Origin: an uncultured Chthonomonas sp.
Lineage (GTDB): Bacteria > Armatimonadota > Chthonomonadetes > Chthonomonadales > CAJBBX01
NCBI GenBank assembly: GCA_903885605.1
Contig: CAISJD010000160.1
Span: 1 to 38,525 of the forward strand
Direction of reading: 5' to 3'
DNA length: 38,525 nt
A program made the translations under genes and the position numbers. A model generated the notes under the pieces. That model saw only the letters and a program-made list of their open reading frames with translations, was not told the origin of the DNA and did not search any database. Below, one piece after another: positions 1 to 38,525 of the stretch. Each line of letters starts with the position of its first letter. Position 1 is the first letter of the stretch.

Positions 1-134
1 ACGGCTGGGCCACGGTGAACTGGTCTATCCCCGCAGCCGAGGCCACCGGCTCGCACACCTGCGCCGCCGAGTTCGCCGGCGACGCATGGTACGTGGCAGT
101 GACGGCCAACACGGCATTCAACGTAGTGCCGTAG
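1..134 (+). CDS. C-terminal end of a secreted Ig-like repeat protein (partial)
   Basis: Only the last 44 codons are in the window; the gene begins upstream. Read from base 3, the frame gives an Ig-like domain end (GWATVNWSIPAAEATGSH, then FAGDAWY and FNVVP) and stops at TAG 132-134. The same ending (GWAAVLWSIPADEPAGAH, FAGDAWYGPA, FNVVP) closes the gene that ends at 3630, so the two are tandem paralogues. By analogy the missing part is probably an SBBP-repeat beta-propeller followed by Ig-like domains, but that is inference. A hairpin terminator follows at 162-194. Family: extracellular Ig-like (Big_3-type) beta-sandwich. Exact function unknown; a cell-surface or secreted adhesive or structural role is likely. 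Confidence 0.8.
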   Translation, partial: GWATVNWSIPAAEATGSHTCAAEFAGDAWYVAVTANTAFNVVP

Positions 135-161
135 CGACCGCGGCGGGAAGCAGCAGGCAAA

Positions 162-194
162 CGGCCCCGGAGCACTTCGCCCCGGGGCCGTTCT
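162..194 (+). terminator. Intrinsic-type terminator after the upstream Ig-repeat gene
   Basis: A perfect 9-bp stem: CGGCCCCGG (162-170) pairs with CCGGGGCCG (182-190), with an 11-nt loop, followed by TTCT. It lies 28 bp after the stop of the partial gene. The T-tract is short, as is usual in GC-rich genomes. Confidence 0.6.
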
Positions 195-204
195 GCGTCC
201 GGGC

Positions 205-280
205 CCCAGCCGTCGGTCGCGTGCCGGGCGGCTTCCCGACCAGCGTGCCGAGACCACGGCCCGACCGCACACCCGATGCC
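205..280 (+). repeat. Palindromic intergenic repeat, copy A (degenerate)
   Basis: This is a diverged copy of the repeat also seen at 3662-3728 (inverted), 3760-3838 and 38448-38515. Shared blocks with the 3760 copy are CCCAGCCGTCGGTCG at the left, GAGACCACGG at the right, and a right flank close to ACCGCAC-CCC-GATGCC. The central stem is much weaker here than in the other copies (CGGG with CCCG). It sits 70 bp after the end of one Ig-repeat gene, as the 3760 copy sits after the end of its paralogue, so it may have been duplicated with that gene. Confidence 0.6.
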
Positions 281-406
281 GGCCTGGGGCATGGCATCGT
301 TGTCGCCGTTGACGGGGTTGCCTGCGACAGCCCTTGACAACCGCGCGGCTCATATGCCACGTTACCGAAGGTTTTCATTGCTGTTTGCCCTGTGCGGGAG
401 GTTGCT

Positions 407-3064
407 ATGCGTCCTCTGGTCGGTTTCTGTTTGGTGTTTGCCGCTGTGGGTGCGTGCGCCTCGCCGCCGTCGCGGCCGCAGGTGCGGATGCCGCGCCTGG
501 GCGTGTCGTTCGAGAAGAACACCGGGCGCTGGCCCAAGCAGGTGGAGTTCGTGGCGCGGACGGGGCAGGGTACGCTCTTCCTGACCAGGCGCGAGATGGT
601 GCTGGCGCTGCAGGGCAAGGGCAAGGCGGCGGCTCTCCGGCTGAAGCTTCAGGGAGCCAACCCACGCGTGGCCGCCGTTGGCGTGAAGAAGCTACCCGGC
701 ATCGTCAACTACTTCCTGGGCAACGACCCCGGGAAGTGGCGCACCAACATCCCAACCTACTCCGGCGTGCGCATGGCCGGCATCTACCCGGGCATCGACC
801 TGGTGACCTACGGCGCCGGGAAGGGCGGGGCGCTGGAGTACGACTTCGTCGTGAAGCCCGGCGCCGACCCACGCCGCATCCGCCTGGCGCTCTCCGGCGC
901 GAAGTCGCTCAAGGCCCGCAACGGAGCGCTGGTCGCCTCCACGGCCTGCGGCGACGTGCTCCTCAACCGCCCCTATGCCTACCAGACGGTGGCCGGCGTC
1001 CGCAAGCAGGTCGCCTGCAGCTACACGCTCGAGCGCAACCGAGTGGCCTTCCAGGTAGCCCGCTACGACACGGCGCGGCCGCTGGTGGTGGACCCGGTGT
1101 TGGAGTACAGCGTCTGCTTAGGTGGAGTTGCCTCCGAGTACGGGCTCGGCCTTTGCGTGGATGGCTCGGGGGCCGCCTACGTGACGGGATACACATTCTC
1201 GGCCGCCTTCCCCACCAGTTCTGGCGCATACAGTGTCTCCCACAATGGAGGCGGTAACGACGCATTCGTGGCGAAGCTCGGATCGGGTGGTACAAGGCTC
1301 GACTTCAGCACCTTTCTCGGCGGCTCGGGGGGCGACTATGGTAAGGGCATTGCCGTCGACCGCACGGGAGCGGCCTATGTCGCCGGCCAGACCTACTCCA
1401 CCGACTACCCATCAACCGTTGGTGCCTACGATACGTCGCTGGACGGTAGTACCGACGCGGTCGTCACCAAACTCAGCCCTGCCGGAAACGTCCTTGCCTA
1501 CAGCACGTTCCTCGGCGGCGCTGGCCATGAGGACGCCTCAGACATTGCGATTGATAGTGACGGCTCTGCATTCGCCGTTGGTTGCACGCAATCGACCAAC
1601 TTCCCCACCAGCGTCGGTGCCCACGACACAACGCTGATTGGCGGTCAGGACGCCTTTGTCACCAAACTGACCCCAGACGGTAGCAGCCTGACCTTCAGCA
1701 CATACCTGGGTGGTACCGGTTGGACCACCGGCACCGCCATCGCCATAGACAGCAGTAGCGCTGTCTATATCACAGGCATCGCAGGTGCCGGCTTCCCGAC
1801 GACTGGTGGAGCCTATGACATCTCACATAACGGGTATGAAGATGCATTTGTTACTAAACTCAATACCTCAGGTACAGGCATTACGTACAGCACCTTCCTT
1901 GGGGGTGCGTACGCCGATTTCGGCCTCGACATCGCCGTGGATGGTGCCGGGGCCGCCTATGTCACGGGTGCAACTCAGTCGAGCAACTTTCCCACTAGTA
2001 CATTGGCCTACGACCGAAGCCGAAATGGCAACACAGATGCTTTCGCCGCCAAGCTTAGCCCTGACGCCAAGACACTCGCGTACAGCACCTTTCTTGGCGG
2101 GAGCCTTGCAGATTATGGCCACGCAATTGCCGTGGACAGCAACGGTGCCGCCCATGTCGCGGGCCAGACGGCCTCGACAGATTTCCCGACGAGTGGTGGA
2201 GCATTTGACCCATCGAACAATGGGGAAACCGACGCCTTTATCATTAAGATTACGCCAGATGGAAGGAGCCTTGCGTGCGGTACATACTTAGGGGGTGCCA
2301 GTAGCGACGGAGCCAATAGCATTGCATTGGATATGACAGGTGATGTATATATCACTGGATGGACGCAATCAAGTGGCTTTCCAAGTACTAGCGCAGGATT
2401 TGAAACGTCGTACGCTGGCGGCGGCGACGCTTTCATTGCAAAGATAGCAAATGCACTTAGAATGTCTACAACTATCACCGCCATAGATACCGATGGATGC
2501 GTAGGCGATATAGTTCCGCTAATAGCGCTGCTTAGTCGTTCTGATACTCTGGTTGCGTTGGCTGGCAAATCCATCTTCTTCACGGTAGACGGCACACCTG
2601 CCGGCTCAATGACCAGCGACCTTGACGGCCGAGCGCAGGTGTATTACACGGTGCCAAGTGGAGCATCGATCCGGACGATTCGGGCTTCATTCGCCGGCGA
2701 TGCGACCTTTGCACCTTCGGCGCAGGCTGCGGTACTGACTGTTAATGCCTCGGTGGCCACCTCGATCTTTGTACCGGATCGCGTAGGCACGGTTACGGGT
2801 ACCGTTGTCCTCAAGGGCTACCTCTACCGGACGGTGGCTCGAACCTTCATCGCGGGTCAGGCCGTGTCCTTTAGCGTTGCGGGCACCGCAGTGGGCTCAG
2901 CCGTGACTGACCCTGGGGGGCAGGCGCAGTGTGCTTGGACTATGGATGCTGGCGCCGTCAGCCGACTGATCGCCGTCCACTACGCTGGCGGCGGTGAGTT
3001 CAACCCAGCGCTGGCGCCGGCGTTCTGGCTGCACAGACAGTGGCGACAAAGGTGTACGTGGTAG
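407..3064 (+). CDS. SBBP-repeat beta-propeller / Ig-like secreted protein, 5' part of a frameshifted gene
   Basis: Predicted secreted surface protein of 885 residues in this frame. The ATG at 407 is chosen because GGGAGG at 396-401 precedes it and a signal peptide follows at once (MRPLVGFCLVFAAVGACA). Residues about 30-240 match the DUF7948 domain that commonly precedes SBBP repeats (NYFLGNDPGKWRTNIPTYSG, IYPGIDLVTYG). Seven SBBP repeats of about 64 residues follow, each with YSTFLGG, IAVD..GAAYV.G, FPTS and DAF..KL, probably one seven-bladed propeller. Two Ig-like domains come next. The frame then runs into unrelated residues and stops at 3064, while the expected sequence continues in the frame that ends at 3630. 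One extra base near 3022 would join them (see the next entry). The repeat region, about 1200-2760, is visibly lower in GC than the ends. The ligand is unknown. Confidence 0.85.
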   Translation: MRPLVGFCLVFAAVGACASPPSRPQVRMPRLGVSFEKNTGRWPKQVEFVARTGQGTLFLTRREMVLALQGKGKAAALRLKLQGANPRVAAVGVKKLPGIVNYFLGNDPGKWRTNIPTYSGVRMAGIYPGIDLVTYGAGKGGALEYDFVVKPGADPRRIRLALSGAKSLKARNGALVASTACGDVLLNRPYAYQTVAGVRKQVACSYTLERNRVAFQVARYDTARPLVVDPVLEYSVCLGGVASEYGLGLCVDGSGAAYVTGYTFSAAFPTSSGAYSVSHNGGGNDAFVAKLGSGGTRLDFSTFLGGSGGDYGKGIAVDRTGAAYVAGQTYSTDYPSTVGAYDTSLDGSTDAVVTKLSPAGNVLAYSTFLGGAGHEDASDIAIDSDGSAFAVGCTQSTNFPTSVGAHDTTLIGGQDAFVTKLTPDGSSLTFSTYLGGTGWTTGTAIAIDSSSAVYITGIAGAGFPTTGGAYDISHNGYEDAFVTKLNTSGTGITYSTFLGGAYADFGLDIAVDGAGAAYVTGATQSSNFPTSTLAYDRSRNGNTDAFAAKLSPDAKTLAYSTFLGGSLADYGHAIAVDSNGAAHVAGQTASTDFPTSGGAFDPSNNGETDAFIIKITPDGRSLACGTYLGGASSDGANSIALDMTGDVYITGWTQSSGFPSTSAGFETSYAGGGDAFIAKIANALRMSTTITAIDTDGCVGDIVPLIALLSRSDTLVALAGKSIFFTVDGTPAGSMTSDLDGRAQVYYTVPSGASIRTIRASFAGDATFAPSAQAAVLTVNASVATSIFVPDRVGTVTGTVVLKGYLYRTVARTFIAGQAVSFSVAGTAVGSAVTDPGGQAQCAWTMDAGAVSRLIAVHYAGGGEFNPALAPAFWLHRQWRQRCTW

Positions 3065-3630
3065 ACCGCTTGAACGTCAAGATCAAGACCTACACGGTCC
3101 TCAAGGCCTACCTCTACACCACGGGCAACGTCATCCTTCCCGGCAAGACCCTGACGATGGAGCTGGACGGCACGGCGCTGGGCTCGCAGGCGACCAACTC
3201 GGGCGGATGCATCGCCTTCGGCTACACGGTCCCGGACGGCAACGGCGCGGGCATCCGCGTGATCCGGGCCGGCTGGGCGGGCAACGCGGGCTACACGGCC
3301 TCGGCCAACACCGGCAAGCTGGGCGTGGTACAGGGCGAGATCATGATCTGGCCCTATGTCCGATCCGTTAAGCGCGGCACCACCCAGCCGCTGAAGGCCT
3401 ACGTCCGGAGCATGCCGGACTACGTGGCCCAGCCCGGCAAGAGCATCGCGTTCGCGGTGAACGGCACTGGCATGGGCTCGGCCACCGTGGGCGCCGACGG
3501 ATGGGCCGCGGTGCTCTGGTCTATCCCGGCGGACGAACCCGCAGGCGCCCACACGGCCACCGCCGCATTCGCCGGAGACGCTTGGTACGGACCGGCGACG
3601 GAGAGCACGACCTTTAACGTGGTCCCGTAG
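3040..3630 (+). CDS. Ig-like domains, 3' part of the frameshifted SBBP/Ig protein
   Basis: This 196-residue frame holds two further Ig-like domains (VATKVYVVDR... and IWPYVRSVKRGTTQPLKAYV...), each ending in an FAGDA/WAGNA-type strand. It has no ribosome binding site or signal peptide of its own. Its first codon (GTG 3040) is simply the continuation of the upstream gene: read upstream in this frame, the sequence is VLAAQTVATK, which aligns with AVLTVNASVATS at the previous Ig boundary. A single-base loss near 3019-3025 therefore split one gene of about 1,070 residues (407-3630). The ending FNVVP matches the partial gene at 1-134. This could be a real mutation, phase variation or a sequence error; no slippery heptamer is obvious at the junction. 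Confidence 0.75.
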   Translation: MATKVYVVDRLNVKIKTYTVLKAYLYTTGNVILPGKTLTMELDGTALGSQATNSGGCIAFGYTVPDGNGAGIRVIRAGWAGNAGYTASANTGKLGVVQGEIMIWPYVRSVKRGTTQPLKAYVRSMPDYVAQPGKSIAFAVNGTGMGSATVGADGWAAVLWSIPADEPAGAHTATAAFAGDAWYGPATESTTFNVVP

Positions 3631-3661
3631 CGGCCAACAGCACAGGGAGATCAGGAGGCTC

Positions 3662-3728
3662 CGGCGCGCCGTGGTTTCGATACGGCCCGCGCGTGGCCGC
3701 ACGGGCCTACTCAACCGACGGCCTGGGG
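3662..3728 (-). repeat. Palindromic intergenic repeat, copy B (inverted)
   Basis: Conserved ends GTGGTTTCGATACGG (3671-3685) and CCTACTCAACCGACGG (3706-3721) flank a 10-bp stem, 3684-3693 with 3698-3707, closed by a TGGC loop. Its reverse complement is almost the same as copy D at 38448-38515, including the adjacent GGCGCGCC. It faces copy C, so the two form a head-to-head pair like the BIME arrangement of enterobacterial REP elements. Confidence 0.75.
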
Positions 3729-3759
3729 TGTGCGCTGCGGTAGGTCAAGGTCAGCGTCG

Positions 3760-3838
3760 CCCAGCCGTCGGTCGAGTGCCTGTCCGCCGCCAGGCGGGCA
3801 GGCGTATCGAGACCACGGCAGCACCGCACCCCAGATGC
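3760..3838 (+). repeat. Palindromic intergenic repeat, copy C
   Basis: Left end CCAGCCGTCGGTCGAGT, right end GCGTATCGAGACCACGG. Between them is a 10-bp stem, CCTGTCCGCC (3779-3788) with GGCGGGCAGG (3793-3802), loop GCCA. The stem sequence differs from copies B and D, yet the pairing is kept. It lies between two convergent genes, ending at 3630 (plus) and 3858 (minus), and could also act as a bidirectional transcription barrier. Confidence 0.75.
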
Positions 3839-3857
3839 CCTGCCCTCGGTTGCCTCC

Positions 3858-5153
3858 TCAGACCACGCCGAAGGTGGGCTTTCGCTGCTTCCACTTGCCG
3901 CGGGTGAAGTCGGGCCACTTCACCGGGGCGCTCTTGCGGCCGATGGACTCGCCGGAGAGGCCCACCAGCGCGCTCATGGTGACCGAGTCGTAGACGTCGA
4001 TGGGTGTCTGTGTGCGGGCCTTCACGGAGTTGAGGAAGAGCCGAAGCTCCAGCGAGTCGGTGCCGCCGTGCGCCGCCGCTGAGTCCGCACCGCCGCCCGA
4101 GCGCCACCAGGGATGGTCGAACTCGGTCTGGTAGGGCTCGAAGGGCTCCCACTGGTGGTAGGCTGGGCTGCGGCCCGTGATGTAGACCGACTTCTGGTCC
4201 TCGTCATACACGCCCAGCGTCCCCTGCACCATCCAGCGGTTGTCGTAGGGGCGCGGAAGCTGCATGTCGAAGTTCACCACGACGCTCTTGCCCAGCGCGG
4301 TCCGGATGACGGAGGTGACGATGTCGCCCTGCTTGTACCGTCGCTTGGCGCCGGGGTGCTCCGGGCCGAACCGGCGGGCGAAGTAGGCGTTGATGGCGCG
4401 TGAGTCTGTGGCGGTGGAGGTGACCGAGGCGAAGACATCGCCGCAGTTGATGTCCATCCAGCTCAGCACGGGCCCGAGGCTGTGCGTGGGGTACTGGTCG
4501 CGGTTGTGCTCCACCAGGAACCGCGCGGGCCAGCGGTCCACGCCTTGCGGGTCGAAGAACCAGTGGTCGATGCAGTCGTGCGAGTGGGCGCAGTGGCAGT
4601 GGACCATCTCGCCCAGCAGGCCCTTGCGGATCATCTGCAGCACGGCGAGGTTGTCGCGCCGGAAGCTCCAGTTCTCCAGCATCATGCAGGGGACGCCGGT
4701 CTTCTCGGACGTGTCGACGAGCTCCCAGCACTCGGCTACTGAGAGGGCGCAGGGCACCTCGACCGCCGCGTAGATGCCGCGCTCCATGGCCCGGACCGCC
4801 ATGGGCGTGTGCCAGTTCCAGGGCGTGGCGATGACCACGGCGTCCAGGTCGTCGCGCTCCATCGTCTGCCGGTAGGCTTCGTCGCTGCTGGAGTAGCCGA
4901 TGGGCCTCGGCCTGCCCGAGCGCTCCACCATGGCCTGCGCGGCCGCCAGCCTGGGGCCGTCGATATCGCAGAGGGCGGGCACGACGACGTCGGGCATCTG
5001 GAGCATCATGCCCAGGAGGCCCGAGCCGCGGCCGCCAACGCCCACGACGCCCACGCGCACCGTGGACTTCTCAGGAGCGCCAAGGGCTCCCGTCGCGGCT
5101 CCAAGGGCCAGCGCACCGGCTCCCAGCGCCTCTTTGCGGCTCATGGCGGGCAT
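3858..5153 (-). CDS. GH109-like, NAD-dependent Gfo/Idh/MocA family glycosidase or oxidoreductase
   Basis: Protein of 431 residues. An N-terminal hydrophobic, export-type segment (residues 5-25, KEALGAGALALGAATGALG) is followed by the Rossmann motif VGVVGVGGRGSG. Next come ATPWNWHTPMAVRAMERG and VPCALSVAECWELVDTSE, then CMMLEN, PTHSLGPV and DINCGD, which together resemble GH109 enzymes (NAD-dependent alpha-N-acetylgalactosaminidases) more than ordinary sugar dehydrogenases. GH109 enzymes hydrolyse by transient oxidation at C3 with bound NAD. Substrate here cannot be read from sequence. The start codon shares one base with the stop of the upstream phosphoesterase gene (TGATG at 5151-5155), so the two are translationally coupled. 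An alternative start is the internal ATG of MSRKEA at 5144. The twin-arginine pair usual in GH109 leaders is absent (SRKEAL). Confidence 0.82.
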   Translation of the reverse strand: MPAMSRKEALGAGALALGAATGALGAPEKSTVRVGVVGVGGRGSGLLGMMLQMPDVVVPALCDIDGPRLAAAQAMVERSGRPRPIGYSSSDEAYRQTMERDDLDAVVIATPWNWHTPMAVRAMERGIYAAVEVPCALSVAECWELVDTSEKTGVPCMMLENWSFRRDNLAVLQMIRKGLLGEMVHCHCAHSHDCIDHWFFDPQGVDRWPARFLVEHNRDQYPTHSLGPVLSWMDINCGDVFASVTSTATDSRAINAYFARRFGPEHPGAKRRYKQGDIVTSVIRTALGKSVVVNFDMQLPRPYDNRWMVQGTLGVYDEDQKSVYITGRSPAYHQWEPFEPYQTEFDHPWWRSGGGADSAAAHGGTDSLELRLFLNSVKARTQTPIDVYDSVTMSALVGLSGESIGRKSAPVKWPDFTRGKWKQRKPTFGVV

Positions 5154-7690
5154 CAGTCGTCATCCTCCACGGCGTGGTAGTGGTCCCATGGGAAGGGGAC
5201 GCCGGGCTTCCGGGAGAGCCACACTGCGCGGGCCACCACGGCGGGGTCGGCGCGGTCCACGTCGCTGAAGTCCTGCCTGGCAGAGGCGACGGCCAGGCGT
5301 CGCGCCTCGCCACGTAGCGCCGTGGCGGCGGGGTTCATCTCGTCCAGCTTCACGCGTGCGGCCTGGTGCGTGTAGGGGGCGAGGTCGGGCGTGCCCGTGA
5401 AGCAAGCGGTCATGGGCCGGGCCGTGCGGTCGAAGCGGTTCATGGGCGGTATGCCGAGCACCAGGCCGATGGTCCGCGCGATGGACGTGTGGGTGTAGGG
5501 CTCGCTCACGACGGCGCCGCGCCGGGTGTAGGGCGACACGCAGAAGGCCAGGGTCCGGTGCCCGTCCACATGATCGACGCCGAGCTGGGAGTCGTCCTCC
5601 ATGACGAGGATGAGCGTCTCCTTCCAGAAGCGTGACCGCGAGATGGCCTCCACGATGCGCCCCAGCGCCAGGTCGTTGTCGGCCACGGCCGCCCGCGGCG
5701 TGGGCATTCCCGGCGAGGTGCCCGACGTGTGGTCGTTGGGCAGGAGCATGATGGAGAGCGCCGGCATCTTGCCGCTCTTCTCGAACTGCGCGAGGTCGGC
5801 CAGGTACTGATCGGCGCGCCACTGGTCGGAGACGATCTGCGGGAAGCCGATGAAGCGCGGATGCAGGAACTTGCGCAGGGCCGCGTTGTCGGTCTCGGCC
5901 CTGATGATGTACTGGTTGGCGCCCGACTGGTAGTCGCGCCAGAGGTCGGTCCAGCTCGGCTTCTTCTTGCCGTCCGGCGCCAACACCTTGGGCTTGTTCA
6001 CGAACTCGCCGTAGACCCGCACGCTGAGGCCGCGGGCGGCGGCGGCGTTCCAGAGGAAGCCCGCAGGCGAGTAGGCCAGCGCGTCGCCGCCGTCGTAGGG
6101 GTAGCTGCGGGCGTAGGACTGGTAGTTCTGCTCCATGTAGCCGTTGGCGACCGAGGAGGAGACCCACTGGTGGCCGTCGGCGGAGTTGGTGCCGCTGGTG
6201 TAGGTGTTGTCGAGCAGTACGAACTGCCGGGCGATGGCATGCTGGTTCGGCGTGATGTTCTCACCGAAGATCGTGAGGGCCGGGTCGCCGTTGCCCTGTT
6301 TGATGTCGCCCAGGGTGGTGTCGTAGGTGTGGTTCTCTTTGATGATGTAGACGACGTGCCTGAAGACCGACGGCTCGCCCACGCGCTCCGGCACGGGCAC
6401 GGGCTGCATGCCGCGGCGGGGAGAGGGCTCAACGCCCCATTTGTTGTTGGCCGCGACCCTCTGGGTCAGCGTGTCCAGCGGGTTCAGGTCGGCCTCGCCC
6501 AGGAACTGCACGGAGCCGACGTTGTCGTGGACGCCGAAGCGGTTGGTCTTGGCGATGGGCCGGCTGCCGACGCCCTTGGAGCAGGCGACGACGACCTTGT
6601 CGCCGCAGAGCGCCACGTCGATGGGGTACCAGGCCGAGGGCACCCATCCGAGGACCCGCGTGGTATCGGTGGCATCCACCACTGCCAGGGCGTTGGCTCC
6701 GCCGCAGGTGACGTAGAGCCGCCGGCCGTCGTCGCTCAGGGCCACTCCGGTGGGCATCTGGCCGAAGCCGGGGTCGTCCGCAGGGCGCAGCGAGAGGGTG
6801 CGCACGACGCGCCGCCGCGCGAGGTCGATGACGCTCAGGTCGTCGCTGTCCGAGTTGGTCACCCAGGCCGTGCCCCCGTCGGGCGAGATGGCCATGCCCG
6901 CGGGCTGTCTGCCCACGTCGAGGTGCTGCAGGACGGCCGCCTTCGCCGTATCGATGATCGTGACGGTGCCGCGCCGCGCGGCGTCGGTGCGGCGGTCGAC
7001 GGCGATGGCGGTGCCGGCGGTCAGCGCCGACCCGCGGCTGTCCGGGCGTGTGGGCCGGCCGCCGCGGTTGGCCACCAGGAGCGTGTGCCCGTCTGGCGAG
7101 AGGGCGAGATGGTAGGGGCAGGCGCCGACCGGGATGGTGGACGTTACCGCGAGCGAGCGGAGATCGACTACCGCCACGGCATTGCGCATCCCCAGCGCGG
7201 CGTAGAGCGTCGCACCGTCCGGCGAGACGGCAAGGCCCGCGGGCTGCGGAGCCTGCTTACCCTCGGCCACGGCGATGCGGGCGCCGACGGTCCACTTGTC
7301 GCCCGAGCGAGCCAGCTTGACTACCTTGCCGTCGCTTGCAGAGGCGTAGAGCGACTGGCTATCGGGGGCCCAGGCCAGCCCCAGAGGACCCGCTCCAAAG
7401 CCCACCTGCTCGATCTGGCGACCGTCAGGAGTGTAGAAGAGGACCCTGTTGGTGGCAAGGACCGCCACGCAACCGCCGTCCGGCGCCGTGGCCACGTCCT
7501 TGGGCCGAGACCCTTCGGTACGGCTCAGCAAGCCGGTCGGCGTGATGCTCTGGTTGGTGGAGACGAATACGGACCCGTCTTGCTGAAAGCCGACCTTTGC
7601 CGGCGCGTCCTCACCGCGGTTGCCGCCGGCAGAGGCAGCAATGATCGCGGCGAGCGCAGTCGCCGACAACCCGATGAACCTTAACGCCAT
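5153..7690 (-). CDS. Secreted beta-propeller / phosphoesterase-family fusion protein
   Basis: Protein of 845 residues. ATG at 7690 is preferred to longer frames because GGAGAG precedes it by five bases and a signal peptide follows (MALRFIGLSATALAAIIAAS). Residues about 40-400 form a YVTN/PQQ-like beta-propeller, with repeated P.GLAVSPDG.TLYAA and VTNSDSDDLSVIDL patterns. Residues about 445-790 are a phosphoesterase domain (PF04185, the phospholipase C/acid phosphatase family) beginning HVVYIIKENHTYDTTLGD and including SGTNSADGHQW, FIGFPQIVSDQW, LPNDHTSGTSPG and VMEDDSQLGVDHVDGHR, which carry the acidic and histidine metal ligands of the alkaline-phosphatase-like fold. A role in extracellular phosphate-ester cleavage is inferred. 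It is the first gene of a two-gene unit with the GH109-like gene and divergent from pirin. Confidence 0.85.
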   Translation of the reverse strand: MALRFIGLSATALAAIIAASAGGNRGEDAPAKVGFQQDGSVFVSTNQSITPTGLLSRTEGSRPKDVATAPDGGCVAVLATNRVLFYTPDGRQIEQVGFGAGPLGLAWAPDSQSLYASASDGKVVKLARSGDKWTVGARIAVAEGKQAPQPAGLAVSPDGATLYAALGMRNAVAVVDLRSLAVTSTIPVGACPYHLALSPDGHTLLVANRGGRPTRPDSRGSALTAGTAIAVDRRTDAARRGTVTIIDTAKAAVLQHLDVGRQPAGMAISPDGGTAWVTNSDSDDLSVIDLARRRVVRTLSLRPADDPGFGQMPTGVALSDDGRRLYVTCGGANALAVVDATDTTRVLGWVPSAWYPIDVALCGDKVVVACSKGVGSRPIAKTNRFGVHDNVGSVQFLGEADLNPLDTLTQRVAANNKWGVEPSPRRGMQPVPVPERVGEPSVFRHVVYIIKENHTYDTTLGDIKQGNGDPALTIFGENITPNQHAIARQFVLLDNTYTSGTNSADGHQWVSSSVANGYMEQNYQSYARSYPYDGGDALAYSPAGFLWNAAAARGLSVRVYGEFVNKPKVLAPDGKKKPSWTDLWRDYQSGANQYIIRAETDNAALRKFLHPRFIGFPQIVSDQWRADQYLADLAQFEKSGKMPALSIMLLPNDHTSGTSPGMPTPRAAVADNDLALGRIVEAISRSRFWKETLILVMEDDSQLGVDHVDGHRTLAFCVSPYTRRGAVVSEPYTHTSIARTIGLVLGIPPMNRFDRTARPMTACFTGTPDLAPYTHQAARVKLDEMNPAATALRGEARRLAVASARQDFSDVDRADPAVVARAVWLSRKPGVPFPWDHYHAVEDDD

Positions 7691-7853
7691 AGCAGCTCTC
7701 CGGCGGCGACCGGCAGCGCCGACCCCGCACACTTCGGCCCCGCATTCAGCGAGGCGCATCGGGTCGCCGGCCCCGGCTAACCGGACCGCCGCACCCACCG
7801 TAGTAAGCATAGACCAAATCGCGCCGCGCGCATCCGCCGGAAGGGAGAAAGCC

Positions 7854-8708
7854 ATGACGATCCGCCCGGTTCGCCGTGCTATACAGTCTGCTCCTACGTT
7901 GGAAGGGGCCGGAGTGCGCCTGCGCCGGGCATTCGGATTCGGCGACACGGACGAGACCGATCCGTTCCTGCTCCTGGACGATTTACGCGGCGACCGCAGC
8001 GAGGACTACGCCGCCGGCTTTCCGTGGCACCCGCACCGGGGGATCGAGACGATCACCTACGTCCTCGCCGGCTCGGTGGCCCACGCCGACAGCATCGGCA
8101 ATGCCGGCGAGATCGGTCCCGGCGACGTGCAGTGGATGACCGCCGGGCGCGGCATCATGCACCAGGAGATGCCCCGCGGCGACGCCCAGGGCCGAATGTA
8201 CGGATTCCAGCTCTGGGCCAACCTGCCGTCCTCCGCCAAGATGTGTGCGCCTCGTTACCAGGAAATCAGGTCGGGCGAGATCCCCGAGGCGTCGGAAGGC
8301 GACGGCGTGGTGGCGCGGGTCATCTGCGGCGAGCTATGGGGTGTGACGGGGCCCGTCGAGGGTATCGCCGCCAACCCCGCCTACCTCGACGTGACCGTGG
8401 CCGCCGGTGCGCGCAAGGCGTTGCCCGTCGACGACGCGGCGAACGCCTTCGCCTACGTGTTCGCCGGAACGGCCCGGTTCGCGGGCTCCTCGTCGCCTGT
8501 CGCCGGCGATCGGACGCTCGTCCTGTTCGACAGCGGCCATGAGGTGGCGGTGGAGGCCGGCGATGCCGGTGCGCGCTTCCTGCTCGTCTCCGGCCGTCCC
8601 TTGCGCGAGCCGGTGGCGTGGCGCGGCCCCATCGTAATGAACACCGATGACGAGCTGCGGCAGGCCTTCGCCCAGCTTCAGAAGGGAACCTTCCTCGACG
8701 TGCGTTGA
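7854..8708 (+). CDS. Pirin family protein
   Basis: Protein of 284 residues, the usual pirin length. ATG 7854 follows AAGGGAG at 7841-7847. The N-terminal cupin carries the four metal ligands of pirins: H59 and H61 in FPWHPHRG, and H103 and E105 in GIMHQE. The motif [16 protein letters not shown] and the [13 protein letters not shown] strand also fit. A second cupin fills the C-terminal half ([10 protein letters not shown]). Bacterial pirins are Fe-binding cupins; several have quercetin 2,3-dioxygenase activity and others regulate metabolic enzymes, so the physiological substrate is open. It is divergent from the phosphoesterase gene across a 163-bp region and is followed by a prepilin gene with its own promoter. 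Confidence 0.9.
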
Positions 8709-8739
8709 GGCGCGCAACGGCTCGAACGGCCCGTGCCTC

Positions 8740-8768
8740 TTGTCAAAGTTGGCCCGTGGTGTTATCAT
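8740..8768 (+). promoter_or_regulatory. Sigma70-type promoter of the prepilin gene
   Basis: TTGTCA (8740-8745), a 17-bp spacer and TATCAT (8763-8768) give five of six and four of six matches to the -35 and -10 consensus with ideal spacing. It lies between the pirin stop (8708) and the prepilin start (8824), leaving a leader of about 50 nt with AAGGGAG before the ATG. Confidence 0.65.
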
Positions 8769-8823
8769 GGCGGGCAACCAAGAGCGGCGTTCGGCGCCGC
8801 CACAGAGAAAGGGAGCCATCCGT

Positions 8824-9612
<789 letters not shown>

Positions 9613-9639
9613 ACATCGGCCGTCTGAAAAGAGCAATCC

Positions 9640-9990
9640 ATGAAGAAAGAGGTTAGCCCCGTCATCATTGTCATCGCCGTGGTGGCGGCGCTCGCGGTGG
9701 TGGTCGGCTTCGGCTACAAGGCAGCCCGGCCGGCTCCGTATAAGATGTCGCCGGGCGGAGGCCCCAGGGCCGTCAACACCACGGGCGCTCCCATGGCTTC
9801 GTCCGGCGGCGTTGCTACGCCCTCCGGCGGCATGGTCTCGCCCAATGCCTCGGGCCAGGGGCGGGCCAATCCCGCCTTCGGTGGCGGCGGCATGAGCCCG
9901 CAGGGGGCGCCCGTCTCAACGTCGGGCGGCATGGGCATGGGCAACAGCCCGACGTCGGGGGGCTTCCCGCCGCCCGGCGCGCCGAGGTAG
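9640..9990 (+). CDS. Small membrane-anchored Gly/Ser/Pro-rich protein
   Basis: Protein of 116 residues starting at ATG 9640, 27 bp after the prepilin gene; the ribosome binding site is weak (AAAAGAG). Residues 7-26 form one transmembrane segment (VIIVIAVVAALAVVVGFGYK), preceded by a short charged KKE start. Residues 35-116 are low complexity, rich in Gly, Ser, Pro, Met and Ala, with repeated TSGG and GGM units and no charged residue after the arginines near 76. No known domain is recognised. The position directly after a prepilin suggests an envelope role tied to the pilin-like protein, but that is context only. An intrinsic terminator at 10014-10046 ends the transcription unit. Confidence 0.7.
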   Translation: MKKEVSPVIIVIAVVAALAVVVGFGYKAARPAPYKMSPGGGPRAVNTTGAPMASSGGVATPSGGMVSPNASGQGRANPAFGGGGMSPQGAPVSTSGGMGMGNSPTSGGFPPPGAPR

Positions 9991-10013
9991 ACTTCGCCGG
10001 TCGCCGGTCCATC

Positions 10014-10046
10014 AGGCCCGCCTCGACGCTTGAGGCGGGCCTTCCC
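10014..10046 (+). terminator. Intrinsic-type terminator after the prepilin unit
   Basis: A perfect 11-bp stem: AGGCCCGCCTC (10014-10024) with GAGGCGGGCCT (10032-10042), loop GACGCTT, followed by TCCC. It lies 24 bp after the stop at 9990 and before the LysE-type gene. Confidence 0.7.
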
Positions 10047-10079
10047 ACACCGGCAGGCGAAAGGACGGCGCAGGGCTCT

Positions 10080-10685
10080 ATGGTTCGCAGTCTGCTCCTG
10101 GGTCTCGGCTTCGGCTTCGCATGCGTGGTGCAGCCGGGGCCCATGCAAGCCTATTTCCTCTCGCGGGTCGCGCAGGTGGGCTGGAGGCGGACGCTACCGG
10201 CCGGCCTGGCGCCGCTGGTGAGCGACGGCTTCATCGCGCTGGCCGTGCTCTCTGTGCTGCGGCATGTGTCCGATGGGATGCAGCGCGGGTTACAGGCGGC
10301 GGGCGGCGTGGCTCTGCTGGCGTTGGCGGCGGTGACGCTGAGGGGCGCAAGGGCCGCCGTCGGCGCGACCCCGGAGGCGCCGGGCGCCGCGCCTCGAAGC
10401 CTGGCCCAGGCCGTGCTGGTGAATGTGCTGAACCCCGGTCCCTACCTGGGATGGAGCCTGGTGCTGGGTCCCGAGGTACTGCGCCGCTGGCCCTCCGAGC
10501 CGTCCGCCGCCGTGGCGGTGGTGGCGGCCTTCTATGCCGTCCTGACGCTGGGCAACACTCTCACCATTGTGGCCATCGGCGGGCTCCATGGGCTGGCGCC
10601 CGGACGCATGCGCCTTCTGCTGCCGGTCTCGGCGGCGGTGCTCGCGGCGCTGGGCGTCAGCAGCCTGGTGGGGAGCCTTCGCTAA
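10080..10685 (+). CDS. LysE family transporter (amino-acid or metabolite exporter)
   Basis: Protein of 201 residues, close to the usual 200-215 of LysE/RhtB exporters. The N-terminal stretch GLGFGFACVVQPGPMQAYFL matches the conserved PGP motif after the first helix, and GLAPLVSDGFIALAVLSVL matches helix 2. About six hydrophobic helices can be counted, with a soluble loop rich in Ala and Pro near residues 90-105. NVLNPGPYLGW is the conserved NP region of the C-terminal half. The substrate cannot be predicted. ATG 10080 has only a weak Shine-Dalgarno sequence (GCAGGG). The stop codon overlaps the stop of the convergent gene: CTAA at 10682-10685 reads TAA on plus and TAG on minus. Confidence 0.82.
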   Translation: MVRSLLLGLGFGFACVVQPGPMQAYFLSRVAQVGWRRTLPAGLAPLVSDGFIALAVLSVLRHVSDGMQRGLQAAGGVALLALAAVTLRGARAAVGATPEAPGAAPRSLAQAVLVNVLNPGPYLGWSLVLGPEVLRRWPSEPSAAVAVVAAFYAVLTLGNTLTIVAIGGLHGLAPGRMRLLLPVSAAVLAALGVSSLVGSLR

Positions 10686-11809
10686 CGGGCCGCTCCGGCC
10701 TCCAGCCGCTGGATGGCCACCTTCAGCAGGTTGGTCATCGTGTAGGGCTCGTCTTCCGGCTCGGCCTTGCTGGGAAACTTGTACCAGGTCTGGAAGATGA
10801 GGCCGTCGGCCTTGCCGCCCGCCGCCAGGTAGGTCTCCATGTACTTCAGCGTGGTCCGCTGGAAGGCCTCCTCGGAGGCGTCGCCGCCGCCCTGCGAGTT
10901 TATGATCAGGTTGAACCGCAGGCCCCGCGACTTCACGGTCTTCTCGAGGTCCAGCAGGCGCGCCATCCAGTCCACCTTGGCCGGATCGACCTGCTTGGTG
11001 GGCTGGGCTTCGCCCTCCATGGCTGCCCATGCCTTGTGTGGCTGCATCCCGATGGTGTACTCGTAGGGGTTGTCGGCCGTCACGCCGCGCAAGGGGACCC
11101 GGGCGGCGCGGCAGCCGTCCAGCGTCTTCCGCAGCACGTCGAAGTAGTCGCCGTAGAACATGCCGCCCCAGTAGGAGGGCGCGCCGCGCCATCCCCAGTT
11201 GGGGAAGTTGGCGAGCACATAGAACTGCAGACCGGGGAATGCCTTGACCATGGTGCGCATGTATGCGACCAGCTCCGTGACGCACAGGTCCACCGAGGCG
11301 AGGCCGGGGATGTCGCCGCGCCCCACGTCGGAACCGGGCCAGAGCATCCGGCGCACCGGCCCGTCAAGGTTCAGGCAGGCGATCTTCGCACCGGCGCGGA
11401 CCAGGTTCTGAATCTTGCCGATCTCAGAGCGGGCCGTCTCCTCGCCCACGCCGGGAGCCATGGTGGTGCGAACCGTGTCGGTGATGCCCTTGGGGCTGGG
11501 AGCCGAGAAGTCCTCGGTCTGGCTCTTCCAGTCGAAGTAGCCGCACTCCAGCGCGATCTTGATGCCGTGGCGGCTGCACTGCTCCACGATGCCCCGGATG
11601 TCCTGCTCGGGCATGAGGAAGGCGACGGCGTTGATGGGGAACTCGAGGACGTCTAGCCTGCGCTTCACGAAGTCCCATCGGGCGCCCGGGCGGCCCAGGG
11701 GCTCCAGCTGCACCATGTTCATCCAGACTTCCGGACGCCTGGCCTCGGGCTTGCCGTTCGCCGGCGTGGCCGTGAGGACCATGGCCGCCACCACCGCTGC
11801 AATCACCAT
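10682..11809 (-). CDS. Secreted protein of unknown function, probable TIM-barrel
   Basis: Protein of 375 residues. ATG 11809 is chosen over an ATG 15 bases upstream because GGAGGAGG, encoded in the end of the preceding gene, sits at the right distance and a signal peptide follows (MVIAAVVAAMVLTATPANG). No family is recognised with confidence. Alternating strand/helix blocks such as FPINAVAFLM, GIKIALECGYFDW, AGAKIACLNLDGP, FPGLQFYVLANFPNWGW, GLRFNLIINSQGGG and ADGLIFQTWYKFP look like a TIM barrel of the glycoside-hydrolase kind. D and E residues at strand ends (ECGYFDW, LNLDGP) would be possible catalytic groups. It is the last gene of a three-gene unit with ispE and a nucleotidyltransferase; the 1-bp gap to the upstream stop implies coupling. 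Confidence 0.7.
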   Translation of the reverse strand: MVIAAVVAAMVLTATPANGKPEARRPEVWMNMVQLEPLGRPGARWDFVKRRLDVLEFPINAVAFLMPEQDIRGIVEQCSRHGIKIALECGYFDWKSQTEDFSAPSPKGITDTVRTTMAPGVGEETARSEIGKIQNLVRAGAKIACLNLDGPVRRMLWPGSDVGRGDIPGLASVDLCVTELVAYMRTMVKAFPGLQFYVLANFPNWGWRGAPSYWGGMFYGDYFDVLRKTLDGCRAARVPLRGVTADNPYEYTIGMQPHKAWAAMEGEAQPTKQVDPAKVDWMARLLDLEKTVKSRGLRFNLIINSQGGGDASEEAFQRTTLKYMETYLAAGGKADGLIFQTWYKFPSKAEPEDEPYTMTNLLKVAIQRLEAGAAR

Positions 11810-11810
11810 G

Positions 11811-12572
11811 TCAACCTCCTCCATTCGACTGGAGCGCGGCCAGATCGCCGGCGCGGTCGATGTCCGTAGCCAGTTCGGGGTACCCGCTCACCACGGCGCG
11901 GGCCTTGCCACCGATGAGCCGGGAGACGGCCTGTTCCAGCGATGGGATGTCGGCGAAGGGCCGCTTGAGCGCCAGCGTGAGCAGCACCCGCATGAGCGTG
12001 CCCGGGCCCAGCATGGCGCCCAGCTTCAGCGGGCTCTTGCGCGCCGCGAAGGCCTGGGCGATGCGCGGCTCGCTGGATCGCAGGAATGAGGGCTTCAGCA
12101 GCATCAGGTTGCCGCCGGTGTAGTTGCCTTCGTGCAGGGTCAGCGCCGTGCGTTTGATGCCCGGATAGCGTGTGTAGCAGGTCTCGACCGTCACCACGGG
12201 CCAGACCAGGTCGGCGTCCAGCGGCAGTGCGGCCTCGACGAAGTCAGTGACGGACTCGGCGGTGAGGAATGGGATGTCGCAGGTGGCGAGCAACACGAAG
12301 GGCGCGTCGGAGCGCGTGACTTCCAGCCCTGAATAGATGTTTGGCACGAAGCCGCCGCGGTCGCCTGCCACGCTGTAGCGGCCGTCCGGGGGCAGCGGGC
12401 CGACGACGGCGATCCCCCGCACCACGGGCGAGGCAGCCAGCGCGTCCACGACGAAGTCCACCATGCGGCGGCCGTTGTAGGGGATGTCGGCGCGATGGGT
12501 GACGCCCGCCGCCGCCGCGATCTCCGGGTGCGCCGGTCCGCCGGCCAGAACGATGGCGGGGCAGCTACTCAC
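11811..12572 (-). CDS. MobA-like nucleotidyltransferase family protein
   Basis: Protein of 253 residues from GTG 12572; TTG 12578 is an equally in-frame alternative, and either start lies inside the end of ispE. The N-terminus AIVLAGG is the nucleotide-binding loop of MobA/GlmU-type NTP transferases, though the usual GxGTRM continuation is replaced (GGPAHPEIAAAAG). VLLATCDIPFLTAESV carries the metal-binding Asp of the family (CDIPF for CDMPF). GNYTGGNLMLLKP is the conserved glycine-rich acceptor region, and YPELATDIDRAGDLAAL is a C-terminal match. It overlaps ispE but is not a canonical IspD. Known members transfer CMP, GMP or UMP groups to sugars or cofactors; the acceptor here is unknown. 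Confidence 0.78.
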   Translation of the reverse strand: MSSCPAIVLAGGPAHPEIAAAAGVTHRADIPYNGRRMVDFVVDALAASPVVRGIAVVGPLPPDGRYSVAGDRGGFVPNIYSGLEVTRSDAPFVLLATCDIPFLTAESVTDFVEAALPLDADLVWPVVTVETCYTRYPGIKRTALTLHEGNYTGGNLMLLKPSFLRSSEPRIAQAFAARKSPLKLGAMLGPGTLMRVLLTLALKRPFADIPSLEQAVSRLIGGKARAVVSGYPELATDIDRAGDLAALQSNGGG

Positions 12573-13446
12573 GCTCAATCACCATGGCTTGCTCCCGTGT
12601 CAGGGTCTTGCAGACGGTCACCTGCATGCCGGCCAGCCGCAGGCGTGCGCCGATGGCCTCGGCATCCTCGGCCGAGGCGGCCACGCCCAGCACGCAGGCC
12701 CCGCTTCCGCAGAGGAGCGCGCGCGAGGCGCGGGCCATGAGCAGGCTGTCGTACGCCGCGGCCACTTCGGGCGACTGGGCGAAGACGGCCTCCTCGAAGT
12801 CGTTGGTCATCCGGCGCACCACCTCGCCCGGGTCGCCGGCCGCGAGGGCCTCCTCCATCCGCCGCGTCCCGCGTGCCGAGCGGCGCTCCGGAATCGCGTC
12901 CAGCGCGGCATAGGCCTTGCGGGTTGAGATGCCTACCGAGGGCTTGAGGATGACTAAGTGGAACTCCGGCCCGTCCGGCAGCGGCTGCACCTGTTCGCCG
13001 CGTCCCCGAACCGAAGCGGCGCCTCCGGTGAGGAAGAAGGGCACGTCGGAGCCGATCGCCGCGGCCACCCGGGCCAACTCGTGCACGGGCGTCGCCAGAC
13101 CCAGCAGGGCGTCCACCGCCCTCAGCGCCGCCGCCGCGTCGGAGCTTCCGCCGCCCAGCCCGGCCTCGGCGGGGATGCGCTTCCGCAGGCGCAACGTGAC
13201 GCCGTCGGAGCGGCCATGGTGCGCCAGCAACGCCCGCACGGCCGCCACAGCCAGGTTGCGGTCGTCGCGGGGCACGCCGGGCGCGTCGCAGTCCAGCGTG
13301 ATGCCGGCGGCGACGCGTTCGGCCTCCAGCGTGTCGCAGAGCGAGACGCTCTGCATCACGGTAGCGAGGTTGTGGTAGCCATCGGGCCGCGGACTCAGCA
13401 CGTCCAGCGTGTAGTTGACCTTGGCGAAGGCATGAATGCGGATCAA
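12565..13446 (-). CDS. ispE: 4-diphosphocytidyl-2-C-methyl-D-erythritol kinase
   Basis: Protein of 293 residues, typical for IspE. It phosphorylates CDP-methylerythritol at the 2-hydroxyl using ATP in the cytosolic MEP route to isoprenoids. The N-terminal FAKVNYTLDVL contains the catalytic Lys (K9), PDGYHNLATVMQSVSL is conserved in IspE, IPAEAGLGGGSSDAAAAL is the GHMP-kinase ATP loop, and AAIGSDVPFFLTGG has the catalytic Asp. The C-terminal LCGSGACVLGV is the third GHMP motif. The start is a TTG at 13446, as no in-frame ATG or GTG fits; GTAGGAC upstream may serve as a weak binding site. It heads a minus-strand unit with the nucleotidyltransferase and is divergent from a histidine kinase gene. 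Confidence 0.93.
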   Translation of the reverse strand: MIRIHAFAKVNYTLDVLSPRPDGYHNLATVMQSVSLCDTLEAERVAAGITLDCDAPGVPRDDRNLAVAAVRALLAHHGRSDGVTLRLRKRIPAEAGLGGGSSDAAAALRAVDALLGLATPVHELARVAAAIGSDVPFFLTGGAASVRGRGEQVQPLPDGPEFHLVILKPSVGISTRKAYAALDAIPERRSARGTRRMEEALAAGDPGEVVRRMTNDFEEAVFAQSPEVAAAYDSLLMARASRALLCGSGACVLGVAASAEDAEAIGARLRLAGMQVTVCKTLTREQAMVIERE

Positions 13447-13495
13447 GGGCTTGTCCTACGGGAGAAGCGGCCGCCGCCATGCCCGGCTCGGCGAC

Positions 13496-13504
13496 TGCTA
13501 TACT
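13496..13504 (+). promoter_or_regulatory. Extended -10 element upstream of the GAF histidine kinase
   Basis: TGC followed by TATACT (13499-13504) is an extended -10 with five of six matches. No good -35 is seen 17 bp upstream, which is common for extended -10 promoters. It is 50 bp before the preferred ATG at 13554 and 52 bp from the divergent ispE start. Confidence 0.45.
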
Positions 13505-13553
13505 GTACCTTAGCGCATTCGCCGCCGTCACTCGCCAGGAGGGCCTTGCCGCC

Positions 13554-14873
13554 ATGACCAACCGGCGCCCCAGCCAGCCGACGCACGACCTCTCGACCCG
13601 CGATCGCCAGATCGAGGCCGTCCACCATATCACCCGGTTGCTCGCCGCCCAGCTCGACGTCGATGACCGCCTGCGCGACATCCTTGACGTCTCCATGGGC
13701 GTGGTCGAGGCCTCGGCGGGCTCCATCCTGCTCTACCGCGAGGCCGACGACCGGCTGGTCTTCCGCCATGTGGTGGGGCCGGATAGCTCCCGCGAACTGC
13801 TGGGCCACTCGTTCGGCGCCTCCGAGGGCATCGCCGGGCAGGTCTTCCGCAACGGGGCGGCGGTCATCGAGAACGCACCGGCCGACCAGCCCGCCCACCG
13901 CGCCGACATCGGCGAGGCCGTCGGCTTCACCACGCGCAACATGGTGACCGTGCCGCTGGTGCACCAGGCCGGCACGCCTGTGGGCATCATGCAGCTCCTG
14001 AACAAACGCTCCGGCGGCTTCGACGATACCGACCTCGCGGTGCTGGAGATCGTTGCGGCCATCGCGGCCACCGCCATCCTCAACGCCGACCTCCACCGCA
14101 GGGCCGAGCAGGCCCGCATCGCCACCGCCGTGGGCGACCTGAGCCACGATATCAAGAACAAGGTGGCCCCCATCTACATGGCGGCCGTCATGCTGAAGCC
14201 GGACCTCGACGCCATGTTCGCCGACCTCGATGCCGTGCTGGCATCGGCGCCCGAGGATGTCCGCGGGAACGTCAACCACGCCGCCCGGTACGTGCGCAGG
14301 GGCTACGCCGAGCAGCTGGCCATCGTGCTGGACCAGGTGCAGATCGTGCAGGAGCACACCAAGCGCATCTCCGACGTGATGAAGGGGATTTCAACCGAGC
14401 CGAACCTGGAGATGACCGACGTGGCGGCGCTCGTTGCCGACCAGTTGCGGGAGCTTGAGCCGTTGGCCAAGGCCGGCGACGTGGCCCTCCACGCCCGCGT
14501 TGATGCCTCCGGTCCATGCCGGGTCGATCGCTTCTTCATGCGGAGCGCCATCTTTAACCTGGTGAACAACGCGATCCCGGAGACACCGCCCGGCGGCTCG
14601 GTTACCGTCGATGTCCGCTGCGCGGAGGACGCCGGGTTCCCCTGCGGGAGATGCCTGATCATCGAAGTGGCCGATACCGGCAAGGGGATGCCCCCGCACG
14701 TGCTGGAGCGCATCCTCCGCGGCGACCCTACCAGCACCAAGAAGACCGGCACGGGGCTGGGCACACGCATCGTCTTCAACGCCGCCCGGGCGCACAAGGG
14801 GCGGCTTGAGGGGCAGAGCGAAGAGGGGCGCGGCACCGTGCTCCGGCTACGCGTGCCCTTCATCTGCGACTAG
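13554..14873 (+). CDS. GAF-domain sensor histidine kinase
   Basis: Cytosolic protein of 439 residues. ATG 13554 is preferred to upstream frames because AGGAGGG (13537-13543) precedes it. Residues about 20-180 are a GAF domain (DVDDRLRDILDVSMGVVEAS, EGIAGQVFRNG, MVTVPLVHQAGTPVGIMQLLNK). The phosphoacceptor region is GDLSHDIKNKVAPIYM with H198. The ATPase domain shows the N box (NLVNNAIPETPPGGSV), the G1 box (EVADTGKGMP) and the G2 box (TGTGLGTRIV). There is no membrane segment and no receiver domain, and no response regulator gene lies nearby, so its partner is elsewhere. The GAF ligand is unknown. The esterase gene follows after 31 bp on the same strand. Confidence 0.9.
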   Translation: MTNRRPSQPTHDLSTRDRQIEAVHHITRLLAAQLDVDDRLRDILDVSMGVVEASAGSILLYREADDRLVFRHVVGPDSSRELLGHSFGASEGIAGQVFRNGAAVIENAPADQPAHRADIGEAVGFTTRNMVTVPLVHQAGTPVGIMQLLNKRSGGFDDTDLAVLEIVAAIAATAILNADLHRRAEQARIATAVGDLSHDIKNKVAPIYMAAVMLKPDLDAMFADLDAVLASAPEDVRGNVNHAARYVRRGYAEQLAIVLDQVQIVQEHTKRISDVMKGISTEPNLEMTDVAALVADQLRELEPLAKAGDVALHARVDASGPCRVDRFFMRSAIFNLVNNAIPETPPGGSVTVDVRCAEDAGFPCGRCLIIEVADTGKGMPPHVLERILRGDPTSTKKTGTGLGTRIVFNAARAHKGRLEGQSEEGRGTVLRLRVPFICD

Positions 14874-14904
14874 CCGCCCTGCGGCCATGGGAGCCAACCA
14901 ACCG

Positions 14905-15783
14905 ATGACCCGCCTCTTCGTCCGCCTCGCCGTCGTAGCGGCGCTGCTCACCGCCACGCTCAGCGCCTTGGCCGATCAGACACGCGTTACCGACGTGGTC
15001 TACGGCCACAAGCTCGGCATGGCGCTCACCATGGATGTCTTCAAGCCGGAGAAGCCCAACGGCATCGGCATCGTCTGGATGGTCTCCGGCGGTTGGGTGA
15101 GCAACCACGATAGCATCAACCCGGAGATTGCCAGGGCGTTCACCAACCGCGGCATGACCATGTTCCAGGTCTGCCACGGCTCCGCTCCGCGCTTCACCGT
15201 GGCCGAGGCGGTGGCCGACGTGAGCCGCGCCGTACGCTTCATCCGCACCCGGGCGGCCGATTGGGGCGTCGACCCCAACAAGCTGGCGGCCTGCGGCGGC
15301 AGCGCCGGCGGACACCTCTCGCTGATGATGGGCTGCGGCGGCGGACCCGGTCCCGCCGACGCCAAGGACCCCGTCGACCGCGCCTCCAGCCGCGTACAGG
15401 CCGTGGCCTGCTTCTACCCGCCCTGCGACTTCCTGAACTACTACAAAGAGGGCCAGCGCGCCATCGACAACCCGCTGCTGAAGAGCTTCTGGCCGGCCTT
15501 CGGCGTGGATGAGAAGACCACTCCCGAGCGCAAGATCGAGATCGCGCGCGAGATATCACCCATCTACGGAGTGAGCAAGGAGACGCCGCCCACGCTCATC
15601 ATCCACGGCGACGCCGACCTGCTGGTGCCGATCCAGCAGAGCAAGCTGATCATGGCGAAGTTCAGGGAGATGGGCGTTCCGTCAAACCTCCAGGTTCGTC
15701 CGGGCAAGGCCCACGGCTGGCCGGGCATCGAGGCCGAGGCGACGACCCTGGCTGACTGGGTGGAGAAGTACCTGAAGAAGTAG
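14905..15783 (+). CDS. Secreted alpha/beta-hydrolase (BD-FAE/acetyl-esterase type)
   Basis: Protein of 292 residues from ATG 14905, which gives a clean signal peptide (MTRLFVRLAVVAALLTATLSALA). ATG 14887 is in frame but adds only six residues before it. The catalytic triad is visible: the nucleophile elbow GGSAGGHLS, Asp in IIHGDADLLVP and His in GKAHGWPG. LTMDVFKPEKPNGIGIVWMVSGGW is the strand before the oxyanion hole, as in the BD-FAE and Aes-like esterases. Relatives often deacetylate plant polysaccharides, which would suit the xylanase at 27041-28798, but the substrate is inference. It is probably co-transcribed with the histidine kinase gene. Confidence 0.85.
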   Translation: MTRLFVRLAVVAALLTATLSALADQTRVTDVVYGHKLGMALTMDVFKPEKPNGIGIVWMVSGGWVSNHDSINPEIARAFTNRGMTMFQVCHGSAPRFTVAEAVADVSRAVRFIRTRAADWGVDPNKLAACGGSAGGHLSLMMGCGGGPGPADAKDPVDRASSRVQAVACFYPPCDFLNYYKEGQRAIDNPLLKSFWPAFGVDEKTTPERKIEIAREISPIYGVSKETPPTLIIHGDADLLVPIQQSKLIMAKFREMGVPSNLQVRPGKAHGWPGIEAEATTLADWVEKYLKK

Positions 15784-15799
15784 CCGCGTGGGGGGTGCG

Positions 15800-16300
15800 C
15801 TACAGGTCCAGCCGGTAGCGCATCTTCCGGCGTTCGCCCCGGTTATACATATCATTGCCCGGCGGCAGGTCGACGGTCTCCACGTAGACGGCCCCCAGCC
15901 GCTCGCACGTGATGCGCGATGCGGTGTTGTCGGGGTTGCAGGTGATCCAGAGCGCCTCGAAACCCAGCTTGCGGGCCAGCGGCAGCAGCAACCGCGCCGC
16001 ACGCTCCGCACGCCGCTTTCCTCGGTAGGCCGGGTAGACGTGGTAACCGATGTGGCCCGAGTACCGCTCGATCACCGGCGAATCTCCCACGCGCAGGTCG
16101 ATGCGGCCCATGAGCGCGCCATTGGCGGCGTGGAGCATGGAGAACCGGTAGCAGGGGTACCAGCCGCGTTCCGGGTCTCCCTCCATCCGTCGCTCCAGGG
16201 TCAGGTAGAGGTCGCCCTCGCGAAGCGGACCGATCTCCGGCGGGTCGGCCTGCCCGGCCGCGGCCTGCTTCTTGAACAGGCACGGTAGCGACAGCCTCAC
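15800..16300 (-). CDS. GNAT family N-acetyltransferase
   Basis: Protein of 166 residues starting at GTG 16300. The start overlaps the upstream stop by four bases (GTGA). The acetyl-CoA binding motif A is GYHVYPAYRGKRRAERAARL, close to the Q/RxxGxG/A pattern with RGKRRA. The following strand FEALWITCNPDNTASRITCERLGA is the typical motif B ending with the conserved Asn and the CERLGA element, and PPGNDMYNRGERRKMRYRLDL closes the fold. This C-terminal YN-R-G pattern is shared with a group of GNAT enzymes of unknown acceptor. It is the last gene of the five-gene operon that starts at 21523. Confidence 0.85.
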   Translation of the reverse strand: MRLSLPCLFKKQAAAGQADPPEIGPLREGDLYLTLERRMEGDPERGWYPCYRFSMLHAANGALMGRIDLRVGDSPVIERYSGHIGYHVYPAYRGKRRAERAARLLLPLARKLGFEALWITCNPDNTASRITCERLGAVYVETVDLPPGNDMYNRGERRKMRYRLDL

Positions 16301-18927
16301 GGCGCGACGGCTACCGGCGCAAGGTCACGCACGCAGCGGAAGCCGATGGTTCCGCATCGGTCCATCCCCGGGTGCATCAGCAGGAACCGCGTGTGGGTGT
16401 CCAGCCGTTGCGGGCCGCCGTGCACGTACCAGCCCGAGCCCTGCGCGTCGAAGCCCGATCCACCCCGGAGGATGCAGGAGCGCGTGTGCCCGTCGCTTCG
16501 CTCGCTCTCGGTTAGCTGCCAGACGTTCCCGGCCATGTCGTAGCATCCCCACGGGCTTCGGCCATCAAGATGCGCGCGCACCGCCTCCGGCCGGGAGCCT
16601 GCGCACCGCGTGGCGTCGAATGCGTCGCCCCAGGGCCACACGCGCCCGGTGTCGCCCTGCGCCGCACGCTGCCACTCGGCCTCGGTGGGGAGCCGCTTGC
16701 CCGCCCATCGAGCGTAGGCCCGTGCGTCGTCCAGATCGACGTAGACCACGGGCAGCTCCTCAGCGCCCGCAGGGCAGGCGTCACCGCCCCAGTGGCGCAG
16801 GAAGTTCTCCGCGCAGGCCGGGCGGTAGCCGGTGGCCTTGAGGAACGCCGCGAACTGGCCGTTGCTGACGAGGGCCTCATCGACGGCGAAGGCAGGCACA
16901 TCCACGGTGAAGTCGTGGGTCACGGTCTCGTTGAACGGGAGGCCCACGAGGAAGCTCGCCAGGCGCTCGACCGGCAGGCCGGGGTCGGGGTAGCACCCGC
17001 ACTCGCGGCGCTCATGCTGTAGCCGCATACGGGCCCTTCCGGCGCTGACGCGCACCATGCCGTCGGGCATCGCCGCGCCCGCAGACAGCGGCCGGCACGC
17101 CTGGGGCGGCCGGGGCGCCATCGAGGCGGCCAGCCGCTGCAGCAGCGCAGCCTCGGGCTCCGTCGCGCCAGGGGCGTCGAACGGCGGCGCTTCCGCGGCC
17201 AGCCGGCGGACGCGCTCCATGGCGGCGCGGGTCCATGCCACAGCGATGGCGGCATACCGGCCCGGCTCGACGCTGACGGCGCCGTCGGGCCCGACGGCCA
17301 GCTCGCGGCCGGTCCAGAGGTCCCAAGCCTGGGCGCCCGCCCTCCTGACCGATGTGCGGACCAGCGGCCCGCCGGCCGCGCTCCGGTCCAGCGTCAGGGT
17401 CAGCTCAAGCCCGTCCGACCGCCAGCGTGACGCGAAGGCGCCTGCCCGAAGCGTCGGCACGGCGGGCTCCCAGCGGTCGGAGGCCAACTCCGGCGTGAAG
17501 CTGCGCAGGATGCCCGAGGCGCGCTTCCATGCCGCGCTGTCCTCGGCACTCCATGGAACCCAGCTCCCGAAGACGTTCTCCCAGACCATCATGCCGGAGC
17601 CATTGAGCCACGCCTCATCGATCTCGGACTGGTGGCTCCGCGACCAGCGCTGGATACGGTGCTGCATGTGCCGCGGCTCCACCCACTTGAGCAGGAGGAC
17701 CGACGGCTCATCGTAGGCGGGGCCCCACTGCGCCCAGCTGGAGCTGCAGAGGCTGGTCTGCTCTAGCGGCGGCGCGCCCTCGGGCTCGAAGATGACCCCG
17801 CGCCTCCCAGCATCGACGGCGGATCGCAGGCCGGTCGGCGCGGCGGTCATCGTGTCGAGGAAGATGCCGTCGGCCTCGATCTCGTGCACCAACCCGGCCA
17901 GCGCCTCGGTGTCGGTGCCGGCCTCGCGGCGCGTACCCGTATCCCAGGGGTTGTAGTCGATGAAGCAGCGCGTGCCTCGGGCGCGCATCCGCCGCGTGAG
18001 GTCGCGCAACCCCTGCAAGCCGCCGGGGAGGTCGCGATAGAAGTCGAACTGGTTGCGGTCGTCCACGCCGATGCGCGGGTAGGCGTGCCACAGCACCAGC
18101 GAGTCGACGTGGCCCACGCGCCGCTCCAAGTCGTCGATCCACGCGTCAACGGTGAGCCTGCCGCTCTCGGGGCTGCAGAGCGCGGCGTCGTAGAGGAACG
18201 CGAAGGCGCAGGTGAAGTTGCCGGCGCCCCAGGCGAGGTCGCGTCGGCCGTAGATGCCGCGATCCAGCGTCGGCACCCGCGGGCCGGAGCGGCCCAGCGA
18301 CGCGGCGCGACCTGCCGGGCCCGGCATCTCCATCTCAATGGAGTGGAGCGTCCAGCGGCCGGGTGTAGCGTCGAACGTGCCGTCCTGCCCGAGGATGGGC
18401 ACAGCGAAGGCCGCGCCGGGGAACTCCGGCACGTCAGCGGTGAGCCGCACACGGCTCCGCTTGCCCGACACGCCCGCCTGCGCGGAGGCCCGAACGGTCG
18501 ACCAGCCCACCCAGGCCCCGCTCTTGCCGTCGAGGTAGTCGAAGGCAAGGCAGAGGCGCGTGTTGCCGGCCAGCGGCGTCACATCGGCGGACAGCGTGAC
18601 CCTCTCGCCGGGCTTCAGGGCCAGCGGGCGGGCGGCGTCGGGCTGCAGGCGAACCCAGGCGCGCGTGCCGGTGTACGTCACGGAGATGTCGGTCAGCGGC
18701 CGGCTCCGCGCCCTGCGGCGCATCGCATCCATAGCTGCCTGCCACGCCGCGCGGTCCTGACTGGGCAGGGGATAGCGCACGGAGCCCCATCGGATCTCCA
18801 GGCCCGGCGCCTCGGAACCGGGCTCGGCGCGTCGGGCATCGCCGCCGTCGGCCACCCAGAGGCCCGGCGCGTAGGCGACCCGCACCGTGGCGGGCGGCGG
18901 AGGGGGAGCCGTGGGTGTGGGCACCAT
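16297..18927 (-). CDS. Glycosidase-like protein fused to an FGE/SUMF1-like domain
   Basis: Protein of 876 residues. ATG 18927 is chosen because it lies 5 bp after the Usp stop and is preceded by AAGGAG; longer frames overlap the Usp gene. Residues 1-215 are beta-rich (carbohydrate-binding-like). Residues about 225-570 look like a TIM-barrel glycosidase (HVDSLVLWHAYPRIGVDD, GTRCFIDYNPWDTG, ADGIFLDTM with D358, GMMVWENVFGSW). Residues about 620-868 are an FGE-sulfatase domain (PF03781): AFAVDEALVSNGQFAAFL, ARWAGKRLPTEAEWQRAAQG, WPWGDAFD, SPWGCYDMAGNVWQLTES, LRGGS and GTIGFRCVRD. The active-site Cys pair of true formylglycine-generating enzymes (SYLC..YC) is missing (THTRFLLMHPGMDRC), so sulfatase activation is unlikely. 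There is no signal peptide. The role is unknown. Confidence 0.8.
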   Translation of the reverse strand: MVPTPTAPPPPPATVRVAYAPGLWVADGGDARRAEPGSEAPGLEIRWGSVRYPLPSQDRAAWQAAMDAMRRRARSRPLTDISVTYTGTRAWVRLQPDAARPLALKPGERVTLSADVTPLAGNTRLCLAFDYLDGKSGAWVGWSTVRASAQAGVSGKRSRVRLTADVPEFPGAAFAVPILGQDGTFDATPGRWTLHSIEMEMPGPAGRAASLGRSGPRVPTLDRGIYGRRDLAWGAGNFTCAFAFLYDAALCSPESGRLTVDAWIDDLERRVGHVDSLVLWHAYPRIGVDDRNQFDFYRDLPGGLQGLRDLTRRMRARGTRCFIDYNPWDTGTRREAGTDTEALAGLVHEIEADGIFLDTMTAAPTGLRSAVDAGRRGVIFEPEGAPPLEQTSLCSSSWAQWGPAYDEPSVLLLKWVEPRHMQHRIQRWSRSHQSEIDEAWLNGSGMMVWENVFGSWVPWSAEDSAAWKRASGILRSFTPELASDRWEPAVPTLRAGAFASRWRSDGLELTLTLDRSAAGGPLVRTSVRRAGAQAWDLWTGRELAVGPDGAVSVEPGRYAAIAVAWTRAAMERVRRLAAEAPPFDAPGATEPEAALLQRLAASMAPRPPQACRPLSAGAAMPDGMVRVSAGRARMRLQHERRECGCYPDPGLPVERLASFLVGLPFNETVTHDFTVDVPAFAVDEALVSNGQFAAFLKATGYRPACAENFLRHWGGDACPAGAEELPVVYVDLDDARAYARWAGKRLPTEAEWQRAAQGDTGRVWPWGDAFDATRCAGSRPEAVRAHLDGRSPWGCYDMAGNVWQLTESERSDGHTRSCILRGGSGFDAQGSGWYVHGGPQRLDTHTRFLLMHPGMDRCGTIGFRCVRDLAPVAVAP

Positions 18928-18932
18928 GGGCG

Positions 18933-19853
18933 TCAGGTCTCCTTCACGAAGAGTATGGGGCGACCTAGCCTCGCCGCCATGCGCGGGGCCACGCTGGCCT
19001 CCACGATGGCCTCGATGCCGGTGCTGCCGTGCGTGGCCAGTACGACGAGTCCCGCCTCTATCTGGCCTGCGTAGGCCGTCAGCGCCGCCACGGTCTCGCC
19101 GCGCAGCACAGCCGTGCGGACGGCGGCGCCGCGGACGGCGCACGGTGCGGCCATGGCCGCCAGGTCGCGGGCGGCGCCCTCCTCCGCGAGGTCCAGGATG
19201 GCGCGCATGGTTCTCGGCAGCGTGATCCCGCTGCGGCGGCGGGCATCGGCGAGCGTCTCCGGTGTAGGCACGGCAAGCGCCAGGTGAAGCGTCGCCCCGA
19301 ACGCGCAAGCCAGCGCCGACGCGAGACGCAATGCCACGCTCTGGTCGTGCTCGCCGTCCACGGGCGCCAGGATATCGGTGGGCTCGAAGGGCATGGGCGA
19401 GCCGTCCGGCGCGGGCTGGAGCATGAGAATCGGCCATGCGCCGCGCTGGAGCACCTGCTGGGCGATGCGGCCGATGAACAGGTCGCGAAGGCCGCCGCTT
19501 CCGTGTGCGCACAGCACGACCAGATCGGGAGCCATCTCCTGCGCGTGCTCAACGATGCTGCCCGCCACGCTCCCCTCACGCGTCTCGTGGGCGTGCAGCT
19601 CCACATGGACGCCGGCCTCGGTCAGCCTTGCGGCCGCACTTTGGAGGTACTCCTCGGCGGCCCGCAGGTCCGCCAGGTGCGCCTCGCCGTGGATGGTTGC
19701 CGGCGGCCGCTCCTCCAGCACGTGCAGCAGAGCCACCTCGGCGCCGAACCGGCCGGCCAACGCGATGAGCGACGGTAGCACGGCCTCGGCCAGACGCGAC
19801 CCGTCCAGGGGAGCCAGGATCCTTCGAATGACGCGGTCGTCTCGTCCCGGCAT
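18933..19853 (-). CDS. Tandem universal stress protein (two UspA domains)
   Basis: Protein of 306 residues with two Usp domains: residues about 8-150 (RRILAPLDGSRLAEAVLP ... VVLCAHGSGGLRDLFIGRIA ... PILMLQP) and about 155-304 (DILAPVDGEHDQSVALRLA ... LVVLATHGSTGIEAIVEASVA ... PILFVKE). The first domain keeps most of the G-2x-G-9x-G ATP-binding pattern. The second has Glu-Ala where Gly is expected before the final Ser, so nucleotide binding there is doubtful. The start ATG 19853 is 2 bp from the mntH stop, with GGAGG inside the end of mntH. Co-transcription with a manganese transporter points to a stress role, probably oxidative, by context. Confidence 0.9.
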   Translation of the reverse strand: MPGRDDRVIRRILAPLDGSRLAEAVLPSLIALAGRFGAEVALLHVLEERPPATIHGEAHLADLRAAEEYLQSAAARLTEAGVHVELHAHETREGSVAGSIVEHAQEMAPDLVVLCAHGSGGLRDLFIGRIAQQVLQRGAWPILMLQPAPDGSPMPFEPTDILAPVDGEHDQSVALRLASALACAFGATLHLALAVPTPETLADARRRSGITLPRTMRAILDLAEEGAARDLAAMAAPCAVRGAAVRTAVLRGETVAALTAYAGQIEAGLVVLATHGSTGIEAIVEASVAPRMAARLGRPILFVKET

Positions 19854-19855
19854 GG

Positions 19856-21157
19856 CTATCCTCCAGTAATGGCCTTATAAATAATGTAGAGGTTGAGCGA
19901 CACGATCACGGAGGTCACCGCCCACGCCGCCACGGTGGTGGCCTTACCGTTCACCAGCACGCCCATGAGCGACCGGTCCGAAGTGAAGAGCACCAGCGGG
20001 GCCAGCGCAAAGGGCACGCCGAAACTGAGCACCACCTGGCTGGCGATCAGCACCTGGGTAGGGTCGAGCCCGATGGCGATCACCACGATGGAGGGGGCCA
20101 TGGTGACGCCGCGCCGGATCCAGAGCGGGATCTTGTGTTTCAGGAAGCCCTGCATGATCACCTGCCCGGCCATGGTGCCGACGGCCGATGATGAGAGCCC
20201 TGCCGCCAGTAGCGAGACGCCGAAGAAGGCGCTGGAGAGGGGCCCCAGCAGCGGGGTCAGCGTCCGGTGCGCCTCCTCGATGGTAGCGACGCCGCTGTGG
20301 CCCTGCGCATGGAACGTGGAGGCGGCCATGATGAGCATGGCTGCGTTCACGAACCCCGCCAGCCCCATGGCCAGGACGATGTCCGCGATCTCGAAGCGCA
20401 CGAGCCGCTTCAGCAGGTCGGGGTGGCGTGTGACGACGCGCCCCTGGGTCAGCGCAGAATGGAGGAAAATGACGTGGGGCATCACCGTGGCGCCCAGGAT
20501 GCCCGACGCGAGGACGACACTCTCAGGCCCGTCGAAGCGGGGCATGACGGTGGCACGGCCGATGGCGCCCCAGTCGGGCCGGCCGAGAAGCGTTTCGGCC
20601 ACGTAGCAGAGGGCGATGACGCCCACCATGACCGCGATGACGGCCTCCAGCGGTCGGAAGCCCCGGTGCTCGAGGCCGAGGATGACGAACGTGGCGAACG
20701 CCGTGATGATGCCGCCCCAGAGGAGCGGGATGTGGAAGAGCAGCTGCAGGCCCACGGCCGCGCCCAGGAACTCGGCCAGGTCGGTGGCCATGGCCACCAG
20801 TTCGGCCAGCACCCACATCGTCCAGACCATCCAGCGCGGCAACCGGTCCCGGCAGACCTCCGCCAGGTTTGAGCCCGTGGCGATGCCCAGCTTCGCCGAG
20901 AGGGTCTGGATCAGCATGGCCATGAGGTTGCTGGCCACGATGACCCATATCAGCATGTAGCCGAAGCGGGCTCCGGCCTGGATGTTGGTGGCGAAGTTGC
21001 CGGGGTCGACGTAGGCCACAGAGGCCACGAACGCAGGCCCCAGGAACGGTAGGAGCCGGCCGGCGCAGCCCTTCCTCTCGTCGCCTGCAAGCACGCCCTC
21101 GGCGGCCTTCTGCACTGCGGCATTGGACATCGGGCTCTCGGGCGCGCCCTGGCTCAT
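19856..21157 (-). CDS. mntH: Nramp family divalent metal (manganese) transporter
   Basis: Inner-membrane protein of 433 residues with about 11 helices. Metal-binding motifs are AYVDPGNFATN in helix 1 (D51, N54) and ATVMPHVIFLHSAL in helix 6 (M, P, H), which define proton-coupled Mn/Fe transporters of the Nramp type. ASNLMAMLIQTLSAKLGIATG and ELVAMATDLAEFLGAAVGL are also conserved. The start ATG 21157 lies 3 bp after the stop of the zinc-ribbon gene. Manganese as substrate is supported by the divergent gene for a Mn-type superoxide dismutase across the promoter region 21524-21754. A hydrophilic N-terminal extension of about 30 residues precedes the first helix. Confidence 0.92.
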   Translation of the reverse strand: MSQGAPESPMSNAAVQKAAEGVLAGDERKGCAGRLLPFLGPAFVASVAYVDPGNFATNIQAGARFGYMLIWVIVASNLMAMLIQTLSAKLGIATGSNLAEVCRDRLPRWMVWTMWVLAELVAMATDLAEFLGAAVGLQLLFHIPLLWGGIITAFATFVILGLEHRGFRPLEAVIAVMVGVIALCYVAETLLGRPDWGAIGRATVMPRFDGPESVVLASGILGATVMPHVIFLHSALTQGRVVTRHPDLLKRLVRFEIADIVLAMGLAGFVNAAMLIMAASTFHAQGHSGVATIEEAHRTLTPLLGPLSSAFFGVSLLAAGLSSSAVGTMAGQVIMQGFLKHKIPLWIRRGVTMAPSIVVIAIGLDPTQVLIASQVVLSFGVPFALAPLVLFTSDRSLMGVLVNGKATTVAAWAVTSVIVSLNLYIIYKAITGG

Positions 21158-21160
21158 AGG

Positions 21161-21523
21161 CTAGAGCTCCGGCTCGGAGCCGCCGCCGCCGCCGTCCGGC
21201 CCGGCATCGTCGCCCTTCTCCATCTCCTCCTCGAAGGCCTGCTCCAGGTCGCCGCCCATATCCTCGTCCATGGCGGCGCTCATGTCCCTGACCCACTTCT
21301 TGATCGCCTTCGGGTCGTTTTCCAGGTCGCCGTACGAGGCCTCGTCGCAGAGGCTCTCCATGGTCTCGTCCTCGGAACGGAGGCGCGCAAAGCGGGAGAC
21401 GCGCCTCTCGGCGTCCTGGCTGCCGCACCGCGGGCACGCGGCGGGCTTCGGGTTGGCGATCACACCCACCAGCGCGCTGTACCTGCGGCCGCACTGCTTG
21501 CAGTCATACTCAAAGATCGGCAT
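21161..21523 (-). CDS. FmdB-type zinc ribbon protein with acidic tail
   Basis: Protein of 120 residues. ATG 21523 is preferred because AAGGAG precedes it by eight bases and the N-terminus MPIFEYDCKQCGRRYSALVG is the typical FmdB/CxxC_CxxC start. Zinc ligands are C8, C11, C30 and C33. After the ribbon, residues 45-120 are strongly acidic (SMS-poor, rich in Glu/Asp, with MDEDMGGDLEQAFEEEMEKGDD) and end in Gly-rich sequence. Regulatory or nucleic-acid roles are often proposed for this family but few are proven. It is the first gene of the five-gene operon and so the one closest to the promoter shared with the divergent dismutase gene. Confidence 0.85.
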   Translation of the reverse strand: MPIFEYDCKQCGRRYSALVGVIANPKPAACPRCGSQDAERRVSRFARLRSEDETMESLCDEASYGDLENDPKAIKKWVRDMSAAMDEDMGGDLEQAFEEEMEKGDDAGPDGGGGGSEPEL

Positions 21524-21754
21524 GGCCGGAACTCCTTGCAGCCCATGGGGGGGGCATCGTGTGCAACATTCTACCCAAGACGCCCGAGGCCGACCTCCCG
21601 GCCCGGAGCCCGCGTGTAGCCATACTAAAAACCTTGCCGCGAACGGGATACGACGCACCGCTCCATGCGTAAGACATCATAGCCGCCCGACGGAGCAGGT
21701 CATGAGCGCCGCGGGCATGAAGACACACGAACGAGAACCATGAGGAGACATGAA
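21524..21754. promoter_or_regulatory. Divergent promoter region between the mntH operon and the superoxide dismutase gene
   Basis: This 231-bp gap carries no gene. It must hold promoters for both directions. On minus, TAGAAT occurs about 45 bp before the zinc-ribbon ATG as a possible -10; on plus, CATACT near 21621 is a possible -10, both without a clear -35. A more AT-rich stretch (CATACTAAAAACC, near 21621-21633) stands out. No confident operator palindrome for MntR, Fur or OxyR was recognised by eye. Confidence 0.4.
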
Positions 21755-22369
<615 letters not shown>

Positions 22370-22399
22370 GGTCCGAAGCCGGACCGCCGACGTTGCAGC

Positions 22400-22432
22400 A
22401 GGGGTTGGGACCGCGCGGTCCCAACCCCTTCC
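22400..22432. terminator. Bidirectional intrinsic-type terminator between the dismutase and hybrid kinase genes
   Basis: A nearly perfect palindrome: AGGGGTTGGGACC (22400-22412) with GGTCCCAACCCCT (22417-22429), loop GCGC, followed by TCC. It lies between convergent genes ending at 22369 (plus) and 22459 (minus), so it can serve both. Confidence 0.7.
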
Positions 22433-22458
22433 GCATACCGGTGGACCCTCGGCGGCCG

Positions 22459-25095
22459 TTACCCCTGCGCCGGCACAGCCGGATCGCATGGCGGAGCATC
22501 GAGCGCCTCCCGAACGGTGAGCGCCAACACCTCCCGTGAGAAGGGCTTGCACAGGAACCGCACACCATCACCGAGTGCGCCGCCCGGCGCAGCCATGTTC
22601 GCGGCGTAACCCGACATGGCGACACACTTGAGGCCTGGCCGCAACTCGCGCATGACCTGCGCCAGTTCGAGGCCGGTCATCCTCGGCATAATGATGTCAG
22701 TGAGCAGGAGGTGGATCTTGCCCTCAAACGCGCCTGCCTGGGCGATCGCCTCGTCAGGCGAGTCGGCTGACAGGACGTGGTACCCGAGCCGCTCCAGCAG
22801 CCGCTGCGTCGAGACCCTGATGGGTCGCTCATCCTCGACGAGCAGGATGGTCTCGCTTCCGCCGGGGCGCCCGGCCGGCACCGACCCCTCGGCCGTATGC
22901 GATGCGGCGGCCGGCGTGTCCACGACCGACCTCGGCAGGTACATCCGGAATGTGGCGCCATTGCCGGGTCGGCTCGCCACCTGCACAAAGCCGCCGTTCT
23001 GCTGCATGATGCCGAACACCGTCGCCAACCCCAGCCCGGTACCTTCACCGACGCCCTTGGTCGTGTAGAAAGGCTCGAAGATGTGCTGCAAGGTCTCGGC
23101 ATCCATGCCGTGGCCGGTATCGCTCACCGTCAGCATCACGTACTGCCCCGGCAGGGCGTCACCGTGCGCCGACGTGTCGGCCGCGTCGACCGTCACATTC
23201 GCCGTACTGACAGTCAACGTACCCGGCCCGGCCATGGCGTCACGGGCGTTGACGCCCAGGTTCACCAGGATCTGGTCGATCTGCGAGGGGTCGGCCATCA
23301 CATGCCAGAGAGCGGCGCCCGGCCTCCAGACCATCTCGATGTCCTCGCCGATGATCCGGCGGAGCATCTTCAGCAGGCCGCCGATGACCGTGTTCAGGTT
23401 CAGCGCGGTCTGCGCGATCGCATGTTTGCTCGCATAGGTCAGGAGCTGCCGCGTGAGGTCGGCGCTCCGGTGCGAGACGCCTTCGATCTCGTCCAGGTGC
23501 TCGACGGCCGGATGCCCAGCCGGCAGTTCGTCGCGTGCCAGTTCAACGTTGTTCAGGACCGCCATCAGCATGTTGTTGAAGTCGTGGGCGACGCCTCCGG
23601 CCAGCCGGCCCACTGCCTCCATCTTCTGCGCCTGGGCCAACTGAGTGTGCAGCGTCTCACGTTCGGCGTCGGCTCGCATCTGCTCTGTAACATCGGCGGC
23701 CACACAGGCGAACTGGCCCGCTGCCGGCCGGAAGGCCACCACGTCGAAGTGCTTGCCTAAGCCTGAGGCGAAGTTGGTGAACCGGGCCGGCACGCCCGTT
23801 GCCGCCACTTCACCGTACGTGGCAATCCAGGTCGGTTCGAGCCCCGGGAGGACCTCCGTAACGGTCCGACCAATGATGTCGGCTACCTTTCGGCCGATCA
23901 TCGCCTCAAACGCTGGATTGGCCGCCAGGAACCGGTAGTCGACCGGGCGGCCCTCCTCGTCGTAGACCATCTGGTGGAGAGCGCAGCCCGTCGGCATGGC
24001 GTTGAACAGAGCATCATACTGCCGACGGCTCTCCACCGCGGAGGTACGCGCCTCGGCCACCCGCGTCAGCATGGCGTTGATGGCGCCCGCAAGCGACGCG
24101 ATCTCGTCTGCTCCGGTCACGGCCACTTGCGGCAGCGACTCCGCTTCAAGGTCGACCCGGCCCACCTGGTCGTTCAGTGCCTCCAGGCGGCTCACCACGT
24201 GCCGGCGCAGCAGGTGGGCCATGGCAACGGCGAACACCAGGCAGGCGAGGGCGACGATGGAGCCGAACAGCGCCGTGGCGTGTACGCCTTGCCGGTAAAT
24301 ATCGCGCGGCATCCGGACCTGCGCCATTAGCGCGGGCCTCCCTCCTATGTCGCGCAGAAGCCCGAAGATGCTCAGATCTTCGCCGCCGTGTGTCACCAGA
24401 TGGTCCTGGGCGCCGCCGGTGAGCGCGTCGAGCGGCTTTTGATAGTCACGCAGGGTCGACGGATCGGCCACCGCATGCAGTGAGACACGCACCCGTAGTC
24501 CGTCGCTGATCTGCTGGACGACTGCGGCATCGAGGCGCCGCCCCATTACGAGGAGGCCACGGGCCGGCCCGAGGCAGTTGCTCGTGAGGATCGGCCGCGC
24601 TGCAACGGCCATGGCGCCGTCAGGCAGCACCACCATGCCCCTGGTACCCCGGTGCCCTGGACCGCCCGGATTGAGCGGGCCGCCGGGAAGGGCCAGCCGT
24701 GCCAGACCGGCCGGCAGGGGGACCGCCATGGAGCGCTGCAAGTCGTAGCCGCCAGACCAGATCGGCCTGCCGAAGTTGTCGGTGATCAGGAGTGCGCTTA
24801 GGTCCAAGCCGGAGAAAGCGGACGGCGTCAGGTTCGCCTTCACGAAGGATGCGTTGCGGTCTTGTACGTACGCATAGGTGTCATCGAACTGCGACCAGTC
24901 GGTGACCGACCGGTCGAGCCCGTCGACTACACGCTCCAGCGCAGAGCGCACCCGCGCTAGATCGCCTCGTGCGTGCTCCGCCTCTGTCTGCTCAAAGGCA
25001 TGTACCTCAACGAGCGTGGCGGCCACGTAGAGCAGCACCACCAGCGCGGTGACCGCTGAGATGAGCGCAGCCAGCACTCGCCTGCCGAGCTTCAT
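22459..25095 (-). CDS. Hybrid sensor histidine kinase (CHASE4-HAMP-PAS-kinase-receiver)
   Basis: Membrane protein of 878 residues. ATG 25095 is chosen because GAAGGGAT precedes it and the N-terminal helix follows (VLAALISAVTALVVLLYVAA); the open frame upstream lacks coding character and overlaps the opposite gene at 25318. Residues about 45-265 are a periplasmic CHASE4-like sensor (LDRSVTDWSQFDDTYAYVQD, FVKANLTPSAFSGL). Helix 2 is about 272-295, HAMP about 296-350 and PAS about 355-475. The kinase core has H504 (GRLAGGVAHDFNNML), the N box LVNLGVNARDAM, the G1 box VSDTGHGMD and the G2 box GEGTGLGLATV. The C-terminal receiver has phosphoacceptor D800 (LLLTDIIMPRMTGLEL) and Lys in FLCKPFS. The ligand and output partner are unknown. 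Confidence 0.92.
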   Translation of the reverse strand: MKLGRRVLAALISAVTALVVLLYVAATLVEVHAFEQTEAEHARGDLARVRSALERVVDGLDRSVTDWSQFDDTYAYVQDRNASFVKANLTPSAFSGLDLSALLITDNFGRPIWSGGYDLQRSMAVPLPAGLARLALPGGPLNPGGPGHRGTRGMVVLPDGAMAVAARPILTSNCLGPARGLLVMGRRLDAAVVQQISDGLRVRVSLHAVADPSTLRDYQKPLDALTGGAQDHLVTHGGEDLSIFGLLRDIGGRPALMAQVRMPRDIYRQGVHATALFGSIVALACLVFAVAMAHLLRRHVVSRLEALNDQVGRVDLEAESLPQVAVTGADEIASLAGAINAMLTRVAEARTSAVESRRQYDALFNAMPTGCALHQMVYDEEGRPVDYRFLAANPAFEAMIGRKVADIIGRTVTEVLPGLEPTWIATYGEVAATGVPARFTNFASGLGKHFDVVAFRPAAGQFACVAADVTEQMRADAERETLHTQLAQAQKMEAVGRLAGGVAHDFNNMLMAVLNNVELARDELPAGHPAVEHLDEIEGVSHRSADLTRQLLTYASKHAIAQTALNLNTVIGGLLKMLRRIIGEDIEMVWRPGAALWHVMADPSQIDQILVNLGVNARDAMAGPGTLTVSTANVTVDAADTSAHGDALPGQYVMLTVSDTGHGMDAETLQHIFEPFYTTKGVGEGTGLGLATVFGIMQQNGGFVQVASRPGNGATFRMYLPRSVVDTPAAASHTAEGSVPAGRPGGSETILLVEDERPIRVSTQRLLERLGYHVLSADSPDEAIAQAGAFEGKIHLLLTDIIMPRMTGLELAQVMRELRPGLKCVAMSGYAANMAAPGGALGDGVRFLCKPFSREVLALTVREALDAPPCDPAVPAQG

Positions 25096-25212
25096 GCCAA
25101 TCCCTTCCGCCACTCCATGGGCCGTACTGCAAGGCTCAGCGTCAGTGTACCTGCCTCGTGCGGCGCGGATTGCCGTCACGAGGCCGTGCCGGAAGCGCCC
25201 GGGCGTACCCAC

Positions 25213-25248
25213 GCCCCCAGGAGCCCCCAGGAGCCCCCAGGGGGGGGC
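25213..25248 (+). repeat. Short 10-bp tandem repeat and G-tract
   Basis: GCCCCCAGGA-type units occur in almost three copies (25213-25240), ending in a run of eight or more G. It lies in the 222-bp gap between the hybrid kinase start and the Cys-rich gene. Such tracts are prone to slippage; no regulatory function is shown. Confidence 0.5.
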
Positions 25249-25317
25249 CGTGGCTCGCGGCAGGAGTTCCGCCGATCGGCGTCGAACTCGGGCGCAACCG
25301 GGGCAAGGAGGCGCACC

Positions 25318-25899
25318 ATGGCCGAGTACCGTGACGGACGCATCAAGAGGCTGGCGGCGGCGCTGAAGCGCGAGGGCGTGGCGCCCGACGTGTCGGAGCA
25401 GATCATGGACGGCGGCGAGGCCCTCACGTCGCATTCGGAGCCGGACGCCATGGCCGCCTGGTTCGCCGGGGCGATGGACCGGATGGACGCGCTCGTCGAG
25501 GCGGACCAGCGTGTGGCGGTCCGCGAGCGGTGCGCCTGCTGCCTGGGCGGCAAGCGGCTCCAGTTGAGCAAGGCGATCGGCCAGGCCGGGGGCACGGTCG
25601 AGGAGCGCGTGGCCGCCGCCGACGCCGAGCCGTTCGTCTTCGGCCATTCGGTGGCCATGCAGCCCGACGGCCGCATCCGCGTGGAGTTCCAGCCCAGCGA
25701 CTGGGAGAGCTTCCGGTGCTCCTGCATTCGCGCGCCCGGCGCCCGCATGTCGGCCACCTACTGCCAGTGCTGCCAGGGCCATGTGAAGCGCCACCTGCAG
25801 TTCGCGCTGGGCCGGCACCTTCGCGGCTGGGTCAGGTCGTCGGCGCTGAGCAGCGGAGGGAAATCGCCCTGCTCGTTCGACTTCGAGATCCTTGATTGA
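25318..25899 (+). CDS. Cysteine-rich protein of unknown function
   Basis: Protein of 193 residues. ATG 25318 follows CAAGGAGG at the right distance. The N-terminal 60 residues are helical (RDGRIKRLAAALKREGVAPD, AMAAWFAGAMDRMDALVEAD). Cysteine clusters then occur as CACC (about 72-75), FRCSCI (about 138-140) and YCQCCQGHVKRHLQFALG (about 153-170), which look like metal-binding sites. The layout resembles families annotated as DUF6144, but that match is from memory and not certain. No signal peptide or membrane helix is visible. It is divergent from the hybrid kinase gene and lies before the cluster of small genes. Confidence 0.75.
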   Translation: MAEYRDGRIKRLAAALKREGVAPDVSEQIMDGGEALTSHSEPDAMAAWFAGAMDRMDALVEADQRVAVRERCACCLGGKRLQLSKAIGQAGGTVEERVAAADAEPFVFGHSVAMQPDGRIRVEFQPSDWESFRCSCIRAPGARMSATYCQCCQGHVKRHLQFALGRHLRGWVRSSALSSGGKSPCSFDFEILD

Positions 25900-25966
25900 G
25901 GCTACCCATGGGCGCGTTCCTTCTGCCCGCCGTCCTGTCCGTTGCACTGGCCGACGGGCCGGGAGC

Positions 25967-26104
25967 GTGGCCCTGCTGAGGCGCGAGCTTGCAGAGGGCA
26001 TGTTCGACGATATGGGCCACAGTCGCTTGCACTGGGAGGACGATGAGTTCATTCCGGTCTACAATGAGATCGAAGCTGTGCTCAAGAGGCAAGGGTGGAT
26101 TTAG
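25967..26104 (+). CDS. Small acidic protein of unknown function (cluster gene 1)
   Basis: Candidate of 45 residues from GTG 25967, where GGGAG lies just upstream at a tight spacing; ATG 26000 would give 34 residues. The sequence EGMFDDMGHSRLHWEDDEFIPVYNEIEAVL has the look of a real acidic helical protein, and GC at the third position drops from here on. The frame is open further upstream into the previous gene, so the start is unsure and the gene could be a truncated remnant. The stop TAG shares its last base with the next GTG (TAGTG at 26102-26106). No family recognised. Confidence 0.45.
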   Translation: MALLRRELAEGMFDDMGHSRLHWEDDEFIPVYNEIEAVLKRQGWI

Positions 26105-26277
26105 TGCGGCAGTTGCTTGACGACGGGACAATCCGAGAACTCACAGACGCCGAGGCTGTCGATGGGCTTGTCGCGGCAGGCTACGACCGCATGTATGCCA
26201 GAGGGATGGTAGCCTGGAGCCACGGCAAGGTTATGCGCGATGTGGAGATGGATCCCGACCGTTCGGCGGGTGGGTGA
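26104..26277 (+). CDS. Small protein of unknown function (cluster gene 2)
   Basis: Candidate of 57 residues from GTG 26104. GTG 26095 is in frame but would overlap the previous gene. The sequence RQLLDDGTIRELTDAEAVDG and GYDRMYARGMVAWSHGK is amphipathic and mixed in charge, not low complexity. Overlaps at both ends (1 nt with the gene before, 4 nt with the gene after) suggest translational coupling in one messenger RNA. No domain, signal peptide or membrane segment seen. Confidence 0.42.
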   Translation: MRQLLDDGTIRELTDAEAVDGLVAAGYDRMYARGMVAWSHGKVMRDVEMDPDRSAGG

Positions 26278-26474
26278 AACCGCGCAGCCTGAAGGACGTC
26301 ACCAGAGCGTACAATGCACATCTGGAGATGCTAGCGTCGGAGCACGGAGACCTGATCGATTCGGCTGCTCCAGAAGACCGGCCTGTTGTTCGGGCCATGG
26401 TTGATGCGATGTCTTCCTTTGAGGCTTCAGTTCGAATGCTCAAGGAGCTTGATATCGACTTCGAGGTGACGTGA
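26274..26474 (+). CDS. Small helical protein of unknown function (cluster gene 3)
   Basis: Candidate of 66 residues from GTG 26274, which overlaps the preceding stop by four bases (GTGA). The sequence is almost wholly alpha-helical in character: LKDVTRAYNAHLEMLASEHG, then PVVRAMVDAMSSFEASVRML. It ends KELDIDFEVT. No known family recognised. The stop TGA shares one base with the ATG of the next gene (TGATG at 26472-26476). Confidence 0.5.
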   Translation: MKPRSLKDVTRAYNAHLEMLASEHGDLIDSAAPEDRPVVRAMVDAMSSFEASVRMLKELDIDFEVT

Positions 26475-26749
26475 TGGGTGTCGGCGATCAACCTTCTGGC
26501 TTGACGATGAGGTCCAAGCACATTGCCAGTGTCCAATGCTGCATGTGCGTGCATCTGCGCAGCATTGTCGACCGCCGTTGTGACGCGTACCCGGACGGAG
26601 TGCCGGACCCAATCTGGGACGATAAGACGATGCACACCGTGCCGATCGACGGCGACCATGGGATTCGGTACCAGGAGCGTGCGGTGCGCGCACGGCCCAT
26701 GACCGCCGAGGAGCAGATGTGGTACCAACGAGTGCTTCGATCGAGGTAG
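26474..26749 (+). CDS. Small Cys-containing protein (cluster gene 4)
   Basis: Protein of 91 residues from ATG 26474, with GAGG seven bases upstream inside the preceding gene. The central part, CCMCVHLRSIVDRRCDAYPD followed by GVPDPIWD and IDGDHGIRYQ, has the shape of a widespread small family: C-x2-C-x-H/K, a third Cys before A-Y/F-P-x-G-I/V-P, then GD-x-GI. I know this pattern only from unannotated proteins. A metal-binding role for the cysteines is likely by sight. It has the best evidence of the four cluster genes for being real. Confidence 0.68.
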   Translation: MGVGDQPSGLTMRSKHIASVQCCMCVHLRSIVDRRCDAYPDGVPDPIWDDKTMHTVPIDGDHGIRYQERAVRARPMTAEEQMWYQRVLRSR

Positions 26750-26752
26750 AGC

Positions 26753-26781
26753 TTGACACGGCGCCGCCGACGGAGTAGTCT
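26753..26781 (+). promoter_or_regulatory. Sigma70-type promoter for a short non-coding transcript
   Basis: TTGACA (26753-26758), a perfect -35, is followed by a 17-bp spacer and TAGTCT (26776-26781), a weaker -10. It starts 4 bp after the stop of the last small gene. No protein gene follows on this strand before the window feature at 28926; a strong terminator ends about 110 nt downstream. Confidence 0.55.
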
Positions 26782-26787
26782 AACGGT

Positions 26788-26899
26788 GTAACGCGAACCG
26801 AATATCGGATACGCCTTCTTCGGGGCACATTCAACGCCCCACCACGGGCATGCTGCACGGCCTTCACCGGCTGCGCGCTGCTTGTGGTGGGGCGTTTTT
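26788..26899 (+). ncRNA. Candidate small regulatory RNA
   Basis: The segment is bounded by a promoter-like sequence (26753-26781) and a strong intrinsic terminator, and carries no open frame of note. Its 5' part can fold as GCG-AA-CCGA-ATA-TCGG-ATA-CGC (26793-26814). Its 3' part is a 13-bp perfect stem, 26833-26845 with 26884-26896, whose 38-nt loop can form an inner hairpin (GCACGGCC with GGCTGCGC, one mismatch), then a T-run. I do not recognise it as 6S RNA, tmRNA, SRP RNA, RNase P RNA or a known riboswitch. The next gene downstream is on the other strand, so a leader/attenuator role is unlikely. Confidence 0.5.
26833..26899 (+). terminator. Strong intrinsic terminator with structured loop
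   Basis: AACGCCCCACCAC (26833-26845) pairs without mismatch with GTGGTGGGGCGTT (26884-26896). Five T residues cover the end of the stem and the tail (26895-26899). It has the clearest T-tract in the window. On the minus strand the stem is not followed by a T-run, so the direction is plus. Confidence 0.8.
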
Positions 26900-26920
26900 G
26901 CGTTTGGGGACCCCGGACGA

Positions 26921-26960
26921 CCACGGACGGACACAGACCGGCACGGACCGGCACGGACTC
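26921..26960 (+). repeat. Degenerate 10-bp tandem repeat
   Basis: Four consecutive 10-mers of the form CCACGGACGG, ACACAGACCG, GCACGGACCG and GCACGGACTC. It lies in the gap between the small-RNA candidate and the end of the GH10 gene. No function is suggested; the rest of 26900-27040 shows nothing further. Confidence 0.45.
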
Positions 26961-27040
26961 GGGCAGGGAGGCCCGGGTCCGGGGTGGCGCAAGCGCACCG
27001 CTGGGTTCGGTTCGACGTGATGCAGGTGCGCTGAGGCCCG

Positions 27041-28798
27041 TCAGGGCAGGCGCACCTCCACGGTCATCTTGCCCTTGCCCTGCGGGAAGCGGGCCTCGGC
27101 CCGGGCGCTGCGGCCTCCGGGAGCCGTGACGCTGATCGCGTAGCTGCCATAGAACGCCTGGACCGAGCAGCGTCCTGAGGCGCTCGTGCTCGCCTTGGCG
27201 TCGGTCCACCACTCGCCTCGGATGAGCTGCTTGAGGGCATCGTAGGCGGGCTTGGGGCTCATGTCCTTGCGCAGGAAGCCAGCGGGCGCGTTCAGCCAGG
27301 CCCAGGCGTCGCTGAAGTCCCAGTAGGTGATTGCCTGTACGGAGGGGTGGCTGAAGAGGAGCGAGTAGAAGCGCTTCACGTAGTCGGCCTGGGCGGCCTC
27401 GCCCTCGGGCGTGGTGAGCCAGTCCGTGGGCGGCTTGGCGAAGTCGAAGCTCCGAGGCGCGGCGCTCACGACCGTGGCCTCCGTATAGTGGATGGGCTTG
27501 GCGAACCGGGCGAAGCGCTCCGTGACGGCCCAGACGCGCTCCAGGGGCCAGGGGCCGGAGTGCATGTGGCTCTGGATGCCGACGGCGTCGGGCAGGGCCT
27601 TCATGCGGGCGAGTTCGGTGAGCAGGGCGTCATTGGCGTCGCCGGTCTCGAAGTCATTGTAGAGGTAGGTGTTGCCGAGCCCCTTGCCGGCCTCGCGGGC
27701 CCAGCCGAGGGCCTTGGCCACCACCGCCGCGGCGCCGTCGCGCTTGATCCATGCGCCCTCGCCGGTCTGGGCGTAGGTGGGAGCGACGTTGGCCTCGTTC
27801 AGCACGTCCCAGTACTTCACCGTACCGGCGTAGCGCGGGAGGATGTCCTTCACGCGGTTGTGCAGTAGCTCGGCGGCGGCGTCGGGATCCTTGGGAGCCC
27901 AGCGCGGGTAGACCTCGTGCCATATCAGCGGGTGCCCCTTGGCGGCCAGGCCGTGTTCGGCGCACCAGCGGGCCATGGCGGTGAGCCGCTCATGCTGCGG
28001 GCGGCCCTGCTCCGGCTCGAACGCACCCCAGTAGAAGGGGAGCGTGGCATAGTTGAAGAGCTCCGTGAACCGCCGCTGGTACTCGGACTGCGCGGCGCCG
28101 GTGTCGGCCGGGCTGAGGCCGAAGATGTTGCAGCCGAAGAGGAAGTCGCTGCGCGTCTCGCGGACCGACACCGAGGCGTTGGGGACGGGCCTGCCGCGCC
28201 GGTCGCGCACCACCACGTCCAGGACGCCGGTGCGGACCTGCCGGATGCGGCGGCGCACGGCGTCGGGCTTGCAGGCGGCTTCCGCCGCGACGATAGCCGG
28301 GTCCGGCCCCAGGTTCTCCACGGTCACCCCCGCGATCTCGATCTCGCCGGGCCCGCGCCCGGTCTGGAAGTGCGCCGAGAGGCCGTCCGGCCCGTAACCC
28401 TCGGTGGCGCCCATGCCCGTGTAGCGCTTCCACTCGGCGCCGGGCTCGATGTTGAGCTCCACCACGCCGGTGTAGGGCGGCGTGGTCCGCTCCACGGTGG
28501 CGCGCATGGGGCTGCGGCCGGCGGACCGCGCCCAGAAGGTGAAGCGGAGGCGGCTCCCCGCCTTCAGGTCGCCGGGGATCGTGCGCGATATCTGCGCCAT
28601 GTAGTACGGCTCCGTGGCGCGGGCCGTGGAGATCGTGATCACGGAGGCCACGCCGGGCGGCGTCCCCTGGGCAGGCGACACCTTGAGCGTGATGTTGCCC
28701 TGGGCATGGTTGTCCCACGTGTCGCCGGGTATCAGGTTCGGCCCCGCAACGGCGGGCATCGCCGCCCAGAGCAGGCAGAGGCAGGCCAGAACGCGCAC
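27041..28798 (-). CDS. Secreted GH10 endo-1,4-beta-xylanase with N-terminal CBM-like domain
   Basis: Protein of 585 residues. GTG 28798 is chosen because GAAGGGG precedes it and a signal peptide starts there (MRVLACLCLLWAAMPAVA). Residues about 20-165 are a beta-sandwich similar to CBM4_9 modules (NLIPGDTWDNHAQGNITLKV ... FTFWARSAG). A short linker domain (VRTGVLDVVVRDRRGRPVPNASV) precedes the GH10 barrel, about 215-530. The acid/base is E335 in YWDVLNEANVAP and the nucleophile is E440 in HYTEATVV. GHPLIWHEVYPRW and YLYNDFE are other GH10 signatures. It cleaves internal beta-1,4-xylosidic bonds outside the cell. The stop is at 27041. A TATAAC hexamer on the minus strand at 28847-28852 is a possible -10. 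Confidence 0.93.
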   Translation of the reverse strand: MRVLACLCLLWAAMPAVAGPNLIPGDTWDNHAQGNITLKVSPAQGTPPGVASVITISTARATEPYYMAQISRTIPGDLKAGSRLRFTFWARSAGRSPMRATVERTTPPYTGVVELNIEPGAEWKRYTGMGATEGYGPDGLSAHFQTGRGPGEIEIAGVTVENLGPDPAIVAAEAACKPDAVRRRIRQVRTGVLDVVVRDRRGRPVPNASVSVRETRSDFLFGCNIFGLSPADTGAAQSEYQRRFTELFNYATLPFYWGAFEPEQGRPQHERLTAMARWCAEHGLAAKGHPLIWHEVYPRWAPKDPDAAAELLHNRVKDILPRYAGTVKYWDVLNEANVAPTYAQTGEGAWIKRDGAAAVVAKALGWAREAGKGLGNTYLYNDFETGDANDALLTELARMKALPDAVGIQSHMHSGPWPLERVWAVTERFARFAKPIHYTEATVVSAAPRSFDFAKPPTDWLTTPEGEAAQADYVKRFYSLLFSHPSVQAITYWDFSDAWAWLNAPAGFLRKDMSPKPAYDALKQLIRGEWWTDAKASTSASGRCSVQAFYGSYAISVTAPGGRSARAEARFPQGKGKMTVEVRLP

Positions 28799-28846
28799 GT
28801 CGCACCCCTTCGTCCGGCGCCCGAACCGGGGCCCGGCACTGGCGGT

Positions 28847-28852
28847 GTTATA
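28847..28852 (-). promoter_or_regulatory. Possible -10 element of the GH10 gene
   Basis: TATAAC on the minus strand, 49 bp before the GTG start. It matches five of six consensus bases, but no good -35 is present at 16-18 bp, so support is modest. Confidence 0.35.
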
Positions 28853-28925
28853 CCTTCCTCGGTGCGGTATGGTATGGCTGCAACTGCCGAGGGGCCCCGC
28901 GTGGACCCCGGCGAGGAGACGCCCG

Positions 28926-31900
28926 TTGCCCAAGCTGCGCCCTGCCTGGATCTGGATGCCCGCGCTGGGGCTACTGCCCGCGCTCTGCGCCACGGGGCCC
29001 GCGCCCGCGGGGAACTCCCCTGCCCCGCTGCGGCTGGAGAAGGCCCGCATCACCGACGCGGCACGGCATACCTACGTCTGGCGGGAGACCTGCGCCAACA
29101 ACGGCGCGGGGCACCAGCTGGCGGCTGGCTACGAGTGGGAAGGCGACAACCGCGGCTTCCTGGCCTCCGGCGAGGGGATGGTGCGCGGCGAACGGCGCAA
29201 GGGGCTCTTCATGCTGGCCTTCCCCGACGGCAATGTGATGAGCGCCTCGTGGGACGTGGCCTGGCCCCGAGGCCGCACGTGGCGCCTTCGCTACGGGCTG
29301 ACCGACTCCGCCGCGGCGCAGACGCTGGACGGCATGAAGCTCACTGTGACGGCCACCGACGCCCAGGGCGCCGACCACGTGCTGGTGCAGCGGACGCTGG
29401 CGCCCCGCGATGTCGGCCTCTACGACGAGCGGTTCACCTTCGACTACGACGTGCGGCGGATCACGCTGACGCATGACAACCTGGGCCGCGAGTGCTGGGA
29501 CGTGGTCTGGCTCGAGATGGAGGGCCTCGCGCTGCCCGGTCCCGGAGCGGCGGCCGGGCCCACGGAAGCCGCGATGGAGGCGCTTTCGCGGGCCATCCAC
29601 GACCTGACGCGAACCTTCGGCTCCCGCTACCCCAACGGCGCGGCCCACAGGTCGCGGCTGGAGGCCCTGCGGCGACGGCTCACAGGCGGCGGCGAGGCGC
29701 CCGCAGGAGCCACTGAGGCCTTCGAGGCGCTGCGGCGCGAGGCCCTCATCGCCAACCCGCTGGTGAGCGGACGGCCGATCCTCTTCGTGGCGCGGCCGCA
29801 GTACCGTAGCCACTACCACGCCATCGACACCCTCTTCCATACCGGCGAGTTCAACCCCGACCGGGGCGTCATGCACAACACCGCCTTCCAGGGCGGCGGA
29901 GCGATCAAGGCGCTGGACCTGGCGCGCGGCGGGGCGGTTCGCACACTGATCAGCCTGCCCGACGGCATGGTGCGCGACCCGGAGGTGAGCTTCGACGGCA
30001 GGCGCGTCCTCTTCGCCCTGCGGCGCAGCGCCGACGAGGACTACCACCTCTGGGAGATGAACGCCGACGGCTCCGGCCGCAGGCAGCTCACCCGCGCCGA
30101 GGGCGTCTCCGACTTCGACCCCATTTACCTGCCCGACGGCGGCATCGCCTTCTCCTCCACGCGGGATCCCAAGTTCAACCAGTGCTCCCGCGACCACGCC
30201 GCCAACCTCTACCGGATGGAGGCCGACGGCGCCAATATCCAGCAGATCGAGCATAACAACCTCTTCCAGAACCAGGCGTCGCTGTTGCCGGACGGCCGCA
30301 TCCTCTACGCGCGCTGGGAGTACGTGGACCGCAACTTCGGCGACGCGCACGGGCTCTGGAGCATGAACCCGGACGGCACCAACCAGGCCATCTTCTGGGG
30401 CAACAACGCCTCGTCTCCCGCCGCGGCCTACACGCCGCGCATCGTGCCCGGCGGCGGCAAGGCGCTCTGCATCTTCGGGCCGCACCACGACCGCCTCTGG
30501 GGCGCGCTGGCGCTGGTGGACCCGGCGCTGGGCCTCAACGGGCGCAAGCCGGTCGTGCGCATCTGGCCCGCCGACGCCATGCGGCTAGTGCATGAGGGCC
30601 CGCCCTTCGACTGCGACGCCTTCGCCCAGCTCCGCCTGAAGTACGCGGACCCCTACCCGCTCAGCGCGAAGTACTTCCTCTGCTCGCGGATGACCGGACA
30701 GGGCGAGCAGACCGGCATCTACCTGCTGGACCTGTTCGGCAACGAGATCCTGCTGCATACCGAGGGCGCCGGCTGTTACGACCCCATGCCGCTGACCGCA
30801 CGCCCGCGGCCGCCGGTGATCCCGAGCAGGCGCGACACCACGGGCGGAACCGGCGCCTTCTACGTAGCCGACGTCTACCAGGGCACGCACATGGCCGGGG
30901 TGGCGCGGGGAGCGGTGAAGAGCCTGCGCGTGGTGGAGGCGCCGCCCAAGCGCTTCTGGTCGCCCGGCTCCTGGTTCGGGCAGGGATACACCGCGCCGGG
31001 CATGAACTGGCACTCGCTGGAGAGCAAGCGCATCCTCGGCAGCGTGCCGGTGGAGGCCGACGGCTCGGCCTACTTCAGCGTGCCCGCCGACACGCTGGTC
31101 TACTTCCAGCTGCTGGACGCGCAGGGGCGCATGGTGCAGTCCATGCGGAGCGCCGCCATGGTCCACTCCGGCGAGAGGGCGGGCTGCGTGGGGTGCCACG
31201 AGGAGCGCCGCTCGGCCCCGCCCGCGGCTCGAGCCGCCTCGCTGGCCATGCGGCGGCCGCCCAGCCGCCTGGCCCCGTGGCGCGGCCCGGCACGGGAGTT
31301 CGGCTTCATGAGCGAGGTGCAGCCGGTCTTCGACCAGCACTGCGTCGGCTGCCACGACTACGGCAAACCCGCCGGCCGCAAGCTGAACCTGGCGGCGGAC
31401 CGCGACTTCGTCTTCAACACCGCCTACGTGGAGCTGTGGCGCAAGGGATACACCGGCGCGGTGGGCGCGGGCCCGGCGCAGATCCAGCCCGCCATGAGCT
31501 GGGGCTCCTACGCCAGCCCGCTGGTGAAGGCCGTCTCCGGCGACCACCACGGCCTGCGGCTCGACGCCGAGAGCCTCGACCGCATCCAGACCTGGGTGGA
31601 CCTCAACGCGCCCTACTACCCCACCTACGCCTGCGCCTACCCGGACCACTGGACCGGACGCTGCCCGCTGGACCCGGCACAGATGCGGCGGCTGGAGGAG
31701 CTGACCGGCGCCCCCATCGCCGCCAACGGCAGCTTCGACCGCTACCCCGGCCCGCTGGTGAGCTTCGAGCGGCCGGAGCTGAGCCCGCTGCTCGACCGCC
31801 TACCGGCCGACAGCCCGCAGCGCGGCGAGGCCCTGGGCATCATCCGCGCCGGGGCGGCCATGCTGGCCCAGCGGCCCCGAGCCGATATGCCGGGCTTCCA

Positions 31901-32009
31901 GCCGAACCCCACGGACGCCGCGCGGCTGGTCCGCGCCGAGGCGCGCCTGCAAACCGAGCTGCGCAACCGCGAGGCCATCCGGCTGGGACGGAAGGTGTAC
32001 GACCCGTAG
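28926..32009 (+). CDS. HzsA-related protein, TolB-like propeller with two c-type heme sites
   Basis: Secreted protein of 1,027 residues. TTG 28926 is preferred since GAGGAG lies seven bases upstream and a signal peptide follows (PAWIWMPALGLLPALCATG). The middle is a TolB/WD-like propeller (VRDPEVSFDGRRVLFALRRS, HLWEMNADGSGRRQLT, YLPDGGIAFSSTRDPKFNQC). Next comes the region shared with hydrazine synthase alpha subunits (GMNWHSLESKRILGSVPVEA, then DGSAYFSVPADTLVYFQLLD). Two heme-binding motifs follow, CVGCH at C754-H758 and CVGCH at C806-H810. Proteins annotated HzsA-related are common in Planctomycetota and similar phyla without anammox. No hydrazine synthase beta/gamma gene is nearby, so hydrazine synthesis is not implied; periplasmic redox chemistry is likely. 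The stop is 3 bp from the convergent sulfatase stop. Confidence 0.8.
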   Translation: MPKLRPAWIWMPALGLLPALCATGPAPAGNSPAPLRLEKARITDAARHTYVWRETCANNGAGHQLAAGYEWEGDNRGFLASGEGMVRGERRKGLFMLAFPDGNVMSASWDVAWPRGRTWRLRYGLTDSAAAQTLDGMKLTVTATDAQGADHVLVQRTLAPRDVGLYDERFTFDYDVRRITLTHDNLGRECWDVVWLEMEGLALPGPGAAAGPTEAAMEALSRAIHDLTRTFGSRYPNGAAHRSRLEALRRRLTGGGEAPAGATEAFEALRREALIANPLVSGRPILFVARPQYRSHYHAIDTLFHTGEFNPDRGVMHNTAFQGGGAIKALDLARGGAVRTLISLPDGMVRDPEVSFDGRRVLFALRRSADEDYHLWEMNADGSGRRQLTRAEGVSDFDPIYLPDGGIAFSSTRDPKFNQCSRDHAANLYRMEADGANIQQIEHNNLFQNQASLLPDGRILYARWEYVDRNFGDAHGLWSMNPDGTNQAIFWGNNASSPAAAYTPRIVPGGGKALCIFGPHHDRLWGALALVDPALGLNGRKPVVRIWPADAMRLVHEGPPFDCDAFAQLRLKYADPYPLSAKYFLCSRMTGQGEQTGIYLLDLFGNEILLHTEGAGCYDPMPLTARPRPPVIPSRRDTTGGTGAFYVADVYQGTHMAGVARGAVKSLRVVEAPPKRFWSPGSWFGQGYTAPGMNWHSLESKRILGSVPVEADGSAYFSVPADTLVYFQLLDAQGRMVQSMRSAAMVHSGERAGCVGCHEERRSAPPAARAASLAMRRPPSRLAPWRGPAREFGFMSEVQPVFDQHCVGCHDYGKPAGRKLNLAADRDFVFNTAYVELWRKGYTGAVGAGPAQIQPAMSWGSYASPLVKAVSGDHHGLRLDAESLDRIQTWVDLNAPYYPTYACAYPDHWTGRCPLDPAQMRRLEELTGAPIAANGSFDRYPGPLVSFERPELSPLLDRLPADSPQRGEALGIIRAGAAMLAQRPRADMPGFQPNPTDAARLVRAEARLQTELRNREAIRLGRKVYDP

Positions 32010-32012
32010 GCC

Positions 32013-33362
32013 CTACGGGCTGTAGACCGGGTCGCCACGCTGGTCGGTGTGGTAGCCGACCTGGCGGATCAGGTCGGCTCCGCGCTCGAACCGGTCGCCT
32101 CGGGCCTCGAGCATGGCCCGCAGGCGGCGGTCCAGCCGGCTCCGCAGGTCCGAGGTCGAGGGCTCCGCCACCAGGTTCCGCATCTGGTAGGGGTCGGCCG
32201 CGTTGTCGAAGAGCATCCACGGCCCCTGGTGGTCGATGACGTAGGTGTGGCGGGCGGTCCGCAAGCCGCGCCAGTCGCGGCCGCCGTTGTAGTAGGCGTA
32301 CTGGTGGAAGCAGGCCGGCAGTTCGATGAGCGTGGCCTCGTCACCGTCGGGCGGGAGGTTGCGGCGGATCGCCTCGCTCAGGTCGCGCCCCTCCACGGTG
32401 GCAGGCACGGGCAGCCCGGCGAGGCCGATCAGCGTCGGCATAATGTCCGCCGAGGCGACCTGGTTCGTCACCGTGCGCGGCGCGCTCCCGAAGCCGGACG
32501 GCCAGCGCATGAGCATGGGCGTCATGATCGACTCCTCGAAGGGCCGCTGCTTGTTCCACTGCAGGTGCGAGCCGAGCATATCGCCATGGTCCGAGGTGAA
32601 GACCAGCAGCGTGTCGTCGGCCAGCCCCAGCGTCTCCAGCGCGTCGGCGAGGCGGCCGAAGCAGGCGTCCAGAGCCGAGCAGTGGGCGTAGTAGCCGGCG
32701 ATCTTGGCCCGTGTCTCCTCCTCGCGCTCGTCGGGCACGTTGGGGCGCAGGACGAGGCTTGCGGGGTCGTACATCCGCCGGTAGCGCTCCGGCGCGGTGC
32801 CGTAGGGGTCGTGCGGCGGGCCCCAGGAGAGCATCATCATGAAGGGGCCGCGGTCGCGGGCGGAGCGGAGGTAGCGGATGGCCTCCTCGGTCTGCGCCTC
32901 GGCGTCGTAGCCGGGCCAGCGGCGCGGGGCCGGGTCGTCGGCGTAGTAGCCCGAGGCGTTGTAGTCGTGGGTGCACTCCTGCGCGCGCCAGTGGCGGAAC
33001 CCCTTGCGACGCTCGGGCGGGATGTAGGAGGAGCGGCCGTGGCCGTCGATGTGCCACTTGCCGATGTAGGCCGTGTCGTAGCCCGCCTCGCCCAGCCACT
33101 GGGCCAGGTAGGCCGGCTCGCCGCGGACGGGCACATCGTTGACGAAGACGCCGTGGGTCAGCGGGTTCTGGCCGGTCATGAGCGTCGCCCGCCAGGGGCA
33201 GCAGACCGGGCAGGTGGAGATAGACTGGGTGAAGCGGAGCGACCGCGCCGCGAAGGCGTCCAGGTTGGGCGTTCGGACGTTGGGGTCGCCGGCGTAGCCC
33301 AGCGCCTGGGCGCGCCACTGGTCGCCGAAGACGAAGACGATGTTGGGGTGCGATGGCTTCAT
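32013..33362 (-). CDS. Cys-type sulfatase (alkaline-phosphatase superfamily)
   Basis: Protein of 449 residues from ATG 33362, with AAGGGAG just upstream. The N-terminal NIVFVFGDQWRAQALGYAG has the metal-binding Asp (D14). The active-site motif CxPxR is C54-C55-P56-W57-R58 in CPVCCPWRATLMTGQ, with C54 expected to become formylglycine; Trp replaces the usual Ser at the fourth place. GKWHIDGHG and FTSDHGDMLGSHLQWNK supply the remaining ligands. No signal peptide is visible, so either the enzyme is cytosolic or the start is elsewhere. It cleaves sulfate esters, probably from oligosaccharides, as it forms an operon with the glycosidase-like gene (17-bp gap). No convincing formylglycine-generating enzyme gene lies in the window. 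Confidence 0.92.
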   Translation of the reverse strand: MKPSHPNIVFVFGDQWRAQALGYAGDPNVRTPNLDAFAARSLRFTQSISTCPVCCPWRATLMTGQNPLTHGVFVNDVPVRGEPAYLAQWLGEAGYDTAYIGKWHIDGHGRSSYIPPERRKGFRHWRAQECTHDYNASGYYADDPAPRRWPGYDAEAQTEEAIRYLRSARDRGPFMMMLSWGPPHDPYGTAPERYRRMYDPASLVLRPNVPDEREEETRAKIAGYYAHCSALDACFGRLADALETLGLADDTLLVFTSDHGDMLGSHLQWNKQRPFEESIMTPMLMRWPSGFGSAPRTVTNQVASADIMPTLIGLAGLPVPATVEGRDLSEAIRRNLPPDGDEATLIELPACFHQYAYYNGGRDWRGLRTARHTYVIDHQGPWMLFDNAADPYQMRNLVAEPSTSDLRSRLDRRLRAMLEARGDRFERGADLIRQVGYHTDQRGDPVYSP

Positions 33363-33378
33363 GGGGTCTCCCTTGCGG

Positions 33379-36300
33379 TCAGGACCGCGGCCCGAGCGTG
33401 ATATCCGAGACGCCGATCCAGGCGTAGCTGGGCCGGTTGTTGCGGTCCTCCAGAACCAGCCGGACCTTGCGGCCCTGCCAGGCGCGCGCGTCGAAGGTCG
33501 CCTCGGTCTGGACGTGCGTCCCGTTGGGGCGGAGGACGGCCAGCTCACGGCCGTCGGCGGCATCCACGAGCCGCACGGCCAGCGTGCCGGGGCCGTCGGG
33601 CGCCGCCGAGTGCCCTCCGTGGATCCGGACCCGCAGACAGGGCGCATCCAGCGTGAAGGGCGGCGACGTGGCCGATCCGACCGCCGCCTCGCCGCCCGAG
33701 GCCAGCGAGTTGAGCGTCGGACCGGCGAAGAGCGAGGGCACCGGCGCCACGCTGAAGCCACCGGTGACGATCCAGCCCTCCAGGCTACCGGCGCGGCGCA
33801 GGCTGAAGAGCGTCCTCGGCTCGCGCAGGTTCGGCGGCGGCAGGTAGGGCGTACCGGCCAGAGCGGCGTGGCCCGAGGCCATTTCGGCGGTGACGGCGGC
33901 CACGGCCAGGCAGGCGTCCTCGGTCAGCGTCTCGACCTCGACGGACACGGCCTCGGCGATGTGCGGCAGGTCCACTTCGACCACGTTGAATACGCAGGAG
34001 GGCGTGGCGTAGACGTGCGCCGAGGCCCAGAACGCGGGCTGCGGGAAGGCGGGCGGGCGCCCCTCGGGCCAGTCCGAGGCACCGGGCGGCAGGGCCGGCA
34101 GCGGGCCGTGCGGCTCCTTGCGCGGGCCTCGGGCGGTGGCGAAGTCACCCACCACCTCGGCGGGGCACCACCAGTCCAGGTCGCCGGGGAAGCGGAGCGT
34201 GCGAACGGCCAGCGGGCCGTCGGAGCCGCGCACGGTCACCCGCGCCGCGGTGGTGAAGGTGTCGTGGTTGTCGAGCATGGGCGCCACCAGCAGGGCCACG
34301 CGGCGGCAAGGGCCCGGCGGCAGCGGCACGCTGATGTGCGGCCGTCCTACCCGGCGCGAGACGGGGGCCAGCTTGCGGCCGGCGGGCTCGAAGGCCCAGC
34401 CGTTGGGCAGTTCCAGCCGCTTGTGCAGGGCGAGTTCGGTGGCCGGCGGACGCGAGTTGGCCCAGGGCCAGTGGCCGTAGGCGTACCAGATGCGCCACAG
34501 CGGCCGGTCGGTGTCCGGTTGCAGCAGGTCGGCGGGCAGCGGAGCGGCCACCATGCGCCCGGAGCGCCAGGTGGCCAGGGCGGCTTCGGCGGGACCGGGA
34601 GCGGTGAAGGCGGTCTGGGAACCGTCGGGCCAGAGGATGGCCGCCTGGTTGTCGCCGGGGCTGAGCAGGGCCGCGCGGTCAGCCGGCAGCGCGAAGGGCA
34701 CGCGCACCGTGGAGCGCGGCGGCAGGGCCACGGGTAGCGCGAACTCGCCCGCCGCAGAACGCAGCAGCGCCGTGCCCCGAACCGACGAAGCCGTGTTGTT
34801 GCGGAGCGTGAAGCCGCCGCCGGGCTTGCAGGCGAACGCGCCGGAGGCCCCCATGCGCGGCAGCAGGGCGACCGTGGCCGCCAGCGTGGCCGTGGCGCCG
34901 GAGGCCGTGCGAACCCGGACGAAGAGCGTGCGGCGGCTGAAGGTGAGCCGGCCCAGCCTGCCGAACCCGGCGTAGGGCGCGAGCAGTCCCATCCGAACGC
35001 GTCCGCGCAACACGCCGCCGGCAACGCTCACGTCGCGGAGGATGCCGCAGCGGTCATCGACGCCGGTGACGGCCGCGACCTCTGCCCGGATCGTCAGCGG
35101 ATCGCCCTCGGCGACAGAGCCGTCGTGCAGGAGGCGGACCCCATCGACGCGGAGCGCCAAATCGAAGACAGTCCGGCGCGACGCCGGGGCCGACGCGGTG
35201 AGCAGGGCGCAATCCACGCCGGGCCGCAGGCGGTACGGCAGCGGCTTGCCGTCGCAGGTGAGGCTTGCCACGCTACCCACGGGCACGTGCCACGACAGCC
35301 TGCGCCGGAGCGGGCGCGCGGTCTCCAGCGTGTAGCGGACGCGCCAGAGGGCGCCGCGCGTGGGCGGGCCGGAGAGGCGGCGGTACGTGGCGCGGTACTC
35401 CGGCAGCGTCAGCGAGGCCGAGGGCCAGGCGTCGGGGAAGCTGGGCGCAACGGTCACCTCGCCGCGCGGCAGGTCGGCGCGGAGGCCGAAGAGCGCCTCG
35501 ACCACCGCCTGCAGGTAGAGCCCGGCCGGCGGCGAGAAGTAGGCGGCTGTGGGCTCGGTCGATATCTCCGGCCATGCGCCGCGGTGGTTGGCGTCCTGCG
35601 CCCAGGCGGCGGCAGCATGGAGCGGGCGCCAGGTCTCGTTGCGCAGGCCCACAGCGGCCAGTCCCATGGCGGCCCAGGGCTGCTGCGCCACCCCGGCCTG
35701 CATGCCCCAGGTGCCCACGGCGTGCCACGGGAAGTTGGCCGAGCAGTAGACCGCGCCGTCGGCGTCGGTGAGGCGGTCGCGCACCTGCCGCACGCCGGTC
35801 CACGCGTCCTCCGCGTCGGCGAGCCCGTAGATCGCCGGGTAGAGCATGGTGTGGTACTGGCCGTCCGGGCGACGCGTGCCCTGCGGCTCCTCGAGGAAGG
35901 CGTAGCGGCCCAGGTCGGGCATCCAGAGCCGCGCTCGCAGGGCGGCGGCGAGCTCGTCGGCGCGGACGCGGAGGCGGCGGGCTCCGGCGGCATCGCCCAG
36001 GGCCACAGCGACCTCCGCCCGGGCGAGGAGCATCTGGATGCCCTCCATGGTGGGCGTCGCGCCGTTCCAAGGGGTCGAGACGTAGTCCTCCTGGTTGCCG
36101 ATCTGCTGCCCCCAGCCCAGCAGGCCGTCGCCGTCCGGGTCGTTCTCGTGCCAGGTCTGGGCGATGACGGCGTCCAGCGCCGGTGCGAGGCGGCGCACGC
36201 CGGCGGTGTCGCCGGTCTGCCGCAGGTAGTTCCGCACCTGCCAGAGGAAGAACTGGTTGCTCCCGCCGAAGTCGCGGTGCGTCTGGCCTCCGGGGAAGAA

Positions 36301-37275
36301 CTGCGGAGCGGCGCCCGAGGGCATGAGGTGTTCGGCATGGCTGAGGAGGCACTCGCGTGCGCGGTCCGCCTGGCCGATCCAGGTGGCGCCGGGCGAGTGC
36401 TGCATGTGCCAGAGCGCGTGCCAGTGGTGGATGCACTCGACCCAGCCCAGCGGGCGGAGCCAGTTGTAGTCGAGGGTGAGGATGGCGCTGCGGAAGGCGG
36501 CGTCCAGCGTGGGGTCGGGCGTGGCGATCTTCGACGCCAAGAGCGTTCGGTAGGTAGCGGAGTGGCGCGAGAGGAGCGGCGCGGGATCGGCAGCCGCCAG
36601 CGCCGACGCCTCGGCATCGCCGGCGGCGAAGGCCACCAGCACGCTCCCCAGCCCGGCGCGCATCCGCAGCTCAGCCGGACCGGCGGAGGGCGCATCGGCC
36701 CCGTCCCAGGCCCGGACGGCGGTGGAGACGGGGACGGAGTCGCCCTGCATCACGAAGGTCCCGGCGCTCTTGCCCGCTCGCCATGCGCCCGCCGCCTCGC
36801 CGGCCAGCCATGCGGCCCGAGGCGCCGAGGGGCCCACACGCGCCGGACCCGAGAGGCGCAACATGACCGGGGTTCGGGGCGATACGCTCACGCCGAAGAG
36901 CGCGGCGCCCTGCCACTTCTGCTCAAGCCGACCCACGGGCAGCGCCAGGATCCGCGTCGATACCTTCACGCCGGCCACGCGCCAGGCGGCCTCGACGCCG
37001 CCGGGGATGTCGCGGACCTCGACCTCCTTCGCCTCGGAGGCCCAGTGCGTGCGTCCGCCGACCTCCACGCCAACGGCAAGGCGCACCAATCCGTAGTGAT
37101 CCATATAGGTGGGCGCGTCCATGGCGTATGTGAGCACGCCGGCGTTGGGACGGGCCTCGTTGATGGCCACCAGCGTGGCATGGTAGGCCGCCATGCGGTC
37201 ATCGGGAAAGCGCGGCGCCCCGGACACGGCCGGCGCCAGGACGGCGGCGGCAAGCAAGACGAGCAGTGGGCGCAT
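33379..37275 (-). CDS. Large secreted glycosidase-like protein (six-hairpin type)
   Basis: Protein of 1,298 residues. ATG 37275 follows GGAGG at seven bases and starts a signal peptide (MRPLLVLLAAAVLAPAVSG). Residues about 20-220 are beta-rich. Residues about 230-650 look like an (alpha/alpha)6 six-hairpin glycosidase: DYNWLRPLGWVECIHHWHAL, WHENDPDGDGLLGWGQQIGN, YHTMLYPAIYGLADAEDAW and GAWPEISTEPTAAYFSPPAG, with several Asp/Glu candidates for catalysis. The C-terminal 600 residues are beta-sandwiches, ending in a LEGWIVTGGFSVAP... domain of the carbohydrate-binding type. The exact GH family is not recognised. With the sulfatase 17 bp downstream it probably acts on a sulfated polysaccharide. 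Confidence 0.78.
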   Translation of the reverse strand: MRPLLVLLAAAVLAPAVSGAPRFPDDRMAAYHATLVAINEARPNAGVLTYAMDAPTYMDHYGLVRLAVGVEVGGRTHWASEAKEVEVRDIPGGVEAAWRVAGVKVSTRILALPVGRLEQKWQGAALFGVSVSPRTPVMLRLSGPARVGPSAPRAAWLAGEAAGAWRAGKSAGTFVMQGDSVPVSTAVRAWDGADAPSAGPAELRMRAGLGSVLVAFAAGDAEASALAAADPAPLLSRHSATYRTLLASKIATPDPTLDAAFRSAILTLDYNWLRPLGWVECIHHWHALWHMQHSPGATWIGQADRARECLLSHAEHLMPSGAAPQFFPGGQTHRDFGGSNQFFLWQVRNYLRQTGDTAGVRRLAPALDAVIAQTWHENDPDGDGLLGWGQQIGNQEDYVSTPWNGATPTMEGIQMLLARAEVAVALGDAAGARRLRVRADELAAALRARLWMPDLGRYAFLEEPQGTRRPDGQYHTMLYPAIYGLADAEDAWTGVRQVRDRLTDADGAVYCSANFPWHAVGTWGMQAGVAQQPWAAMGLAAVGLRNETWRPLHAAAAWAQDANHRGAWPEISTEPTAAYFSPPAGLYLQAVVEALFGLRADLPRGEVTVAPSFPDAWPSASLTLPEYRATYRRLSGPPTRGALWRVRYTLETARPLRRRLSWHVPVGSVASLTCDGKPLPYRLRPGVDCALLTASAPASRRTVFDLALRVDGVRLLHDGSVAEGDPLTIRAEVAAVTGVDDRCGILRDVSVAGGVLRGRVRMGLLAPYAGFGRLGRLTFSRRTLFVRVRTASGATATLAATVALLPRMGASGAFACKPGGGFTLRNNTASSVRGTALLRSAAGEFALPVALPPRSTVRVPFALPADRAALLSPGDNQAAILWPDGSQTAFTAPGPAEAALATWRSGRMVAAPLPADLLQPDTDRPLWRIWYAYGHWPWANSRPPATELALHKRLELPNGWAFEPAGRKLAPVSRRVGRPHISVPLPPGPCRRVALLVAPMLDNHDTFTTAARVTVRGSDGPLAVRTLRFPGDLDWWCPAEVVGDFATARGPRKEPHGPLPALPPGASDWPEGRPPAFPQPAFWASAHVYATPSCVFNVVEVDLPHIAEAVSVEVETLTEDACLAVAAVTAEMASGHAALAGTPYLPPPNLREPRTLFSLRRAGSLEGWIVTGGFSVAPVPSLFAGPTLNSLASGGEAAVGSATSPPFTLDAPCLRVRIHGGHSAAPDGPGTLAVRLVDAADGRELAVLRPNGTHVQTEATFDARAWQGRKVRLVLEDRNNRPSYAWIGVSDITLGPRS

Positions 37276-37347
37276 GACGTACCTCCGCGGGAGAGTTAGC
37301 CGCCGCCCCGCCCGGTTCCTGCCTCGGTCGCCCGTTGCGGCGCGGTC

Positions 37348-37353
37348 TATAAT
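37348..37353 (+). promoter_or_regulatory. -10 element upstream of hisG
   Basis: A perfect TATAAT, 59 bp before the hisG start, in the 136-bp region shared with the divergent glycosidase-like gene. The hexamer at the -35 distance is poor (CGGTCG), so the promoter may depend on an activator or be weak. No T-box, attenuator or histidine-rich leader peptide was seen. Confidence 0.5.
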
Positions 37354-37411
37354 GTACGGCGCATCCGCCGGGATGCCGGCGCCCTCAACATGAAACGGAG
37401 ATTGACTGCTC

Positions 37412-38284
37412 GTGAAGCTCAAGATCGGCATACCGAAAGGCAGCCTGCAAGACGCCACCTTCAGCCTGTTCAAGCGGGCGGGGTGGAACTTCCGCATGTC
37501 CAGCGGGCGGTCCTACCACCCCAGCGTCGATGACCAGGAGATGGAGCCGCTCCTCATGCGGCCGCAGGAAATCCCCCGCTACGTCGAGGGCGGCATCCTG
37601 GACGCGGGGCTCACGGGCAAGGATTGGATCGAGGACAACGGCTCCGACATCGTCGAGGTGGCCGAGCTCACCTACTCCAAGGTGACCCGCAACCCCATCC
37701 GCGTGGTGATCGCCGTGGCCAACGACGCGCCGGTCCAGAGCGTGAAGGACCTCGAGGGCAAGCGGATCGCCACGGAGTACGTCCGCCTGACGGAGCGCTA
37801 CCTGGCCCAGCACGGCGTCAGCGCGTCGGTGGAGTTCTCCTGGGGCGCCTGCGAGATCAAGGTGCCGACGCTCGTCGACGCCATCGTGGTGAACACCGAG
37901 ACGGGCAACTCGCTGCGGGCGCACAACCTGCGCATCGTGGAGACCATGCAGATCAGCACCACGCGGCTGATCGCCTCCCACGCCGCCTGGGCTGATGCCG
38001 CCAAGCGCGCCAAGCTGGAGAACATGGCCATGCTGCTCCGAGGCGCGCTGAACGCCGAGGAGCTGGTGGGCCTGAAGATGAACGCGCCCCGCGCGGGCCT
38101 GGACGCCGTCAACGCCATCCTCCCCGCCCTGCGCCGCCCCACCGTCTCGCCGCTCTCCGACCCGGACTGGGTGGCGGTGGAGATCATCGTGGAAGAGGCC
38201 ATCGTCCGCGACCTGCTGCCGGCCCTGAAGCGCGCCGGCGCTGAAGGCCTGGTGGAGTACCCGCTGAACAAGGTCGTCCACTAA
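37412..38284 (+). CDS. hisG: ATP phosphoribosyltransferase, long form
   Basis: Protein of 290 residues. It catalyses the first step of histidine biosynthesis, joining ATP and PRPP. GTG 37412 is the start; CGGAG lies 11 bases upstream. Conserved parts are [20 protein letters not shown] at the N-terminus, [36 protein letters not shown] and [20 protein letters not shown]. The length and the C-terminal segment (about 215-290, [20 protein letters not shown] ... [20 protein letters not shown]) identify the long form with the HisG_C regulatory domain, so histidine feedback is expected and no HisZ is needed. No other his gene is adjacent; hairpins at 38316-38413 follow. Confidence 0.95.
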
Positions 38285-38315
38285 GCGAAGCAGCCCTCGG
38301 CAGGCGCCAAGCGGC

Positions 38316-38358
38316 TCAAGAGGGCCACTTTCCTGTGGCAGAGAAGTGGCCCTCTTGA
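38316..38358 (+). repeat. Perfect hairpin, unit 1 of a tandem pair
   Basis: TCAAGAGGGCCACTT (38316-38330) is the exact reverse complement of AAGTGGCCCTCTTGA (38344-38358), with a 13-nt loop. It begins 32 bp after the hisG stop and could end that transcript, though no T-tract follows. It is paired with a second, similar unit at 38368-38413. Confidence 0.75.
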
Positions 38359-38367
38359 CGGGGTAGG

Positions 38368-38413
38368 GCTCAAGGGGACACTTTCTTGTGTTAGAGAAGT
38401 GACCCTCTTGAGC
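38368..38413 (+). repeat. Imperfect hairpin, unit 2 of a tandem pair
   Basis: GCTCAAGGGGACACTT (38368-38383) pairs with AAGTGACCCTCTTGAGC (38397-38413) as 7, 3 and 5 bp with one bulge and one mismatch. The loop is again 13 nt (TCTTGTGTTAGAG versus TCCTGTGGCAGAG in unit 1), so the two units are clearly copies of one element. Confidence 0.7.
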
Positions 38414-38447
38414 AGGGCTGGACCCCAGACTGAGACACCGCGCACAG

Positions 38448-38515
38448 CCCCAGCCGCTGGTTGAGTAGGTCCGCGCCGCCTTTGCGCGGGCCGTATCGAA
38501 ACCACCGGCGCGCCC
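38448..38515 (+). repeat. Palindromic intergenic repeat, copy D
   Basis: Left end CCCCAGCCGCTGGTTGAGTAG, shown by CTGGTTGAGTAG at 38457-38468; right end CCGTATCGAAACCACCGG ending near 38508. The stem is GGTCCGCGC (38468-38476) with GCGCGGGCC (38484-38492), loop CGCCTTT. Its reverse complement is nearly the same as copy B at 3662-3728. Confidence 0.75.
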
Positions 38516-38525
38516 TCGCCACGGC

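Follow-up and report, generated by a model that had tools for sequence, protein, structure and literature searches.

We propose that the segment at positions 26753–26899 (forward strand) of a 38,525-nt stretch of DNA from an uncultured Chthonomonas sp. (analyzed whole, and hereafter called the window) is probably a copy of the kind of late leader found in temperate phages, in which transcription starts constitutively but terminates unless the polymerase has been modified. The element is of a known design and belongs to a new sequence family, and it stands solo in the window genome (G000).

Anatomy of the element

The −35 box TTGACA (26753–26758) and the −10 box TAGTCT (26776–26781) are separated by a 17-nt spacer, and the −10 box agrees with TATAAT at 3/6 positions (Table 1). 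The pattern TTGACA-N17-TAGNCT occurs once in the window, against an expectation of 0, and once in the 5.6-Mb genome. The terminator arms, AACGCCCCACCAC (26833–26845) and GTGGTGGGGCGTT (26884–26896), form 13 perfect pairs, the 38-nt loop prolongs the stem to give 27 pairs in a combined promoter and terminator scan, and TTTTT follows the stem and runs to 26899. The RNA spanning 26786–26902 has a minimum free energy of −63.6 versus a mean of −40.6 for shuffled sequences (0/200 shuffles), and the fold of the whole element compared with shuffles gives a z of −5.60. The perfect −35 box with its 17-bp spacing, the 5′ hairpin, the 13-bp terminator stem with a T-run and the foldable 38-nt loop had all been described in a first-pass annotation, and each of them is present.

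Generic promoter and terminator scans of the window did not pick up the element, the former because its −10 box falls below 4/6 matches to TATAAT, and the latter because loops were limited to 3–8 nt; the combined scan finds it as the only promoter–terminator pair in the window. The first-pass annotation had further described about 110 nt lacking a reading frame, no downstream gene on the same strand and no match to a known RNA family, and called the element an orphan. These statements are borne out for the window copy: no reading frame is kept, because copies differ by an indel in the loop; no same-strand gene follows, the next gene being a convergent GH10 gene; and a search of Rfam gave no family at its gathering score, MIR949 being rejected as a chance score of 18.6 versus a gathering score of 100. 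Beside the GH10 gene lies a large protein (28800–32006, forward strand) with a hydrazine-synthase-alpha (HZS_alpha) middle domain (E 5.8e-33); it also matches cytochrome c, below threshold.

Table 1. Features of the element and of the genes preceding it in the window
Feature	Coordinates	Strand	Evidence
Chain of overlapping short ORFs (70, 60 and 66 aa) leading into the 92-aa ORF	25892..26474	+	Phage-like arrangement
92-aa Cys-rich ORF, phrog_33375-like phage small protein	26471..26749	+	PHROGs E 2.6e-5
Promoter TTGACA-17-TAGTCT	26753..26781	+	Pattern unique in window and genome; 23/29 positions kept in G002 copy
Predicted RNA, ~110 nt	26788..26899	+	Start placed 7 nt past the −10 box; fold z −6.76; homologues
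5′ hairpin CCGA-AUA-UCGG	26798..26808	+	4 pairs kept in 3/3 copies
Possible antiterminator hairpin GGGGC-9-GCCCC	26822..26840	+	3′ arm is also terminator 5′ arm; suggestive only
Terminator hairpin, 13-bp outer stem and folded 38-nt loop	26833..26896	+	26 pairs, 100% paired in 3 copies
T-run and conserved tail TTTTTGCGTT	26895..26904	+	GGGGCGTTTNTGCGTT counts across genomes

In the Armatimonadota copies, a 4–5-bp hairpin can also form where the last part of the leader pairs with the terminator's 5′ arm, and GGGGC/GCCCC in the window is replaced by GGAGC/GCUCC in G001 and in copy B of G002, a compensatory change. Because the per-copy p values are 0.07–0.33, not significant alone, we treat this hairpin as a lead only. 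Antiterminators of the LicT/SacY type are RNA structures stabilised by a protein, and they likewise involve a small hairpin that shares sequence with the terminator's 5′ arm; the hairpin described here is suggestive only.

Conservation of the element in related genomes

A blastn search of the element against 61 relatives returned two strong homologues, both from the same genus (G001 and G002) and both 75% identical to the window element, covering query positions 14–168, i.e. from TTGACA to the T-run; the contigs of the same-genus relative MAGs are JAPLCQ010000069.1 and CAJBBX010000172.1. The alignment shows that these copies retain promoter, hairpin and terminator alike. Aligning related genomes for compensatory changes in the stems, as the first-pass annotation had proposed, shows that every copy can form 30/30 standard pairs in the 5′ hairpin and terminator, where 2 changes are compensatory and 6 one-sided; for the 26 pairs of the terminator alone, 2 are changed on both sides and 5 on one. 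The covariation is modest, as there are three sequences, two of them near-identical, and 66/500 shuffles reach this level.

The flanks of the three copies share nothing, and comparison of the whole contigs reveals no other common gene. The G001 and G002 copies are identical at 153/156 positions while the neighboring histidine-kinase gene is 79.5% identical between the same genomes, and the element therefore appears to move as a module or to recombine on its own, as judged from these sequences. In a comparison made for an empty site, synteny between species stops at 25111.

With ten candidates scored per genome, a covariance model detects the element in 3/291 genomes of the phylum and no more. 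The motif GGGGCGTTTNTGCGTT occurs once each in G000 and G001 and twice in G002, with 2 further matches in the 61 genomes, neither of the element type, and BLAST of the element against phage and plasmid records gave no match. Several weaker candidates were set aside. Outside the L031/L061 copies, none of the matches to the GAAYNGAATATCGG pattern in genomes and viral contigs lies in a promoter–leader–terminator context, and those inspected resemble chance or coding matches; matches to the terminator-tail pattern in viral contigs are mostly unrelated phage terminators, one of which (L154) has a promoter–leader–terminator arrangement; the viral contig L275 carries GGGGGCACATTCAACGCCCCC in a simple hairpin judged to be a chance match; and the R1 match at L096:11582 (14 bits) was dismissed as noise.

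Phage context of the element

The 92-aa ORF stops 3 nt ahead of the −35 box in the window. One relative of this ORF lies in a viral contig, flanked by head-morphogenesis and capsid-like genes, and another, in G005, likewise adjoins an element: there, downstream of a Mu F-like phage gene, lies the phrog_33375 relative, whose stop codon overlaps a homologous element that has GGGCACNNTCNACGCCCC and the GGGGCGTTTTTGC tail in common with the window. For the three shorter ORFs upstream, a Pfam search gave no family above the curated cut-off, the 66-aa ORF has a weak PHROGs match, and no viral relatives were found; because database support is absent, we infer their phage origin from their arrangement only. 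Elsewhere, six phrog_33375-like matches within ~2 kb (G057:C81:893-2922) suggest a tandem array of this small phage gene.

The G002 copies lie on a prophage contig that encodes a terminase, a portal and a resolvase-type recombinase. Upstream of copy B (at 51901) are genes for a DNA methylase and a Mrr-type nuclease, and downstream of it is a predicted phage-type late-region gene; copy A (at 32743), which is divergent and a full-length but weak match to the model (21.5 bits), lies directly before the terminase and packaging genes. All three TTGACA-N17-TAGNCT sites in the 5.7-Mb G002 genome are on the prophage contig; the third of them is an early-type promoter adjoining a repressor-like gene. 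The early promoter of this prophage (L103, G002:C178:25056) is followed by a TGTGTC...GACACA inverted repeat, probably its operator, beside the repressor-like gene, and the portal has a C-terminal PBECR1 nuclease-like domain, a toxin-like fusion (L095:9520-11361). DNA methyltransferase genes occur close to the G001, G002 and G005 copies, and for G001 and G002 the setting is restriction-like; the part of the G001 contig examined holds no phage gene.

Scanning for a promoter, at most 150 nt, a strong hairpin and a T-run identified further units in three Armatimonadota genomes (G023, G026 and G027), each with a perfect TTGACA-17-TATAAT promoter, an 84–85-nt leader and a terminator of −29 to −32 kcal/mol, placed 17–21 nt before a terminase start codon. 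A second unit in G027, with two tandem terminators, precedes a holin gene. These leaders are analogous to those of the window group and are not alignable with them. No such unit was found in the scan near the terminase relatives of G013, G015, G016, G046 and G055. The scan yielded a single comparable match (leader of at most 130 nt, terminator of −22 kcal/mol or lower) in a control set of 590 kb from unrelated genomes, and once leaders of up to 230 nt were allowed it recovered pR′-tR′ just after gene Q of lambda as a positive control. A viral contig with an Acinetobacter-phage-like terminase (L131:3914) has a promoter, a 64-nt leader and a terminator ~2 kb before the terminase, which hints that the design is widespread.

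Comparison with known systems

In lambda, pR′-tR′ consists of a constitutive-type promoter, a short non-coding leader and a strong intrinsic terminator ahead of the late genes of a temperate phage. The order, position and spacing of the Armatimonadota units fit this plan, and by sequence the element has the sigma70-type promoter and terminated non-coding leader of the class; the G002, G023, G026 and G027 copies lie directly upstream of late phage genes, and the window copy does not. Unlike pR′-tR′, the Armatimonadota units precede a terminase or a holin gene and can occur twice per prophage, their leaders measure 69–110 nt rather than the 187 nt found for lambda in the scan, and their sequence is unrelated. 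No Q-like gene was found: among the genes upstream of the elements (the phrog_33375 relatives in the window and G005, and a 61-aa ORF in G002 with a sub-threshold zinc-ribbon likeness), none matches the Q family, and no antiterminator was identified. In Stx phages, the leader RNA of a lambda-type late promoter became the small RNA StxS (PMC7873438).

Alternative explanations

The first-pass annotation had proposed a candidate new small RNA, and this holds insofar as the element is a discrete, conserved and Rfam-negative unit. A dedicated host sRNA gene is the less likely reading, since homologous and architecturally identical units precede phage late genes in prophages of the same phylum and a phage-family gene ends immediately upstream. 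A host or domesticated gene for a trans-acting sRNA that base-pairs with mRNAs, apart from phage late control, would account for a self-contained promoter–RNA–terminator unit with no adjacent target, kept by G000 and G001 (same genus) away from any terminase; it is nevertheless unlikely, given that the unit is found in so few genomes of the phylum, one copy occupies the late region of a prophage, another, divergent copy precedes a terminase and the upstream gene is of phage type. It is more doubtful still that the orphan copies (G000, G001 and G005) are maintained for the decoy or regulatory function of constitutively made, phage-derived RNAs, which would titrate the antitermination factor of an incoming phage or act as sRNAs and so give the host immunity.

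A put-like RNA, in which hairpins of the leader make the polymerase ignore terminators without a protein, we consider improbable. The put RNA of phage HK022, a ~70-nt two-hairpin RNA of the early operons that suppresses downstream terminators, provides the precedent (PMC9378689) and by its description resembles the element in being a structured leader on nascent transcripts of a temperate phage, present in two copies per genome; the ~110-nt RNA likewise has two small hairpins before the terminator and can occur more than once per prophage. However, put prevents termination whereas the leader here ends in a terminator, which the polymerase would meet first, and the leaders differ between the two groups, unlike what a polymerase-docking RNA might show. 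Least probable of all is that the upstream phage ORF simply ends in its own terminator, with a promoter-like sequence lying in between by chance. A same-strand gene does precede the terminator, and the −10 box of the window copy is poor, but promoter, spacing, leader and terminator are kept as one block behind differing upstream genes, and the other prophages have a perfect TATAAT.

Proposed mechanism and implications

Based on the anatomy of the sequence, its homology and the prophage positions, we infer that a late leader is transcribed and that antitermination, with its factor, acts on it. Host RNA polymerase would start constitutively at TTGACA-17-TAGTCT, make a structured non-coding RNA of ~110 nt and stop at the strong intrinsic terminator. 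In an intact phage, the terminator would lie just before the start of the late operon, keeping the late genes off until antitermination, which may occur via a phage factor or through a rearrangement of the RNA in which the GGGGC/GCCCC hairpin competes with the terminator. The window copy would end a small phage remnant, and because no late genes lie behind it, only a short terminated RNA would be made. As no same-strand gene follows, we call this copy derived, or orphan, rather than a working late leader; a terminase related to that of the prophages is absent from G000 and G001, and the window copy therefore looks like the orphan of a lost phage.

On the evidence of these sequences, lambda-style terminated late leaders extend to prophages of the Armatimonadota, and the arrangement of a promoter, 60–130 nt, a strong terminator and a late gene provides a searchable signature. 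Late leaders can also persist on their own in bacterial chromosomes as apparently mobile units, and such solo copies could be misread as new host sRNAs.
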